From the NCBI RefSeq assembly GCF_004365705.1, contig NZ_SOBN01000002.1:1240001-1304000 (forward strand): 64,000 nucleotides of DNA, in the 5' to 3' direction. The notes beneath the pieces are model-generated. The model was not told the origin of the DNA and ran no database searches. It saw only the letters and a program-made list of their open reading frames with translations. Position numbers and translations under genes: made by a program. This document shows positions 1 to 64,000 of the stretch, piece after piece. The stretch comes from Streptomyces sp. 846.5. GTDB lineage: Bacteria > Actinomycetota > Actinomycetes > Streptomycetales > Streptomycetaceae. How positions within the stretch are numbered: the first letter of the stretch is position 1; the number at the start of each line of letters is the position of its first letter.

Positions 1-740
1 GGCACACCGGGTGTGCCGGTGAAGTCGTAGCGCACGGTGTCACGGCCCAGGGCGACCAGCGTGGTGGAGACTGTCCCCGCGATGCGGCCGCCGACTTCCT
101 GGCGGACGACGAGGGCGCGCGGGTCGCGGGGATCCAAGCCGTCGCCGTCGATCAGGGGGAGCCAGTCGCCCCAGGCAGCCGCGGTCGGGCCGGATTGCGG
201 CGACGGGCGGCGGGCTGCGGCCAGGCGCGGGAGGAAGTGGGCGATCCTCGCTCGGATGGCGTCCCGGTCGGGGCCCGGCCCCGCCGACGGCTCCGTGCTG
301 CCTGCCAGGCCGAGGTTGGTGACCATGTGCAGGCCGGGTTCCAGCTCACGGTCGGCGAACGCCTCGCCGTCCCAGCTGAGGAGCCGCACCTCGTCGAGGG
401 TCGCGCAGATGAGATGGAACGGGTCGTAGCGGGCCGGGTCGAGTTCACCGAGCCCGCCGTGCGCCGCGAACCGCAACGGGAGGTCACCGCGCGAGAGGCG
501 CCCGTCCTCCGGTGCGGGTCGCCCGAAGCCGTTGAGCACGCAGCCGGCCCGGGGCACACCCGGGTCGACGGCCAGCCAGGTTCCGCCCGCCAGCAGGTCC
601 TGCCCGCCGACGAGCTCCGGCCGGTCCGGCCAGTGGTGTCCTGGGGGAAGCGACTTCCGGTCGTGGAACTCGTCGCGGACACCCGCCAGGAGGACCGGGA
701 TCGAGGCGGCCGGGTCAAAGCTGATCACCGCAGTGCACAT
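1..740 (-). CDS. NRDE/TANGO2-family protein, 3' end cut by window edge
   Basis: Reading leftward from an ATG at 740 gives an uninterrupted frame of 246 codons to the window edge, so the C-terminus is missing. The protein opens with Met-Cys-Thr-Ala-Val-Ile-Ser, and Cys2 would be the N-terminal nucleophile expected of the NRDE (TANGO2) family, which has an Ntn-hydrolase-like fold. Further family features are the LVGGQDLLAGGTWLAV stretch near residues 45-60 and HMVTNLG near residue 135. Most of the usual length of about 250 residues is present. The family has no established substrate; roles in haem or lipid handling have been proposed for eukaryotic members. It is divergent from the permease at 863. 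Confidence 0.85.
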   Translation of the reverse strand, partial: MCTAVISFDPAASIPVLLAGVRDEFHDRKSLPPGHHWPDRPELVGGQDLLAGGTWLAVDPGVPRAGCVLNGFGRPAPEDGRLSRGDLPLRFAAHGGLGELDPARYDPFHLICATLDEVRLLSWDGEAFADRELEPGLHMVTNLGLAGSTEPSAGPGPDRDAIRARIAHFLPRLAAARRPSPQSGPTAAAWGDWLPLIDGDGLDPRDPRALVVRQEVGGRIAGTVSTTLVALGRDTVRYDFTGTPGV

Positions 741-862
741 GACGCCATTGCAGCATCTGCCGATACCGGGGCGCGCATCGGGTGCGGCGATCGGCGCCTG
801 AGTCACCGTGAGGTCATATCCTTCGCTGCGGATGGAGCAGAGCCGTACGGAACGAGGGATGT

Positions 863-2431
863 GTGTCGGAGAGTCAGGACGTATCGGAGGCGCAGGCCGA
901 GGAGCGCAGGCTTCGGCGGGATCTGGGTCTCTGGGGCCTGACCGCGATCGGGTTCTCCAACATCATCGGCTCGGGGTGGCTGTTCGCCGCGATGTACGCG
1001 GCGCAGACCGCCGGGCCGGCGTCGATCCTGGCCTGGCTCGCGGCCGGGGTGCTGTGCATGCTGGTCGCGCTGGTGATGGTGGAGCTCGGGGTGTCCCGGC
1101 CCGAGGGCGGCGGCACGGTGCGCTGGCCACTGTTCGCCAGCGGACGGCTGGTGGGGACGCTGATCGGATGGTCCACGCTGCTGTCCGTGGGCGGGACCGC
1201 CGCCGAGATCAGCGCGATCATGCGCTACGCCGACCACTACCTGCCCTGGCTCTACCACGGCGGCAGCCTCACCGGTCGGGGTCTGGCCGTGGCGCTGGGG
1301 CTGAGCATCGTGCTCACCGCGCTCAACTGGTTCGGGGTCAAGCTCTTCGCCCGGTTCAACAACCTGGTGTCGGTCTTCAAGGTCGTCGTCCCGGTGCTCA
1401 CCGTGATCGCGCTCTTCGCCTCCGGCTTCCACTCCGGCCGGATGACCGCCGCGGCCCACGGCGGTTTCGCACCCTACGGCTACCCGGCGGTGCTCAGCGC
1501 GCTGGCCAGTGGCGGCATCGTCTACTCGCTCAACGGCTTCCAGGCTCCGCTGGACTTCTCCGGCGAGGCCCGCAACCCCCGCCGCACCATGCCCGGCTCC
1601 GTGCTGGGAGGCATCGCACTGGCCCTGGTGCTCTACCTGGCGCTGCAGTTCGCCTTCCTGTTCACCGTCCCCGAGCGGCTGCTCGGGCACGGCTGGTCGG
1701 GGGTGAGCTTCGACTCACCGTTCGGCCAGCTCGCGCTGGTGCTCAATCTGCAGTGGGTGTCCAGCCTGCTCTATGTGGACGCGGTGGTCTCGCCCGGCGG
1801 CTCGGCCTACGTCGGGGTCGCCATCGACGCCCGGCACACCTACGCGCTGGCCAAGAACGGCACCCTGCCGCGGTACTTCATGCGGGTGAGCGGGAACCAC
1901 GGCATCCCGCACCGGGCGCTGCTGCTCAACCTGGCGGTGATCGTCGTCTTCCTGCTGCCGTTCAGCGGCTGGCAGCAGATCGTCAGCGTGATGGGAGACA
2001 TGTATCTGCTCATCTACGCCGCCTCCGCAGTGGCGGTCGCCGTCTTCCGCGGCCGACCTGACGGTCGGCTCCGCGGCTGGGTGCCGGGGCTGGCCTGGAT
2101 CGCGCCGATCAGCTTCGTGGTGGCCAGCGAGTTCGTGTACTGGTCCGGCTGGCACGATCTGCGCCTTGCGCTGCCGATGGTGCTGATCGGACTGCTGCTC
2201 TTCCTCCTGCTGCGGCCGGAGGACACCGCGGGGCAGTCACTCGGCAGTGAACTCCTCAGCGGTGCCTGGCTGGTGGTGTACCTGTTGGTGCTGACGCTGC
2301 TGTCCTGGCTGGGCTCGTTCAAGGGCTCCGGCCACCTCGCCGCGCCCTATGACTCGATCACCGTCGCCCTGGTGTCGGCGGCGGTCTTCGCCTGGGCGGT
2401 GCGGGCCGGCCGGAGCCTCCCCTCGCGCTGA
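863..2431 (+). CDS. APC-superfamily amino acid permease
   Basis: This 522-residue integral membrane protein is a probable secondary transporter for amino acids. It begins at a GTG with GAGGG seven bases upstream. The first membrane helix carries the family signature IGFSNIIGSGW (residues 29-39), the unwound substrate-binding region of APC transporters, followed by roughly a dozen hydrophobic segments to the C-terminus. Length fits the family. The substrate cannot be read from the sequence. It is tail-to-tail with argG with no gap: the two stop codons form TGATCA at 2429-2434, so any transcription termination must occur inside the opposing gene. Confidence 0.88.
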   Translation: MSESQDVSEAQAEERRLRRDLGLWGLTAIGFSNIIGSGWLFAAMYAAQTAGPASILAWLAAGVLCMLVALVMVELGVSRPEGGGTVRWPLFASGRLVGTLIGWSTLLSVGGTAAEISAIMRYADHYLPWLYHGGSLTGRGLAVALGLSIVLTALNWFGVKLFARFNNLVSVFKVVVPVLTVIALFASGFHSGRMTAAAHGGFAPYGYPAVLSALASGGIVYSLNGFQAPLDFSGEARNPRRTMPGSVLGGIALALVLYLALQFAFLFTVPERLLGHGWSGVSFDSPFGQLALVLNLQWVSSLLYVDAVVSPGGSAYVGVAIDARHTYALAKNGTLPRYFMRVSGNHGIPHRALLLNLAVIVVFLLPFSGWQQIVSVMGDMYLLIYAASAVAVAVFRGRPDGRLRGWVPGLAWIAPISFVVASEFVYWSGWHDLRLALPMVLIGLLLFLLLRPEDTAGQSLGSELLSGAWLVVYLLVLTLLSWLGSFKGSGHLAAPYDSITVALVSAAVFAWAVRAGRSLPSR

Positions 2432-4865
<2,434 letters not shown>

Positions 4866-5032
4866 GGCGTCGGTCCTCCAGAGCGGGATCGGACTGCCGC
4901 CGCGGCCCTCGCACGGCCGCGCGTACGCGGCGGCGACGGCAGACCGTCCCCGCTTCTCAGAAGCCGTGCCGGACTGCGACGTTGGACACGGAAGTGATCG
5001 TACTCCGCGTTCGACGCCTGGTGAACAGCTGA

Positions 5033-5506
5033 TCAGTGCGGCGTCGTCGGCCAGATCGGTGCCGGGACGGCGTGCCAGGTGGCGGTGAGGCCGCTGGTGT
5101 CGCCGCCCTGGTCGCCGGTGAAGGTGTAGACCGCGAAGCCGTTGACGGTCACCTGGTCGCCGACGCCATCCGGTCGGAGCACCGCGGCCAGGGTCCCGGG
5201 GACGCCCGGGGGCAGCGCGAGCGTCGCCCCGGGGTGGGTCAGCAGCGGGTGGTACTTCTTCAGGCAGGCGGCGACGCAGTCGAACGTTCCCTTGGCCGGG
5301 TTGTCGCCGTCGTCGTGGTAGAGGACGTTGAAGCCGGGATCGGTGAAGACGCGGCCCTGGGTGTCGGTGTCGATGACCCCGACGGTGAAGCCGGGGGTCG
5401 GTGTGGCGACCGGGGCGGCGCTGCGTGAGCCGCAGGGCGCGGCGCCCGCGAGTAGGGGGGTGAGTGCCGCGACCAGGAACGGTGCTGCGATGGCGATTCT
5501 GCGCAT
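5033..5506 (-). CDS. Secreted protein with Yx(FWY)xxD-type repeats (PF03640-like)
   Basis: The 157-residue product starts with a Sec signal peptide (MRRIAIAAP, hydrophobic to about residue 23, ending AGA). The mature part has two copies of the secreted-repeat pattern: NVLYHDDGDNPAKG followed by a Cys-x3-Cys pair (C-VAA-C) and YHPLL, then AVYTFTGDQ with a terminal WHAVPAP. This is characteristic of the COG4315 / Lipoprotein_15 group, which has no assigned function, although redox roles have been suggested. No lipobox is seen. It lies only 17 bases downstream of the giant gene ending at 5524 and reads in the same direction, so the two may be co-transcribed. Confidence 0.8.
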   Translation of the reverse strand: MRRIAIAAPFLVAALTPLLAGAAPCGSRSAAPVATPTPGFTVGVIDTDTQGRVFTDPGFNVLYHDDGDNPAKGTFDCVAACLKKYHPLLTHPGATLALPPGVPGTLAAVLRPDGVGDQVTVNGFAVYTFTGDQGGDTSGLTATWHAVPAPIWPTTPH

Positions 5507-5523
5507 GACGGGCTCCAGATCCC

Positions 5524-8500
5524 TCAGTATGTGATCGTAACGCCGCTGACGGCGTGCTTGTCGGTCCTGGCACCGGTCCCTCCGGTGAAGCCGACCAGGA
5601 CGTTGGGCGGCACCGGGACCGCCACGCTCATCACCTGCTTGCCTCCGACGGAGACCAGCACCTTGCCGCCGGAGACCTTCACGGTGACCGAGACCGGTCC
5701 GGCCCGCAGGTTCGCGATGGCGGTCGAGGTCGAGGCCCAGACCAGGTGGCCGTTGCTGGCGGTGACGGTCACGGCGGCGAAGTTGTTGGACGGGTTGTTC
5801 GTGTTCTGGACGGTGTCCAGCGCCACGGCGACGCCGGGCAGGCCGAGCCAGCCCAGGCCGGCGCCGCCGGCGCCCAGTGCGTTCGGCCCGCTCCTGCTCG
5901 CGTCGAGCATCGCGAAGGTGAGTCCGTCGCCGCCGGTGCCGCCGCCGATGGTGGCGGTGAAGCCGGCCGAGAGTCCGCCGGAGGGGACCGGGGCGGACTG
6001 GAAGGCCGATCCGGCCTGCCCGGTGCTCGCCTGGGTGAGGACCAGGGTGGTGCCGCTCATGGTGGCGCTGCCGTTGCGGACCCACCCGTTGGGGCCGGGC
6101 GGCGGGACGGCGTAGGAGCGGGCCGTGATGGTCGTGCCGCGCACGGTGTGGATGTCGTTGCGGCCGCCGGTGCCGCCGGTGAAGGCCAGGTAGGCGGTGG
6201 GCGGCAGCGAGGCCACTGCCTTGGACAGCACCTGCTTTCCGTCGACCGCGACCGTGACGGTCTGCTTGACCACCGCCACCGTGACCTGGTGCGGACCGCT
6301 GCGCAGGCTCGGTACGGCCGTGCTGGTGGCCGCCCAGGTCAGGCCGTTGGCGGTGGCGCCGGTGGTGATGCCGACGAAGTTGTTGCCCGGGTTGGTCGGC
6401 GCCTGGAAGGTGTCCAGCGCGACGCCGACGCCCGGCAGCGGGGCGAAGCCGAGCTCGCGGCCGGGTCCGCCGACGGAGGCCGGAGTGGCCCTGGCCGGGT
6501 CGAGGAAGGCGAAAGTGATCCCGTCGGCGCCGGTGCCGCCGCCGATCACCGAGGTGAAGGAGGCGCGCAGCCCGTCGGTCAGCACCGGGACGGGGAAGAC
6601 CGCGGCACCCGCCTGGTTGTTCTGAGCCTGCGTCAGGTCCAGGTCGGTGCCGCTGATCTGGGCCGTCCCGTTCAGCCGCCAGCCGCCCGCGGTCGGGTCG
6701 GGGACGGTGATCTGACCGCCGGGGGCGGTCCCGGTGCCGGTCAGGGTCTCGTTCTGCGGGCCCTGTCCGTCGTTGCCGGTGATCTGGTAGACGCCGGTGA
6801 AGTCTCCGGTGGCGGTGGGCGAGAAGGTGACGCCCTGGTGGACCGTCTCACCGGGGGCCAGGACCTGGCCCTCGCTGATCGGGTTGCTGGTCAGGAAGGG
6901 TGCGGCCGGCGGTGCGGCCTTGGTGACGGTCAGCGGGATGTTGCCGGTGTTGCTGATGTCGAAGATGAGGTTCTTGGAGGTGCCCACCGGCACGGAGCCG
7001 TAGGCGGAGGCGGCCGGGGTGATGGTCAGATGCGGCGAACCGGTGACGGCGCTGCCGGTCAGCGCGACCGTCGCGGTGCCGTTGGGGCCGGTCACCGAGA
7101 GCGAGCCGGTGTCGCCGGCGGAGGCCGCCGTCGGCGCGTAGCCGACGTCGACGGTGACCGACTGCTTCGGCTGGACCGTGACGCCGTTGGTGGCGGCCAG
7201 TCCGGGGGCGGAGAAGGGGGCACTGGGCGGGCTGGTCGCAGTGACCGTCTCCGGGGAGGTGCCGGTGTTGGTGAAGCTGACCCCGAGGGTCCGGGTGGTG
7301 TTGGTGGCCACCTGGCCGAAGTCGAGGCTGCTCGGGAAGGCGGTGAGGCCCGGCCTGGTGCCGTAGCCGGTGAGGCTGAAGCCGAACGAGCCGAGGTTGG
7401 TGGTGAAGGTCACCACATCGCTGGCGGGTCCTGCCGCAGACGGGGTGAAGGTGACGGGGACGGTGTAGGTCCCCTTGCCCGCCAGGGACTTGGGCAGACC
7501 GGAGGCGGCGGCGGTGAAGGGCCCGCCCGGGGTGGTCGTCACGCCCGTGACAGTGACCGGCTGACTGGCCGTCACGGTGAGGTTCAGGGACTTCGAGCCG
7601 CTCCCGGCCGGCACGTCGCCGAAGGCTACCGGGCTGCCGTGCAGGGCGGCGCCGGCCGGGAAGCCGAAGGCCATCAGCCGGCCGTCGCGGGTGCCGACGT
7701 AGACGCGTCCACCGCTGGTGGCCGGGACGGTGAACTTCGCGGTGTGGCCGATCGGGGCCGAGAACAGCAGCCGCATCCTGCCCGCGCTCGGGGCGGCGTC
7801 GTAGGCGCGGAGCTGCCCGTTGGCGCCGGTGCCCCCATCGGTGTACTCCACCCAGACGGTGGCCGAGCCAGTCTTGGTGCCGTCCGAGGTCACCACCGGG
7901 GAGCCGGAGGTGTAGCCGAAGGTCTCCGCACTCGTCCCGGCCGGGTGCAGCTTCGGGTTGCCGCTGCTGTCCAGGCCGAAGGCGAGGGCGCGCAGCGGGC
8001 CGCGCGAGCCGGTGTAGTAGACGAGCCCGCCCGATCCGCCGTAGGCGGCCGGGTGACCCCAGACGCCCTGGAACGGACCGGTGACGCCGAGGATCGCGTC
8101 GGTGCCGCCGGGGCCCTGCTTGCGGCCGCCGAGGCGGTCGCGGTCGAGCAGGAAGACCCGGCCGTCCTTGCCGACCTCGACCAGCAGGTGCGGGTGGGCG
8201 GTGCTGGCGCCGAACGGGACGGCGGGAAGGGCGAGCGGGCCGCCGGAGCCCAGGTCGGTGTCGTTCTGGTCCAGGCTGGGCCCGTTGGCCGGGCTGAAGA
8301 AGTCCTGGGCGTGCATCGAGCCGTCGCTGTTGACGCCGAGCCGCACCACGGACTCGGAGAGCTGGCCCGGCGGACGGTTGCCCGGTCCGGCCGGCGGACC
8401 CGTGCCGTTGCCGGTGGCGAGCAGGATCCGGCCCGGCCCATCGGAGACCAGGCCTCCGCCGCCCTGCCAGATGCCGCCCATGCCGTTGGTGGAGGAGTTC

Positions 8501-9228
8501 TCGTCGACCCAGAGCTTCTCCGCACGGCTGGCGGTGTCGACACTCGCCACGAAGCCCCGGTACGGGCCGATGTCGCAGTGCGAGCCGAAGCCGGCGTAGA
8601 TCTTGCCGCCGAGCAGCAGCAGCCCCGGCCGCTGCAGTTGGTGGAACGCGTCGAAGGGGCGGCTCGGGTCGTTGGTCGGCGCGCCCTGGATCCGCACCGG
8701 CCAGCCGCTGCGCTCCGCTCCGGTGGTCGGGTTGAGGGCGTGCAGGAAGTAGCCAGGGTGGCTGCCGTCCGGGCTGTTGACCTTGCTGGTGAGGTAGACG
8801 GCCTTGGTGGCGGGGTCGTAGACGGGCGTGCTGGTCACCCCGAAGTTGGGGACCAGGTCACCGCAACCGATGTTGCTCGCCGCCCACGGGGTGCCCAGGG
8901 ACTTGCTCCAGTGGACCGATCCGGTGGTGGCATCGATGCCGTAGACACGGGCGTTCTCGGTCGCGGCGACCACGGTGCCGCCGACGACCAGCGGCTGGGC
9001 GTAGACCTGCCCGTCCACCGCCGTGGAGAACTGCAGCCCGAACTGCGAGCTGGTCACCTGCGCGGGCGTGAGGCCGGGCTCGGCCTGGTCCCAGCCGGTC
9101 CGCAGGGTGTCCTGGGACATGGTGGTCTCGTCGGCGCTGACCTGGACCGGGGCGAGCGCTCCGCCTGCGATCACCAGACAGAACGTCAGAAGTCTGACCA
9201 GATAAGCAGCCCTACGCTCCTTCGCCAT
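5524..9228 (-). CDS. Giant secreted protein: PQQ-like propeller, Ig-like domains, two lectin-like domains
   Basis: This 1234-residue exported protein starts at the ATG at 9228 (MAKERRAAYLVRLLTFC), giving a signal peptide of about 32 residues. Residues about 40-460 contain repeats of the type VVGGTVVAATENARVYGIDATTG and GGRVYVGTRDGRLMAFG, typical of PQQ-like/quinoprotein beta-propellers. About 470-780 are three Ig-like segments of the choice-of-anchor-D/HYDIN type (FGDVPAGSGSKSLNLTVT, FGQVATNTTRTLGVSFTNTG, YGSVPVGTSKNLIFDISNTG). The C-terminal third holds two copies of an L-type-lectin-like domain of about 210 residues, each with GGGTG.DG.TFA.LD and PGV.VALDT.Q. This suggests extracellular carbohydrate recognition. 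No wall anchor is visible. An open frame continues upstream past 9228 but has non-protein-like composition and overlaps the divergent promoter region. Confidence 0.82.
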   Translation of the reverse strand: MAKERRAAYLVRLLTFCLVIAGGALAPVQVSADETTMSQDTLRTGWDQAEPGLTPAQVTSSQFGLQFSTAVDGQVYAQPLVVGGTVVAATENARVYGIDATTGSVHWSKSLGTPWAASNIGCGDLVPNFGVTSTPVYDPATKAVYLTSKVNSPDGSHPGYFLHALNPTTGAERSGWPVRIQGAPTNDPSRPFDAFHQLQRPGLLLLGGKIYAGFGSHCDIGPYRGFVASVDTASRAEKLWVDENSSTNGMGGIWQGGGGLVSDGPGRILLATGNGTGPPAGPGNRPPGQLSESVVRLGVNSDGSMHAQDFFSPANGPSLDQNDTDLGSGGPLALPAVPFGASTAHPHLLVEVGKDGRVFLLDRDRLGGRKQGPGGTDAILGVTGPFQGVWGHPAAYGGSGGLVYYTGSRGPLRALAFGLDSSGNPKLHPAGTSAETFGYTSGSPVVTSDGTKTGSATVWVEYTDGGTGANGQLRAYDAAPSAGRMRLLFSAPIGHTAKFTVPATSGGRVYVGTRDGRLMAFGFPAGAALHGSPVAFGDVPAGSGSKSLNLTVTASQPVTVTGVTTTPGGPFTAAASGLPKSLAGKGTYTVPVTFTPSAAGPASDVVTFTTNLGSFGFSLTGYGTRPGLTAFPSSLDFGQVATNTTRTLGVSFTNTGTSPETVTATSPPSAPFSAPGLAATNGVTVQPKQSVTVDVGYAPTAASAGDTGSLSVTGPNGTATVALTGSAVTGSPHLTITPAASAYGSVPVGTSKNLIFDISNTGNIPLTVTKAAPPAAPFLTSNPISEGQVLAPGETVHQGVTFSPTATGDFTGVYQITGNDGQGPQNETLTGTGTAPGGQITVPDPTAGGWRLNGTAQISGTDLDLTQAQNNQAGAAVFPVPVLTDGLRASFTSVIGGGTGADGITFAFLDPARATPASVGGPGRELGFAPLPGVGVALDTFQAPTNPGNNFVGITTGATANGLTWAATSTAVPSLRSGPHQVTVAVVKQTVTVAVDGKQVLSKAVASLPPTAYLAFTGGTGGRNDIHTVRGTTITARSYAVPPPGPNGWVRNGSATMSGTTLVLTQASTGQAGSAFQSAPVPSGGLSAGFTATIGGGTGGDGLTFAMLDASRSGPNALGAGGAGLGWLGLPGVAVALDTVQNTNNPSNNFAAVTVTASNGHLVWASTSTAIANLRAGPVSVTVKVSGGKVLVSVGGKQVMSVAVPVPPNVLVGFTGGTGARTDKHAVSGVTITY

Positions 9229-9380
9229 GCCCGCAGAATGCGTCAGGCAACTCGCTCGTCCGGGACGGCACGGCGGGGGGCCGCGGTGATTCATCCGACC
9301 GGGCGAACGGGCGGCTTCACGGACCGGTCGGTGCTGGTGCCTGCGCCCGGACGCGGCCGGAGCCGTGGATAGTGGCGGGC

Positions 9381-10607
9381 ATGAGATCCGCCACCGCCGC
9401 ACTGGCTCTGGCCGTGGCCGCCCTGGGGACGGGTCCCGCAGCGCACGGGGCCGCTCCCGGTTCCACCGTCGTGCGGGAGCGGGTGGCGCCGGGGGTGGGC
9501 TATACCGCGTTCACGGTCCCCACCTCGCACGGCACCGCCCGGGTCCACGTGGTGACGGCGGATCTGGGCCGTCGCGGGGTGGCGGCCGGTCTGCTGTACC
9601 CCGGTGCGGTGGCGGCCCGGGAACCGGTCTCCCGGATGGGGCGGGACGCCGGGGCCGTGGCCGCGGTCAACGGAGACTTCTTCGACATCAGCGAGGAGCA
9701 GCACCCCGGCGTCCCGGCGACCGGTTCCGCCTCCGGTCCCTCGGTCCTGGACGGCCTGCCACTGAAGGCCGCGGTGCCCCAGGGTCAGCGTTTCGGCTGG
9801 TCGGCGCCGTCCGGCGACAGCGACGAGGACGTCTTCGGGGTGGGCGTGGACGGCCGGGCCCGGACGGGCCGACTGGTGCTGCGCGGTCAGATCCTCACCC
9901 CCGGCGGCACCCTGGCACTGTCCGGGCTCAACCAGTACGCCCTGCCTGTGGACTCGATCGGGGCGTACACCTCGCGGTGGGGCGCGGTCTCCCGGGCCCG
10001 GGCCCGCTGCGGCACCGACCGGAACCGGGCCGCCCCCTGCACCGGCGACAGCTACGAGGTGACCATCCGTCAGGGCCGGGTCGAGACGGCCTCGGCGACC
10101 CCCGGCACCGGTCCGGTCCCACCCGGCAGCACGGTCCTGCTCGGCCGCGAGGCCGGCGCACGTGCCCTGCGCGGGCTGACGCCCGGCACCCCGGTCGGGG
10201 TCGACTACCGCCTCGAATCGAGCGGTTCGGTGCCCTTCGCCTTCGCCCTGGGCGCCTACCCGCTGGTCCGGAACCACCGGCCGCTCCCCGGCCTGGACGG
10301 CGTCACCGCCGAACCTCGCAGCGCCGTCTGCACCGCCGACGGCGGCCGCACCCTACGGCTGCTGTCCACCGACGGCCGCGAGGGCGTCTCCAGCGGGCTC
10401 ACCCTCAGCGAACTGGCCGGCCTGCTCGGCTCCCTGGGCTGCGCCGAGGCCTCCTACCTGGACGGCGGGGCGTCCGCCACCCTGGCCACCCGCGACCGGG
10501 CCACCGGGCGCTTCCTGGTCCGCAACTGCCTGGACCACCAGCAGGAACGCCCGGTCCCCAACGGCATCGCCGTCTTCTCCCCCGGCCGGACCGGTCAGTC
10601 GCGCTGA
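9381..10607 (+). CDS. Secreted phosphodiester glycosidase-like (NAGPA domain) protein
   Basis: The 408-residue product has a signal peptide (MRSATAALALAVAALGTGPAAHG) and a domain related to N-acetylglucosamine-1-phosphodiester alpha-N-acetylglucosaminidase (PF09992). Diagnostic pieces are AAVNGDFFDI near residue 95, the central strand YEVTIRQGRVE, and the C-terminal LGCAEASYLDGGASATLATR followed by VPNGIAVF. Bacterial members act on cell-wall or exopolysaccharide phosphodiesters or are uncharacterised. The ATG at 9381 was preferred to a GTG nine bases upstream. It is divergent from the giant secreted gene and overlaps the dioxygenase gene tail-to-tail by 13 bp. Confidence 0.85.
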   Translation: MRSATAALALAVAALGTGPAAHGAAPGSTVVRERVAPGVGYTAFTVPTSHGTARVHVVTADLGRRGVAAGLLYPGAVAAREPVSRMGRDAGAVAAVNGDFFDISEEQHPGVPATGSASGPSVLDGLPLKAAVPQGQRFGWSAPSGDSDEDVFGVGVDGRARTGRLVLRGQILTPGGTLALSGLNQYALPVDSIGAYTSRWGAVSRARARCGTDRNRAAPCTGDSYEVTIRQGRVETASATPGTGPVPPGSTVLLGREAGARALRGLTPGTPVGVDYRLESSGSVPFAFALGAYPLVRNHRPLPGLDGVTAEPRSAVCTADGGRTLRLLSTDGREGVSSGLTLSELAGLLGSLGCAEASYLDGGASATLATRDRATGRFLVRNCLDHQQERPVPNGIAVFSPGRTGQSR

Positions 10608-11548
10608 GCCAGCGGCTCCCCCGCCACCGACTTCGACGCGCTCCCGTCCACCCCGACCGGGACCTCTCCCGCGAGCAGTACCCGGTGCATGATCCGCGGG
10701 GCGTCCAGGTGCTCGGTGTCGGAGGGCGCCAGGTGGATGGTGGCGCGATTGTCCCAGAAGGCGACGCTGCCGGGCTCCCAGCGGAAGCGGACGGTGTACT
10801 CGGGCCTGGTCGCCTGCTCCATGAAGAGCTCCATCAGCGGTCGGCTCTCGATCCGGGACACCCCGACGACGCGCTCGATGTAGTAGCCGTTGACGAAGAG
10901 CAGGCGTTCACCGGTCTCCGGGTGCACCCGCACCAGCGGATGCACCGACACCACCGGGTGGTCCTGCAGCTTCCGCAGATAGGGGTCCTGCCCTGCCAGG
11001 GCCAGGTAGCCGACGCCGTGCCGGTGCTCGGTCCACAGGCCGTCCGCGAAGCGGCGCAGCGGTTCGGACATGCCCGTGTAGGCGGCGGCGAGGTTGGACC
11101 AGGTGGTGTCGCCGCCGTAGGGCGGGACGTCCTCGGCCCGGAGGATGGTCGCGGCCGGCGGGTCGATCCTGGCGGTGAGGTCGCTGTGCCAGCCGCGCAG
11201 CGCGGTGTGCCGGCGCCGGTCCAGCCAGTCGGCGCGCTCCTGGCCGAAGCGCCCGGCCAGTTCCCGGCGGTCCGCCGTGGTTTCGATGTACGGGAAGTCC
11301 GCGGGCGAGGCCGTGCCCCGGGACTGCGGCGGGACCAGGGTGCCGAAACGGCGGGCGAAGGCGACATGGGCCGCGTGGTCCAGTTTCTGGCCGCGGAAGA
11401 ACAGCACCTTCCACCGGTGCAGCGCCGCCCTGATCCCCTCGACCGTCCCGGGGTCCAGCGGTCCGGCCAGGTCGACGCCGACGACCTCCGCCCCGATGTG
11501 GCCTGCCGCCGGGCGCAGGTCCAGTTCCGTTGTGCCGTGCTCGCTCAC
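10595..11548 (-). CDS. TauD/TfdA-family 2-oxoglutarate dioxygenase
   Basis: The 317-residue cytoplasmic enzyme is an Fe(II)/2-oxoglutarate-dependent dioxygenase of the taurine dioxygenase family. The iron ligands are visible as H121-S-D123 in RGWHSDLTA and H273 in FWDNRATIHLA; the 2-oxoglutarate-binding Arg is R290 in IMHRVLL. The GTG at 11548 has GAGGAG upstream at good spacing; earlier in-frame codons do not look like protein. The substrate (a sulfonate, sulfate ester or aryloxyalkanoate) cannot be told. No sulfonate transporter lies nearby. The gene shares the region with the TetR regulator at 11603, which reads in the same direction 54 bp upstream. Confidence 0.9.
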   Translation of the reverse strand: MSEHGTTELDLRPAAGHIGAEVVGVDLAGPLDPGTVEGIRAALHRWKVLFFRGQKLDHAAHVAFARRFGTLVPPQSRGTASPADFPYIETTADRRELAGRFGQERADWLDRRRHTALRGWHSDLTARIDPPAATILRAEDVPPYGGDTTWSNLAAAYTGMSEPLRRFADGLWTEHRHGVGYLALAGQDPYLRKLQDHPVVSVHPLVRVHPETGERLLFVNGYYIERVVGVSRIESRPLMELFMEQATRPEYTVRFRWEPGSVAFWDNRATIHLAPSDTEHLDAPRIMHRVLLAGEVPVGVDGSASKSVAGEPLAQRD

Positions 11549-11602
11549 TCGCTCTCCTCGCGATCGGCGCAGTGTCTCCTGACGGAGCATTACCACCCCT
11601 CG

Positions 11603-12229
11603 CTAGCCCTGAAGCCAGTGCCTGCGTCCCAGGCTGATCAGCCGCAGCTGCCGCCGGGCGGTGGCGGCGATGCGCTGCTCGGCGGCCGCGTCACCGTCCA
11701 CCTCCAGCAGGGCGGCGGCGGTGGTGACGGCGTGGTCCACATAGAGGTCAGCCAGCATCCGGACGTCCGCCGGGTCCCAGCCCCCGGACTCCGGCTGCGC
11801 GGCCAGGTCGCCGGCCAGGTCGTCGGCGAACTGCCGGAAGCGGGCGTCGATCGCGTCGCGCACCGGCTGCACGCCGCCGTGGCGCTCCCGGGCCAGGAAG
11901 CGGAAGTGCGCGCGGTGCCGGCCCACGTACTCGGCGATCACGCCGACGGTGCGGTCGATCACCTCGTCCGCGGCGGCCTGTTCGGAACGGATCGCCCTGA
12001 CCATCTCGCGCAGGCTGCCGAAGGACTCGTCCACCAGCGCCACGCCCAGCTCGTCCAGGTCGCGGAAGTGCCGGTAGAAGGCGCTGGGCGTGATGCCCGC
12101 CTCGCGGGTGACCTCGCGCAGGCCGACGCTGCTCAGGCTCTGGTGTTCGAGCAGGCGCAGCCCCGCGTCCAGGAGGGACTGCCGGGTCTGCTGCTTCTGG
12201 GCCTGCCGGACCCCGAGAGTGTGGCTCAC
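11603..12229 (-). CDS. TetR-family transcriptional regulator
   Basis: This 208-residue DNA-binding repressor has an N-terminal helix-turn-helix (residues about 14-60: TRQSLLDAGLRLLE, then LREVTREAGITPSAFYRHF) and an all-helical ligand domain. The N-terminus MSHTLGVRQAQKQQ is typical of a TetR subgroup common in actinomycetes. The GTG at 12229 is taken as start. A perfect inverted repeat six bases upstream is a likely autoregulatory operator. Probable targets are itself, the TauD-like gene downstream and possibly the divergent small membrane genes. Confidence 0.88.
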   Translation of the reverse strand: MSHTLGVRQAQKQQTRQSLLDAGLRLLEHQSLSSVGLREVTREAGITPSAFYRHFRDLDELGVALVDESFGSLREMVRAIRSEQAAADEVIDRTVGVIAEYVGRHRAHFRFLARERHGGVQPVRDAIDARFRQFADDLAGDLAAQPESGGWDPADVRMLADLYVDHAVTTAAALLEVDGDAAAEQRIAATARRQLRLISLGRRHWLQG

Positions 12230-12234
12230 GTCAT

Positions 12235-12249
12235 ACAGTAAACAACTGT
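12235..12249. promoter_or_regulatory. Putative TetR operator (ACAGT-N5-ACTGT)
   Basis: A 15-bp AT-rich palindrome, ACAGTAAACAACTGT, stands between the TetR gene start (12229) and the divergent small membrane gene (12337). Both arms are exact. The location and size fit a TetR-family operator overlapping both promoters. Confidence 0.6.
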
Positions 12250-12336
12250 TCTCCGGACCTGGCGACCGCGGGGTGCGAGTAACCTGATGGAAGTCAGTGA
12301 ACAGATGTGCTCTCAACTGCCGCGAACGGAAGCGCC

Positions 12337-12510
12337 ATGGCACTCCTCATCGGTCTCCTCGCCCTCAGCTCCCTACTCTGGGGCGCCTCCTCCTACCTCA
12401 GCCCCTCCTTCCAGGCCCTCGCCGCCGTCTTCGTGGGCGGCTGGCTGGTCGCCTTCGCCGTCCGCGAGCGGATCGCCCGGGCCCGGCGACGCACCGCCCA
12501 GGAGGGCTGA
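12337..12510 (+). CDS. Small membrane protein of unknown function
   Basis: A 57-residue protein starting at the ATG at 12337 (GGAAG eight bases upstream). Two hydrophobic stretches (MALLIGLLALSSLLWGASSYL and FQALAAVFVGGWLVAFAV) suggest two membrane helices, and the tail is strongly basic (RERIARARRRTAQEG), which by the positive-inside rule puts the C-terminus in the cytoplasm. Its stop is three bases before the next start, so the two genes are translationally linked. No family recognised. Confidence 0.65.
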   Translation: MALLIGLLALSSLLWGASSYLSPSFQALAAVFVGGWLVAFAVRERIARARRRTAQEG

Positions 12511-12513
12511 CCC

Positions 12514-12783
12514 ATGGCCACCACCTCCCGGCTCGCCCGCAGCCGCGCCGAGGGCAACGACACCGCGGTCGCCTCGTTCATCGTCGGGCTCCTCGGCCTG
12601 TTCATCTTCAACTTCGTCCTGGGCCCCATCGCCATCGTCCTGGCCGTGGTCTCCCTGGTACGCGGGACCGAGCGCCGCACCCGCGCCCTGATCGGCCTCG
12701 GCCTCGGCGTCGCGGACCTGCTGGTGCTCGGCGCCCTGATCGCCACCCACCCGGGCGGAGTCACCCTGTACCTCGGCATCTGA
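12514..12783 (+). CDS. DUF4190-like small membrane protein
   Basis: The 89-residue product has a short polar N-terminus (MATTSRLARSRAEGNDTAVASF) and two long hydrophobic segments with glycine-rich turns (IVGLLGLFIFNFVLGPIAIVLAVVSLVRG and ALIGLGLGVADLLVLGALIA). This layout resembles DUF4190 membrane proteins common in actinomycetes. Function unknown. It forms a two-gene unit with the preceding small membrane gene and is convergent with the oxidoreductase gene at 12814. Confidence 0.7.
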   Translation: MATTSRLARSRAEGNDTAVASFIVGLLGLFIFNFVLGPIAIVLAVVSLVRGTERRTRALIGLGLGVADLLVLGALIATHPGGVTLYLGI

Positions 12784-12799
12784 GTACCTCGGCATCTGA
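12768..12799 (+). repeat. Perfect 16-bp tandem duplication across a stop codon
   Basis: GTACCTCGGCATCTGA occurs twice back to back at 12768-12783 and 12784-12799. The first copy contains the stop codon of the DUF4190-like gene and the second lies just downstream. It looks like a recent slippage duplication. Confidence 0.9.
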
Positions 12800-12813
12800 C
12801 CCGGTCGGACCGC

Positions 12814-14079
12814 TCAGCGCTGCAGCCGCGCCAGGCCGAAAGGCGCGAGGGACGCGGGTCGTCGGCCGGTGAGAATGTAGTCGGCGAGGCGGCGGCCGGT
12901 GACCGGGCCGAGGGTGACGCCGAGCATGCCGTGGCCGGTGGCCGCGTAGGCGTTGTCGTGGCCGGGGACGCGGTCGATGACGGGCAGGCCGTCCGGGAGG
13001 AAGGGCCGGCCGCCGACCCAGGGGTCCCGGATCAGGGTGACCAGGTCGTCCGGGTCCTCGAACCACGGGCCGAGGTAGTGGCGGCTGGCCCGGGCGACGG
13101 CCACGATGCGGCGCCAGTCGAGGCGGTTGTTGTTGCCGCTCAGCTCCATCGTGCCGGCGATCCGGGTGGTCCCGCCGATGGGCGAGGCGACGGTCCTGCG
13201 CTCCCCGAAGTAGAGGGTGTGCCGCGGTGCCGGGTCGAGGTCGACGGAGAAGCTGTACCCCTTGCCCGCCTGCAGCGGCAGGGCGTGCCGCAGTTCGCGC
13301 AGCAGCGCGGGGGAACGCATTCCGGCCGCGACGACCACGGCCGAGCAGGGGATTTCGCCCTGCGCGGTACGCAGCCCGATCACCCGGTCGCCGGCGTAGC
13401 GGAACCCGGTGGCCTCGGAGTTCTCGTGGATCTTCACCCCGGCAGCGGTCAGGGCGCTCCCCAGGGCACGGGCGAACGCCTCCGGGTCGACGACGCCCTC
13501 CCCCTCGACGAGATAGCCGGCCCGTACCCGGGGCGACAGCGCGCCGTCCAGCCGGTGCGCCGCCGCGCCGGTGGTGACGTCGTCCGGCAGCGGGTAGCGG
13601 CCTTCCGCCATCTCCCGCTGAACCGCGAGGTGGTGCCGGGCCTCGGTGGCGGAGAGGAAGGCGTGCACCATGCCCGGACGGCTGAGGGTGGTGTCGATCC
13701 CGGCCTCGCCGAGCCCGTCGAAGAGCCCGAAGGTGTCGCGGTTCAGCTCCGCGATCGCCGCGTACCCGCGCCGGAAGGCGGCCGGTGTGCTGCTGCGCCA
13801 GAACCGCCACAGCCAGCGCGCGAACGCCGGATCCGGCAACGGCCGCAGGTAGAGCGGGGAGTCGGGCCGCCCGAGCGACTTCAGGACGTAGCGGAGCACG
13901 CCCGGCGCCGGGACCGGGGTGGAGTGGCTGAGGCACACCCATCCCGCGTTGCCCCGCGAGACTCCGGACGCGATCCCGCGCCGCTCGACGACCTCCACGG
14001 CAAGGCCCGCCTCGGCCAGGTAGTACGCCGTGCACAGCCCGACGACACCCCCGCCGATCACCACCACGGGTGCGGTCAC
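12814..14079 (-). CDS. FAD-dependent D-amino-acid dehydrogenase-like oxidoreductase
   Basis: This 421-residue flavoprotein is of the DadA/DAO type, which oxidises D-amino acids (or glycine/opine-like secondary amines) to the keto acid. The dinucleotide-binding motif GGGVVG is at residues 9-14, the second FAD strand VVERRGIASGVSRGNAGWV follows, and the C-terminal FAD segment is NAYAATGHGMLGVTLGPVTG. It overlaps the ABC ATPase gene by four bases (ATGA). Co-transcription with an amino-acid uptake system supports an amino-acid or opine substrate taken from outside the cell. Specificity cannot be assigned. Confidence 0.88.
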   Translation of the reverse strand: MTAPVVVIGGGVVGLCTAYYLAEAGLAVEVVERRGIASGVSRGNAGWVCLSHSTPVPAPGVLRYVLKSLGRPDSPLYLRPLPDPAFARWLWRFWRSSTPAAFRRGYAAIAELNRDTFGLFDGLGEAGIDTTLSRPGMVHAFLSATEARHHLAVQREMAEGRYPLPDDVTTGAAAHRLDGALSPRVRAGYLVEGEGVVDPEAFARALGSALTAAGVKIHENSEATGFRYAGDRVIGLRTAQGEIPCSAVVVAAGMRSPALLRELRHALPLQAGKGYSFSVDLDPAPRHTLYFGERRTVASPIGGTTRIAGTMELSGNNNRLDWRRIVAVARASRHYLGPWFEDPDDLVTLIRDPWVGGRPFLPDGLPVIDRVPGHDNAYAATGHGMLGVTLGPVTGRRLADYILTGRRPASLAPFGLARLQR

Positions 14080-14894
14080 CGGCCCGCCCCGCTCGCGTCG
14101 CTCGCGTACGAGGTCAGGAACGCCCGGGTGCGTGCCTGGGAGGGGTTGCCGAGGACCTCGTCCGGGGTGCCCTGCTCCACGATCCGGCCGCCGTCGACGA
14201 AGACGACCTGGTCGGAAACCTCGCGGGCGAAGGGGAGTTCATGGGTGACCAGCATCATCGTCATTCCGTCGGCGGCGAGTTCGCGCATGACGCGCAGCAC
14301 CTCGCGGGTGGACTCGGGATCCAGGGAGGAGGTGGGCTCGTCGAACAGCAGCACCTCCGGCTTCAGCGCGAGCGCCCTGGCGATGGCGACCCGCTGCTGC
14401 TCGCCGCCGGACATCTGCTCGGGGTGGGCGAGCGCGCGGTGGGCCAGTCCGACCCGGCGCAGCAGCGCCACGGCCCGCTCCAGGGCCTCCCGTTCGGGCA
14501 CCCCAGCCTTGCGCTGCGCGAGGACGACGTTCTCGACTGCGGTGAGGTGCGGGAAGAGGTGGAACCGCTGGAAGACCATGCCGACGGTACGGCGCAGCCG
14601 GGCCAGGTCGCGGCAGACGGTACGGCCGTCGCGGTGCACCACCTCCCCGGCGATCTCCAGCGTGCCGGCGTCCGGGCGTTCGAGCAGATTGACGCAGCGC
14701 AGCAGGGTCGTCTTGCCGCCGCCGCTCTGCCCGATGACGCTGACGATCCGGCTGCGCCCGACCTCCAGTCCCACGTCGTCGAGCACGGTGCGGCCGTCGA
14801 AGGCCTTGCTGAGGCCGCTGATCCGTACCACGACGGCGTCGGCGTTCCGGGGCGAGGCGTCGGCCACGGCGCCGGAGGTGACCGGATCGGTCAT
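14076..14894 (-). CDS. Polar amino acid ABC transporter, ATP-binding protein
   Basis: The 272-residue ATPase energises amino-acid uptake on the cytoplasmic face. Walker A is GQSGGGKTT (55-63), the Q-loop is in VGMVFQRFHLFPHLT, the signature is MSGGEQQRVAIARAL, Walker B is VLLFDEPTSSLDPE and the H-loop is LVTHELPFA. These match the GlnQ/HisP subfamily. It overlaps the permease gene upstream by four bases and the DadA-like gene downstream by four bases. Confidence 0.93.
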   Translation of the reverse strand: MTDPVTSGAVADASPRNADAVVVRISGLSKAFDGRTVLDDVGLEVGRSRIVSVIGQSGGGKTTLLRCVNLLERPDAGTLEIAGEVVHRDGRTVCRDLARLRRTVGMVFQRFHLFPHLTAVENVVLAQRKAGVPEREALERAVALLRRVGLAHRALAHPEQMSGGEQQRVAIARALALKPEVLLFDEPTSSLDPESTREVLRVMRELAADGMTMMLVTHELPFAREVSDQVVFVDGGRIVEQGTPDEVLGNPSQARTRAFLTSYASDASGAGR

Positions 14895-15634
14895 ACCGCC
14901 ACCTCCTCCTTCCGGTCGAGCAGTTGGCGGGCGGTCCGCAGCCGGCGTCGCCGCTGCGGGGACAGCGGGACACCGGCCCGCACCTTGCGTTCGAGGACGA
15001 GCAGCAGCTGCGACAGCGGGTAGCAGACCGCGAAGTAGCCGGCCGAGATCACCAGGTACACCTCCAGCGCCCGGAAGGTGGCCGAGGCGATGAGCTGGCC
15101 CTGCGACATCAACTCGGCCGCGGAGATGGTGACCAGCAGGGAGGTGGACTTCAGCAGGTCGACCAGCATGGTGTTGGTCCCAGGCAGCGCCAGGCGCAGC
15201 GCCTGCGGGAACACCACATGGGTGAAGGTGCTCACCCGCCCGAGCCCGAGCGCCTCGGCGGCCTCGGTCTGGCCCCGGTGCACCCCGCTGATCGCCGCCC
15301 GGAAGGTCTCCGAGAGGTAGGCCGCGTAGAAGACGACCAGGCTCAGGCAGCCGGCCGAGAAGACGTCCAGCCTGATGCCGGCCGAGGCCAGACCGAAGTA
15401 GGCCAGGAAGATGATGGCGAGCAGCGGGACGTTCTTGAACACCTCGGTGTAGACGGCGGCCAGGGCCCGCAGCGGCCAGGGACGGGCGAGCCGCAGCAGC
15501 GCCACGACGAGGCCGAGGAGGACGGCGCCGACGAAGCTCACCGCCGTGTAGGACAGGGTCCGCAGCAGGGAGTGCAGCAGGTCGGAGCGGTAGTCGGACC
15601 AGGGGACCTGGAACAGCGAGGAGGCGAGGGTCAT
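14891..15634 (-). CDS. Polar amino acid ABC transporter, permease
   Basis: The 247-residue membrane subunit has about five helices and the EAA loop that contacts the ATPase (GQTEAAEALGLGRVSTFTHVVFPQALRLALP). TEVFKNVPLLAIIF and TSLLVTISAAELM are hallmarks of the HisMQ/GlnP permease family. The ATG at 15634 was chosen because the longer in-frame extension overlaps the binding-protein gene and has no membrane or family features. Eleven bases separate it from the binding-protein gene. One permease gene implies a homodimer. Confidence 0.92.
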   Translation of the reverse strand: MTLASSLFQVPWSDYRSDLLHSLLRTLSYTAVSFVGAVLLGLVVALLRLARPWPLRALAAVYTEVFKNVPLLAIIFLAYFGLASAGIRLDVFSAGCLSLVVFYAAYLSETFRAAISGVHRGQTEAAEALGLGRVSTFTHVVFPQALRLALPGTNTMLVDLLKSTSLLVTISAAELMSQGQLIASATFRALEVYLVISAGYFAVCYPLSQLLLVLERKVRAGVPLSPQRRRRLRTARQLLDRKEEVAV

Positions 15635-15645
15635 GTCGTCGGCCC

Positions 15646-16602
15646 TCACTTCGCGGTCGTCGCGGCGGTCGTCGCGGCGGTCGTCGCGGCGGTCGGGGGT
15701 GTCCAGTCGGCGGGCCGGTCCACGCCCCTGCGCGCGGTGGCGACGTCGGAGGCCGGGACCAGGAACTGCTGCGGATCGCCGCCCCACTTCCTGATGAGCG
15801 CGGCCAGCTCGCCGCTCCGGTACATCGCGTCGATCTGCGCGGAGACGGCCTGCTCCAGCGAGGTGTCCTGCTTGGGCAGGTAGAAGCCGGTCTGGTAGGG
15901 GCGGAAGTAGGCGTAGGCGGGCTTGGCCGCGACCTGCGCGGCGGTCGGCGGTGTCAGGTACTCGGTTCTGATCCTCAGGTCCGGCCGGGCCTGCTGCGCG
16001 GCGATGATGAGCAGCGGGTCCAGGAAGCCGACGTCGATGCGGCCGGCGCCCAGGTCGTCGAAGACCCCGTTGGCGTTGGGGTAGGCGTGCAGGGTGGCGC
16101 CGGGCACGGACTGGATGGACTTGACCCACACATAGCCGGTCACCGTGCCCAGGCTCCGGCCCTGCAGGTCGCTGACGGTCGTGTACGTCCCGGAGCGGAC
16201 CGCCATCGCCGGGGGCGAGTAGTACGGCGGGTCGGTGAACAGGCCCTGCTTCTGCCGGTCCGCGGTCCAGGCGATCCCGCCGACGGTGATGTCGTCCCGG
16301 CGGGACTGCACCCCGGCGAGCATGCCGGCGAAGTCCGTCACATCCGGCACGACGGTCAACCCCAGCTTCGCGGCTGCGTAGTTGATGATGTCGCCGTCCA
16401 GTCCGACGATCTTCCCGTCCTTGACGGTGGTGTAGGGGGCGTACGGTTCGACGGCCACCTTCAGCACGCCGGGCGTGATAGTGCCGAGCGCGGCTGTGCC
16501 GGCGGAGACGTTCTTCGGGGCACTGCTGCCGCCGGAACCGCAGGCGGTCAGCAGCAGGAGCAGTGCGGGGAGGGCGGCGAGAACGGAACGCATACGGGTC
16601 AT
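15646..16602 (-). CDS. Amino acid ABC transporter substrate-binding lipoprotein
   Basis: This 318-residue solute-binding lipoprotein (SBP_bac_3 type) has a signal peptide ending in the lipobox LLTAC, then GVLKVAVEPYAPYT, GLDGDIINYAAAKLGL and DITVGGIAWTADRQKQGLFTDPPYY, which are the ligand-binding segments of the family. The extreme C-terminus is a low-complexity Thr-Ala tail made by three 12-bp tandem repeats at 15661-15696. It is the first gene of the leftward operon with permease, ATPase and DadA-like genes, and is divergent from the CdaR-type regulator at 16806. Confidence 0.92.
   Translation of the reverse strand: MTRMRSVLAALPALLLLLTACGSGGSSAPKNVSAGTAALGTITPGVLKVAVEPYAPYTTVKDGKIVGLDGDIINYAAAKLGLTVVPDVTDFAGMLAGVQSRRDDITVGGIAWTADRQKQGLFTDPPYYSPPAMAVRSGTYTTVSDLQGRSLGTVTGYVWVKSIQSVPGATLHAYPNANGVFDDLGAGRIDVGFLDPLLIIAAQQARPDLRIRTEYLTPPTAAQVAAKPAYAYFRPYQTGFYLPKQDTSLEQAVSAQIDAMYRSGELAALIRKWGGDPQQFLVPASDVATARRGVDRPADWTPPTAATTAATTAATTAK
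15661..15696 (-). repeat. Three 12-bp tandem repeats at the end of the binding-protein gene
   Basis: The unit CGCGGCGGTCGT is repeated three times, the last with one change, encoding a Thr-Ala-Ala-Thr tail. Copy number is likely to vary between strains. Confidence 0.85.
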
Positions 16603-16805
16603 CGGCTTCGGGCCTTCCGTATCGGAACTGAAGTCGGAACTGCGGGGGCCCGCCGTTCACCGCGCTGTGCCTGCGGCGGGGAGATATGGGGCGTAACGGT
16701 ACGGCCGCTGCGGGGCCCCGTCACTGGTCACTCCGTACCGACTTGCCGCCGTGGACCGGCCGCGCACTGTACGGTGCGTACCACCCATTCGGCGGGAGGC
16801 AGGTC

Positions 16806-18023
16806 GTGCTGAGCCCCTCACTCGCGCAGGAGATCGCCGGGGACACCTCCGCGGTCATCGGATTCAACGTGCTCATCACCGACGACGCGGGCACGGTCAT
16901 CGGCAGTGGCGACACCAGCAGGGTCGGGTCCTTCCATGAGGCCTCGGTCGAGGTGATCCGCACTCAGGAGGCTGCCGCGCACACCGCCTTGCAGGCCCAG
17001 GAGCTGCGCGGGGTACGTCCCGGGGTCACCCTGCCGCTGGTCATGGACGGACGCGCGGTGGGCACGGTCGGGATCACCGGCACCCCGCGCCAGGTGGGCC
17101 GCTTCGGACTGCTGGTGAAACGCCAGACGGAGATCCTGCTCCGCGAATCGGTGATGCTGCGCTCGCGTCTGCTCGCGGAACGCGCCGCCGAGAAGGTGCT
17201 CGCCGACATCGCCTCGTACGACCCGCAGGTCGTGGAGAGCGAGTTCATCACGGCCCGCGCCGCCGGACTGGGCTTCGACCTGCGCCTGCGCCGGATCGCG
17301 GTGGTCATCGAGGTGACCGTGCCGCAATCCGGGCCCCAACCCGTGTCGCCGCCGGCCCGGCCGCGGGGCGCCGCCGCCCGGGACGTGGCGCTGGGCCGCT
17401 CGGAACTCCTCCGCACCGTGCGTGAGGTCTTCGCCGACCCGCAGGACATCGTCGCGAGCCCGTCCCCCGGCTGGATCTGTGTGCTCCACCGGCTGACCGC
17501 CCGGGCGTCGGTCGACTCGCTGCGGAAGGCCTGCCGCCGGCTCGCCGACGTCATCGCCGCCCAGGACGGCCTGGCCGCCCGCGTCGGCATCGGCGAACCC
17601 GCCACCACGGCCGACGGCCTGCACGACTCCTACCAGGACGCCCGCGACGCCCTCGACCTGGGCATTCGCCTGACACCCGGGCCCGGCGCCGTGCACCTCG
17701 TCACCGACCTCCGGGTCCCCCAGCTGCTCGCCTCGGCGGGCCGGCCCGCCCGCACCCGCCTGCTCGCCCGCACCGCCGCCGACCTGCGCAGCCAACCGGA
17801 CTGGCCCATTCTCCGCGCCACGGTCACCGCCTGGTGCGAGAGCGGTTTCAACCTCGTCCGCACCGCCGAGGCCCTGCACATCCACCGCAACACCGTCGTG
17901 TACCGGATGAACAAGATCGAGCAGCTCACCGGCCGCCCCCTGCGCGACGCGCCGGCCGCGCTGGCCCTCTACCTCGCCTGCCTCGCCGACCGGCTCGACG
18001 CCCCACGCGGCGCCGGCGAATGA
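16806..18023 (+). CDS. CdaR-type (sugar diacid regulator family) transcriptional regulator
   Basis: The 405-residue protein has an N-terminal Diacid_rec-like sensor (residues about 3-135: LAQEIAGDTSAVIGFNVLITDDAGTVIGSG) and a C-terminal PucR/CdaR helix-turn-helix (FNLVRTAEALHIHRNTVVYRMNKIEQLTGRPL, about 355-390). Members are activators responding to small carboxylates. The GTG at 16806 has GGGAGG six bases upstream and was preferred to in-frame codons further up. It is divergent from the amino-acid ABC/DadA operon, which is the most likely target. Confidence 0.88.
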   Translation: MLSPSLAQEIAGDTSAVIGFNVLITDDAGTVIGSGDTSRVGSFHEASVEVIRTQEAAAHTALQAQELRGVRPGVTLPLVMDGRAVGTVGITGTPRQVGRFGLLVKRQTEILLRESVMLRSRLLAERAAEKVLADIASYDPQVVESEFITARAAGLGFDLRLRRIAVVIEVTVPQSGPQPVSPPARPRGAAARDVALGRSELLRTVREVFADPQDIVASPSPGWICVLHRLTARASVDSLRKACRRLADVIAAQDGLAARVGIGEPATTADGLHDSYQDARDALDLGIRLTPGPGAVHLVTDLRVPQLLASAGRPARTRLLARTAADLRSQPDWPILRATVTAWCESGFNLVRTAEALHIHRNTVVYRMNKIEQLTGRPLRDAPAALALYLACLADRLDAPRGAGE

Positions 18024-18090
18024 CCGCACGGTCCGACCGCATGGCCGCCGCCGAGTTGTCGGCGCACCGGACCCGGCGCAGGCTGATCGT

Positions 18091-20178
18091 ATGGACGCCG
18101 AGGCCGGGGGCGAGATCGAGCGCGCACTGGTGGAGCGGGCGTTCCGGCAGGCGTCGATGTCGCTGTCGGTCTTCGACATCGAGCAGCGGTACCTACGGCT
18201 CAACCAGGTGGCCTGCGAGGTCATGGGAGTCGCCGAGGACACGCTGCTCGGCCAGGTCTTCCCCTACGGCGTCCCTGAGGACGTGGACTACCTGGGAACC
18301 GTGCGGGCGCTGCGCGAGGTGGCCGCGACCGGGAAGCCCTTTCACTACGAGAGCTTCACCCGGGCGCCCTCCGGCATCCGCGAGCACGCCTGGAACCTGG
18401 AGCTCTGGCCGATCCGCGACATGTCCGGAGCAGTCTGCGCGGTCGGGATGGCCGGCTTCGACAGCAGCGAGCAGCACTGGGCCCGACAGCGCCTGGCCGT
18501 GCTGGACGAGGCCGCGGTGTCCATCGGGACTACCCTGGACCTGGGCCGGACCGCGCAGGAGCTGGCCGAGCTGGTCATCCCGCGGTTCGCCGACTTCGTC
18601 AGCGTCGACCTGCTCGAAGCGGTGCTGAACGGCGAGGAGCCGGCCGCCGGCCCGCCGGAGGCCACCGTGGTGCTGCGCCGGATGGCGCACCTGTCGACGG
18701 TGCCGGGCACCCCCGAGGCGGTCATCGGCCTCGGGTCCGCCGACACCTACCCGCCCTTCTCCCCGCCGGCGCGGGCGCTGCGCTCCCGGCAGGCGGTGTT
18801 CAGCGGCAGCGGCGACCCGGACTTCGACCGCTGGATGGCAAGCGTCCCGGCCCGGGCGGAGCGGATCAGCGGCTTCACTGTCACCTCGCTGCTGGCGGTG
18901 CCGCTGATCGCCCGCGACACCGCGCTCGGGGTCGCCGTCCTGCTGCGCACCCGTCCCGACCCCTTCAACAACGACGACTTCGCGCTGGCCAAGGAGCTCG
19001 CCAGCCGCGCCGCCGTCTGCGTCGACAACGCCCGCCGCTTCACCCGGGAGCGCATCACCGCGCTCACCCTGCAGGAGAGCCTGCTGCCGCAGGGGCCCTC
19101 CGAGCTGTCGGCGGTGGAGGTCGCCAGCCGCTACCTGCCGACCGACTCGCTGGCCGGCATCGGCGGCGACTGGTTCGACGTCATCCCGCTCTCCGGCGCC
19201 AGGGTCGCCCTGGTGGTCGGCGACGTGGTCGGCCACGGCATCCACGCGTCCGCGACGATGGGCCGGCTGCGCACCGCGGTGCAGACCCTGGCCGACGTCG
19301 ACCTCCCGCCGGACGAGCTGCTGGCCCATCTGGACGACCTGGTGCTGCGGCTCGGCAGCGAGGACGAGAGCGGCGACCGCCCCCGGTCCGGCGCCGGCGG
19401 GATCGGCGCGACCTGCCTCTACGCGGTCTACGATCCGGTCTCGCGGATCCTGACGGTCGCCAGCGCCGGCCATCCGCCGCCGGTCCTGCTGCTGCCGGAC
19501 GGCACCACCCAGGTGGTCGAGCTCACCGCCGGCCCGGTGCTGGGCGTGGGCGGGCTGCCCTTCGAGTCGACCGAGCTTGAACTGCCGGTGGGCACCCTGG
19601 TCGCGGCCTTCTCGGACGGGCTGATCGAGTCCGGCGAGCACGACCCCGATCTGGGGGTCGCCCGGCTGCGCGAGGTGCTGGCCGAGCCGCGAACGCTGCT
19701 GGCGGACTCGCTGGAGGAGCGCTGCGACCGGGTGCTGGCTGCGCTGCTACCGGAGCACCCCGCCGACGACGTGGCCCTGGTGCTGGCCCGTACCCGGGCG
19801 CTGGACGCTGAGCATGTCCGGGACTGGGAGCTGACCTCGGACTTCGCCCGCGTCGCCGAGGTACGCCGGCTCGCCACCGACCAGCTCGACGCCTGGGGAC
19901 TGTCCGAGGCCGGCTTCGTCACCGAACTCGTCGTCAGCGAGCTGGTCACCAACGCGATCCGCTACGGCTCCGAGCCGTTCCGGCTGCGTCTGATTCACGA
20001 TCGCTCGCTGATCTGCGAGGTCTCCGACGGCAACTCCACCTCCCCGCACCTGCGCCGGGCCCGGATCTTCGACGAGGGCGGCCGGGGCCTGCTGCTGGTC
20101 GCCCAGCTCACCACCAGTTGGGGCACCCGGCACACCGCGGTCGGCAAGACCATCTGGACTGAGCAGGCCCTGGACTGA
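18091..20178 (+). CDS. PAS-GAF-PP2C(SpoIIE)-HATPase regulatory phosphatase
   Basis: This 695-residue signalling protein combines an N-terminal PAS domain (about 12-125), a GAF domain (about 140-325), a SpoIIE-type PP2C phosphatase (about 330-560, with ESLLPQ, GGDWFDVIPL, VGDVVGHGIHASATMGRLR and FSDGLIESGEHD) and a C-terminal RsbW-like ATPase/kinase domain (about 570-690, N-box SELVTNAIRYG). Such proteins both phosphorylate and dephosphorylate anti-anti-sigma partners in actinomycete stress and development pathways. No partner gene is adjacent. It ends eight bases from the convergent sugar ABC operon. Confidence 0.9.
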   Translation: MDAEAGGEIERALVERAFRQASMSLSVFDIEQRYLRLNQVACEVMGVAEDTLLGQVFPYGVPEDVDYLGTVRALREVAATGKPFHYESFTRAPSGIREHAWNLELWPIRDMSGAVCAVGMAGFDSSEQHWARQRLAVLDEAAVSIGTTLDLGRTAQELAELVIPRFADFVSVDLLEAVLNGEEPAAGPPEATVVLRRMAHLSTVPGTPEAVIGLGSADTYPPFSPPARALRSRQAVFSGSGDPDFDRWMASVPARAERISGFTVTSLLAVPLIARDTALGVAVLLRTRPDPFNNDDFALAKELASRAAVCVDNARRFTRERITALTLQESLLPQGPSELSAVEVASRYLPTDSLAGIGGDWFDVIPLSGARVALVVGDVVGHGIHASATMGRLRTAVQTLADVDLPPDELLAHLDDLVLRLGSEDESGDRPRSGAGGIGATCLYAVYDPVSRILTVASAGHPPPVLLLPDGTTQVVELTAGPVLGVGGLPFESTELELPVGTLVAAFSDGLIESGEHDPDLGVARLREVLAEPRTLLADSLEERCDRVLAALLPEHPADDVALVLARTRALDAEHVRDWELTSDFARVAEVRRLATDQLDAWGLSEAGFVTELVVSELVTNAIRYGSEPFRLRLIHDRSLICEVSDGNSTSPHLRRARIFDEGGRGLLLVAQLTTSWGTRHTAVGKTIWTEQALD

Positions 20179-20185
20179 CCGACCG

Positions 20186-20992
20186 TCAGTCAGCGGCGTA
20201 CTCCGCGTGGACCAGCTCCAGAAGTTCGCTGACCGAGGTCTCCTTGGACGGCCGGTCCAGGGTGATCTCGCCGTGCTGGAGCAGGTTCACCCGGTCGCAG
20301 ATGTCGACGATCTGGGCGTAGTTGTGGGCGATCAGGATGATGGCGATGTCCCGCCGCTCTTTCAGCCGTCTAAGCAGCCGCAGGATCTGCCCGCCCTCCT
20401 TGGCGCCCATCGCGGCCAGCGGCTCGTCGAGCAGCAGCAGCCGGGTGGAGTCGGCGTAGACCGAGCGGGCCACCGCGATGGCCTGGCGCTGGCCGCCCGA
20501 CAACTGGCCGACCTCGGTGTCGACCGAGGGGATCCGGATGCCGATCGAGTCCAGCGCCTCGCGCGCTCGGCGCCGCATCTCGGAGCGCCGCAGGAAAGGA
20601 AGCGGACCGTGTGTCAGTTCCCGGTTGAGGAAGAGGTTGAGGTAGACCGGCAGGTCGTTGATCATGGCCAGGTCCTGGAAGACGGTGTCGATCCCCAGCG
20701 ACCTGGCGTGGACCACGGACCGCAGCGCGGTCTCCTCCCCGTCGAACAGCAGGCGTCCCTGGTCCGGGCGGTGGAAGCCGGTCAGCGTCTTGATCAGCGT
20801 CGACTTGCCCGCGCCGTTGTCGCCGATGAGTCCGAGGATCTCGCCCCGGCGGACGTACAGGTTGATGTCCTTGAGCGCCTCGACCGCGCCGAATCGCTTG
20901 CTGATGTGCTCGGCCCGGATCACCTCCGGGGTCACCGCGGACTCCCGGGCCCGGGCCTGTGGGACCGCGCCGGCCTCCTCGTGCGCCGTCAT
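20186..20992 (-). CDS. Sugar ABC transporter ATP-binding protein (single-domain, FrcA-like)
   Basis: The 268-residue ATPase has Walker A GDNGAGKST (57-65), signature LSGGQRQAIAVARS, Walker B LLLLDEPLAAMG and switch His in ILIAHNYAQ. Unlike RbsA/XylG, which carry two ATPase domains in about 500 residues, this one has a single domain, as in FrcA-type fructose transporters. It overlaps the permease gene by four bases (ATGA). Confidence 0.9.
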   Translation of the reverse strand: MTAHEEAGAVPQARARESAVTPEVIRAEHISKRFGAVEALKDINLYVRRGEILGLIGDNGAGKSTLIKTLTGFHRPDQGRLLFDGEETALRSVVHARSLGIDTVFQDLAMINDLPVYLNLFLNRELTHGPLPFLRRSEMRRRAREALDSIGIRIPSVDTEVGQLSGGQRQAIAVARSVYADSTRLLLLDEPLAAMGAKEGGQILRLLRRLKERRDIAIILIAHNYAQIVDICDRVNLLQHGEITLDRPSKETSVSELLELVHAEYAAD

Positions 20993-22002
20993 CGGCTGGC
21001 CTTCTTTCGCAGCATCCCCAGATAGACGTTCAGCAGCATGGCGGCGATGATCGCTATGCCCAGGACCACGTCGAAGGCGTTGGCGTTCACCCCGGTGAGA
21101 TTGAACCCGTCGTAGACGATGCCCAGCAGCAGCGCCCCGAGCAGCGCGCCGAGGATCGTTCCGGATCCGCCCATGAGCGCGGTTCCGCCGATCACCGCCG
21201 AGGCTACGGCCAGGAACATGGTCTCGTTGCCGCCGTTGGTCGGGTCGAAGGAGCCGACCCGGATTCCGTCCAGGATGCCGCCGAACCCGGCCAGAGCGCT
21301 GCACAGGGAAAAGTTGACGATCTTGATGCGATTGATCCTGATGCCGGCCTCGGCCGCGCCGATCGGGTTGCTGCCCACGGCCTGGGTGTTCACCCCGAAC
21401 TTCGTGGTGGAGAGCAGCGTCTGCATCACCGCGACGATCACCAGTGCCCAGATCAGCTCCGACCAGTGCGCCTGGCCGAACGCGCGGGCCACCCAGCCGG
21501 ACTTGGGTGCCGCCTCCGGCTGGGCGTTGGACGCGATCAGGGACATGCCTTCGAGGAAGAAGGCCATGCCGAGGGTGACGATGAAGGAGGCCACGTTGAA
21601 GAGTGTGTGGATCAGTCCGTTGACCACCCCGACCAGGCCGCTGACGGCCACCGCGCAGACCAGCGCCAGCAGCAGCGGCATCCCGTCGCCGCTGAACGAC
21701 GTCAACAGGAAGGGCGCGAGGGTGAAGACGAACCCGGCCGACAGGTCGATCTGACCGCAGATCAGCAGCATCACCTCGCCCGCGCCGATGATGATCCACG
21801 GCGCGACGTACTGGGCGATGGTGTGGTAGTTCTCAGTGGTGGTGAATCCGGACCCGGTGACGGCGAAGTAGATCGCGGCGGCGACGCAGACCACGAAGAT
21901 GCTCAGCTCCCGGCGCCGGATCAGGCCGCGGCCGACGGCGACCGCGATCCTCCGCCCGTCCAGCCTCGGCCCGTCCGTTCTCCCTTCCATGCGCTCCCTC
22001 AC
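20989..22002 (-). CDS. Sugar ABC transporter permease (RbsC/FrcC family)
   Basis: The 337-residue permease has 8-10 hydrophobic segments and family motifs GQIDLSAG, GLVGVVNGLIHTLFNVASFIVTLGM, AVGSNPIGAAEAGIRINRIK and ASAVIGGTALMGGSGT (BPD_transp_2). The GTG at 22002 overlaps the stop of the binding-protein gene (GTGA), implying coupling; an ATG four codons later (21990) is an alternative. Transport substrate is probably a monosaccharide. Confidence 0.92.
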   Translation of the reverse strand: MRERMEGRTDGPRLDGRRIAVAVGRGLIRRRELSIFVVCVAAAIYFAVTGSGFTTTENYHTIAQYVAPWIIIGAGEVMLLICGQIDLSAGFVFTLAPFLLTSFSGDGMPLLLALVCAVAVSGLVGVVNGLIHTLFNVASFIVTLGMAFFLEGMSLIASNAQPEAAPKSGWVARAFGQAHWSELIWALVIVAVMQTLLSTTKFGVNTQAVGSNPIGAAEAGIRINRIKIVNFSLCSALAGFGGILDGIRVGSFDPTNGGNETMFLAVASAVIGGTALMGGSGTILGALLGALLLGIVYDGFNLTGVNANAFDVVLGIAIIAAMLLNVYLGMLRKKASR

Positions 22003-23129
22003 AGCGTGACGGACGTGGCCGGCGGCAGCGCGATGGAGGCGGGCATGGTGATCACGCTCTTGTTGGAGCCGCCCTCGAAGCGACTGTTGGCGCTCGCGTA
22101 GAGCCCCGCGTTCGCCTTGGTGACGAAGGTCAGGCCGGTGTCGGTGCTGGGCGGCACGACCAGCGTGCCGGAGAGGCGGTAGAGGTAGAGGTAGACCACC
22201 GGCAGGAAGCCCTGCAGGTAGGCGGACTGGTCGATGGTGAAGTCCAGAGCGCCGGACTTGACCCCGTTGATGGTGTCGGTGAGGGTGTCGAAGCCGCCGC
22301 CGTGGACCTTCCCGGTCAGCCCCCGCTGCGTGATCAGCTGGGCGATCGCCGCGGTGCTACCAGCGTCCACCGCGTACAGGCCCTTGGCGCCGCTGTGTCC
22401 CGAGTAGGCGGCCGTCATCGCGTTGAGCTCGCCGGCCTGGGCGGCCCCGGTGTTGATCGAGGTCACCTTCACCGACGGCGCGGCGGCCTTGAGCGCCGCG
22501 CTGAGCCCGTCCAGCCGCGGCTGGACGTTGTTGCCGCCCGGCTGGGAGATCCCGACCAGGATCTCGCCCGAGGTGATGTCCTGCGCGATCCGCCGACCCA
22601 TGTCGAATCCGGACTGGTAGAGGTCCTGCCCGACGTAGGTGAGCGGGAAGTTGCCGGGCGCGGTCGCGTTGTAGGCGATCACCGGAATGCCCTTGGCCAG
22701 CGCGTTCTTGGTGGGTGTGACGAACGCCGAGTTGTCGGTCAGCGGGATCGCGATGCCGTCGGCGCCGCTGGACACGGCCGTCTCCATCGCGCTGACCATC
22801 TGCGACACATCGCCGGTCTCCGACCCGGTCCACTGCGGGGTGGGCAGGCCCAGCACCGACGCCGCGTCGGCCAGACCGTAACGGGTCGGGGTGAAGAAGG
22901 AGTTGGTGGTGACATGGTTGACGAAGACGAACTTCCACTTGGGGGTCGAGGGGAAGTTCCCGACGCCGCCGCTGCCCGCCCCGTTTCCGGACGAGCCCTT
23001 GCTACTGCTGGAGCAGCTCGCCAACAGCGCGGAGGCGGCGAGCACTCCCCCCGCCGTTCCGGTCAGCCGCAGCGCCCTGCGCCGGGACAGCCCGTCCTCG
23101 ACCTCGTTCGTGTCGTACGCGTCACTCAT
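21999..23129 (-). CDS. Sugar ABC transporter substrate-binding protein, Tat-type lipoprotein
   Basis: The 376-residue binding protein (Peripla_BP_4 type) starts at the ATG at 23129. The N-terminus carries a twin-arginine-like motif LSRRRALRLTG followed by a hydrophobic stretch and lipobox LLASC, so it is probably exported folded by Tat and then lipidated. Family segments are SGADGIAIPLTDNSAFV, GIPVIAYNATAP, YVGQDLYQSGFDMGRRIAQ and KGLYAVDAGSTAAIAQ. It leads the three-gene operon. A TGTGAGCGTTAACA element 47 bases upstream may be a LacI-type operator. Confidence 0.92.
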   Translation of the reverse strand: MSDAYDTNEVEDGLSRRRALRLTGTAGGVLAASALLASCSSSSKGSSGNGAGSGGVGNFPSTPKWKFVFVNHVTTNSFFTPTRYGLADAASVLGLPTPQWTGSETGDVSQMVSAMETAVSSGADGIAIPLTDNSAFVTPTKNALAKGIPVIAYNATAPGNFPLTYVGQDLYQSGFDMGRRIAQDITSGEILVGISQPGGNNVQPRLDGLSAALKAAAPSVKVTSINTGAAQAGELNAMTAAYSGHSGAKGLYAVDAGSTAAIAQLITQRGLTGKVHGGGFDTLTDTINGVKSGALDFTIDQSAYLQGFLPVVYLYLYRLSGTLVVPPSTDTGLTFVTKANAGLYASANSRFEGGSNKSVITMPASIALPPATSVTL

Positions 23130-23175
23130 GATGTCGCCCCGCATCCCTTGGATCTCGACCTGATGCACCCTCATC

Positions 23176-23189
23176 TGTGAGCGTTAACA
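23176..23189. promoter_or_regulatory. LacI-type operator candidate upstream of the sugar ABC operon
   Basis: TGTGAGCGTTAACA is an imperfect palindrome centred on CG, the usual layout of LacI/GalR-family operators, and lies in the leader of the binding-protein gene. A copy matching at 13 of 14 bases occurs at 46576-46589. Confidence 0.45.
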
Positions 23190-23205
23190 AAGACATTGGT
23201 ATGCT

Positions 23206-23224
23206 GGGCAGAGGAGATCTGCCC
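23206..23224. terminator. Hairpin between the cvn operon and the sugar ABC operon
   Basis: GGGCAGA and TCTGCCC form a perfect 7-bp stem with a 5-base loop. It lies 50 bases past the stop of the CvnD-like gene and upstream of the next leftward operon, so it may terminate cvn transcription. No U-tract follows, as is usual in actinomycetes. Confidence 0.45.
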
Positions 23225-23274
23225 GGCTCGGTATGCGCTCGATGCTCCGCCTGCCCTGACGCTCCGTCAAGGGA

Positions 23275-23877
23275 TCAGGGCGCAGCAACCGCCCCCTGTT
23301 CCGCCATCAGATGCTCGACCAGCGCCAGCAGCAGGTCCCGGCTGACGTCGCGCCGGCGGAGGTCGCCCATCAGGATGGGCACCCGCGGGTCGAGGTCGAG
23401 CGCGTCCCGGATCTCCGGGATGGTGCGGTCCTGGCGGCCGTCGAAGCAGTTGACGCCGACGACGAACGGGATTCCGCGGTTCTCGAAGAAGTCGATGGAG
23501 CCGAAACTGCTCTCCAGCCGCCGGGTGTCGGCGAGCACGACCGCGCCGAGGGCGCCGTGCACCAGGTCGTTCCACATGAACCAGAAGCGCTCCTGGCCCG
23601 GGGTGCCGAAGAGGTACACCACCAGCTGCGGGCTGACCGTGATCCGGCCGAAGTCCAGCGCCACCGTCGTGGTGGTCTTCTGCTCCACCCCGCCGATGTC
23701 GTCCACCCCGACGCCGGCGACGGTCAGGTGCTCCTCGGTGCGCAGCGGAGCCACCTCGCTCACCGCCCCGACCATGGTGGTCTTGCCCACGCCGAAACCG
23801 CCGGCGATCAGGATCTTCACCGCAGCGGGTGCGCTCGCTGCGGAGGAGACCCGGTTGTCAGAGTCTGAGTAGGCCAT
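23275..23877 (-). CDS. cvnD: Conservon GTPase (CvnD-like)
   Basis: This 200-residue small G-protein-like ATP/GTP-binding protein has a P-loop GGFGVGKTT (26-34), the G3-like motif GTPGQERF (about 91-98) and VGVNCFDG replacing the canonical NKxD. CvnD proteins form a membrane-associated complex with CvnA, CvnB and CvnC, resembling a eukaryotic G-protein-coupled system. The first 20 bases overlap the end of the DUF742 gene. Confidence 0.93.
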   Translation of the reverse strand: MAYSDSDNRVSSAASAPAAVKILIAGGFGVGKTTMVGAVSEVAPLRTEEHLTVAGVGVDDIGGVEQKTTTTVALDFGRITVSPQLVVYLFGTPGQERFWFMWNDLVHGALGAVVLADTRRLESSFGSIDFFENRGIPFVVGVNCFDGRQDRTIPEIRDALDLDPRVPILMGDLRRRDVSRDLLLALVEHLMAEQGAVAAP

Positions 23878-24247
23878 CTCTCACCGCCTGAAGAAGGTTC
23901 ATGTCAGGACCTGCGCCCACGGCGATCGCCAGCGGCGGCCGGGCGGTCACTCCGCCGAGCTCGATCAGGTCGGCAATGAGGATCTTGGTGATCGCCACCG
24001 GCAGGTTCAGCCCGGCGGCCACCTCGGCGAGCGCCACCGGCCTGCTGCACTGCTGGAGGATCAGCCGATGCTCGGGTTGCAGCCCGCGGGTGACCGGCTG
24101 CTCGGCCGGCCAGGGCACGGTGGCGATCACCGTGATCAGCGTGAGGTCGTCCCGCGCCGAGGTGGTGCGCCCATGGGTGATCGTGTAGGGGCGGACCAGG
24201 GTCTGCTCCGGGTCCTGGTCGTCGGATTCCTCCGTCCAGTGATTCAC
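23858..24247 (-). CDS. cvnC: Conservon DUF742 protein (CvnC-like)
   Basis: The 129-residue DUF742 protein has the family core LVRPYTITHGRT, LEPEHRLIL-like LQPEHRLILQQC, and LPVAITKILIADLIELG, with C-terminal LQAVRDGLLRL. It starts at a GTG (24247) overlapping the roadblock gene by four bases. CvnC contacts CvnB and CvnD. Confidence 0.92.
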   Translation of the reverse strand: MNHWTEESDDQDPEQTLVRPYTITHGRTTSARDDLTLITVIATVPWPAEQPVTRGLQPEHRLILQQCSRPVALAEVAAGLNLPVAITKILIADLIELGGVTARPPLAIAVGAGPDMNLLQAVRDGLLRL

Positions 24248-24678
24248 CCACGTCCACCGCCCTCCGCATTCACGCCGACGACGCGCACCTCGGTGCCCAG
24301 TCGCTGCCCGACCTGTAGCACCAGGGTGTGCATGGCCACGGCCATCACTTCGGCGTCCACCTCCTGGCCGGCCACCACCGCCAGGTGGGTGCCCCGGCCG
24401 GCCGAGCTGATGAAGAGCCAGAGGTCGGCGAGCTCGACGATGACCTGCTGGACCGGCCCCCCGCCGAACACTTCGCCGACCCCGCGGGCCAGGCTCTGCT
24501 GGCCGGTGGCGATGGCGGCCAGGCGCTCGGCGTCGGCGCGGGCGACGCTCGCGGACTGGCTGACGACCAGTCCGTCGTCGGACAGCACGATGGCGTTCCT
24601 GGTACCCGGGACCTGGTCGACCAGCCGGTCGAGCAGCCAGTCCAGATCCTCGTTGGTGGCCGTGGTGCGCTGTGTCAT
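24244..24678 (-). CDS. cvnB: Roadblock/LC7 domain protein (CvnB-like)
   Basis: The 144-residue protein is a Roadblock/LC7 domain (DLDWLLDRLVDQVPGTRNAIVLSDDGLVVS-type start, then RADAERLAAIATGQQSLARGV). In conservons it acts as a GTPase-interacting scaffold, like bacterial MglB. It overlaps both neighbours by four bases. Confidence 0.93.
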   Translation of the reverse strand: MTQRTTATNEDLDWLLDRLVDQVPGTRNAIVLSDDGLVVSQSASVARADAERLAAIATGQQSLARGVGEVFGGGPVQQVIVELADLWLFISSAGRGTHLAVVAGQEVDAEVMAVAMHTLVLQVGQRLGTEVRVVGVNAEGGGRG

Positions 24679-27167
24679 CTTCCGTCTTCCTTCCGGGTGC
24701 GGTCGTGACCCGGTGAGGGGTGGTGGTTGGAGTGGTGGTCGGGGTCGTTGGAGAGCCGGGCCAGCCGGGACTGGCGCTGGAAGGCGCCGACGGCGGCCCC
24801 GGACCGGCGCGGTTCGCCGCCCCTGCGGGGCAGCGGCTGCGCGGGTGAGGCGGCGTAGGGTCCCTCGTCGTACCGCGGCGGGGCCTCCTGGAGTCCGGCG
24901 GCCAGGCTGGCCTGGCGTACCCGCTTGGGCAGCGGCTCCAGCCGCTGCGGCGGCGCGGGCACCGCGGCCGCCGGCTCGATCCAGGGGCCGATCAGCGGAC
25001 GCGCGTACACCTCCTGCTGCCCCGCGGGGTAGGCGTGCGGACCGGCGGGTTCGCCGTAGCCCCCGGAGCCGCCGGCGCCGGGGCCGGGGCCGGGGCCGCC
25101 GTACGGGTCGTCCAGGTAGTCGGAACCGTGGTCCTCGGAGCCCGGAGGCTGGGATGCCGGAGTCTCGATCACCGAGAGCTGGGGCGGGGGCGGTACATAG
25201 CCGTTCGGCATCTCCTGGGGAGGCTCCTTGGCGATCAGCTCCGGCGGGATGAGCACCACCACCCGGGTGCCGCCGAAGGAGGAGGGCCGCAGCTCCACCT
25301 TGAGGCCCAGGTTGGCCGCGAGCCGGGCGACGACGTACAGGCCGAGGCGGGCGTCGTCGGCCCGGGACATCACGTCCATCCGGGGCGGGGCCAGCATCAG
25401 CTGGTTGGCCTCAGCGTACTGCTCGGGGTCCATGCCCATGCCGCGGTCCTCGATCTCGATCGCGAGACCGCGGCCGACCCGCGCGGCGGACACCTCCACC
25501 GGGGAGGGCGGCTTGGAGAAGGTGACCGCGTTCTCCATGAGCTCGGCGAGCACGTGCACCATCGGGCCGACGGCGCGCTCGGACAGCAGGGTCTGGCCCT
25601 CGGTCTCGATGCGGATCCGGCGGTAGTCCTGCACCTCGCCCTGCGCGGAACGCAGGACGTCGAGCAGCAGGACCGGCTTGCGCCAACGCCGTTGCGGCTG
25701 TCCCCCGCCCAGGATCACCAGGTTCTCCTCGTAACGCCGTAGCCGGGCGGCCAGGTGGTCGAGGTCGAAGAGGCCTTCCAGGACCTCGGCGTCCTCGTGC
25801 CGCCGCTCCATCTCGCCGAGTCGCTTCATCTGCATGCCGATCAGCAACTGGGTGCGCCGGGCGATGCGTTGCAGCAGCCGCTCGAAGCCGCGGTACTGCT
25901 CGGCCTGCCGCACCGCCGTCTCCAGGGAGGTGGTCCTGGCCTGGTTGAGGGCCTGGCCGAGGGTGCCGAGTTCGTCGCTGCCGTGGTCGATCTCGGGCAG
26001 CTCGGCGTCCAGGTCGACCGTCTCGCCGCGGCCCAGCCGGTCCACCAGGTCCGGCAGCCGGGTCTGCATGTCGCCGGCGGCGTCGCGGAGCGCGAAGATC
26101 CGGCGGCGCAGCACCCAGGTCAGCCGGATCGAGATCAGCATCACCAGGAGCACGGCGCCGCCGCCCACGGCGCTGTTGGTGATCAGCGTCGACAGCAGTC
26201 CGTCGAGCCGGTTGGCGGAGATGCTGATGTTGAAGCTGCCGTACTCAGCGGCGAGCCCGTTCAGCGGGGCTGCGACTCCGCCGAAGGCCTGCTGCCACTC
26301 CTTGCCGACCTGCGCGGGGACATTGGACCGGCCGCTGCCGTCGGCCGGGGCGGTCAGCACCGCGGTCTCCACCGCGGTCTTCTGCCTCCAGGCCGACCCG
26401 GACAGTACGGCCTGGTACTTCGCGGCGAAATCGGCCGGCAGCAGCGGGATGACCTGGTTGTTGTACAGGTCCTGCTGGGCGCCGACCAGTTGGGCGATCT
26501 GGATGCGCTGGCTGCTGGAGAAGTGGCCGCTCACCGTCCCCGCGGTGAAGATCGCGTTCTCCCGCGAGATCATCTCCAGGCCCCACTCGGACGGCATGAC
26601 GGGTCGCCCGAAGGTGGCGAGGTCGGCGATGTTCACATCGAAGTAGGTGTTGAACAGCCCGAGTTCGTTGGCGATGACTGCGCTGTAGTTGTCGAAGGTC
26701 TGCTGCTGGCCTGCGGTCCCCCGGTCCACCGCGCTCCGGTATCCGGCCAGTTGGTTCACCCCCGGGCTGGCCGACATGAAGCTGGTGACCATGCTGCTCG
26801 GGTTGGAGGCGGCCACGGCCTGCACGCTCGCCACGGCCGTGTCGGTGGCCTGCCGCTGGATCGCGAGCTGCTTCCGGTAGGCGTTCGGGTCTGCGATCGT
26901 CGCGGCGCTCAACTGCCGCTCCGCCTGCAGGTTGTAGAAGACCGCGTAGATCGGTGCGGCGCCGGCCTTGCCGACCGTGTTGCGGTCGTTGGCGCTGTGC
27001 CAGTTGTTGTAGAGCTCCACCGAGTTCATCGCCCAGAGGACGATGACCGCGATGGTGGGCACCAGGGCCAGGATCAGCAGGACGGTCCGCAGCGAGAGCT
27101 GCCGGGCCGAGCCGCGCCGCGGGGCCGTGGCCGGTGGTGCTTCGTTGCTGGTTCCCGCCCCGTCCAT
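24675..27167 (-). CDS. cvnA: Conservon sensor-kinase-like protein with NIT domain (CvnA-like)
   Basis: The 830-residue membrane protein has one helix near residues 25-45, an extracytoplasmic nitrate/nitrite-sensing NIT domain (about 60-300; LYNNWHSANDRNTVGKAG, LQAERQLSAATIAD), a second helix near 325, a HAMP-like linker, and a HATPase domain (about 470-610; N-box HVLAELMENAVTFS, G-box IEDRGMGMD, GLYVVARLAANLGLKVEL). The proline-rich tail of about 200 residues ends in a basic segment. The ATG at 27167 has GAGGA upstream. As in other conservons, a conventional phosphorylatable His box is not obvious. First gene of the cvnABCD operon. Confidence 0.92.
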   Translation of the reverse strand: MDGAGTSNEAPPATAPRRGSARQLSLRTVLLILALVPTIAVIVLWAMNSVELYNNWHSANDRNTVGKAGAAPIYAVFYNLQAERQLSAATIADPNAYRKQLAIQRQATDTAVASVQAVAASNPSSMVTSFMSASPGVNQLAGYRSAVDRGTAGQQQTFDNYSAVIANELGLFNTYFDVNIADLATFGRPVMPSEWGLEMISRENAIFTAGTVSGHFSSSQRIQIAQLVGAQQDLYNNQVIPLLPADFAAKYQAVLSGSAWRQKTAVETAVLTAPADGSGRSNVPAQVGKEWQQAFGGVAAPLNGLAAEYGSFNISISANRLDGLLSTLITNSAVGGGAVLLVMLISIRLTWVLRRRIFALRDAAGDMQTRLPDLVDRLGRGETVDLDAELPEIDHGSDELGTLGQALNQARTTSLETAVRQAEQYRGFERLLQRIARRTQLLIGMQMKRLGEMERRHEDAEVLEGLFDLDHLAARLRRYEENLVILGGGQPQRRWRKPVLLLDVLRSAQGEVQDYRRIRIETEGQTLLSERAVGPMVHVLAELMENAVTFSKPPSPVEVSAARVGRGLAIEIEDRGMGMDPEQYAEANQLMLAPPRMDVMSRADDARLGLYVVARLAANLGLKVELRPSSFGGTRVVVLIPPELIAKEPPQEMPNGYVPPPPQLSVIETPASQPPGSEDHGSDYLDDPYGGPGPGPGAGGSGGYGEPAGPHAYPAGQQEVYARPLIGPWIEPAAAVPAPPQRLEPLPKRVRQASLAAGLQEAPPRYDEGPYAASPAQPLPRRGGEPRRSGAAVGAFQRQSRLARLSNDPDHHSNHHPSPGHDRTRKEDGR

Positions 27168-27620
27168 CGATTCCTCTTCGGCCTGTCGTGTCGCCGCTCT
27201 TGCATGGAGTGCCACAGAAGTCCCCGGCATGTCAGCAATGGCGGACTACTCCGAATGGGGTCCGCGCCATGTCAGCGGAGCCTACTAGTAGATCAACCCT
27301 TTTCAATACGGTTTGTTATCCGATCGGCATCTATCAATCCGGAGCACAGCCTTTGCCACGTGGGTTGACGGTCGATCCTCGCCTGTGGAAGCATCATGCT
27401 CGCCTGAGAGAATGTGATTCTTGATATAGAGAGTGGGCTACTTCCCACATATCAGGGCATACCGGCTCCACCAGCAGCCGGTGATCATGCCCTCGGTGGG
27501 AGGTTCCCTGCCGCAAAGTGTAAGTCGCGCATGGCTTTGAAGATCATCTGGATACCCGGACTCTCCAGGACCGAGACTGCTCTTACCACGTGCGACGCCG
27601 AGAAGGGACAGGCTCTCCGA
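27168..27620 (+). promoter_or_regulatory. Intergenic region with a structured leader before the AcuI/YhdH-like gene
   Basis: These 453 bases separate the divergent cvnA and oxidoreductase genes and are markedly AT-richer than their surroundings around 27290-27350. TTGACG at 27365 could be a -35 box. Downstream are two consecutive hairpins: GTGGG/CCCAC (27433-27448), and a longer one at 27454-27493 in which AGGGCAT pairs with ATGCCCT and ACCGGCT pairs with AGCCGGT, with a 4-base bulge. Whether this is a regulatory RNA is unknown; no known riboswitch class was recognised. Confidence 0.4.
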
Positions 27621-28604
27621 ATGTTTTCGGCAATTCTGATCGAGAAGGGCGAGGCGGGGCAGTCGGCCGCGCTCGCGAACCTGACCGAGGCCGAGCTGCC
27701 CGACGGCGACGTCAGCATCGACGTCGAGTATTCGACGCTCAATTACAAGGACGGGCTCGCCATCACCGGCGCCTCCCCCGTGGTACGCCGGTTCCCGATG
27801 GTGCCCGGCATCGACCTGGCCGGCGTGGTCACCGCGAGCACCCACGCGGACTGGAGGCAGGGCGACCGCGTCGTGCTCAACGGCTGGGGCGTCGGGGAGA
27901 CCCACTGGGGCGGCCTGGCCCAGCGCGCCCGCCTGAACGGGGACTGGCTGGTGCCGCTGCCGTCCAACTTCACCACCCGGCAGGCGATGGCGATCGGCAC
28001 CGCCGGCTACACCGCGAGCCTGTGCGTGGACGCCCTGCTGAACCACGGAGTCCGTCCCGACCAGGGCGAGATCCTGGTGACCGGGGCGACCGGCGGCGTC
28101 GGCAGCGTCGCGGTCGCCCTGCTGGCGGCGGCCGGCTTCACGGTGGCCGCCGCGACCGGCAACGCATCGGAGGCCGAGTACCTCCAGCAGCTCGGCGCCT
28201 CGACGGTACTGGACCGCGCCGAACTCGCCGCCGCCGGAAAGCCGTTGCAGAAGGAGCGCTGGGCCGGCGTCGTCGACGCCGTCGGCAGCCACACGCTGGC
28301 GAACGCCTGCGCCCAGACCCGCTACGGCGGCGCGGTCGCCGCCTGCGGCCTGGCCCAGGGCATGGACTTCCCGGCGTCGGTCGCCCCGTTCATCCTGCGC
28401 GGCGTGTCCCTGCTCGGCATCGACAGCGTGATGGCGCCGGCCGAGCCGCGCCGGGCCGCCTGGACCCGGCTGTCGCGCGATCTGGACGTTGTCGCACTGG
28501 AGGTGATCGCCACGGAGGTCGCCCTTGGCGAGGCCGTCGCGGCGGCGGGCCAACTCATGGACGGCAAGGTACGGGGCCGCATCGTCGTCGACGTCAACCG
28601 TTAG
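27621..28604 (+). CDS. YhdH/AcuI-family NADPH-dependent oxidoreductase (acrylyl-CoA reductase-like)
   Basis: The 327-residue MDR-family enzyme starts at the ATG at 27621. The N-terminus has [11 protein letters not shown] and PGIDLAGVV, both typical of YhdH/Acu[20 protein letters not shown] is the NADP-binding loop; and there are no structural zinc cysteines. AcuI reduces acrylyl-CoA to propionyl-CoA. The genes after it (dehydratase-like, acyl-CoA ligase, esterase) support an acyl-CoA substrate, but the exact one is not known. It is the first gene of a rightward operon. Confidence 0.88.
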
Positions 28605-28616
28605 TCAGGAGCACCT

Positions 28617-29795
28617 GTGAGCAAGTCTGTCGAGCTCGACCTCTCCGACGTCGACCACCGCGTGGGCAAGCCGGTCGGCGGCGGCCAGCTGTGGGATCCG
28701 TGCAGTTCCACCGACATCCGCCGCTGGGTGATGGCGATGGACTACCCCAACCCGCTGCACTGGGACGAGGAGTTCGCCCGCAACTCCAGGTTCGGCGGCC
28801 TCATCGCGCCGCAGTCGGTCGCGGTCGGCCTGGACTACGGGCACGGCGCCGCCCCCGCCTGCGTCGGTCACATCCCCAACAGCCACCTGATCTTCGGCGG
28901 CGAGGAGTGGTGGTTCTACGGCTGCCCGGTACGGGTCGGCGACCAGCTGTTCCAGGAACGCCGGTTCCACGACTACAAGGTGACCGAGACCAAATTCGCC
29001 GGGCCCACCATGTTCGCCCGCGGCGACACCACCCACACCAACCAGCACGGCACCCTGGTGGCCCGCGAGCGGTCGACCGCGATCCGCTACCTCTCCGCCG
29101 AGGCCGAGAAGCGCGGCATGTACGAGAGCCAGCTCGGCGCGGTGAAGCAGTGGACCGAGGCCGAGCTGGTCGAGCTGGAGCAGCTGCGCCGCGACTGGCT
29201 GATGTCGAACCGGACGGGCGTCTCACCGCGCTTCGAGGAGGTGAAGGTCGGCGACCGGCTGCCGCGCCGCGTCCTCGGCCCGCACAGCATCGCCAGCTTC
29301 ACCACCGAGTACCGCGCCTTCGTCTTCAACATCTGGGGCACCTTCCGCTGGGTCTCCCCGCCCGGGGTCGAGGACCCCTGGGTCTACCAGGACCCGGGCT
29401 GGACGGAGGGGTTCGCCTTCGACGAGGAGGACGCCAGGATCGACCCGCGCAAGCGCGACGGACTGTACGTGGGCCCCTCCCGCGGCCATATCGACGCCGC
29501 AAAGGCGGGCCAGGTCGGCATGGCGCGGGCCTACGGCTACGGCGCCACCATGGGCGCCTGGTGCACCGACTACCTGGCCTACTGGGCCGGCCACGACGGC
29601 ATGGTGCGCCACTCCAAGTCCAGCTTCCGCGGGCCCGCCTTCGAGGGCGACGCCACCTACTTCGACGCCGAGATCGTCGGCAAGGAGCAGGAGTCGGCCT
29701 GGGGCGTGCCGCTGGTCCAGGTGAAGCTGCGGCTCACCAACCAGAACGGCGACGTGGTGGTGGACTGCACCGCCGAGGTCGAGCTGCCGCTCTAG
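28617..29795 (+). CDS. FAS1-like/MaoC-type dehydratase domain protein
   Basis: The 392-residue protein starts at a GTG with AGGAG seven bases upstream, 12 bases after the previous stop. The N-terminal half resembles the FAS1-like dehydratase (MaoC N-terminal) domain (DIRRWVMAMDYPNPLHWDEEFARNS, GGLIAPQS), and the C-terminal half is a second hot-dog-like unit (FEEVKVGDRLP, SFTTEYRAFVF, FRGPAFEGDATYFDAEIVGK). Such proteins hydrate or dehydrate 3-hydroxyacyl-CoA or enoyl-CoA. The substrate is unknown; the neighbours imply CoA thioesters. Confidence 0.8.
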   Translation: MSKSVELDLSDVDHRVGKPVGGGQLWDPCSSTDIRRWVMAMDYPNPLHWDEEFARNSRFGGLIAPQSVAVGLDYGHGAAPACVGHIPNSHLIFGGEEWWFYGCPVRVGDQLFQERRFHDYKVTETKFAGPTMFARGDTTHTNQHGTLVARERSTAIRYLSAEAEKRGMYESQLGAVKQWTEAELVELEQLRRDWLMSNRTGVSPRFEEVKVGDRLPRRVLGPHSIASFTTEYRAFVFNIWGTFRWVSPPGVEDPWVYQDPGWTEGFAFDEEDARIDPRKRDGLYVGPSRGHIDAAKAGQVGMARAYGYGATMGAWCTDYLAYWAGHDGMVRHSKSSFRGPAFEGDATYFDAEIVGKEQESAWGVPLVQVKLRLTNQNGDVVVDCTAEVELPL

Positions 29796-29824
29796 TCCGT
29801 CCGGAGACCACAAGGAGGTGGGCG

Positions 29825-31522
29825 ATGGGCTCCAAGTCCGCAGGACTGTCCCTCTCGCTGGTGTCGGGCCCGCCGCTGAGCTCCGAACCGGGCCTCGGGG
29901 CGCTGACGCTGCCCGGCTTCCTGCGCGAGGTGACGGCGCTGTACGGCGAGCGCGAGGCGCTGGTGCTGCACACGGCCGACGGCGTCACCCGCTGGACCTA
30001 CGCCGAGCTGTGGGAGCGCTCGATCGAGGTGGCCCGCGCGCTGCGTGCGGGCGGCCTGGGCCGTGGCGGCCGGGTGGGCGTGCTGATGACCAACCGCCCG
30101 GAATGGGTCGCGGCAGTGTTCGGCACCCTGCTCGCCGGAGGTGTGGCGGTCACCCTGAGCACCTTCTCCACCCCGCCCGAGCTGGACTACATGCTGCAGT
30201 CCTCCGGCGTCTCGGTGCTGCTGTTCGAGCGCCGGGTGCTGAAAAAGGACTTCGCCGCCGTGCTGACGGAGTTGGAGCCCGAAATCGGCAAGGCCGCCCC
30301 CGGCACGCTCCAGTCGCTGCGGTTCCCCTTCCTGCGCCGCCTCGCCGTGCTCGGTGAGCCGGTCCCGGACGGCGCGGTGGACCCCTGGGAGGTGTTCCTG
30401 GCGCGCGGTCGGCAGCAGCCGCGCGAGCTGGTCGAGGCGACGGCCGCGGCGGTGCAGCCCAGCGATCCGGCGGTGCTCTTCTTCTCGTCCGGCTCCACCA
30501 GCAGGCCGAAGGGAATCCTGAGCGCGCACCGCGCCGTCGCCGTCCAAATGTGGCGTTGCCGGCGGATGTACGGCTTCGGTCCCCAGGACCGGGTCCGCTG
30601 CTGGACGGCCAACGGCCTGTTCTGGTCCGGCAACTTCGCCATGGCCCTCGGCGCCACCCTCGCCGCCGGCGGCGCCGTGGTGCTGCAGCCCACCTTCAAC
30701 GCCGCCGAGGCGCTGGAGCTCATGCAGGCGGAGCGGGTGAACTTCCCGTTCGCCTGGCCGCACCAGTGGGCGCAGCTCGAAGGCGCGGCCCCATGGGTCG
30801 AAGTGGATCTGAGCAGTATGCGCTTCGTGGACTTCAACACCCCGATCGCGGGCCACCCCACGGTGTCGGCGAAGTGGTCCGAACCCGGCCACGCCTACGG
30901 CAACACCGAGACCTTCACCATCACCACCAGCTTCCCGGCCAACACCCCGCCCGAGGTGCACGGAGGGAGCAGCGGCAAGGCGCTGCCGGGGGTGACCGTC
31001 CGGATCGTCGACCCGCTCACCGGCGCCGTCGTCCCACGGCGCGAACGCGGCGAGATCTGCGTGAAGGGCCCCACCCTGATGCTGGGCTACCTCGGCACGC
31101 CACTGGACGAGACGCTCGACGCCGAGGGCTTCTTCCGCACCGGGGACGGCGGTTATCTGGACGACGTCGGCCGGCTCTACTGGGAGGGCCGGCTGACCGA
31201 CATCATCAAGACGGGCGGTGCGAACGTCTCGCCGCTGGAGGTGGACGAGGCCCTGGCCGGCTTCCCCGGCGTCAGGGTGGCGCAGACCGTCGGTGTGCCG
31301 CACGAGACACTCGGCGAGGTCGTCGTCGCCTGTATCGTGCCGCACGAGGGCGCGAGCCTGGCGGCCGAGACGATCCGCGCCTTCCTGCGAGAACGGCTGG
31401 CGAGCTACAAGGTGCCCCGCCATGTGCTGTTCTTCCGTGAGGACGAGATCGCACTCACCGGCAATGCGAAGATCAAGGCCGGTGACCTCCGGCAACTGGC
31501 CGCGGAGCGCCTGAAGAACTAG
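29825..31522 (+). CDS. Acyl-CoA synthetase (AMP-binding)
   Basis: The 565-residue adenylate-forming ligase has a strong AAGGAGGT ribosome site seven bases before the ATG at 29825. Core motifs are the P-loop FFSSGSTSRPKG, the A5 motif GNTETFTIT, A7-A8 FRTGDGGYLDDVGRLYWEGRLTDIIKTGG and the C-terminal lysine segment LTGNAKIKAGDLR. It activates a carboxylic acid to its CoA thioester. It is the third gene of the operon and presumably supplies the substrate of the dehydratase-like and reductase proteins. Confidence 0.92.
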   Translation: MGSKSAGLSLSLVSGPPLSSEPGLGALTLPGFLREVTALYGEREALVLHTADGVTRWTYAELWERSIEVARALRAGGLGRGGRVGVLMTNRPEWVAAVFGTLLAGGVAVTLSTFSTPPELDYMLQSSGVSVLLFERRVLKKDFAAVLTELEPEIGKAAPGTLQSLRFPFLRRLAVLGEPVPDGAVDPWEVFLARGRQQPRELVEATAAAVQPSDPAVLFFSSGSTSRPKGILSAHRAVAVQMWRCRRMYGFGPQDRVRCWTANGLFWSGNFAMALGATLAAGGAVVLQPTFNAAEALELMQAERVNFPFAWPHQWAQLEGAAPWVEVDLSSMRFVDFNTPIAGHPTVSAKWSEPGHAYGNTETFTITTSFPANTPPEVHGGSSGKALPGVTVRIVDPLTGAVVPRRERGEICVKGPTLMLGYLGTPLDETLDAEGFFRTGDGGYLDDVGRLYWEGRLTDIIKTGGANVSPLEVDEALAGFPGVRVAQTVGVPHETLGEVVVACIVPHEGASLAAETIRAFLRERLASYKVPRHVLFFREDEIALTGNAKIKAGDLRQLAAERLKN

Positions 31523-31553
31523 AGCGACTGAAGAAGTAGGCAGAGGGAGCCGT

Positions 31554-32498
31554 ATGTCCGTTCTGGCAAGGCCCGCGGTCGCCGCCCTGGCCGCGAAAGG
31601 GTTTCAGCGTCTGGTCCTGTTGAGCGAGCGCCGCAGCTCGCCGGTGCGCTTCCCGGAGTACCCGCGGAACACGCGCGAGATCTCCATCCCGACGTCGTTC
31701 GGACCCGCGCGGGCCGTGGTGTACTCACCCGCAGCACCTGCATCCCCCGCTTCACCCGCGAACGGCGAGCAGCCGCCCGCGGTGCACGTCAACTTCCACG
31801 GCGGCGGCTTCGTCCTGTCGATGACCGAGCTCGACGACCCGCTCTGCCGGTACCTCGCCGCCGAGGCGGGAGTGGTCGTGGTCAATGTGGACTACGTCGT
31901 CGCCCCGCAGCACAAGTTCCCCGAACCGCCCCACCAGGCCTTCGAGGTGGTGCGCTGGGTGGCCGAGCACGGCGCCGAGAACGGCTGGGACGGCACCCGG
32001 CTCTCCATCGGCGGCCAGAGCGCCGGCGGAGGCCTCGCCGCGGCCGTGGCGCGTCAGGCCCTGGAGCAGGGCGGCCCCGCCATCGCCCTCCAGGTCCTGC
32101 ACTACCCGCCGCTCGACCTCGCCACCGGCTTCAAGGACAAGGGCACGCCGATCAAGGGGTCGGAACTGCGGCCCTGGATGGCCGAGATGTTCAACAGCTC
32201 CTACGTACCGGATCCGCAGGACCGGACCGACCGGCTGGTCTCCCCCGGGAACCCGGCGGACACCGCCGACCTCACCGGGATAGCCCCGGCCCTGGTCATC
32301 ACGGCCCAGTTCGACCTCCTCCGCGGCGAGGCGGAGCGCTACGCCGAGCGGCTCCGCACCGCCAAGGCGCTGGTCGAACTCCATGACGTGACCGGGGCCG
32401 ACCACGGCTACGACGTCAGGGACGACGAGAAGGCCAGGGAGGTCTACGGTTTGATCGCCGCCCGGATTCGTCAGGCCGCCCAGGGCGAGGCGGTCTGA
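31554..32498 (+). CDS. HSL-family alpha/beta hydrolase (esterase)
   Basis: The 314-residue cytoplasmic esterase has the oxyanion-hole motif HGGGF, the nucleophile elbow GGQSAGG (Ser in GQSAG), an acid residue in QFDLLRGEAE and the catalytic His in GADHGYD, so the triad is complete. This is the hormone-sensitive-lipase type that cleaves short acyl esters. A Pro-Ala-Ser repeat (PASPASPA) near residue 62 is unusual. GAGGGAGC precedes the ATG, and it is the last gene of the operon. Confidence 0.9.
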   Translation: MSVLARPAVAALAAKGFQRLVLLSERRSSPVRFPEYPRNTREISIPTSFGPARAVVYSPAAPASPASPANGEQPPAVHVNFHGGGFVLSMTELDDPLCRYLAAEAGVVVVNVDYVVAPQHKFPEPPHQAFEVVRWVAEHGAENGWDGTRLSIGGQSAGGGLAAAVARQALEQGGPAIALQVLHYPPLDLATGFKDKGTPIKGSELRPWMAEMFNSSYVPDPQDRTDRLVSPGNPADTADLTGIAPALVITAQFDLLRGEAERYAERLRTAKALVELHDVTGADHGYDVRDDEKAREVYGLIAARIRQAAQGEAV

Positions 32499-32516
32499 CG
32501 CGCCGAGCGGGAGGCT

Positions 32517-32578
32517 ACCCGGCGCTCACGGCGGCGACCGCGCGGGAGAAGGCCCCGCCGTAGTCCTCGGTCGAGGAC
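32517..32578 (-). pseudogene. Orphan C-terminal coding remnant
   Basis: Reading leftward, a short frame encodes MSSTEDYGGAFSRAVAAVSAG and a stop, with protein-like composition but no promoter, ribosome site or preceding gene. It could be the tail of a deleted gene. The family is not recognised, and it may equally be chance. Confidence 0.25.
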
Positions 32579-32636
32579 ATGGGCAGGTTGCGCACTCCAG
32601 GGGCGCAAGGCTGTACCGATTCAGAGCGACAAAGCG

Positions 32637-32675
32637 GTTGGCGCGACACCGGGTTGATGGTGGTGTCGCGCCAAC
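32637..32675. terminator. Strong bidirectional terminator hairpin
   Basis: GTTGGCGCGACACC (32637-32650) and its exact complement GGTGTCGCGCCAAC (32662-32675) form a perfect 14-bp stem with an 11-base loop. It lies between the convergent esterase gene and pntB, 24 bases past the pntB stop, and would serve both. Confidence 0.85.
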
Positions 32676-32698
32676 TGCTCGTTGCTGCAGGAAAGCCG

Positions 32699-34138
32699 TC
32701 AGACGAAGGCGGGGGCGGGCCGCACCGCGGCCAGCGCGCCGACGATCTCGTCGACCATGGTCTTGGCGTCGCCGAAGAGCATGGCGGCGTTCTCGCGGAA
32801 GAAGAGCGGGTTCTGCACCCCCGCGTAGCCGCTGGCCATCGAGCGCTTGAAGACCACGACGTTCGCTGCCTCCCAGACCCGCAGCACCGGCATGCCGGCG
32901 ATCGGGCTGTCCGGGTCCTCGTAGGCGGCCGGGTTGACGGTGTCGTTGGCGCCGATGACCAGGACGACGTCGGTGTCCGCGAAGTCGTCGTTGATCTCGT
33001 CCATCTCCAGCACGATGTCGTAGGGCAGCTTCGCCTCGGCCAGCAGCACGTTCATATGGCCCGGCAGCCGGCCGGCCACCGGGTGGATACCGAACCGCAC
33101 GTCGACACCCCGCTCGCGCAGCAGCCGGGTGAGCTCGGCGACCGGGTACTGCGCCTGGGCCACCGCCATGCCGTAGCCGGGCGTGATCACCACCCGGGCG
33201 GCGCCGGCCAGCAGTTCGGCGGTCTCCTCCGCGGAGGTCTCCCGGTGCACACCCTGCTCGCCGTCGTCGGCGCCCTTGGGCGCCTCGATGCCGAAGCCCC
33301 CGGCGATGACGGAGAAGAAGGAGCGGTTCATCGCCGCGCACATGATGTAGGACAGGTAGGCGCCCGAGGAGCCGACCAGCGCGCCGGTGACGATGAGCAG
33401 GTCGTTGTTGAGCAGGAAGCCGCTCGCGGCCGCCGCCCAGCCGGAGTAGCTGTTGAGCATCGAGACCACGACCGGCATGTCGCCGCCGCCGATCGAGGCG
33501 ACCAGGTGCCAGCCGAAGAGCAGCGCGATCGCGGTCACGGCGATGATCGGCCACAGACCGGGGTGGACCACGAACAGGACGGTCAGGGCCGCGAAGGCGA
33601 TCAGCGCGACCAGGTTGAGGATGTTCTTCCCGGGCAGCACCAGCGGCGCGGACTTGATCCTCGCGCTCAGCTTCAGGTTGGCGACGATCGAGCCGGTGAA
33701 GGTCACTGCGCCGATGAAGATGCCGATGAGCACCTCGGCGTGGTGGATGTGCAGCAGGGAGCCGGTGAAGCCGCCGAGGCCGTTGCGTTCCACCTCGATG
33801 TAGGAGGCCCAGCCGACCAGTACGGCGGCGAGGCCCACGAACGAGTGCAGCAGGGCGATGAGTTCGGGCATGCCGGTCATCTGCACGATCCGGGCGCGCC
33901 ACAGGCCGATGGCGCCGCCGATGACGATCGCGACGCCCAGCACCAGCAGGGTGGTCCCGCGCACCGAACTGTCGTGGACGGTCAGGACGATGGTGGCGGC
34001 GAGGGCGACGACCATGCCGACCACGCCGTAGGTCCAGCCCTGCCGGGCCGTTTCGTGCTTGCTCAGGCCAGCGAGGGAGAGGATGAAGAGCAGGGCGGCG
34101 ACAAGGTACGCCGCTGTGGCGATCGAGGCTGCAGACAC
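32699..34138 (-). CDS. pntB: NAD(P) transhydrogenase subunit beta
   Basis: The 479-residue membrane protein carries about nine helices in its N-terminal 260 residues (domain II) and the NADP(H)-binding domain III at the C-terminus, with [21 protein letters not shown] ([10 protein letters not shown] is the NADP-binding loop), [14 protein letters not shown] and [18 protein letters not shown]. It couples hydride transfer between NADH and NADP to proton translocation. It starts at a GTG one base after the pntA stop, so translation is probably coupled. Confidence 0.95.
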
Positions 34139-34139
34139 G

Positions 34140-35693
34140 TCAGTTCCCCTTGCTGAACATGGCGAGCATGCGGCGGGTCACCGCGAAGCCGCCGAAGATG
34201 TTGATGGATGCGAGCAGGGTCGCGATCCCGGCCAGCGCCTGGATCGAGTGCACCCCGAGCCCGACCTGGACCAGCGCGCCGACGACGATGACCCCGGAGA
34301 TGGCGTTGGTGACGCTCATCAGCGGTGTGTGCAGCGCATGGTGGACCTTGCCGATGACGTAGTAGCCGATGACGATCGCCAGGGTGAGGACGGTGAAGTC
34401 CTGCGGGATGGGCGCCGGGGCGAACGCGATCACCAGCCAGAGCAGGGCGATCCCGGTGAGGACCAGCGCGAGCTTCGCGGCGGCCGTCAGCGGCTGCTTC
34501 TTCTCCGGCTTCGCCTGCGCCGCCACGACCGGTGCCACTGCCGGGGCCGCGCTGACCTGGACCGGCGGCGGAGGCCACAGCTTCTCGCCCCGCCCGGACC
34601 CGGTGGCGCGGACCACCGTGATGCCGCGCTGGACGACGTCGTCCAGGTCCAGGACGACCTGGCCGTCCTTGCCCGGGGTGAGCAGCTTGAGCAGGTTGAC
34701 CAGGTTGGTGCCGTACAACTGACTGGCCTGGGTGGGCAGTCGGCCAGCCAGGTCGGTGTAGCCGAGGATGGTCACGCCGTTGTCGGTGACGACCTTCTCA
34801 CCGGCGACGCTGCCCTCGACGTTGCCGCCCATGCCGGCCGCCATGTCGACGATCACCGACCCGGCCCTCATCGAGGCGACGTCGGCGGCCGTGATCAGTC
34901 TGGGCGCCGGGCGCCCGGGGATCAGCGCGGTGGTGATGATGATGTCGACGTCGGCGGCCTGGTCGGAGTAGAGCTTGGCTGCCGCCTCGTTGTAGCGGTC
35001 CGAGGTGGCCTTGGCGTAGCCGTCGCCGCTCTGCTCGGCCTGCTCCTCGACGACGACCGGGAGGAACTCCCCGCCCAGCGACTTCACCTGGTCGGCGACC
35101 TCGGGGCGCGGGTCGGTGGCGCGCACGATCGCGCCGAGGCTGGAGGCGGCGCCGATCGCGGCCAGGCCGGCCACCCCCGCGCCGGCGACCAGCACCTTCG
35201 CCGGCGGCACCTTGCCGGCCGCGGTCACCTGGCCGGTGAAGAAGCGGCCGAACTCATGGGCGGTCTCGACCACCGCCCGGTAGCCGGCGATGTTGGCCAT
35301 GCTCGACAGGACGTCGAGGGACTGGGCCCGGCTGATGCGCGGCACGGCGTCCATGGCCAGTACGGTGATGTCCCGTTCGGCCAGGGCGTCCACCAGTTCG
35401 GGGTTGAGCGCCGGGGCCAGCGTCGAGACCAGGTAGGCCCCGTCCTTGGGCCTGCCGACGTCGTCGGGCGCGGGGCCGTTGACCCGCAGGACGACGTCCG
35501 CGTCCCAGGCGTCCTCCGCGGTGCCGATGGTGGCCCCGGCGTCCTTGTAGCTCGCGTCGGTGAAGGCGGAGAGCTCACCGGCCCCGGCCTCGATCACCAG
35601 GTCGTAGCCGAGGGCGATGAGCTGTCGGACGGTCGCGGGCGTCGCGGCCACGCGGGTCTCGCCGACGGGCTCGCGGGTCACTCCTATGAGCAT
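34140..35693 (-). CDS. pntA: NAD(P) transhydrogenase subunit alpha
   Basis: The 517-residue protein has the NAD(H)-binding domain I ([64 protein letters not shown]) followed by a linker and four hydrophobic helices at 415-510, so alpha1 and alpha2 are fused as in E. coli. The ATG at 35693 has AAGGAG nine bases upstream. Upstream lies the end of the nested IS605 element, only about 120 bp from the start, so the native promoter may be partly displaced. Confidence 0.95.
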
Positions 35694-35833
35694 GGGAAGG
35701 ACTCCTTCTGAACATGGACCTCTGGGTGCGGATGGGGATACGGCAAAGGTCCGACGCCGGCCCGGTGCCCCGGGCCGGTGCCAGACCTTGTTCAGGCGCG
35801 AACAGTAGCGGATCATTGACATCCTCTCCGCCC

Positions 35834-37631
35834 TAAAGGATTCCGTTGGCGGATTCGGTGAACGCTGTCAACGATCTTCATGTTCGGGGCAGTCTGGTGG
35901 GGACCGGTTCCGTCTCGCGGGGAAGCAAGGAGGACGCCGCTATGTCACTGCGCCCTGTTGCCGCCCCACCCGTCCCCTCAGCTACCGCGCGGATCGCACG
36001 GGCCGCGTTCCGCAGGGGCTGTCTGGCCATGCGGGTCCGTGACGAACTCGGACCGCTGTTCGAGGACGAGCAGTTCGCTGCGGCCTTCCCCGCCAGGGGA
36101 GGACCGGCCCTGTCGCCGGGGCAACTGGCGATGGTCTCGGTGCTGCAGTTCACCGAGGGGCTGACGGACCGGCAGGCGGCGGACGCCGTGCGCGGGCGGA
36201 TCGACTTCAAGTACGCGCTGGGGCTGGAACTGGATGATCCAGGCTTCGACTTCTCGGTCCTGTCTGAGTTCCGTGACCGGCTGCTCGCGCACGGCCTGGA
36301 GGAGTTGGTCCTCGAGCGGCTGCTTGAGCGCGTGTCGGAGCTGGGGCTGCTGCGGGCGGGTGGACGCCAGCGCACCGATTCCACGCACGTGCTCGCGGCG
36401 GTACGCGAGTTGAACCGGATGGAGTTCGTCGGCGAAACCTTGCGTGCCGCGCTGGAGGTGCTGGCCGCAGCGGTGCCCGAGTGGCTGAGCCAGGTCGCTG
36501 AGTCGCAGTGGTTCCAGCGTTATGGCGCCCGAGCCGATGCCTACCGGATGCCCAAGGGTGAGGACAGCCGCCAGCGATGGGCGCAGGCCGTGGGCCGGGA
36601 CGGATTTGCGCTGCTGGAGGCCGTCTACGCGCTCGACGCCCCCGGCTGGCTGCGTCAGGTGCACGCGGTGCAGGTGTTACGAGTGGCGTGGATCCAGCAG
36701 TACCACCGCGACAACCAGGGGGTGCGCTGGCGGGAGGGAAAGGACCTTCCGCCGGGCAGGCAGCGACTGGCCAGCCCCTACGACCTGGACGCCCGCTACT
36801 CGGTCAAACGCGGTTCGGGCTGGACCGGCTTCAAGGTCCACTTCTCCGAGACCTGCGAGCCCGACGCCCCGCATATGATCACGAACGTCTCCACCACCGA
36901 CGCCACCGTGGCGGACGCCGAGATGACCGAGCCGATCCACCAGCACCAGGCCGAGCGGGGTCTGCTGCCCGACGAGCACGCGGTCGACCAGGGCTACACC
37001 TCGGCAGCCCTCCTGCTCAGCTCCCGGCTGGAGTACGGGATCGACCTGCTCGGGCCGGTCGGGATGGACACCAGCGCACAGAAGCGCAATGCCGGCGGGT
37101 TCGACCAGGACGCCTTCACCGTCGACTGGCCCGCTCGTCGGGCCATCTGTCCCCAGGGAAAGCACAGCGTCAGCTGGTCCGATCAGCGCAAACCCAATGG
37201 CAACCCGATCACTCGGGTCCACTTCGCCGTCGAGGACTGTGCTGCGTGCCCGCTTAGGAAGGGGTGCACCACCGCAGCGAACCGCCAACACGGCCGGAGC
37301 CTGACACTGCTGCCCCAGCTCCAGCAGCAGGCACTCGACCAGCGCCGCAGCGAGCAGCAGACCGACGATTGGAAGCAACGCTACGCGGTCCGCGCGGGCG
37401 TGGAGAGAACCATCTCTCAGGCGGTCCGCATCACCCGGACACGCACCACTCCCTACATTGGCCTGCCCAAGACCCACCTCGGCCACATCTTCACCGCGGC
37501 CGCGCTCAACCTCGTCCGCCTGAACGCCTGGTGGACCGACACACCCATCGGCACCACCCGCACCAGCCACTTCGCCAGGCTCGGCCTCGAACTTGCCGCG
37601 TGACCCACGAATCCGCCAACGGAATCCTAAA
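35834..37631 (+). mobile_element. IS1182-family insertion sequence with TAAA target duplication
   Basis: The element spans 35838-37627 (1790 bp). Its ends are perfect 20-bp inverted repeats, GGATTCCGTTGGCGGATTCG at the left and its complement at 37608-37627, flanked by TAAA at 35834-35837 and 37628-37631. It contains one transposase gene. Excising the IS and one TAAA restores a hairpin of the host IS605 element with TAAA as its loop, so the target was exactly the tetraloop. Perfect repeats and an intact gene suggest a recent arrival. Confidence 0.93.
35942..37603 (+). CDS. IS1182-family transposase
   Basis: The 553-residue DDE transposase starts at the ATG at 35942, with GGAGG upstream. Catalytic candidates are the first Asp in QRTDSTHVLA, the second in AVDQGYTSA and the Glu in RAGVERTISQAVR; a Cys-rich segment (CAACPLRKGC) precedes the last motif. 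The frame is open further upstream, but that part overlaps the terminal repeat. The gene contains a TTA leucine codon (36677-36679), rare in streptomycetes and decoded by the bldA tRNA, so translation may depend on developmental stage. Confidence 0.93.
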   Translation: MSLRPVAAPPVPSATARIARAAFRRGCLAMRVRDELGPLFEDEQFAAAFPARGGPALSPGQLAMVSVLQFTEGLTDRQAADAVRGRIDFKYALGLELDDPGFDFSVLSEFRDRLLAHGLEELVLERLLERVSELGLLRAGGRQRTDSTHVLAAVRELNRMEFVGETLRAALEVLAAAVPEWLSQVAESQWFQRYGARADAYRMPKGEDSRQRWAQAVGRDGFALLEAVYALDAPGWLRQVHAVQVLRVAWIQQYHRDNQGVRWREGKDLPPGRQRLASPYDLDARYSVKRGSGWTGFKVHFSETCEPDAPHMITNVSTTDATVADAEMTEPIHQHQAERGLLPDEHAVDQGYTSAALLLSSRLEYGIDLLGPVGMDTSAQKRNAGGFDQDAFTVDWPARRAICPQGKHSVSWSDQRKPNGNPITRVHFAVEDCAACPLRKGCTTAANRQHGRSLTLLPQLQQQALDQRRSEQQTDDWKQRYAVRAGVERTISQAVRITRTRTTPYIGLPKTHLGHIFTAAALNLVRLNAWWTDTPIGTTRTSHFARLGLELAA

Positions 37632-38074
37632 GGGTGGAGATTCCCGCCTGGTCCGCCGTTGTCCGGCGTCCCTTCGGGTGGGTTCCTGCTTCGCCGCGCT
37701 GTGCCGGGACAAGTCCCGGTCTTACCCGCGCTCCACAGGCTGAGACCGCAAGTCCTGCGGCCTTGGCGACGTTGACCGCCGCGTTCACGTCCCGGTCAAG
37801 GACTGCCCCGCACGCTCCGCACGTCCATTCCCGGACGTTGAGGGGCTTGCGGCCGTCCTTGACCCCGCACTGCGAGCACACCTGAGAGGTCGGCTCGAAC
37901 CGTCCGATCCGTATGAAGGTGCGGCCCATCTTGATGGCCTTGTACTCCAGCATGGTGACGAATGCCGACCATCCGGCGTCGTGAACGGACTTGGCCATAC
38001 GCGTACGGGCGAGGCCCTTGACCGCCAGATCCTCAACGGCGACCGCTTGGTTCTCGCGGATCACCTTCGTTGAG
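37627..38074 (-). pseudogene. tnpB: TnpB, C-terminal fragment (IS605 family)
   Basis: This part encodes STKVIRENQAVAVEDLAVKGL (Glu of RuvC-II), the zinc-ribbon pair CSQCGVKDG and CGAC, and DRDVNAAVN (last Asp of RuvC). Its stop codon TAG overlaps the TAAA duplicated by the IS1182 copy and is unchanged by that insertion. Because the IS1380-like element interrupts the reading frame upstream, this fragment has no start of its own. It is separated from its N-terminal half by 1667 bp. Confidence 0.93.
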
Positions 38075-39747
38075 CCTCGATCCACCGACCGGTGACCGTG
38101 AGAGGCTGACCCAACGAAGAAGACGTGCCCTGTGACCTGCGAGTATGGGAGTTCTCTACGCTTCCAGCTCGCGGTAAGACAAGGCACGTCCTAAATGAAA
38201 TCTTCCCACACCGCCGCAGCGACCTTCGCGGCGTTCGATGACCCGAATCTCCTGGCGTTCGGTGGCCTGGCTGCGGCGGTGCGGTTGGCCGAGCGGTGCG
38301 GCCTGCCCGCGCTGGCCCGGGAGAAGGTGCAGCTCAAGGATGCCGCGAACGGCGCCGGGGCAGCCGTCGGCGCGAAGGTGATGTCGCTCGTGGCGGGAAT
38401 GCTCGCCGGGGCGGACAGCATCGACGACACCGACGTCCTGCGACACGGTGCCATGGCCCGGGCCTTCGCCGGGATCCGCGCGCCGTCCACACTTGGCACT
38501 TTCCTGCGCGCGTTCACCTGGGGCCATGTGCGCCAACTGGAGTCCGCAGCACGGGCGTTCACCTGCAACCTGGCCCGGCGCTGCAACCTGCTCGCGGGCG
38601 GCGACCAGGTGGTGTACCTGGACATCGACTCGAAGGTCAAGCAGGTCTACGGGGCCGGCAAGCAGGGCGCGGAATACGGCTACACCAAGGTCCGCGGCCT
38701 GCACTTCCAGATCGTCACCGCCTCCACCCCGCTAGCCGCGCCGGTCATCGTGGCCACCCGCCTGCGCAAAGGCTCGGCCGGCTCCGCCAAGGGCGCCGCC
38801 TCCCTGATCGCCGAAGCCATCAGGACGGTGCGGGCGATGGGCGCGATCGGCATGATCGTGGTCCGTGCCGACTCCGCGTTCTTCTCCCACAAGGTCGTAG
38901 ACGTCTGCCGCCGCAACAAGGTCCGGTTCTCGCTCGCCGTCGCGCAGCGCAAAAAGGTCCGCGAACTGATCGCGACGATCCCCGAGACCGCGTGGACGGC
39001 GATCAAGTACCCGAAGGCGATCTGGGACCGGGACGAGGAACGCTGGGTCTCGGACGCGGAGGTCGCCGAGATCCAGTACACCGCGTTCACCGGCAAGGCC
39101 AAGCGCTACCGGGCCACCGCCCGACTTCTGGTGCGGCGGGTCAAGCGCCTGAACGAGGCCGGAGTCCCGGACGGGCAGGGCGAGTTGTTCACCGTCTGGC
39201 GGTTCCACGCGGTGTTCACCGACTCGCCGTTGCCGCTGGTCGAGGCCGAGGCGGACCATCGTCGGCACGCCATTGTGGAACAGGTTTTTGCCGATCTTGA
39301 GGACTCGGCGCTGGGGCATCTGCCCTCGGGGAAGTTCACCGCGAACGCCGCGTGGCTGACCCTGGCCGCCGTCGCCCACAACCTGACTCGAGCCCTGGGC
39401 ACCCTGGCCTCCGGCTTCCACGCCAGAGCCCGCACCGGCACGATCCGCCGCCAACTCATCAACGTCCCGGCGCGGTTGGCCACCGGAGGCCGGACCCTGA
39501 CCTGGCACCTTCCCGAGCACTGGCGCTGGCGGGAGGCGTTCGCCGATCTGTGGACAGCCGTCGGCCACCGACTGCGAACCTGACCGACGAGCCCACCCGA
39601 CCACCCACGACCAAGGACCACGGAGACCCCGCCACCGGGACGGCCACCCGGCAATCACCCATGCCCACCAGCAAGAGGACCGCCGAATCCGCTCCGAAAA
39701 TCACAGAGCCGCACTCACCGAATACGGCTCTGTGGATCCAGGTTGAG
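38069..39747 (+). mobile_element. IS1380-family insertion sequence inside tnpB, GTTGAG direct repeats
   Basis: The element spans about 38075-39741 (1667 bp), flanked by GTTGAG at 38069-38074 and 39742-39747. Its ends are imperfect inverted repeats around GATCCAC (left CCTCGATCCACCGACCGGT, right complement CTGGATCCACAGAGCCGT). Removing it with one GTTGAG joins the two tnpB parts in frame (794 + 442 = 1236 nt, 411 codons plus stop), which confirms the boundaries to within a base. Confidence 0.9.
38195..39583 (+). CDS. IS1380-family transposase
   Basis: The 462-residue DDE transposase has the first Asp in VVYLDIDSKVKQVYG, the second in VVRADSAFFS and the Glu region in EQVFADLEDSALGHLPSGKFTANAAWL, all typical of IS1380/IS942-type enzymes. 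It begins at the ATG at 38195, 120 bases inside the left end, and fills most of the element. The reading frame is intact. Confidence 0.93.
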   Translation: MKSSHTAAATFAAFDDPNLLAFGGLAAAVRLAERCGLPALAREKVQLKDAANGAGAAVGAKVMSLVAGMLAGADSIDDTDVLRHGAMARAFAGIRAPSTLGTFLRAFTWGHVRQLESAARAFTCNLARRCNLLAGGDQVVYLDIDSKVKQVYGAGKQGAEYGYTKVRGLHFQIVTASTPLAAPVIVATRLRKGSAGSAKGAASLIAEAIRTVRAMGAIGMIVVRADSAFFSHKVVDVCRRNKVRFSLAVAQRKKVRELIATIPETAWTAIKYPKAIWDRDEERWVSDAEVAEIQYTAFTGKAKRYRATARLLVRRVKRLNEAGVPDGQGELFTVWRFHAVFTDSPLPLVEAEADHRRHAIVEQVFADLEDSALGHLPSGKFTANAAWLTLAAVAHNLTRALGTLASGFHARARTGTIRRQLINVPARLATGGRTLTWHLPEHWRWREAFADLWTAVGHRLRT

Positions 39748-40535
39748 AGCTGGTGGTGGAACTCGCGCCGCGCGTCGGCCACCCGGGCGTGCTGCCGGGC
39801 GACCTTCAAGCGGGCCTTGTCGCGGTTGCTGCTGCCCTTCGCCTTGCGACTGAGGGACTGCTGCGCGCGCTTCAACTTCTTCTCGGCGCGGCGCAGGAAC
39901 TTGGGGCTGTCGATCTTCGTGCCGTCGGAGAGGATCGCGAAGCGCGTCAGGCCGAGGTCGATTCCGACGGCGCCGGTCCTCTGTGGCAACAGGTCGGCTG
40001 CCGGGTCGGTCTCCACGACGAAGCTCGCGAAGTACCTCCCGGAAGCGTCCTTGACCACGGTGACGGTGGACGGCGTGGACGGGAGCGCCCGGGACCACTT
40101 CACCGACACGTCACCGACCTTCGGCAGGCGCAGTTTTCCGCCCATGGTGATCTTCCATCCTGCGTTCGCGGTGAACCGGATCGACTGCCGGTTGTCGCGT
40201 CGGGACTTGAACCGGGGAGCGCCCATCTTCGGACGTTTGCCCTTGAGGCCGTCGAAGAAGTTCCGGTAGGAGGTCTCCAGGTCCCGGAGGGACTGTTGCA
40301 GCACCACCGATGACACTTCCCCGAGCCAAGCGCGATCCGGGGTCTTCTTCGCCGCCGTCAGCCGCTTGGACAGATCGGCGGCGGTGACGAACGGCAGCCC
40401 AGCCGCGCGGGCTTCCTCGCGGACGCGAAGCGCGTCGTTGAAGACAACCCGGGCGCACCCGAACGCGCGGGCCAGCGACGAACACTGACTGGCGGTCGGG
40501 TACACGCGGAACGAGTACCTGAGCTGCATACCCAT
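39742..40535 (-). pseudogene. tnpB: TnpB, N-terminal fragment (IS605 family)
   Basis: The fragment begins MGMQLRYSFRVYPTASQ (ATG 40535; an in-frame ATG at 40529 is equally possible) and continues through the helix-turn-helix region, PRFKSRRDNRQSIRF and AVGIDLGLTRFAIL, which holds the first RuvC aspartate, to HHQLST, where the IS1380-like element enters. It retains one of the three RuvC acidic residues and no zinc ribbon. Beyond the insertion the frame continues into IS sequence, giving a non-native tail. The start is 20 bases from the divergent tnpA start. Confidence 0.93.
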
Positions 40536-40555
40536 GATCGTACTACAGTTGGCTT

Positions 40556-40987
40556 ATGTCACCACGATGGAACCCAGATCCCGATGTACGCACCGGACGC
40601 CATGTCGTCTACAACCTGCACGTCCACTTGGTTTTCGTCACCAAGTACCGGCGGAAAGCGTTCACCGACGCCATGCTGACGCGCTGCGAGGGGATCATGC
40701 GTGAGGTCTGCGCAGACTTCGAAGCCGAGTTGAAGCAGTTCAACGGCGAGCAGGATCACGTACACCTACTGGTCCACTACCCGCCGAAGGTCCAGCTGTC
40801 CAAGCTGGTCAACAGCTTGAAGGGCGTCAGCTCACGCCGCCTTCGCCAGGAGTACGACAGCCACGTCCGCCGGTACCTGTGGGGCGGACACTTCTGGTCC
40901 GGTTCCTACTTCGCTGGTTCCTGCGGCGGCGCACCGCTCACCGTCGTCCGCCAGTACATCGAGAACCAGCAGCGCCCCACGTCGTGA
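40556..40987 (+). CDS. tnpA: IS200/IS605-family Y1 transposase TnpA
   Basis: The 143-residue HUH single-strand transposase has the metal-binding HUH motif at His68-Val-His70 (QDHVHLLVHY) and the nucleophilic tyrosine Tyr134 (VVRQYIENQ). It recognises terminal hairpins and cuts one strand. The gene is intact, so it could still act on related elements elsewhere even though its own tnpB-side end carries a 1.8-kb insertion. The very short gap to the divergent tnpB start leaves little room for leaders. Confidence 0.93.
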   Translation: MSPRWNPDPDVRTGRHVVYNLHVHLVFVTKYRRKAFTDAMLTRCEGIMREVCADFEAELKQFNGEQDHVHLLVHYPPKVQLSKLVNSLKGVSSRRLRQEYDSHVRRYLWGGHFWSGSYFAGSCGGAPLTVVRQYIENQQRPTS

Positions 40988-41053
40988 TCCTCACCCCGGA
41001 GCCGCAGAGAACTCCGCCGCTTCGCGGCTCCGGGTCAAGGATGCGCTTCACCC

Positions 41054-41069
41054 CCGGCCTAAAGGCCGG
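41054..41069. repeat. Terminal hairpin at the tnpA-side end of the IS605 element
   Basis: CCGGCC-TAAA-GGCCGG is a perfect 6-bp stem with a TAAA loop, the expected TnpA recognition hairpin. Its loop is the same TAAA that the IS1182-family element duplicated at the other end. Confidence 0.8.
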
Positions 41070-41118
41070 AGCACTACGCAAGATCAGAGGTAGACGTAGC
41101 AGCCTATGGGGTGCTTCT

Positions 41119-41331
41119 TCAGAATGTGTTGGAAGGAGATCTCCTCAGTCCGCAGCGGAGGGTGCATACGGTCGGGTAGCGGGGGCACAGCAATGTGCTC
41201 CGGCTACCCGACATCATCGACGGCAGCAGCTCGGCGGACGTCACCGACGTCCCGCGGGCGGCCAGGATCACGCCGAGCAGGACCAGGCCGATCGTGCTGA
41301 ACGACGCGCCGACCGCGAAGGCAGCAGCCAT
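41119..41331 (-). pseudogene. Small or truncated membrane protein downstream of the lipoprotein gene
   Basis: A 70-codon frame starts at 41331, six bases after the stop of the lipoprotein gene. Its first 40 residues (MAAAFAVGASFSTIGLVLLG followed by VILAARGTSVTSAELL) look like a genuine membrane segment, but the remainder is Cys/Arg-rich and runs through a strong hairpin (41171-41212), so the original gene was probably longer and lost its 3' part, perhaps through the IS605 insertion or a deletion. Family not recognised. Confidence 0.35.
41171..41212. terminator. Long hairpin between the IS605 element and the lipoprotein gene
   Basis: GTCGGGTAGC (41171-41180) pairs perfectly with GCTACCCGAC (41203-41212), and the inner bases GGGGCAC/GTGCTCC nearly continue the stem to about 18 bp with a 6-base loop. 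It may be a terminator or the remnant of a mobile-element end. Confidence 0.6.
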
Positions 41332-41337
41332 CTCACG

Positions 41338-42660
41338 CTATTTGAGCCGCGTGCCACCCGAGTTTCGGTAGGCAGTCGTCTTCGCGAACAGGTTGCCGCC
41401 GTCGCTTTCGACCGTGGTCGACTCCGGTGTTCCTGGGCCGAACAGCAGACCCGCGACATGGGCGCTCGCGACCTGGTCCATGTGCGAGAACAGCCAGTCG
41501 ACCTTGTCGTCCTGGTAGTGGTTCTTGGTGTTGTTCTGGCGCATGTTACCGAGCGGGATCTGCCAGACTACGATCGGTTTGCCGACCGTCTGCGCCATCG
41601 CTTTCCAATATGCGAGCTGCGCGGCCCACTTCTGGCTGGTCCAGAATGAGTTGTGTGCGCCATTCGCCGGCAGGGCATTGACGCCGGCGTCCGCGGCTTC
41701 AACCTCCCCGACCAGGAAGTCCGCACCGGTTGCCCCGAGGGCCAGGTAATCCCTGCCACAGCGTTGCACGTTACCCGGCCAGTCCCAGCAGGTCAGGTGC
41801 AGGCCGACGGCCGCGTTGGGAGCGTACTTGCGGGTCATTGCGATCAGGCAGTGGGCCAGACCAGCCACACTGTTCGCCTGATGTGCGCAGTCGCTCGGAG
41901 CCGCAGCAGTCACCTGCGCCGGGACCTTGTTCAGATTGCCCATCCCTCGTGCGAATCCCCAGAAATCAGGTTCGAGATCGATCATGTCGTGCGAGGTGCC
42001 GATCTTCTGGAGGAAGAAACGGTAGTCGTTCAGGTATCTGGTGAGGAGGTCGACCCGGTTGACCGCGTTCACCTCGTTCTGCCACGTCGGAGCGGGGGTG
42101 AGGTCGGGCAGTTCAAACCAGGTCCACATCATTGTCTGCGGATGAGGATGACCGTGATAGGTGGCCCGCGCAGCGCGGGCTTCCATGGTGGGGATGATCC
42201 CCCCACGCGCACCGTCCACGCATCCCCACCAGTTCACCCCACTCGGGCAGGTCGACGCCGTGTACAGGGCGCTCGACGGTGCAGGCGGACTGACGAGGTA
42301 TTGGTACCGAACGTCGAACGGTGCGGCGGCCGCAGAAGCATCAGTCATCCCTCCTCCGATCGACACCGTGCTCTTGCCCATGAAAGTGACGGAGTTTCGT
42401 GTCGTCGAGCCGCCGCCGACGGACGTACTGCCGCCCGAGGGTGTGCTGCCCGGAGTTCGCCCGCCGCCCGCGGCGTTCGCTTTACCCGATGGGGTGGACG
42501 AAACCGCTGCCGTCGCAGACCCCGCCTTGGTGGGGATGCTCGCGGCGGCATTCCCGGCATGCGACGGCTCACCGCAACCGGCGACCACCGCAAGCAGAGT
42601 CGCCGACACGGCACTCGCCAACGTGAAACGCCACGGGCGGCGCGGATGTGGAGCGGCCAT
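41338..42660 (-). CDS. Putative secreted lipoprotein, TIM-barrel glycoside-hydrolase-like
   Basis: The 440-residue protein starts at the ATG at 42660, with GGAGAG upstream. A signal peptide ends in the lipobox VAGC, followed by a Ser/Thr/Gly/Pro-rich linker to about residue 100. The globular part contains THPHPQTMMWTWFELP-like segments, HDMIDLEPDFWGFARGMGN, FLVGEVEAADAG and GKPIVVWQIPLGNM, the spacing of beta-strand ends in TIM-barrel hydrolases, with Glu residues as catalytic candidates. No family could be named. A 34-bp element shared with the gene at 43109 lies 121-154 bases upstream. Confidence 0.6.
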   Translation of the reverse strand: MAAPHPRRPWRFTLASAVSATLLAVVAGCGEPSHAGNAAASIPTKAGSATAAVSSTPSGKANAAGGGRTPGSTPSGGSTSVGGGSTTRNSVTFMGKSTVSIGGGMTDASAAAAPFDVRYQYLVSPPAPSSALYTASTCPSGVNWWGCVDGARGGIIPTMEARAARATYHGHPHPQTMMWTWFELPDLTPAPTWQNEVNAVNRVDLLTRYLNDYRFFLQKIGTSHDMIDLEPDFWGFARGMGNLNKVPAQVTAAAPSDCAHQANSVAGLAHCLIAMTRKYAPNAAVGLHLTCWDWPGNVQRCGRDYLALGATGADFLVGEVEAADAGVNALPANGAHNSFWTSQKWAAQLAYWKAMAQTVGKPIVVWQIPLGNMRQNNTKNHYQDDKVDWLFSHMDQVASAHVAGLLFGPGTPESTTVESDGGNLFAKTTAYRNSGGTRLK

Positions 42661-42780
42661 AGCAGAGCTCTCCTTCGATCGTGTCACTCGATCCGAGGAC
42701 CTTCAGTGGTCCGACAGCCCGGAAAGGCTGCCGGCCGCGTCCGGTCGAGTCGGCGTCCACCTCGTCGTTGCCGCCGCGGG

Positions 42781-42814
42781 CGGAAAGGTTGTCGACCCGC
42801 GCGGACCTTTTCGA
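42781..42814. promoter_or_regulatory. Shared 34-bp motif, copy A (upstream of the lipoprotein gene)
   Basis: The left arm CGGAAAGGTTG and right arm GGACCTTTTCGA flank a variable 11-base centre. The copy at 45020-45053 matches at 26 of 34 positions, with the arms conserved and the centre divergent, as expected of a dimeric regulator site. Confidence 0.55.
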
Positions 42815-42934
42815 CAGGCACGACGGGCAGAACAGCAGGTCATCCCGAAGCCGAAGCCGAGTAACGGCAGCCTGGGGTGCAATGTCGAGCCGCGACGAGC
42901 TGGGGCTGGGGAAGCTCCTGCTGCTCGCGGTGGG

Positions 42935-43040
42935 AGTGTTGAAAACCGGGGTGGGCCTGCGCTCACGCAGCATCCCCGGCCTGGACCAGGAGGTCTACGC
43001 GCTGCTGACGGCCTACCAGGCACTCATCCGCGCCGCCGAT
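42935..43040 (+). pseudogene. IS4-type transposase C-terminal relic
   Basis: The plus-strand translation VLKTGVGLRSRSIPGLDQEV then YALLTAYQALIRAADDAVA matches the C-terminal consensus of IS4-family transposases (LRSRxPxGLxQEVYALLxAYQ). The catalytic part is absent. Confidence 0.55.
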
Positions 43041-43108
43041 GACGCGGTGGCGGCTGTGACCCCGATCCCCAGACCGAGGCCCAGCCGGGCCGTCGGCCTG
43101 GGATGGTG

Positions 43109-44926
43109 TCACCTCCCGTGGGCGCCCTTGCGGCGTCCGCGGAGCACCAGCACGCCGCCGGCGGCGACGGCCAGCATGCCTCCGACGGCGCTGTAGACGA
43201 CCGCGCCGCCCATGCCGGTGGCGGCCAGACCGCCAGCCGTACTGCTCCCGGTCGGCCGGGCAGCTGGCGCGGTGCCCGCGCTGACCTGGGCGGGCTGGCC
43301 TTGGGCTCCGTCGGCCGCGGCCTGTGCGCGGCTGCCGGCGGTGCTGGAGGTGGAGGCGACCGGCATGGCCGCAGTCGGCAGAGCGGCGGCTGACGGGGCG
43401 CCGGCGGTGGCGGGCGCCGAGGCGGGCTTGAGCTGAAGGGTGGTGATCGAGTAGGGCGGCAGCGTCTGGCGGGCTGCCGTGCCCTGCGCCGCCGTTGTCA
43501 GGGCGGTGGCGCCCTTGGTGTAGGAGACGGTGGTGGCGGTGCCCGGGGCCGGGGTGTATCCGGCGTAGGAGAGCGACACGTGCGCCGCGTTCTGCGGGTC
43601 CTTGTTGATCAGCATCACGTTCAGGCCGCCGTTGGTGGTGCGCACCGCGTGCACGGCCACCGACGGGTTCGCTGAGGACGACTTGACCATGATGTCGCCG
43701 GGCTGCGCCAGTGCGGTCAGCGAGCGGATGCCCCAGTAGCTCGGGAAGGGGGTCTCAAGGGCTGGTTCGCACGTCCCGCCGGAGCATCCTCCGACGGAGA
43801 GCACGCCGCCGTCCTGGTAGTCGGTCTCGCCGTTGACGGTGGTTGGCTTGCCGGGGCCGTTGTGCAGGTCCCACCAGTCGACGCTGCTGGCCCCCTGCTC
43901 GAGCCAGCTCATGTAGGTGTCCGGCGCGTACAGGGCTGCGGCCTGGCTGGTCAAGGCGGGTGAGAAGGCGGTGTCGGTCTCGGTGACCGCGATCTCCACC
44001 GAGGCGGCGTGCGGGCCCGCGTAGGTATGGAGCAGCGAGCGCACCGCGGAGGTGGTGCCGGCGATCTGGGCGGGGGTGTTCAGGCTGTCGGCGGTGGTGG
44101 TGCCGCCCGGGTACCAGTGGACGATGACGAAGTCGATCGACTTGCCCGCGATGGAGAGCACTGTGTGGTTCCAGTCGGCGCTGTCACCGGGGGCCTTGAC
44201 CGCATCAGGCCAGCCGCCGGGGGTGGTGAGCACCGCTCCGATCTTCACTTTCGGGTCCACGGCCTTCATTGCCTTCGCGTAGGCGATCAGGTTCTTCGCG
44301 TACGCCGTCGGGCTCTTGTCGGCGTGGGTGTCAATTTCCCAGCCCTTGCCGTTGCCGTAGTACCCGTTGCCGTAGACCTCGTTGCCGATCTCCCAGTACG
44401 TCACGCCGTAGCCTTTGTCGACGTTGGCGTACTTGACCCAGTCGGCGGCCTCCTGGGGGGTGCCGGAGCCGTAGTTCGCGGTCACGATGGGCTGGGCGCC
44501 GACCCTCTTCGCGGTGGCCATGAAGTGGTCGAAGTCGGTGTTGGCCGCGACCCAGCCGCCGCCGTCGCTCATGGTATGGGTCTTCCAGTGGTAGCCGTCC
44601 GAGCCGGAGCCGCCGGGAAAGCGCAGCTGCCGCACTCCCGCGGCCTTCATCAGCGATGTCGCCTTGGCGTCCCCCATGTTCGTGTCGCCGACGCCCGTGT
44701 TGAGGCCGACACCACTGCTGGGCACCGTGCCCAAGGAGGTACCGGCATCCACACTGATGCCGACGGTCGGTGCGGCACTCGCGCTGAGCGCCAGGGAACC
44801 CGCGCCGGCCCCGGCCAGCAGGGCCGCCGCCGCCCCTGCCAGCATGCGGCGGCGGGTGCGGCTGCGGCGGTGCGTGCGGCCCAGGGGCTGGTACTGGGCG
44901 GCGGTGGACGGGTCGTCAGATGACAC
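43109..44926 (-). CDS. Cell-wall-anchored clan GH-A glycoside hydrolase (LAxTG sortase substrate)
   Basis: The 605-residue protein starts at a GTG (44926) with GGGAG upstream. It has a long basic signal peptide, THRRSRTRRRMLAG then a hydrophobic core ending SASA. The catalytic domain (about 50-480) includes TYWEIGNEVYGNGYYG, with the Asn-Glu acid/base pair of clan GH-A, and SVEIAVTETDTAF, the likely nucleophile Glu; it resembles GH44/GH51-type enzymes. A beta-sandwich follows, then an Ala/Pro/Ser-rich stalk, LAATG, a membrane helix and the basic tail RGRRKGAHGR, so it is probably attached by a class E sortase. Substrate likely a plant polysaccharide, not determined. Confidence 0.82.
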   Translation of the reverse strand: MSSDDPSTAAQYQPLGRTHRRSRTRRRMLAGAAAALLAGAGAGSLALSASAAPTVGISVDAGTSLGTVPSSGVGLNTGVGDTNMGDAKATSLMKAAGVRQLRFPGGSGSDGYHWKTHTMSDGGGWVAANTDFDHFMATAKRVGAQPIVTANYGSGTPQEAADWVKYANVDKGYGVTYWEIGNEVYGNGYYGNGKGWEIDTHADKSPTAYAKNLIAYAKAMKAVDPKVKIGAVLTTPGGWPDAVKAPGDSADWNHTVLSIAGKSIDFVIVHWYPGGTTTADSLNTPAQIAGTTSAVRSLLHTYAGPHAASVEIAVTETDTAFSPALTSQAAALYAPDTYMSWLEQGASSVDWWDLHNGPGKPTTVNGETDYQDGGVLSVGGCSGGTCEPALETPFPSYWGIRSLTALAQPGDIMVKSSSANPSVAVHAVRTTNGGLNVMLINKDPQNAAHVSLSYAGYTPAPGTATTVSYTKGATALTTAAQGTAARQTLPPYSITTLQLKPASAPATAGAPSAAALPTAAMPVASTSSTAGSRAQAAADGAQGQPAQVSAGTAPAARPTGSSTAGGLAATGMGGAVVYSAVGGMLAVAAGGVLVLRGRRKGAHGR

Positions 44927-45226
44927 GTGTGGCTCCCGATCGGAGTGCGTGGATGAGGCCGGGCGGGGCGGCTGACTGCGGCTCACCCTCGCCATTCGCC
45001 CCCTAGTTGCCGCCCGGAACGGAAAGGTTGCCGCCCGATCAGGATCTTTTCGAGGGCGTCGGAGCGGCGCTCGATGTGGCGGGGGCGGGAGGGCGGTCAG
45101 GTTGGGAGCCGGTTGGGGCCAGACCAGCAGGACGGGGCGGGGAACGTGGTCGACGACGAAGCGGGTGGCGGCTTCGCCTCTCCCGACGACAGGCGGCACC
45201 AAGGACCGACGGAATGCCACTCAGCC
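44927..45226. other. Intergenic region upstream of the GH-A gene
   Basis: About 300 bases between the GH-A gene and the anti-sigma-like gene, both leftward. The only recognisable element is the shared 34-bp motif at 45020-45053. No gene is supported in it. Confidence 0.6.
45020..45053. promoter_or_regulatory. Shared 34-bp motif, copy B (upstream of the GH-A gene)
   Basis: Arms CGGAAAGGTTG and GGATCTTTTCGA lie 94-127 bases upstream of the GH-A start, close to the distance seen for copy A (121-154 bases). Confidence 0.55.
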
Positions 45227-46024
45227 CTATCGCGTCGGGACGAAACCTCCCCAGACCGCGACCGGGGAGCCGGCCGGGGTCCGCGCGTCGACGCGGTAGC
45301 TGTCGCCGCCCGCGTCGCGCAAGCCCGTGGCGTGGTTGAACTGGGCGGCGAACTCGTACTGGCCGGGCGGCACGGTCAGGCCGGGCTTGAGCACCCAGCG
45401 GTAGACCAGCGCGCCGGCGACCTCCCGCACGGTGACGGTGAAGTCATCGCTGGGCAGGGTGCGCCAACTGCCTGTGCTCTGCACGCCACCGGTCTGCGCG
45501 ATGCGCAGCTCCACGGTGAGCGCGGTGACCGGCTGGGCGGACCTCAGGACGAGGTCGCTCTGGGACCAGTAGACGATGCTGCGCCGGTCCACCGAGCCTG
45601 CCGACCACAGAGGTCCGGCCTGGGGCCGTGCGCCGGTGGCCTGGGCCGGGTGCGAACTGCCCGCGGCTGTGGTCGGCGATGAGCCGGAGGCGGAGGCGGA
45701 ATCCGATTGAGTCGGACGGGGGGTGGCGGAATCCGATTGAGTCGGACGGGGGGTGGCCGCCGGGGAGACGGTCGGTGTGGTGACGGCGGTCGATCGCGAT
45801 GGGCCGTGGACGATTCCGGCGACGGCGAAGCCGCCGGTCGCCAGCAGGCCAGCCGTGGCGAGGCCGGCGAGGACGGTCCTGGGGCCCGTCCTGGTGAACG
45901 AGCGGGCGCGGTGACGGACGGCGGGGCCGGCGAGGCCGCGCTCCACGCGGGCCAGCATCCTCGCGTGGTCGGGCCGGTAGGCCTGGGCGGACTCACGCAG
46001 CCGCCGGGTGATCTCCTCGCTCAC
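45227..46024 (-). CDS. Single-pass membrane protein paired with the ECF sigma factor (putative anti-sigma factor)
   Basis: The 265-residue protein has a cytoplasmic N-terminus of about 45 residues (MSEEITRRLRESAQAYRPDHARMLARVERGL-type), a membrane helix (VLAGLATAGLLATGGFAVAGIV), a Ser/Thr/Pro-rich linker containing two 10-residue repeats (ATPRPTQSDS), and a beta-rich extracellular domain. It overlaps the sigma gene by four bases (GTGA), the classical arrangement for a membrane anti-sigma factor. No ZAS Cys-His motif is visible. GGAGG is six bases before the GTG. Confidence 0.65.
   Translation of the reverse strand: MSEEITRRLRESAQAYRPDHARMLARVERGLAGPAVRHRARSFTRTGPRTVLAGLATAGLLATGGFAVAGIVHGPSRSTAVTTPTVSPAATPRPTQSDSATPRPTQSDSASASGSSPTTAAGSSHPAQATGARPQAGPLWSAGSVDRRSIVYWSQSDLVLRSAQPVTALTVELRIAQTGGVQSTGSWRTLPSDDFTVTVREVAGALVYRWVLKPGLTVPPGQYEFAAQFNHATGLRDAGGDSYRVDARTPAGSPVAVWGGFVPTR
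45695..45754 (-). repeat. Two perfect 30-bp tandem repeats in the linker of the putative anti-sigma gene
   Basis: A 30-bp unit beginning GGCGGAATCCGATTGAGTCG occurs at 45695-45724 and again at 45725-45754, adding ten residues in frame to the extracellular linker. Confidence 0.9.
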
Positions 46025-46551
46025 GGAATCCTCCTGCCTGCCACCAGTACCTCGGCGGATCGTACGCCGAGCATGCGTTCCAGCTCGGCCAGCCCCTTCG
46101 AAGTCTGACTCTTCACCGTACCGACCGATATGCCCAGGGCCATCGCGGTGTCCTTCTCCGACACGTCGAAGGCATGGCGGAGCACCACGCACGCCCGTCT
46201 GCGGAACGGCAGTCGGGTCAGTGCCATGCGCACGTCCAGCACTGCGGCCACGTCGGGTCCCTCCGTCCTGTCCGGGACGCGGGACCAGAACAGCGTGATC
46301 CGGCGGCGCTCGCGGACTGTGCTCCGGATTCGCTCGCGTGCCATGTTGGCCACCACGCCGCGCGCGTAGGCGCGCGGGTGCTCGGCCGCGCGGAGCCGGT
46401 CCCAGTGTTGCCAGAGCGCGATCAGGGCGTCGGCGGCCAGGTCCTCGGCCGCGTCCGTCTCCCCGGTCAGGAGGTGGGCGAAGCGCGCCAGTTCGGCGTA
46501 GTAGCGTTCGAAGAAGTCGTGGAACTCTGCGGACGCGTCGTCGGGGAGCAT
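46021..46551 (-). CDS. ECF sigma factor
   Basis: The 176-residue RNA polymerase sigma factor has region 2 (about 6-75; FHDFFERYYAELARFAHLLTG, AAEDLAADALIALWQHWD, AYARGVVANMARER) and region 4 (about 105-160; MALTRLPFRRRACVVLRHAFDVSEKDTAMALGISVGTVKSQTSKGL). This resembles the SigE/SigM-type (SACE/ECF41-free) actinomycete group. The ATG at 46551 is chosen from the family N-terminus, although the purine-rich GGGAG abuts it; a TTG at 46590 would add 13 residues. Likely targets include its own operon; targets among the nearby secreted hydrolases are possible. Confidence 0.85.
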   Translation of the reverse strand: MLPDDASAEFHDFFERYYAELARFAHLLTGETDAAEDLAADALIALWQHWDRLRAAEHPRAYARGVVANMARERIRSTVRERRRITLFWSRVPDRTEGPDVAAVLDVRMALTRLPFRRRACVVLRHAFDVSEKDTAMALGISVGTVKSQTSKGLAELERMLGVRSAEVLVAGRRIP

Positions 46552-46575
46552 CTCCCTCGGTCGCCCTTTCTTGCA

Positions 46576-46589
46576 TGTGCGCGTTAACA
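46576..46589. promoter_or_regulatory. LacI-type operator candidate upstream of the sigma gene
   Basis: TGTGCGCGTTAACA matches the element upstream of the sugar ABC operon (23176-23189) at 13 of 14 bases in the same orientation. It overlaps a perfect palindrome, GCGTTAACAACGC, at 46581-46593. Confidence 0.4.
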
Positions 46590-46687
46590 ACGCATGAGGG
46601 TAACTGAGGTTCCCCCCTGATCTTGGACAGCGGGGGAGCTTCAGTTGCAGACCTGCAGGACTTCACGCAGAGGTTCCGTCGGTAACG

Positions 46688-47461
46688 TCAGGGCTGCGGG
46701 TTCGGTCGGCGGCTCGCCCACGACCGGGCGATGTGCTCGCGCATCGCGTGGGCGGCTCCCGAGGCGTCACGATGCCGGATCAGTTCGAAGATCGCCAGAT
46801 GCTCGCCCAGTGACACGATCCGATCATGGCTGGTCGGTTGACCGTTGTAGAGGCGGGAGACTCGAGCCTTGCCGTGGATGCTGCGGATGATCGCTTGACC
46901 CAGGAGGTTCCCGGAAGCTCTCATGATTGTCTCGTGGAAGGCGGCGTCTTCATCGGCGTAGCGCACCGGGTCGTCCAGCGCCGCCCGTAGCGCGGTGACT
47001 TGCTCGTCGAGTCTGGCAATTTCGAGGTCGGTGATTTGACGGGCCGCGCCGGCGGCCATCTCGGCTTCCAGAGCGATGCGGACCGTGACTAGTTGGTCAA
47101 GGATCGTCAGCGTCTGGTCGTGGCGGACCTGGGCCTCGAGGACGACGGGGTCGAGAAGATTCCAGGATTGCGGCTCGCACACGCGGGTGCCGCGTCCGGG
47201 CGCCGCCCGGACCAGCCCTTTTTCTTCAAGTACCTTCACCGACTCGCGCACGACGGTCCGACTGACGCCGAACTCCTCGCACAGCTCCGGCTCGGTGGGG
47301 AGCGCGGATTCCGGTGGGTGGGCGCCGCCCACGATCCGGTCGACAAGGGAGGCCACCACGGTGTCGCCGAGTCGGCCGGCCAGCCGTTGGGGGACGGGCC
47401 CGAGCGACCCGAGCGTGGGCGAGGCTCCCAGTAGTGGAGGATTGGTCTCGGTTTGGGCCAC
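46688..47461 (-). CDS. FadR/GntR-family transcriptional regulator
   Basis: The 257-residue regulator has a winged helix (about 30-95; LPTEPELCEEFGVSRTVVRESVKVLEEKGLV) and an all-helical FCD ligand domain (about 110-235; LVTVRIALEAEMAAGAA, DEDAAFHETIMRASGN, LGEHLAIFELIRHRDASGAAHAMREHI). FCD regulators bind sugar acids and other carboxylates. It is divergent from the GH141-like gene at 48066, and nearly identical operator-like sequences occur 50 bases upstream of itself and 190 bases upstream of that gene, suggesting control of both. Confidence 0.9.
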   Translation of the reverse strand: MAQTETNPPLLGASPTLGSLGPVPQRLAGRLGDTVVASLVDRIVGGAHPPESALPTEPELCEEFGVSRTVVRESVKVLEEKGLVRAAPGRGTRVCEPQSWNLLDPVVLEAQVRHDQTLTILDQLVTVRIALEAEMAAGAARQITDLEIARLDEQVTALRAALDDPVRYADEDAAFHETIMRASGNLLGQAIIRSIHGKARVSRLYNGQPTSHDRIVSLGEHLAIFELIRHRDASGAAHAMREHIARSWASRRPNPQP

Positions 47462-47511
47462 GCCGCGGCTCCTTGATTGTCGAGCGGACAGAGACAGCCT
47501 ACCCCTATTAC

Positions 47512-47528
47512 GTCATTCATATGATGAA
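47512..47528. promoter_or_regulatory. Operator candidate O1 (GTCATTCATATGATGAA)
   Basis: A TCAT-N7-ATGA palindrome lies 51 bases upstream of the FadR-type gene. It differs by one base from O2 at 47859-47875. Confidence 0.6.
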
Positions 47529-47858
47529 GAACGTGCCCGACGACGGTTCCGGGACCTAGGTGACCGTGCAGAATCTCGACTGGCGTGGGCGACCAGATCG
47601 GGCGCCCCGAACCGGCACCGGCGGCCCTGCCCGCCATGGCGCCGTTGCTCGCATCCTTCCTGATTGCGCAACGATCCATTGCTCAACGACCCCTGGCCTC
47701 GGGCATTCTCGCAGGAGCCGCACAAGGGGGGAAGACGCGTCATTCGGTCGATCCCGCCGTTCCACGCGTGCTACAGACCTGCCGTGCGCCCGTTGACGGG
47801 CAGCAAGGGGAGTCACCATGCGGCGTCGTACGATGACAGGTTCACCTCTTGCGATGAC

Positions 47859-47875
47859 GTCATTCGTATGATGAA
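47859..47875. promoter_or_regulatory. Operator candidate O2 (GTCATTCGTATGATGAA)
   Basis: The same palindrome, 190 bases upstream of the GH141-like gene; a related half-site lies at 47825-47837. Spacing between O1 and O2 is about 347 bp, which would allow looping. Confidence 0.6.
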
Positions 47876-48065
47876 GTTCCTCCACTCTGGTTTCCGCGGT
47901 GTTTCGGCCAGTCGTGCAGTGGGCGATCGCGCCCCAGCGAGGGCGCCACGGCCACGGCGACCTCGGTTGGCCGCTTGGCGGATGCACCAGAGACGGTCAC
48001 CGGTTGGCCAGGGACCCAAGCCCCGACCAACCGGCTCGGAAAGCACACCCAACGAAGGAGTCTCC

Positions 48066-51000
48066 GTGCTTCCAGTCCAAATTGTTCCATCACTCCGCCG
48101 TAGGCTGCGCACGCTCGCCGCTGTCGCCGCATCCACGCTGGTCGTGGGGCTTCTCGGAGTGGTGTCCGCCAATGCGGCACACGCGACGACCATGACAACG
48201 CTCTACGCGTCGCCCTCCGGTAACGGGACCACGTGCTCTTCCGCTCAACCGTGCTCGATCACCCAGGCGCAGGCCTCCGTTCGTGCGGTCAACGCCAACA
48301 TGACCGGTGACATCGTGGTGCAGTTGGCGGGCGGCTCCTACCGCCTTTCCGCTCCGATGTCCTTCACCGCCGCCGACTCGGGCAACAACGGCCACACGGT
48401 GGTGTGGCAGGCCGCCCCCAACGCGAATCCGATCATCTCGGGGGCGCAGAAGGTAACCGGGTGGTCGCAGTTCGACGCGACGAAGAACATCTGGCGAGCC
48501 AACGTCGGAACCGGCTTCGACACCCGCCAGCTCTACGTCGATGGCCAACTCGCCACCCGGGCGCGCACCCAGATCACCCGGTCCGGCCTGACCGTCACCC
48601 CGACGGGGTTCACCTTCACCAATTCCGCGCTGAGCTACCTGAACACGCTGGCGAACCAGAACCGGGTGGAGGTCGAGACGCTCGACAGCTGGACCGACCG
48701 CTACATGCCCGTGCAGAGCATCAGCAACAACACGTTCACCATGCAGCAGCCCGCCTGGGACAACAACACCTGGGGCTGGGACACCGTGCAGCACCCATTC
48801 GTCAATGGACCGTTGTACCTGGAGAACGCCTACGAGTTCCTCGACGCCGGCGGGGAGTGGTATCTGAACACCGGCACCGGCTACCTCTACTACAAGCCGC
48901 TGGCCGGACAGGACCTCAGCAGCGCTGACGTGGAACTGCCGCGGCTGCAGTCGCTCATCGGCGTCGGCGGCACGTACGCCGCACCGGCCCACAACTTGTC
49001 CTTTGTCGGTGTGCAGTTCTCCCATACGAGCTGGCTCGCGCCGAGCAGCAACGAGGGCTTCGCCGACCAGCAGACCGGCGGCTATGTCAAGGGCAACTGG
49101 AACCGGCCGTCGGATGCGTTCACCTCGTGCGCGAGCGGCTGCCAGCTGTTCGAGGCGACTCGGCCGAATTGGCTGCAGATGCCGGCGGCGGTACAGGTAT
49201 CCGCGGCGAACCATGTGACGTTCAGCGCCGACAGGTTCACCGACATCGGCCAGTACGGCCTCGGCATCGGTGAGGACGCCAATGCGAACACCTCAGGTGT
49301 CGGGCTGGGAGCCAGCGACATCGCCGTAACCGGATCGCTCTTCACCCAGATCGCAGCGGGCGGCATCCTCGCCGGCGGCTACCAGGCAGACGCCCACCAC
49401 CCCAGTGACGTCCGCATGACGAACCAGAACATCACCATCAACGACAATCTGATCCACGACGTCGGTATCGACTATCGCGATTCCGACGCGATCCTCGCCA
49501 CGTACACCACCAACGCCCTGATCAGCCACAACGAGGCGTACAACCTGCCCTACTCCGGCATCAGCATCGGCTTCGGATGGGGAGTCAACGACCCAGGCGG
49601 CAGCCAGGACTACCTCAACCGCGGCCTGTACAACTACCAGCCGATCTACAACACCCCGACGACAGCCACGGGGAACTCGGTCGTGGCCAACTACGTGCAC
49701 AACTTCATGCGTGCGATGAACGACGGCGGCTGCGTCTACACACTGTCCGCGATCCCCTCCAGCGTGATCAACCAGAACTACTGCGCCACCGGCGGCTTCT
49801 ACGGCATGTACTTCGACGAGGGATCGCGGTACCTGTCCGGCACCAACAATGTCTTCGACGGGGTCGGAGGCTACGCCACCGCGAATGAAAACGGCGCGAA
49901 CAACACCGGCAATTTCACCCTGACCGGCAACTGGTCCACAACTGACGGTTACGTCGCCAATGGCGACCGCGGCAGCGTGGTCAGCGGCAATGTGATCGTC
50001 ACCAACGGCGCCTGGCCCTCCGGTGCTCAAACGGTGATGAACGCGGCTGGTCTGGAACCCGCGTACCAGTACCTCAAGTCCCCGGTGACCGCTCCCTACT
50101 CCACCATCGCGGCGAACTCGCCGAACACCTTCAGCCAGTCGAACGGCCAGTTCACGATCACCGGGACCGGGGCCGACGTCTGGGGCGGTGCGCCACAGCA
50201 CGACGACCAGTACGGCTCGATCTACCAGAGCCAGGCGTTCAGCAGCGGCACTGCCACGACCGTGAAGGTGACCCAGTTGGACAACTCCAACCCGTGGGCG
50301 AAAGCGGGGATCATGGTGCGTGACGACATGACGGCCGCGGGCAGTTCGGCGGGGTACGCCGTCCTCGCCGTGACGCCGAGCAACGGAGTCGTTCTCGAGT
50401 GGGATTCCAACGGCGACGGGTACCTCGACTCCGAGGCCAAAACCGTCGGCATCAAGGCACCGGTCTGGTTGCGGCTCACTCGGACGGGCGGCCAGGTCAG
50501 TGGGTACTACTCCACCGACGGGAGCACCTTCATCCAGGTCGGATCGGCGGTCTTGACCGGGGCGAACGCCAACGAGGATGTCGGCGTCTTCCACACCTCG
50601 CATGACAACAACGTCGCGGGCACGGCCGGCTTCAGCGGCCTGAGTACTATCACGTCGCCGTTCACCGGGTATGCGAACATCCCGGCCGTCGTTGACCAGC
50701 ACCAGGGTCAGTTCACGATCACCGGAACCGGGGCCGACGTCTGGGGCGGTGGGTCACAGCACGACGACCAGTACGCCGCGATCTACCAGGCTGGAGCGGC
50801 CAGCTCCACGGCGGTCGTCACCGCGCACGTCGACAGCCAGAGCAACACCAACTCCTGGGCCAAGGCCGGCATCATGCTGCGTAACAGCATCGCCGGCGCG
50901 GGCAGCTCGGCGGGGTACGCCGTCGTGGCAGTGACGCCGGGCAACGGAGTCGTTCTCGAGTGGGATTCCAACGGCGACGGATACCTCGACTCCCAGGCTC

Positions 51001-51215
51001 AGACGGTGGCCATTGCGGCACCGGTATGGCTGCGCCTGACGAGAAGTGGCACGTCGGTGACCGCGTACTACTCAACCAACGGGACGAGCTGGAACCAGAT
51101 CGGTATCGCGACCCTCAGTGGTTCCAGCGGGACGGAGGACGTTGGCATGTTCTCCCTCTCGCACGACACGAGCACTGCTGGTACCGCCACCTTCAGCCAG
51201 TTCTCCATCAGTTAG
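48066..51215 (+). CDS. Large secreted parallel beta-helix protein, GH141-like (putative alpha-L-fucosidase or related), with two C-terminal repeats
   Basis: The 1049-residue exported protein starts at a GTG with AAGGAG five bases upstream. Its signal peptide is MLPVQIVPSLRRRLRTLA with a hydrophobic core ending AHA. The catalytic region (about 40-660) has LYASPSGNGTTCSSAQPCSI, LAGGSYRLSAPMSF, DSGNNGHTVVWQAAPNANPI and RQLYVDGQLATRART, features of GH141-type right-handed beta-helix enzymes, followed by beta-helix rungs (NITINDNLIHDVGI, ALISHNEAYNLPYSGISIG). GH141 includes an alpha-L-fucosidase and xylanases. The C-terminus has two repeats of about 170 residues (GQFTITGTGADVWGG ... GNGVVLEWDSNGDGYLDS), DUF1349/concanavalin-like, whose DNA is also highly similar, implying recent duplication. 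Confidence 0.8.
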   Translation: MLPVQIVPSLRRRLRTLAAVAASTLVVGLLGVVSANAAHATTMTTLYASPSGNGTTCSSAQPCSITQAQASVRAVNANMTGDIVVQLAGGSYRLSAPMSFTAADSGNNGHTVVWQAAPNANPIISGAQKVTGWSQFDATKNIWRANVGTGFDTRQLYVDGQLATRARTQITRSGLTVTPTGFTFTNSALSYLNTLANQNRVEVETLDSWTDRYMPVQSISNNTFTMQQPAWDNNTWGWDTVQHPFVNGPLYLENAYEFLDAGGEWYLNTGTGYLYYKPLAGQDLSSADVELPRLQSLIGVGGTYAAPAHNLSFVGVQFSHTSWLAPSSNEGFADQQTGGYVKGNWNRPSDAFTSCASGCQLFEATRPNWLQMPAAVQVSAANHVTFSADRFTDIGQYGLGIGEDANANTSGVGLGASDIAVTGSLFTQIAAGGILAGGYQADAHHPSDVRMTNQNITINDNLIHDVGIDYRDSDAILATYTTNALISHNEAYNLPYSGISIGFGWGVNDPGGSQDYLNRGLYNYQPIYNTPTTATGNSVVANYVHNFMRAMNDGGCVYTLSAIPSSVINQNYCATGGFYGMYFDEGSRYLSGTNNVFDGVGGYATANENGANNTGNFTLTGNWSTTDGYVANGDRGSVVSGNVIVTNGAWPSGAQTVMNAAGLEPAYQYLKSPVTAPYSTIAANSPNTFSQSNGQFTITGTGADVWGGAPQHDDQYGSIYQSQAFSSGTATTVKVTQLDNSNPWAKAGIMVRDDMTAAGSSAGYAVLAVTPSNGVVLEWDSNGDGYLDSEAKTVGIKAPVWLRLTRTGGQVSGYYSTDGSTFIQVGSAVLTGANANEDVGVFHTSHDNNVAGTAGFSGLSTITSPFTGYANIPAVVDQHQGQFTITGTGADVWGGGSQHDDQYAAIYQAGAASSTAVVTAHVDSQSNTNSWAKAGIMLRNSIAGAGSSAGYAVVAVTPGNGVVLEWDSNGDGYLDSQAQTVAIAAPVWLRLTRSGTSVTAYYSTNGTSWNQIGIATLSGSSGTEDVGMFSLSHDTSTAGTATFSQFSIS

Positions 51216-51407
51216 CCGACTATTGCGCCTGCCGCCGACCCGTCCCGACCTCGCGCCGGGCCGGCGGCCCCCACACCGCAGCTGGAATCTCGCGCGACCA
51301 CTACGCCTTGGACAGCCTGCGCCTCGCCCTCTTCCGTCCACTGACCATACTGTTGGACCTGGACGCCACCAAGGCCGACAGCCTCGCCTCAGCCGTGCAT
51401 CGCCTTC

Positions 51408-52018
51408 GTGAAGATCGACGGATCGTCAACCACGAGCAGCGCCCGCGCCCACCCGGCTCGCACGCTGCTGCCCGATCTCGCCACCGGCCTGTCCGAGGTG
51501 CGGCGCAGCCCGTTTCTGCGTTTCACCCTGATCAACTCCGCGGTCGTCAACTTCGCCTCCGGCGAGATCGTCCTGACGCTCATCAGGCCAACTCCGCAGG
51601 CGGGACATCCGGCTACCACAACGGTCCGAATCATCGCCTGTTCCGGGGGCGGCAACCTGCTCGGCGCCCTGTTCGCCCCCTGGGGCGGCCGCCGCTTCGC
51701 ACCCCGCCTCCTGGTCCTCGGCGTCCTGCGGAGTACGGCGGCGCTGGTGCCGTTGCAGGCGGCCCGAGGAAGCATCGCGCTCACCGTGCGGCTCATCGCC
51801 GGGTGCAGCGTGCTGGCCCCCGCCGCCAATTTCGCCATCTCGGCGACCACCCTGCACACCGTTCCGAGCCACTTGCAGGGGCGTGTCCAGACGGCATGCG
51901 CGATCCTTCCCGGCCTGATCACTCCGTTCGGCCCCCTCATCGCGGGTCTGCTCCTGGCCCACCTGGCCGAGCCCGAGGTCTTGTCTTCGGTGCCGTCCTG
52001 ACCGTCCTCGCGCTGTGA
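51408..52018 (+). pseudogene. MFS transporter relic (C-terminal half, frameshifted)
   Basis: The plus-strand translation LATGLSEVRRSPFLRFTLIN, then GGGNLLGALFAPWGGRRFAPRL, and VPSHLQGRVQTACAILPGLITPFGPLIAGLLL, matches the C-terminal half of MFS efflux proteins (MFS_3 type). The N-terminal half is missing. Near 51978 the frame shifts: the original reading continues one frame over as VFGAVLTVLAL to a stop at 52018. It is a dead gene. The preceding 190 bases contain no recognisable gene. Confidence 0.65.
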
Positions 52019-52107
52019 CGCCCCGCCAGGTGGAGGTGTAGGGGTGCATCCGCTCGCCGGTCGAGGAGCGCGGCAGCAGTTGCAGGAACACCTCCAGGTC
52101 CTGCCAC
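52015..52107 (-). repeat. Displaced 93-bp copy of part of lutB
   Basis: These 93 bases match 57662-57754 inside lutB with a single mismatch and in the same orientation. The fragment encodes DLEVFLQLLPRSSTGERM and flanking residues, the mismatch changing Asn to His. Immediately after it comes GACTTTCGACGTT (52111-52123), a 13-mer also found at 52854-52866 near the left end of the truncated transposase copy. Confidence 0.92.
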
Positions 52108-52210
52108 CTCGACTTTCGACGTTCTGACGTGGGTCCGGCTGATCCATTTGAATGAACAGCTACGCTTCGCGGGTCGGCTTCATTCACGCGTTGCGCATCA
52201 AAGAGGTCAC

Positions 52211-52633
52211 ATGGCCCGGCTTCTGATCATCGCCGCCGCGTCCGTCTTCCTGCTCCTCGGGGTGGTGCACGGCGCTCTCACGTTGGCGGACTTGAAGAAC
52301 CCGGTGTCCTTCACACCACCCGACCCCGCCCTGCGGGAGGCCATGCAGCGGTCGAGTATCCGCCTCAACCCCGACATAAACCTCTGGAAGGCGTGGCTGG
52401 GCTTCAACCTGACCCACAGTCTGGGCCTGGTCCTGTTCGGCGCCGCGTACCTGTACGGCGGCGTCTTCAAGCCGGACGCCTTCGCGGGCTCAACGCTCCT
52501 CCAGGCCGTCGCCGTGCTGGTGTCAGCGATCTACCTGGTTGTATGCCTGGTGTTCTTCTTCCCCACGCCGGCCATCGCCGCAGCCGTCGGCCTGGCCTGC
52601 TTCGTTGCCGCGACCGGCTTGGCACACGCCTGA
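52211..52633 (+). CDS. Small four-helix membrane protein of unknown function
   Basis: The 140-residue protein starts at the ATG at 52211, with GAGG five bases upstream. It has four hydrophobic segments (LLIIAAASVFLLLGVVHGAL; GFNLTHSLGLVLFGAAYLYG; LLQAVAVLVSAIYLVVCLVFFF; AIAAAVGLACFVAATG) and a polar loop with RSSIRLNPDINLWKAWLGFN after the first. It resembles uncharacterised LIC_13387-type proteins. It is an intact gene between two degraded ones. Confidence 0.7.
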   Translation: MARLLIIAAASVFLLLGVVHGALTLADLKNPVSFTPPDPALREAMQRSSIRLNPDINLWKAWLGFNLTHSLGLVLFGAAYLYGGVFKPDAFAGSTLLQAVAVLVSAIYLVVCLVFFFPTPAIAAAVGLACFVAATGLAHA

Positions 52634-52937
52634 CGCGGCACTGCGACCGCTTCGCCAGTACCGCAACGTGGTAGTCGGGCGCGTTCTTGCGGAGACTTCA
52701 CAGGCCCCAGCGGCGGCAGTGCCAGGTCGTGGGGTGCTCACATCGCCAACTCCCCTTGACCGTTGACACCTTTGTCTCGACATTCGAGGCTATCGCGGGT
52801 CGACGAGCCGCTCGAACAAGTGGTTTCATGTCGGCTGGCCGTTGGGTCCTCTGACTTTCGACGTTTTCGTTGATCGTCCTTGAGCGCTCGTGTGGGTGAT
52901 CGGGGCCTGATCTGGCAGCGCGGAGCTGGGCAGCAGA
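52634..52937. other. Intergenic region before the truncated transposase
   Basis: About 300 bases with no supported gene. A TTGACA at 52763 lacks a convincing -10 box. The sequence from about 52854 (GACTTTCGACGTT) probably belongs to the left end of the truncated insertion sequence. Confidence 0.5.
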
Positions 52938-52989
52938 GAAGCATCGGCGGTGCTTGCGTCACCTGCTGTGAGGAGACCGCCGATGCTTC
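52938..52989 (+). promoter_or_regulatory. Hairpin enclosing the start codon of the truncated transposase
   Basis: GAAGCATCGGCGGT (52938-52951) and ACCGCCGATGCTTC (52976-52989) are exact complements separated by 24 bases. The ATG at 52983 lies in the right arm and the ribosome site GAGGAG in the loop. The same arrangement occurs at 54984-55039. Confidence 0.8.
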
Positions 52990-53235
52990 CGGACTCGACC
53001 GTACCCGCTTCGCTGCTGGCGGTGCTGACGTTCCTGCAAGGGTGCTTCACCACGCCGACGTTCACCACCTTCGCGGCGCTGGTCACGGGCCTGATCGCGC
53101 AGACCGGCCGGGGCACGGTGACCGGCATGCTCACCGGCGCGGGGTTGACGCGCACCTGGTCCCACGACCGCGCCCATGCCTTCTTCTCCCGCGCGAGCTG
53201 GAACCCCGACCTGCCGGGCGTCTCCCTGTGCCGGG
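52983..53235 (+). pseudogene. Truncated DDE transposase (same type as 55032-56360)
   Basis: The first 84 residues (MLPDSTVPASLLAVLTFLQG, then CFTTPTFTTFAALVTGLIAQ, and THDRAHAFFSRASWN-like SHDRAHAFFSRASWNPD) align with the N-terminus of the complete transposase at 55032, then homology stops near 53235. No catalytic residues remain. Sequence divergence from the complete copy shows they are related elements, not a recent duplication. Confidence 0.85.
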
Positions 53236-53946
53236 ACGGCCAACTAGGACCTGCCCCTCCCTGGGAGAGCCAGTACCACTCTGGGCCGGACGGCCCGGTC
53301 TGCGCTGCGGGCTGGAGAACGCGGGCTTGGAGATGGCGGGCAGCCGCTCGGCGACCGTATCGACCAGCTCGCCATGGCGGCCGGGTACGACGCGGCGGCC
53401 TGGTTGCACATCGCAGACCGACACGAGCAGCCCAGCGCGCGGGGGCGGCGTCGCTCACGCCTCCGTACGTTCCTCGGCCGACTTCCCATCGCCCACAGTG
53501 CGGGGGCCCGGCACCGCGGCCACTGTCAGCTTGACTCTGTCGGTTTGTGCCCTGAACACGAAGAGGAGCTGCATGCGATCGCCATCTCCACGAACCGCGT
53601 AGTCCACGTCTCGTCCGTGCATCCTGGGGTACCCCATCACAGCTTGACATCGGCGTTCGTCAGCCTACGCGTCCACCAAATTGGTCGGGGTCCACTGCAA
53701 ATACCTCCCGATTCGGCGCACCCGTCCGCCCCGGCGGTCCACAGTTGGTCCACACGCGCCGGGGCCGAATGGGACAGCCACTGGGCGCTCGGCCCCGCCA
53801 GCCGAGGCGTCCATCCAATCGTTCCGAATCCGCTCCCCCATCGCGGATGGCCGCCGGCCCGCACGCTACGGACGCTATTCTGCATGTATGCCGCCAAGCT
53901 GGCCGTCGAGACGAACCGGGCCGGGAACACGAGACAGGAGGACAGC
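53236..53946. other. Degenerate intergenic region
   Basis: About 710 bases without a gene I can support. A 61-codon leftward frame at 53455-53640 (MMGYPRMHGRDVDYAVRG, then DGDRMQLLFVFRAQTDRVKL) and a plus-strand stretch around 53345-53440 (LGDRIDQLAMAAGYDAAAWL) look faintly protein-like and may be gene remnants. Neither has a recognised family. Confidence 0.35.
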
Positions 53947-54303
53947 GTGACGCTCCAGCCTGAACATCACGGCACAGAGCTGATCCAACGACCGGCGCTG
54001 ACCCCGGACGCGCTGCGGGCAGCCCTCACGGTCGTCGCCCCCCATCGTCTGCCGGAGATGGAGCAGCAGAAGAACGAGGTCTTCGCTCTCGCTGTCGAGT
54101 CCAGCTCGATCACCCCGCTCCGCGGCTTCCTCGCCACCTGGGCGGCACACATCGAGATCGCACGAGACCGCGACACCGCAGCCCGACTGCGCGCCGCCGA
54201 GCCCCTGGTTCAGTCCCTCGACCCCGGCAGCAAGCAGTGGCGCAAGGCGGTCGACGACTGCGCGGAGATCTTCGACCACGCCTACGCGGCGGTGACTGCT
54301 TGA
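53947..54303 (+). CDS. DUF6247 family protein (putative antitoxin-like partner)
   Basis: The 118-residue protein starts at a GTG with AGGAGG upstream. It has the DUF6247 pattern TPDALRAALTVVAPHRLPEM, EQQKNEVFALAVESSSITPL and a helical C-terminus (LRGFLATWAAHIEIARDRDTAARLRAAEPL). DUF6247 genes commonly precede a small RelE-like gene in streptomycetes, which suggests a toxin-antitoxin-type pair. Its stop overlaps the TTG start of the following gene (TTGA), so the two are translationally coupled. Confidence 0.75.
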   Translation: MTLQPEHHGTELIQRPALTPDALRAALTVVAPHRLPEMEQQKNEVFALAVESSSITPLRGFLATWAAHIEIARDRDTAARLRAAEPLVQSLDPGSKQWRKAVDDCAEIFDHAYAAVTA

Positions 54304-54552
54304 CCTGGTCCTGGGAGTACAGCCCCAGCGAGGAGTTCGTCACCGACGGTGCGCCCGAAGCCTTCGTCGTCGAGGTCGAGAAGAAGGCGGAAGAGCTGGT
54401 TCGCGCAGCCGAAGCCCTCTACTTGGACGGCAGCTCGTTCCAAGGCGTCGGCGAGCCGCTGAAGACCGCGACCGTGACCAACGGCTTCTTCCTCTACTTC
54501 GTTCGTACCGCGCAGCGAACGCATCTTCATCATCCGGCTCCACGCGCTCTGA
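54300..54552 (+). pseudogene. Toxin-like partner of DUF6247, broken by a one-base frameshift
   Basis: From a TTG at 54300 the frame reads MTWSWEYSPSEEFVTDGAPE, then EVEKKAEELVRAAEALYLDG and TNGFFLYFV, after which the expected ending is one frame over: VPRSERIFIIRLHAL and stop at 54550-54552. An extra T in GTTCGTACCG (54501-54510) explains the shift. The uncorrected frame adds an unrelated Arg/His-rich tail. The small size and coupling to DUF6247 fit a RelE-like toxin or related small protein. It could be a sequencing error or true inactivation. Confidence 0.75.
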
Positions 54553-54983
54553 CCGGGACACAGGAGCCCTCGGCATCAGGGTCGTCTTCAGCTGCCACCA
54601 GACCATGAAGCAGGCAGCGCCGTTCCGCGCAGTCCCTGAACCGATCACCGAACGAATGTGTGAATCACCCGCCTGCCGTATGGCCCGCCGCCGCTACTCC
54701 GCGTCCAGGTCGACCAGGAAGTGCACATCGCTCACCGGGAACTCGCCGTAGTCGAGAGCCTCGCCGAGGGACTTCATCGGACCCGAGGGTACGGGTCCAC
54801 AGAAACTGGTCGACACCGGGAAACAGGGCGAACACCCGTGGCACATGAATCGAAAAGGGCGGGAATCGGTAAACCCCGACACCCTGCACTTTTGGGGCCG
54901 TCGAGTAGGTGGACTGGTGTGCGGTGAATCGCTCGATGGTGTGAGGAAGACCCCCTCTCGGTAGGGGTGGTGACGGACGCGAA
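54553..54983. other. Intergenic region with the presumed left end of the complete transposase element
   Basis: About 430 bases. The only coding-like stretch is the leftward tail at 54694-54777. By comparison with the truncated copy, the left end of the insertion sequence should lie near 54885-54900, but I could not define a clean terminal repeat. Confidence 0.4.
54694..54777 (-). pseudogene. Orphan C-terminal coding remnant
   Basis: A leftward frame beginning MKSLGEALDYGEFPVSDVHF and ending LVDLDAE and stop is acidic and protein-like, but the upstream frame degenerates into Cys/Pro-rich sequence. Probably the tail of a gene cut off by the neighbouring insertion sequence. Family not recognised. 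Confidence 0.3.
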
Positions 54984-55039
54984 GGAAGCATCGGCGGTGT
55001 CTGTTTCACCCTGGTTGAGAGTGATCCGCCGATGCTTCC
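54984..55039 (+). promoter_or_regulatory. Hairpin enclosing the transposase start codon
   Basis: GGAAGCATCGGCGG (54984-54997) and CCGCCGATGCTTCC (55026-55039) are exact complements separated by 28 bases. The ATG at 55032 is inside the right arm. The stem is the same as in the truncated copy at 52938-52989 while the loop sequences differ. Confidence 0.82.
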
Positions 55040-56360
55040 TGAGAAAACGATACCGCCGTCGTTGGCCGCTCTTCTGCTGGTTTGCCGGTCTTGTTTCACC
55101 GCGCCGACGTTCCGCACGTTCTGTGTGTTGCTGACCGGGATGATCGCGCAGACGCGCCGCCGCACCGTGTGCGGGATGCTGCTGGGCGCCGGGCTGGAAC
55201 GGGTCTGGCACCATACCCGGGCCCACCGCCTGTTCTCCACAGCACGCTGGTCCGTCGACGAGGTCGGACTGGCCCTGGCCCGCCTGATCGTCGAGCGCCT
55301 CCTACCGACGAGTGCGCCGCTGGTGGTGGCCGTGGACGACACCCTGTTCAAGCGCTCCGGCCGCAAGGTCTTCGGTGCCGCCTGGCAGCACGACGGCGCC
55401 GCCCAAGGCCCCCGTCCGGCAGGGTTCGGCAACTGCTGGGTCGTGGCCGGGATCATCGTCACGCTGCCGTTCCTGACCAGACCGGTGTGCCTACCGATCC
55501 TGGCCCGACTATGGCGCCCACGCCGCACCGGCAAGATCGCCCTGGCACGCGAGATGACCGAACTGCTCGCCACCCACTTCCCCGACCGCACCCTCCACAC
55601 GGTCGGCGACGCCGCCTACGTCGGCGAACACCTGCGCGGCCTGAACCCGCAGATCACCTGGACCAGCCGCCTGAAGACCACCTCCGTGCTGCACGAACTC
55701 CCACCCCCGCGCACCGGAAAGAAGGGACGTCCACGCACCCGCGGCCCACGCCTGGGCACCCCCGCCAATATCTCCCAACTCCTGGACTGGCACCGGGCCA
55801 GGGTCCTGCGATACGGCCACACCGACACCGTATTCCTGGCCGACCGGATCTGCCTGTGGTACGGCTCCTTCCACAGCCAACCCGTGCGCGTCGTACTGGT
55901 CTGGGACGAGCACTGCGGGCCGACCACCGGCCCCAACCGCGGCTACGGCCTGGCCCTGGTCACCACCGACCTGACCAGCACACCCCAGCAGATCGTGAAA
56001 CGCTACGCGGCCCGCTGGTCCACCGAGACCGCATTCCACGACGCACGCCAGACCCTCGGCGTCGGCGAGGCACGCAACCGCACCCAGACCGCCGTGGAAC
56101 GCACCGTCCCCTTCGGCCTGCTGGCCTACACCGTGACGATCGCCTGGTACGCACTGGCCGGCCACCAACCCACCGACACCGACGAAGACCGCGACCGGGC
56201 CCGCTGGTACACCAGCAAGACCCAGCCCTCCTTCGAGGACATGACCGCCAAACTCCGCCGCGTCCTCATCGCCCACAGATTTCGCAACCCACGCCCCCAC
56301 CAGGCAGAACCCGAAGAAATCCAGGCCGTCCTCACCGCCTGGGCAATCGCCGGAACATGA
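55032..56360 (+). CDS. DDE-type transposase (DDE_5/IS701-like)
   Basis: The 442-residue transposase has the first Asp in PLVVAVDDTLFKRSGRKVFG, the second in HTVGDAAYVGEHL and the Glu in RWSTETAFHDARQTLGVG, a complete DDE set. The N-terminus (MLPEKTIPPSLAALLLVCRS) matches the truncated copy at 52983. The element ends directly against lutC: the last bases before the lutC stop codon complement are GTTTCGACAA at 56410-56419. The family assignment to IS701-like is tentative. Confidence 0.85.
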   Translation: MLPEKTIPPSLAALLLVCRSCFTAPTFRTFCVLLTGMIAQTRRRTVCGMLLGAGLERVWHHTRAHRLFSTARWSVDEVGLALARLIVERLLPTSAPLVVAVDDTLFKRSGRKVFGAAWQHDGAAQGPRPAGFGNCWVVAGIIVTLPFLTRPVCLPILARLWRPRRTGKIALAREMTELLATHFPDRTLHTVGDAAYVGEHLRGLNPQITWTSRLKTTSVLHELPPPRTGKKGRPRTRGPRLGTPANISQLLDWHRARVLRYGHTDTVFLADRICLWYGSFHSQPVRVVLVWDEHCGPTTGPNRGYGLALVTTDLTSTPQQIVKRYAARWSTETAFHDARQTLGVGEARNRTQTAVERTVPFGLLAYTVTIAWYALAGHQPTDTDEDRDRARWYTSKTQPSFEDMTAKLRRVLIAHRFRNPRPHQAEPEEIQAVLTAWAIAGT

Positions 56361-56419
56361 CCACCAGGAACCGCGAAACACGAGGGTTGGCGACGGTCTG
56401 GTGAAAGAAGTTTCGACAA

Positions 56420-57058
56420 TCAGCCCTTCGCGACGGTCCGGCGGATGACGAGCACATCGAGGGTGCGGGGGCCGTGGACGCCTTCGACCCGGTCGAGTTC
56501 GATGTCACTGGTGGCGGAGGGGCCGGAGACGAAGGTCAGCGGCCTGCCCGGGTCCAGCAGAGCGATGGCGTCCGGGACGTCATCGACGATCTGGTCGGCG
56601 CGGACGATGCACAGGTGGTAGTCAGGCAGCAGGGTCAGCGCGCGTCGGCCCTGGCCGGGACCGGCGTCCAGGACCAGCGTGCCGGTGACCGCGATCGCCA
56701 CCGCGCAGGTGGTGAGCACCCCCTCGGCCGCCTCCAGCTCCGCCACGCTCAGCGGCTCGGTCAGTTGCTGCCAGGGCCCCTGCGGGAGCAGCTCCTCGGG
56801 GAACTCCGGCGGCACCACGAGCGTGCGCAGCCCGTGGGCGGTGAGCAGCCCGGCGACGGCTTCGGCGGCCGTGGCGGCCGTCGCCTCCACGACATGCGCC
56901 CGGTAGTCGGTGACCCGCTCCACGAACAGCGCGATGAGGTCGGTGCCCGCGTGACTGCTGTGGTCGCGCGGGACCGGCACGTGTTCCGGATTCTCGTCGG
57001 CGGGCACATCGGTGAGAGCGGCACGGACACGGCCCAGGACGGTGTCACGGTCCGTCAT
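56420..57058 (-). CDS. lutC: Lactate utilisation protein C (LUD domain)
   Basis: The 212-residue LUD-domain protein (RDTVLGRVRAALTDV start; ERVTDYRAHVVEATAATAAE; AEGVLTTCAVAIAVTGTLVLDAG; LLPDYHLCIVRADQIVDDVPDAI; FVSGPSATSDIELDRVEGVHGP) is the third part of the LutABC L-lactate-oxidising iron-sulfur complex. The start overlaps the lutB stop (TGATG). It is the last gene of the leftward operon, and a transposase element begins right at its stop codon. Confidence 0.93.
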   Translation of the reverse strand: MTDRDTVLGRVRAALTDVPADENPEHVPVPRDHSSHAGTDLIALFVERVTDYRAHVVEATAATAAEAVAGLLTAHGLRTLVVPPEFPEELLPQGPWQQLTEPLSVAELEAAEGVLTTCAVAIAVTGTLVLDAGPGQGRRALTLLPDYHLCIVRADQIVDDVPDAIALLDPGRPLTFVSGPSATSDIELDRVEGVHGPRTLDVLVIRRTVAKG

Positions 57059-58527
57059 CACTGGTCTCCTTGCGGGGGCTGCGGGTGGGTGCGCTGCCAC
57101 CAGCCGCGGAAGGACTCGCGGGGCGGGGCGGGAGTGTCCCGTGCGTCGGTCCAGCCGTGTAGCGGACCGGGGAGCGGGCCGATGACGCCTCGGCGGGCGA
57201 TCAGGTGTCCGCCGAGAGCGGCTGCCTTCTGGGCCGCCGCGAACCGGCGGGGCGAGGTGAGGACCGAGGTGGCGGCCTTCATGGCGAGGGCCTCGGCGGT
57301 CGGGGTGCGGCGTCCCGCGCGTTTGGCCTCGACGGCCTTGGCACGCAGATGGGTGAGCACCTCGGGGATGTTGATCTTCACCGGGCAGGCGTCGTAGCAG
57401 GCCCCGCACAGGGTGGAGGCGAACGGCAGGGTGTCGGCGTGCTCCACGCCGACGAGCTGCGGGGTGAGGATCGCCCCGATCGGGCCGGGGTAGACGTAGC
57501 CGTAGGCGTGGCCTCCGGTGCGCTCGTAGACCGGGCAGACGTTAAGGCAGGCGGAGCAGCGGATGCAGCCGAGCGCCTGGCGGCCCACGGTGTCGGCCAG
57601 GGTGGCGGTGCGGCCGTTGTCGAGCAGGACCAGGTGGAAGGCCTGCGGTCCGTCGCCGGGGGTGACGCCCCGCCAGGTGGAGGTGTAGGGGTTCATCCGC
57701 TCGCCGGTCGAGGAGCGCGGCAGCAGTTGCAGGAACACCTCCAGGTCCTGCCACTGCGGAAGGACCTTCTCGATGCCCATGACCGTGATCAGCGTCTCCG
57801 GGAGGGTCAGGCACATCCGCCCGTTGCCCTCGGACTCGACAACCCCGACGGTACCGGTCTCGGCGATCGCGAAGTTCGCGCCGGAGACGGCCACCCTCGC
57901 CCGCAGGAACTTCTCCCGCAGGTGCAGCCTGGCGGCCTCGGCCAGTGCCCGGGGCTCGTCGGTCAGGCCCTCCGGGGCCGGACGGCCCCACTCGGCCATC
58001 CGCCGGACGAAGATCTCGCGGATCTCGGCGCGGTTGCGGTGGATCGCCGGGACCAGGATGTGCGAGGGCCGGTCCGCGCCGAGCTGGACGATCAGCTCGG
58101 CGAGGTCGGTCTCGTAGGCACGGATGCCGGCTTCGGCCAGCGCCTCGTTGAGCCCGATCTCCTGCGTGGCCATCGACTTGACCTTCACCACCTCCGACTC
58201 GCCGGTCGCGCGCACGAGTTCGGTGACGATCCGGTTCGCCTCGGCCGCGTCGGCGGCCCAGTGCACCACCCCGCCCGCCCGGGTGACGGAGTCCTCCAGG
58301 CGCAGCAGGTGCGTGTCCAGGTGGCGCAGGGTCCGGCGCTTGAGTGCGGCCCCGGCCTCGCGCAGCTGCTCCCAGTCGTCCAGCTCGGCTGTCGCGGCGA
58401 GGCGTTTGTCGCGGATCGTGGTGGTGGCCTTGCGCAGGTTGCGGCGCAGCTGGGGATCGGCCAGCGCCGTGCGTGCGGCTTCGGGGAAGCCGGGGCTGCC
58501 CAGCCACACCACGTTGTCGGGGCTCAC
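57058..58527 (-). CDS. lutB: Lactate utilisation protein B (iron-sulfur)
   Basis: The 489-residue protein joins an N-terminal LUD domain (SGANFAIAETGTVGVVESEG) with a C-terminal ferredoxin-like part binding two 4Fe-4S clusters: CIRCSACLNVCPVYER and TLCGACYDACPVKIN. The GTG at 58527 has AAGGAG eight bases upstream. It is the electron-transfer core of L-lactate oxidation to pyruvate at the membrane. It overlaps lutA by four bases. A 93-bp piece of this gene is repeated at 52015-52107. Confidence 0.95.
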   Translation of the reverse strand: MSPDNVVWLGSPGFPEAARTALADPQLRRNLRKATTTIRDKRLAATAELDDWEQLREAGAALKRRTLRHLDTHLLRLEDSVTRAGGVVHWAADAAEANRIVTELVRATGESEVVKVKSMATQEIGLNEALAEAGIRAYETDLAELIVQLGADRPSHILVPAIHRNRAEIREIFVRRMAEWGRPAPEGLTDEPRALAEAARLHLREKFLRARVAVSGANFAIAETGTVGVVESEGNGRMCLTLPETLITVMGIEKVLPQWQDLEVFLQLLPRSSTGERMNPYTSTWRGVTPGDGPQAFHLVLLDNGRTATLADTVGRQALGCIRCSACLNVCPVYERTGGHAYGYVYPGPIGAILTPQLVGVEHADTLPFASTLCGACYDACPVKINIPEVLTHLRAKAVEAKRAGRRTPTAEALAMKAATSVLTSPRRFAAAQKAAALGGHLIARRGVIGPLPGPLHGWTDARDTPAPPRESFRGWWQRTHPQPPQGDQ

Positions 58528-59264
58528 TGGTCGGCTCCTTCGGTCCGGGCCAGGATCTCGGCCAGGTGCAGTGTGCCGACGCCGGTCCGCAGCCGGGACA
58601 GCCCTCCGCCGATGTGCATCAGGCAGGAGTTGTCCGCCGCGCACAGCACGTCGGCGCCGGTGGCGACGACGTTGCGCATCTTGTCGCCGAGCATCGCGGT
58701 CGAGGTCTCGGCGTTCTTGAGGGCGAAGGTGCCGCCGAAGCCGCAGCAGGAGTCGGCGGCCGGGAGCTCGACCAGGTCGATCCCGTGCACCTCCCGCAGC
58801 AGCCGCTGCGGCTTGTCGCCCAGGCGCAGTCCGCGCAGCGAGTGACAGGTGGGGTGGTAGGTCACCCGGTGCGGGAAGTAGGCGCCCACGTCCGTCACGC
58901 CGAGCACATCGACCAGGAACTCGGTGAACTCGTGCACCCGCGGCGCGACCTCGGCCACCTGGCGGCGCAGCCCGGTGTCGCCCAACTGCTCCGCGAGGAG
59001 GGGATGGCTCTCACGGACCATCCCGGCGCACGATGCCGAGGGCGTCACGATCGCGTCGTAGTTGGCGAACGCCTCGGCGAAGCCCTTGACCAGCGGCATC
59101 GCCTCCGGCCGGTAGCCGGTGTTGAAGTGCATCTGGCCGCAGCAGGTCTGCGCGAGCGGGAACTCGACCGTGTGGCCGAGCCGCTCCAGTACCGTGACGA
59201 CCGCCTTCCCCGTGTCCGGGTACATGGTGTCGTTGAAGCAGGTGATGAACAGTGCGATCCGCAT
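58524..59264 (-). CDS. lutA: Lactate utilisation protein A (CCG-domain Fe-S oxidoreductase)
   Basis: The 246-residue protein has two CCG domains: TCCGQMHFNTGY near residue 43 and SCCGFGGTFALKN near residue 187, plus the intervening Cys-containing TYHPTCHSLR and SASCAGMVR. These bind an unusual Fe-S cluster, as in GlpC and heterodisulfide reductase. The ATG overlaps the stop of the aldo/keto reductase gene (TGATG), tying lactate oxidation to the sugar pathway genes in one transcript. Confidence 0.95.
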   Translation of the reverse strand: MRIALFITCFNDTMYPDTGKAVVTVLERLGHTVEFPLAQTCCGQMHFNTGYRPEAMPLVKGFAEAFANYDAIVTPSASCAGMVRESHPLLAEQLGDTGLRRQVAEVAPRVHEFTEFLVDVLGVTDVGAYFPHRVTYHPTCHSLRGLRLGDKPQRLLREVHGIDLVELPAADSCCGFGGTFALKNAETSTAMLGDKMRNVVATGADVLCAADNSCLMHIGGGLSRLRTGVGTLHLAEILARTEGADQ

Positions 59265-60271
59265 CAGGACCCGCCGTGCTTCCCCGGCGGAGCCGACAGC
59301 GGGGCGTCCCCGGGCAGCAGTCCCTCGGTGCGCAGGGTGTGCCACAGCTGCGCCGGGATCTGCACCGCGGCCATCTCGGCCGCGTCCCGGGCCTGCTGCT
59401 CGGTGCGGGCGCCGACCAGGACGCCGGCCACGGCCGGGTGGCCGAGCGGGAACTGCAGGGCCGCGGCCCGCAGCGGCACGCCGGACGCCTCGCACAGTTC
59501 CTTGAGCCGCAGCGCCCGCTCCATCAGGGCGGCAGGCGCGGGGGCGTAGTCGAAGTTGGAGGTGGGCCTGGGGTCGGCCAGCAGGCCGGAGTTGAAGACC
59601 CCGCCGACCACCACGGACACGCCCCGGCGGGCGGCGTCGGGCAGCAGGGCGGTCAGGGCGGTCTGGTCCAGGAGGGAGTAGCGCCCGGCCAGCAGCACCA
59701 CGTCGACGTCGGTCTCCCGGACGAACCGGTCCAGCATGCCGTTCTGGTTCATGCCCGCGCCGATCGCCCCGACCATCCCCTCCGCCCGCATCCGCTCCAG
59801 TTCCGGGTACGCGGTGCCGAAGGCCGCCTCCTCGTGGTCGTCCGGATCGTGCAGGTAGACGATGTCGACCCGGTCCAGGCCGAGCCTGCTCAGGCTGGAC
59901 TCAAGGCTGCTGCGCACCCCGTAGGCGCTGAAGTCCCACACCCGCTCATGGGTCGCAAGCACAGCGAAGCCGTTGGCCAGGTCGTCCCCGCCGTCGGCCG
60001 GCGTGGGCCGCAGCAGCCGCCCCACCTTGGTGGACACGGTGTACGCGGCCCGGGGACGGCCGCTCAGCGCCTCGCCGAGACGGCGCTCGGACAGGCCGAG
60101 GCCGTAGTGCGGGGCGGTGTCGAAGTAGCGGACGCCCGTCTCCCACGCGGCGTCGACCGCGGCGCGTGCCTCCTCCTCCCCCGTTGCCTTGAAGAGGTTG
60201 CCGATCGCGGCGGTGCCGAAGGCGAGCTCACTGACCGTGACGTCGCTGCGCCCGAGCTTGGTGCTGCGCAT
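59264..60271 (-). CDS. Aldo/keto reductase, L-fucose (D-threo-aldose) 1-dehydrogenase-like
   Basis: The 335-residue AKR has the catalytic Asp and Tyr in VRYFDTAPHYGLGLSERRLG, Lys in YTVSTKVGRLLRP and His in IVYLHDPDD. The N-terminus RSTKLGRSDVTVSELAFGTAAIGNLF and the segment FAVLATHERVWDFSAYGVRSSLESSL are typical of D-threo-aldose/L-fucose 1-dehydrogenases, which oxidise L-fucose to the lactone. Operon context with SDR, FAH hydrolase and lutABC supports a deoxysugar substrate. Confidence 0.85.
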   Translation of the reverse strand: MRSTKLGRSDVTVSELAFGTAAIGNLFKATGEEEARAAVDAAWETGVRYFDTAPHYGLGLSERRLGEALSGRPRAAYTVSTKVGRLLRPTPADGGDDLANGFAVLATHERVWDFSAYGVRSSLESSLSRLGLDRVDIVYLHDPDDHEEAAFGTAYPELERMRAEGMVGAIGAGMNQNGMLDRFVRETDVDVVLLAGRYSLLDQTALTALLPDAARRGVSVVVGGVFNSGLLADPRPTSNFDYAPAPAALMERALRLKELCEASGVPLRAAALQFPLGHPAVAGVLVGARTEQQARDAAEMAAVQIPAQLWHTLRTEGLLPGDAPLSAPPGKHGGS

Positions 60272-60315
60272 GGGTGGGATGCCTTTCGTGGGAGAGGTGC
60301 GGCGGGCGGGCCGGG

Positions 60316-61071
60316 TTACTGACCGGCTGGGCGCATGCGGAGGCCGGACATGCCGCCGTCGACGGCCAGCACGGTGCCCGTGGTCGAGCCGGCCAGCGGA
60401 CTCACCAGGTAGGCGATGGCGGCGGCGACCTCCTCCGGGCGGACCATCCGTCCGCTCGGTTGCCGGGCGTTCAGCGCGACCCGCTCGGCGACCAGGTCCT
60501 CGGCGGCGTCCAGCAGCCTGCCCACCCACGGGGTGTCCACCGTGCCGGGGTTGACGACGTTGAAGCGGATGCCCTCGCGGACGTGGTCCGCGGCCATGGC
60601 CAGGGTGAGCGAGAACACCGCGCCCTTGGCCGCCGAGTAGAGCGCCCGCTGCGGGAGCCCGGCGAGGGTGGCGATCGAGCCGAGGTTCACCACCGCCGCG
60701 TGCTGCGAGGCGCGCAGGTGCGGCAGCGCCGCGCGGGTGGTGCGCACGATGCCGAGCACATTGACGTCGAGCACCTGGCGCCATTGGGCGTCGTCGTTGT
60801 CCTCGACGGTGCCGATCGCGCCGATGGCGGCGTTGTTGACCAGGATGTCGAGGCCGCCCAGGGTGGCGACGGCCGCCTCGACTGCCGCACGGACCGAGGC
60901 GTCGTCGCCGATGTCCGCGACGAAGGAGTGCAGCGGTTTCTCGACGCCGGCCGGCTGCAGGTCCAGCACGGCCACCTCCGCGCCCCTGTCGCTCAGCAGC
61001 CGGGCGGTGGCCAGGCCGATGCCCGAGGCACCGCCGGTGACGACGGCCCGCAGGCCCTGAAGCTCACTCAT
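60316..61071 (-). CDS. SDR-family dehydrogenase (2-keto-3-deoxy-L-fuconate/rhamnonate dehydrogenase-like)
   Basis: The 251-residue short-chain dehydrogenase has the cofactor motif VVTGGASGIGLA, DILVNNAAIG, catalytic Ser in NLGSIATLAG and YSAAK. C-terminal GRMVRPEEVAAAIAYLVSPLAGSTTGTVLAVDGGMSGL is classical SDR. In the oxidative fucose and rhamnose pathways an SDR of this type oxidises the 2-keto-3-deoxy acid to the 2,4-diketo acid, the substrate of the FAH-family enzyme encoded just upstream. The exact sugar is inferred from context. Confidence 0.8.
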   Translation of the reverse strand: MSELQGLRAVVTGGASGIGLATARLLSDRGAEVAVLDLQPAGVEKPLHSFVADIGDDASVRAAVEAAVATLGGLDILVNNAAIGAIGTVEDNDDAQWRQVLDVNVLGIVRTTRAALPHLRASQHAAVVNLGSIATLAGLPQRALYSAAKGAVFSLTLAMAADHVREGIRFNVVNPGTVDTPWVGRLLDAAEDLVAERVALNARQPSGRMVRPEEVAAAIAYLVSPLAGSTTGTVLAVDGGMSGLRMRPAGQ

Positions 61072-61103
61072 GTTCCGTCCCTTCCAGGGCGATGTTGACG
61101 GAC

Positions 61104-61973
61104 TCAGGCCTGGGCGAAGGTCTGCCGCTGGGAGCCAAGCCGGTCGATCTCCAGCTCGACGGTCTGACCGGCCCGCAGGTAGGGCTGTCCGAGCAGGCCC
61201 AGGGCGACGCCGGCCGGGGTGCCGGTGTTGATGACGTCGCCGGGTTCCAGTACGAGGTACTGGCTCAGGTAGCGGACGATCTCGGCTACGTCGAAGACCA
61301 TGTTCTTGGTCTGCCCGTCCTGCCGCGGTACGCCGTCCACGGCAAGCCGCAGCCCGAGGCCCTGCGGGTCGCCGACCTCGTCTGCGGTGACCAGCCAGGG
61401 GCCCAGCGGGTTGAAGGTCTCGCAGGACTTGCCGAGGTCCCACTGGCTGGAGAAGTCCAGCTGGAACTCGCGCTCGGACACGTCGTTGCTGATCGCGTAG
61501 CCGGCCACACAGGCCAGCGCCTCCTCGCGGGAGTCCAGGTAGCGGGCCCGACGGCCGATCACGACCGCGAGTTCCACCTCCCAGTCCGTCCGGCGCGAGC
61601 CGCGCGGGATCAGCACCTGGTCGAAGGGGCCGACCACGGTTCCCGGGTCCTTCATGAAGACCACCGGACGCTGCGGGATCGCCGCACCGGTCTCCTCCGC
61701 GTGGTCACGGTAGTTCAGGCCGATGCAGAGCACCTTGCCCGGCCTGGCCACCGGGGCGCCGATCCGCCAGCCGCCGGCGGGGGCGGCCAGCTCGCTGAGC
61801 GTGCCCGCCGCGAACGCCTCGCGCACCCGCCGGATCCCGTCCGAGGCGAAGAACGCCCCGTCGAAGTCCTCGGCGATGCCGTCCAGGCCGAGGTAGCGGT
61901 CGCGGCCTTGCGCGGTCGTGTCGAGCACAGTGGGCCGTTCCGCCCCGGGGGCTCCGATTCGCAGCAGTCTCAT
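61104..61973 (-). CDS. Fumarylacetoacetate-hydrolase-family protein (2,4-diketo-3-deoxy-L-fuconate/rhamnonate hydrolase-like)
   Basis: The 289-residue FAH-fold enzyme has GKVLCIGLNYRDHAEETGA near residue 80, the metal-binding glutamates in RTDWEVELAVVIGRRAR, SNDVSEREFQ and the C-terminal LEPGDVINTGTPAGVALG. In the non-phosphorylated L-fucose and L-rhamnose routes this family cleaves 2,4-diketo-3-deoxy acids to pyruvate and L-lactate. Its ATG overlaps the stop of the upstream SDR (ATGA). LutABC encoded downstream would consume the lactate. Confidence 0.85.
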   Translation of the reverse strand: MRLLRIGAPGAERPTVLDTTAQGRDRYLGLDGIAEDFDGAFFASDGIRRVREAFAAGTLSELAAPAGGWRIGAPVARPGKVLCIGLNYRDHAEETGAAIPQRPVVFMKDPGTVVGPFDQVLIPRGSRRTDWEVELAVVIGRRARYLDSREEALACVAGYAISNDVSEREFQLDFSSQWDLGKSCETFNPLGPWLVTADEVGDPQGLGLRLAVDGVPRQDGQTKNMVFDVAEIVRYLSQYLVLEPGDVINTGTPAGVALGLLGQPYLRAGQTVELEIDRLGSQRQTFAQA

Positions 61974-62731
61974 CGGCCCAGCCATCCGCCGTCGACCGGC
62001 AGGATGGTGCCGTGCACGTAGTCCGATGCCGGTGAGGCGAGGAACACGGTGGCTCCGGCGAGGTCGTCGGCCCGGCCCCAGCGGGCCGCCGGGATTCGGT
62101 CCAGGATGGCGGCGCTGCGCGCCGGATCGTCCTGCAGGGCCTGGGTGTTGTCGGTGGCGATGTAGCCGGGGGCGATCGCGTTGACGTTCACGCCGTGTGC
62201 GGCCCACTCGTTGGCCAGGGCTTTGGTCAGACCGGCCACGCCGTGCTTGGCCGCGGTGTAGCCGGGCACGGTGATACCGCCCTGGTAGCTGAGTAGCGAG
62301 GCGGTGAAGATGATCTTCCCTTGGCCGCGGCGGACCATGGACGCGCCGACCGCCTGGGTCAGCGTGAACTGGGCGGTGAGGTTGACCTGGAGGACCAGAT
62401 TCCAGTCCTCGGCGGGATGCTCGGCGGCGGGAGCGCGGCGGATCGTGCCGGCGTTGTTGACCAGGATGTCCACCGGCCGGTCCCGCCCGGCCAGTTCGCG
62501 GCCGAGGGCGATGACGGCGGCCTGGTCGGACAGGTCCGTCCGGATCGGCTCGAAGTGGCGTCCGGCGGCGGTGACGTCCTTCTCGACGTCGCTGCCGCTC
62601 TCCTCCAGGTTGGCGCTGACGCCGATGACGTCGGCGCCGGCCTCGGCCAGGGCGCGGGCCATCGCCCGGCCGATGCCCCGGCGGGCGCCGGTGACCACGG
62701 CCAGTCTGCCGGTCAGGTCGAAGGGGTTCAC
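61970..62731 (-). CDS. SDR-family oxidoreductase, KduD/gluconate 5-dehydrogenase-like
   Basis: The 253-residue SDR has VVTGARRGIGRAMARALAEAGADV, DILVNNAGTIRRAPAAEHP, catalytic Ser in FTASLLSYQGG and YTAAK, with NVNAIAPGYIATDNTQAL typical of the KduD (2-dehydro-3-deoxy-D-gluconate 5-dehydrogenase) group. It starts at a GTG overlapping the alcohol dehydrogenase stop (GTGA). Role within the sugar-acid pathway probable, substrate not certain. Confidence 0.82.
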   Translation of the reverse strand: MNPFDLTGRLAVVTGARRGIGRAMARALAEAGADVIGVSANLEESGSDVEKDVTAAGRHFEPIRTDLSDQAAVIALGRELAGRDRPVDILVNNAGTIRRAPAAEHPAEDWNLVLQVNLTAQFTLTQAVGASMVRRGQGKIIFTASLLSYQGGITVPGYTAAKHGVAGLTKALANEWAAHGVNVNAIAPGYIATDNTQALQDDPARSAAILDRIPAARWGRADDLAGATVFLASPASDYVHGTILPVDGGWLGR

Positions 62732-63774
62732 TCGGCGCCTCCGGCCACTGCGGTGGCGCAGTCGAGCAGGATCTTCATGACGTCGCCGCCGGCTTCGAGC
62801 GCCTCGAAGGCGTCGGCCGCCTCGGCGAGCGGCACCACGGCGGAGATCAGGGCCTTGGCGGGGATCGTGCCGTCGGCCACCAGGGCCACGGCCTTCTCGA
62901 AGTCGCTCCGGTCGTAGAGGCGTGCGCCGACGAGGGTGATCTCGCGCCAGAAGAACCGGTGCAGGTTCACCTCCCGGGGCACGGGGTGGATCGCCACCTG
63001 GCACAGCCGTCCGCGCACCGCGAGCACGTCCACCGCGGTGGTGACACCGGCCGCCGCCCCGGAGACCTCGAAGGCGACCTCCGCCCCGGCGTCCTCGGTC
63101 CACTCCGACACGAGCGCGGTGACGTCGTCGACCGTCGGGTCCCAGGCGGTCAGGCCGAGTTCGCCGGCCACCCGCCGCCTGCTGGCCGACAGTTCGATCA
63201 CCCGTACGTCGGCGCCCGCGGCCCTCGCGACGAGCGCGATGAGGACGCCGACGGGACCGCCGCCGACCACGACCACGTGCTCCCCGCTGACCACTTGGGC
63301 GCGCGCGACGTCGTGCACCGCGACGGCGGTCGGCTCGACCAGCGCGGCCTCGTCCAGCGGGAGGCCGGGCGGCAGGGCGACGAGCGTGGTGGCCGGGACG
63401 ACCCAGCGCTGCTGCATCGCGCCCGGCGAGTCGATGCCGATGAAGTCGAGGTTCTGGCAGATGTGCTGGTGGCCCCGGCGGCAGGCCGGACAGGTCCCGT
63501 CCCAGCTCAACGGCATCACCGTGACCGGGTCGCCCGGCTGCCAGCCCTCGACTCCGGGGCCGACCCGCAGGACCCGGCCGGACATCTCGTGGCCGAGCAC
63601 GGCGGGCGCCTTGACCCGCGCGTCCATGTCGCCGTGGAAGATGTGCAGGTCGGTGCCGCAGATGCCGACGTAGGCGGGACCGATCTCGACCTCTCCCGTA
63701 CCGGGCGGCGCGGTGTCGGACGACCCTGCGGCCAGGGTCCTGGCCGCGGTGTAGGAGACCGCGAAAGTACTCAT
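62728..63774 (-). CDS. Zinc-dependent alcohol dehydrogenase (sugar/polyol dehydrogenase-like)
   Basis: The 348-residue MDR enzyme has catalytic-zinc residues in VGICGTDLHIFHGD and LGHEMSGRVLRVGPGVEGW, the structural-zinc cysteines in CPACRRGHQHIC, and the NAD-binding loop VVVVGGGPVGVL. It is related to L-idonate/threonine-type dehydrogenases. The ATG at 63774 is the start; 129 bases upstream carry the operon promoter region. First visible gene of the leftward sugar operon. Confidence 0.88.
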   Translation of the reverse strand: MSTFAVSYTAARTLAAGSSDTAPPGTGEVEIGPAYVGICGTDLHIFHGDMDARVKAPAVLGHEMSGRVLRVGPGVEGWQPGDPVTVMPLSWDGTCPACRRGHQHICQNLDFIGIDSPGAMQQRWVVPATTLVALPPGLPLDEAALVEPTAVAVHDVARAQVVSGEHVVVVGGGPVGVLIALVARAAGADVRVIELSASRRRVAGELGLTAWDPTVDDVTALVSEWTEDAGAEVAFEVSGAAAGVTTAVDVLAVRGRLCQVAIHPVPREVNLHRFFWREITLVGARLYDRSDFEKAVALVADGTIPAKALISAVVPLAEAADAFEALEAGGDVMKILLDCATAVAGGAE

Positions 63775-63903
63775 GGGGACAGAAGTCCTCTCTGTGCGTA
63801 TGCGGGAGGAGTCGGTGGCTGACCCGGAGGCAAAGGGCACCGGGGCAGGCGAGGGCGCCGCGTCAGTCCCGAGCAGGCCTGCGACGGTGGAGGGAAAGGC
63901 TGG

Positions 63904-64000
63904 TCAGCGGCTCTCGGCCGGGCCCGATCCGAAGACCCGGCGCTGGATCTCGCGCCGGTACTCCTCAAGTGTCTTGTCCAGGTGCACGCTGGTCGCCTCG
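63904..64000 (-). CDS. Partial gene at the right edge, C-terminal end only
   Basis: The leftward frame entering from the window edge ends ATSVHLDKTLEEYRREIQRR, then VFGSGPAESR and a TGA at 63904-63906. The helical, charged ending resembles the C-terminus of FCD/GntR-type regulators that control sugar-acid operons, but 31 residues are too few to be sure. It precedes the alcohol dehydrogenase gene by about 130 bases. Confidence 0.5.
   Translation of the reverse strand, partial: EATSVHLDKTLEEYRREIQRRVFGSGPAESR

Follow-up and report, generated by a model that had tools for sequence, protein, structure and literature searches.

An IS1182-family element in the loop of an IS200/IS605 end hairpin of Streptomyces sp. 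846.5, and a clade of its actinobacterial relatives found mainly at such hairpins

The window, a 64,000-nucleotide stretch of Streptomyces sp. 846.5 DNA (contig NZ_SOBN01000002.1, positions 1,240,001 to 1,304,000), contained an IS200/IS605-family element at 35816..41089 on the minus strand. The source genome is high-GC and actinobacterial, comprises about 9.03 Mb in five contigs, and gave six TnpB and three TnpA matches. The element was located between pntA and an ORF that a preliminary description of this DNA had called lipoprotein-like; this ORF had no match in Pfam or NCBIfam, and an Rfam search of the window returned no match. The tnpA gene (40556..40987, plus strand) encodes a Y1 transposase of 143 aa (PF01797, E 1.7e-46; NF033573) and is divergent from tnpB on the minus strand, which is the IS605 arrangement. 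Two parts of tnpB were recognized: a 5' part at 39743..40535 (minus strand), with OrfB_IS605 and HTH_OrfB_IS605 matches, and a 3' part at 37627..38069 (minus strand), assigned from a Cas12f1-like TNB match and from reading the sequence. The NF038281 scores of the halves were below the cut-off, as expected for halves, and both matched OrfB_IS605 or Cas12f1-like TNB. Subterminal hairpins were present at both ends (right end 35816, left end 41089). By sequence and folding, the left-end hairpin CCGGCC-TAAA-GGCCGG (41054..41069) was unoccupied and had the same loop as the right-end hairpin.

Without its guests the host element measured approximately 1.81 kb, and two uninterrupted copies were found in the same genome (G000; C1:280736-282531 and C2:460397-462191, loci L011 and L012). 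With both guests and a single copy of each target repeat taken out, the joined flanks from the window aligned without gaps over 1812 bp and were 99.5% and 99.7% identical to the two copies, both of which encode a 411-aa TnpB. The two tnpB halves therefore belong together, as the preliminary description had proposed when it rejoined them and suggested a search for empty IS605 copies; its concern that the halves might come from different subfamilies, or that the reconstructed junctions might not match, was not borne out by the intact copies. The target pentamer GTAGA (TCTAC on the tnpB strand) adjoined the left end at 41090..41094 and also adjoined the L012 copy. In genome G019 of the same genus, the pntA flank ended in GCGGATCA and was followed at once by GTAGA, showing that the short target was kept on one side with no duplication. 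This empty-site left flank placed the element boundary at 41089 instead of the 41080 given earlier. Past the pentamer the right flank of G019 no longer corresponded to the window, which limits confirmation of the empty junction to its left (pntA) half; the full pntA-to-lipoprotein empty junction was not found among the matches listed for 14 genomes of the genus.

The host carried two guests side by side. Their families, the IS605 host family and the divergent tnpA/tnpB pair had all been named correctly before (PF01797, NF033539, NF033551 and OrfB_IS605/TNB matches). The nesting in IS605 was also correct, but the "three-layer" structure described before was not, because neither guest lies inside the other; there are two layers holding independent insertions. 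The IS605 element came first and the guests followed, and this part of the earlier order of events stood; the order between the two guests did not. Dating the guests by copy identity gave no order, since 3 to 8 of 1668 positions separated the window's IS1380 element from each of the five further genome copies, and the genome had no other close copy of the IS1182 guest.

The first guest was an IS1380-family element of 1668 bp (38075..39742, plus strand), whose transposase scored 310 bits against NF033539 (cut-off 180). It interrupted tnpB and was bordered by a 5-bp TTGAG repeat (38070..38074 and 39743..39747). Six near-identical copies were found in the genome (L002-L006 and the window's 38075-39742), the five others having the same ends. 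TTCAG or TTGAG flanked five of the six, including that in the window, and the sixth (L006) had unequal sides. Comparison of these TTSAG repeats, with the element ending in CCAGG, corrected the earlier length of 1667 bp with a GTTGAG border, and the extra G is a chance match. The pattern among copies suggests a TTSAG target, and an ordinary insertion at such a site would suffice to explain this guest.

The second guest was an IS1182-family element (35839..37626, plus strand) with the ends GATTCCGTTGGCGG and a transposase ORF at 35939-37603 (plus strand) that scored 323 bits against NF033551 (cut-off 270). Its terminal inverted repeats matched at 16/16 positions. It parted the two arms of the right-end IS605 hairpin (35825..37640), which were TCTCCGCCC (35825-35833) and GGGTGGAGA (37632-37640) around a TAAA loop, a position that the preliminary description had not mentioned. 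This hairpin lies 9 nt inside the right end of the host and was intact in L011 as TCTCCGCCCTAAAGGGTGGAGA, with a 9-bp stem and a 4-nt loop (-7.3 kcal/mol, z -2.8). Compared with the uninterrupted copies, the IS1182 element was exactly in the hairpin loop; nothing was missing and the loop was duplicated. The TAG stop codon of tnpB (37627-37629) was inside the duplicated loop, where the repeat reads CTTTAG on the tnpB strand.

From the window alone the target repeat could be read as TAAA, CTAAAG or CCTAAAGG, because the site is palindromic. Comparison with relatives favored 6 bp, with CTAAAG copies at 35833..35838 and 37627..37632. The element is accordingly best read as 1788 bp with a CTAAAG repeat, in place of the 1790 bp with TAAA described before. 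A 4-bp TAAA repeat was ruled out for the clade, as L023 and L025 carried the same insertion sequence (one difference in 1779 positions) beside different bases, and an 8-bp repeat was ruled out by L034. Counted as bare repeats in the clade that includes this element, 4-bp repeats were present in 24/28 loci, 6-bp repeats in 23/28 and 8-bp repeats in 22/28.

Relatives of the IS1182 element were gathered by transposase protein or DNA similarity, with the target ignored. They came from a named genome collection (42 loci) and from searches covering the family (200 and 394 genomes) and the class (394 genomes); 60 stretches were then fetched, representing part of the places listed in the searches. The clades of the resulting IS1182 tree differed in their targets. 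The clade including the window's element, which we name clade A, formed one side of a branch with an SH-aLRT value of 99 in a quick tree made without bootstrap (32 clade rows, 57 others). Its hosts included Streptomyces, Actinacidiphila, Micromonospora and Microbispora. A hairpin with a stem score of at least 6 was found at the target in 25 of the 28 clade A loci with both ends readable, compared with 97 of 1094 random flank positions. A tnpA or tnpB coding sequence was within about 200 bp in 25/28, and these were the same 25 loci. Two members (L050 and L051) were joined to the clade after their neighbors had been seen, and without them the count was 23/26; in a later tree with fragments both fell inside clade A, where the clade branch had a support of only 12. 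L033 was kept outside the counts (short flank, contig end), and L063, L066 and L065 are the same places as L034, L033 and L046, respectively. Beside seven less obvious loci (L042, L035, L023, L050, L019, L034 and L032), Pfam Y1_Tnp, OrfB_IS605 or TNB was matched. Insertions were observed at both IS605 ends and in both orientations. At both ends the loop on the tnpB strand was TTTA or TTCA in nearly all cases, with TCTA in L036 and unequal sides in L091.

When the other IS1182 clades were searched with the same tnpA/tnpB query panel, IS605 genes were nearby in 0/59 loci; the panel sequences came from the window and from clade A loci, which favors matches in clade A. A profile search of flanks of up to about 4 kb found them in 0/60 rows of the other clades, and also missed some clade A loci. 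L043 and L114 are one place, which accounts for two of the 60 rows but only one of the 59 loci. The hairpin counts of the other clades rest on 51 of the 59, eight rows having no recognizable ends.

Three of the 28 clade A members had neither a hairpin nor IS605 genes: L030 and L031, which are in one genome, and L040, which has unequal flanks. The empty site was less certain in L041, L042 and L091 because their two repeats are unequal. Twelve distinct truncated or interrupted clade A loci were kept outside the 28-locus counts. Nine of them had a readable end, and all nine adjoined half or the whole of a GC-rich hairpin with a loop-type 6-mer, altered to CTGAAA in L046; both sides were readable in L047, L048 and L062. 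A tnpA or tnpB sequence was within about 260 bp in only 3/12 broken loci (L047, L059 and L062). Six plasmid loci, all those with an identity above 60%, were examined later. Four were in IS605-type hairpins with TnpB pieces (L182, L185, L183 and L184). L185 had unequal repeats and a Pfam IS605 domain match nearby, and the near-identical L183 and L184 had a weak TnpB remnant (Pfam E 0.0087). Among the other two, L181 had a CTGTAG repeat with no hairpin and no IS605, and L180 had unequal flanks. No stretch in viral contigs matched the patterns. In L041, L042, L062, L183 and L184 the paired target repeats were reverse complements (CTTCAG/CTGAAG or GTTCAC/GTGAAC) instead of direct repeats, which could come from recombination between copies or from another mode of insertion.

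We put at roughly 0.8 the probability that the clade A transposase selects IS200/IS605 subterminal hairpins and inserts in their loop, and that the window's host received two independent DDE guests; the target choice is read from the sequence comparisons and the remainder is reasoned from them. The strongest competing explanation is that the clade targets any hairpin with a TNNA loop, IS605 ends being hairpins in expendable DNA where insertions survive. It draws on IS1272 and TnSha1, for which hairpin targeting with little or no sequence preference is described (PMC4923244, PMC5678879), and on a sister IS1182 clade (clade B, below) that occupied GC-rich hairpins away from any IS605 gene in 19/21 loci. 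We consider it possible but doubtful, given that all 25 clade A hairpin loci were beside IS605 genes and that terminator loops should be about as harmless, as the sister clade suggests. Hairpin abundance also argues against it. In a 400-kb sample of the window's genome, TNAA- or TTNA-loop hairpins numbered 15 at a score of at least 5 and three at a score of at least 7, which scales to approximately 340 and 70 in the genome; this density is taken from one genome and is no more than a guide for other hosts. Clade A sites scored 5 to 9 on the same measure. Matching hairpins outside IS605 should therefore be tens of times more numerous than IS605 ends in the window's genome, and a hairpin-only rule would rarely reach IS605, since about 340 hairpins stand against six TnpB and three TnpA matches.

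It is improbable that IS605 elements moved as units with IS1182 aboard and that the repeated cases derive from few insertions. Such movement would fit L025-L027, which share the same site and have IS605 bodies 99.6-99.8% identical with different outer flanks. However, IS605 elements of different types carried the same insertion sequence, in differing orientations, and the clade was found at either end and in different genomes. Repeated insertion is indicated by Streptomyces sp. AC1-42W, with near-identical IS1182 copies in three IS605 types, and by L021 and L022 of strain NBC_01669, in which the host differed more than the guest (11 differences and two gaps in the IS605 body, 0/1777 in IS1182). 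When near-identical IS605 copies were collapsed per genome, 19/21 remained by our own count. Random nesting in a tolerated region, with the hairpin position a coincidence, is very hard to credit: the expendability of mobile DNA and the lack of such a pattern for the IS1380 guest speak for it, but hairpins in 25/28 loci against 97/1094 positions and IS605 proximity in 25/28 against 0/59 contradict it for the IS1182 site. The "tolerated landing zone" proposed earlier is consequently not the best reading for this guest, whose relatives show a specific target in the loop of IS200/IS605 end hairpins.

If clade A selects these hairpins as its target, its transposase would be picking structures that TnpA also uses. 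The element enters the loop and usually duplicates 6 bp, made up of the 4-nt loop and the closing base pair, as the sequences of most members show. TnpA interacts with the subterminal hairpins. In nearly every ortholog no more than 10 nt separate the right-end hairpin from the 3' end of the omega-RNA scaffold, of which it is apparently the sole consistently conserved feature (PMC10278001). The guide corresponds to the flank outside the right end (PMC8612924). With an IS1182 element in its loop the hairpin has its arms 1.8 kb apart, so that TnpA should no longer excise the host, and a right-end insertion would interrupt the omega-RNA scaffold immediately ahead of the guide and so separate the two. 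Loop duplication preserves the tnpB stop codon, and the IS1182 insertion alone would leave a whole TnpB protein with no proper guide RNA; in the window, the IS1380 element additionally disrupts tnpB. IS605 ends may offer the guest a dispersed and harmless address. Whether the actinobacterial clade is a parasite dedicated to IS200/IS605 (TnpB) elements, using a TnpA-binding hairpin as its address, entering the loop, freezing the host and parting TnpB from its guide RNA with the stop codon kept, is in our judgment evenly balanced. If true, relatives of Cas12 ancestors would have a natural off-switch in this clade. The clade offers a testable case of one transposon family specialized on the end structures of another, with structure-guided target choice by a DDE transposase. 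If the predicted effects hold, they would provide one natural route to loss of the TnpB guide RNA with the nuclease gene still readable, with a bearing on the adoption of TnpB for other uses. They would also account for some TnpB loci having no normal right end.

Other insertion sequences that choose the ends of another transposon family are IS4321 and IS5075 (IS1111 group), which target the terminal inverted repeats of Tn3-family transposons. Their DEDD recombinase is RNA-guided and acts on duplex sequence, whereas clade A combines a DDE transposase with a hairpin loop. ISPpu9, whose transposase is of another family than IS1182, is also an insertion sequence in repeated palindromes, the REP sequences, which, unlike the IS605 target of clade A, are not an autonomous element. 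Its location in REP sequences is described in PMC8450116. Two IS1182-family elements of staphylococci are also similar: IS1272, which replaces stem-loops (PMC5678879), and TnSha1, which inserts in hairpins with partial deletion and no primary sequence preference (PMC4923244). Both share with clade A an IS1182-family transposase, hairpin targets and insertion in both orientations (PMC5678879, PMC4923244). IS1272 and TnSha1 remove the stem-loop partly or wholly, duplicate nothing and show no clear preference for a sequence, whereas clade A keeps and duplicates the loop and its hairpins are IS200/IS605 ends. The window's element accordingly resembled IS1272 in its hairpin target (9-bp stem, TAAA loop) and lacked the deletion without duplication. 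The published IS1272 model allows a loop-duplication variant (PMC5678879, Fig 13 legend), which clades A and B resemble. Hairpin targeting by the IS1182 family is already known from IS1272. Searches of open-licence PMC papers found no clade restricted for the most part to IS200/IS605 ends, with the loop duplicated and the hairpin not deleted.

The remaining IS1182 clades had targets of their own. Clade B (L102, L103, L107-L111 and L115-L127) was in GC-rich, terminator-like hairpins, with a stem score of at least 6 in 19/21; that these are terminators is a guess. Its target repeat was 6 to 14 bp in 19/21 (0 in L129, 2 in L126) and often spanned the loop, as though repeat length followed from the size of the loop. 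Clade C (L092-L099, L101 and L186) had mostly 7-bp ATCGA-type repeats and was in rve-type (IS3-like) transposase genes, just after the codons for F-[IV]-[ED]; five flank pieces matched Pfam rve. Within this clade L094 repeats L093, the motif was present only on short or odd pieces in L095, L097 and L186, and L096 was unreadable in that way. Clade D (L128, L130, L131, L134, L138, L141 and L142) had mostly 6-bp repeats and a stem score of at least 6 in 1/17, and its sites often adjoined a TTTTGAGG-like sequence.
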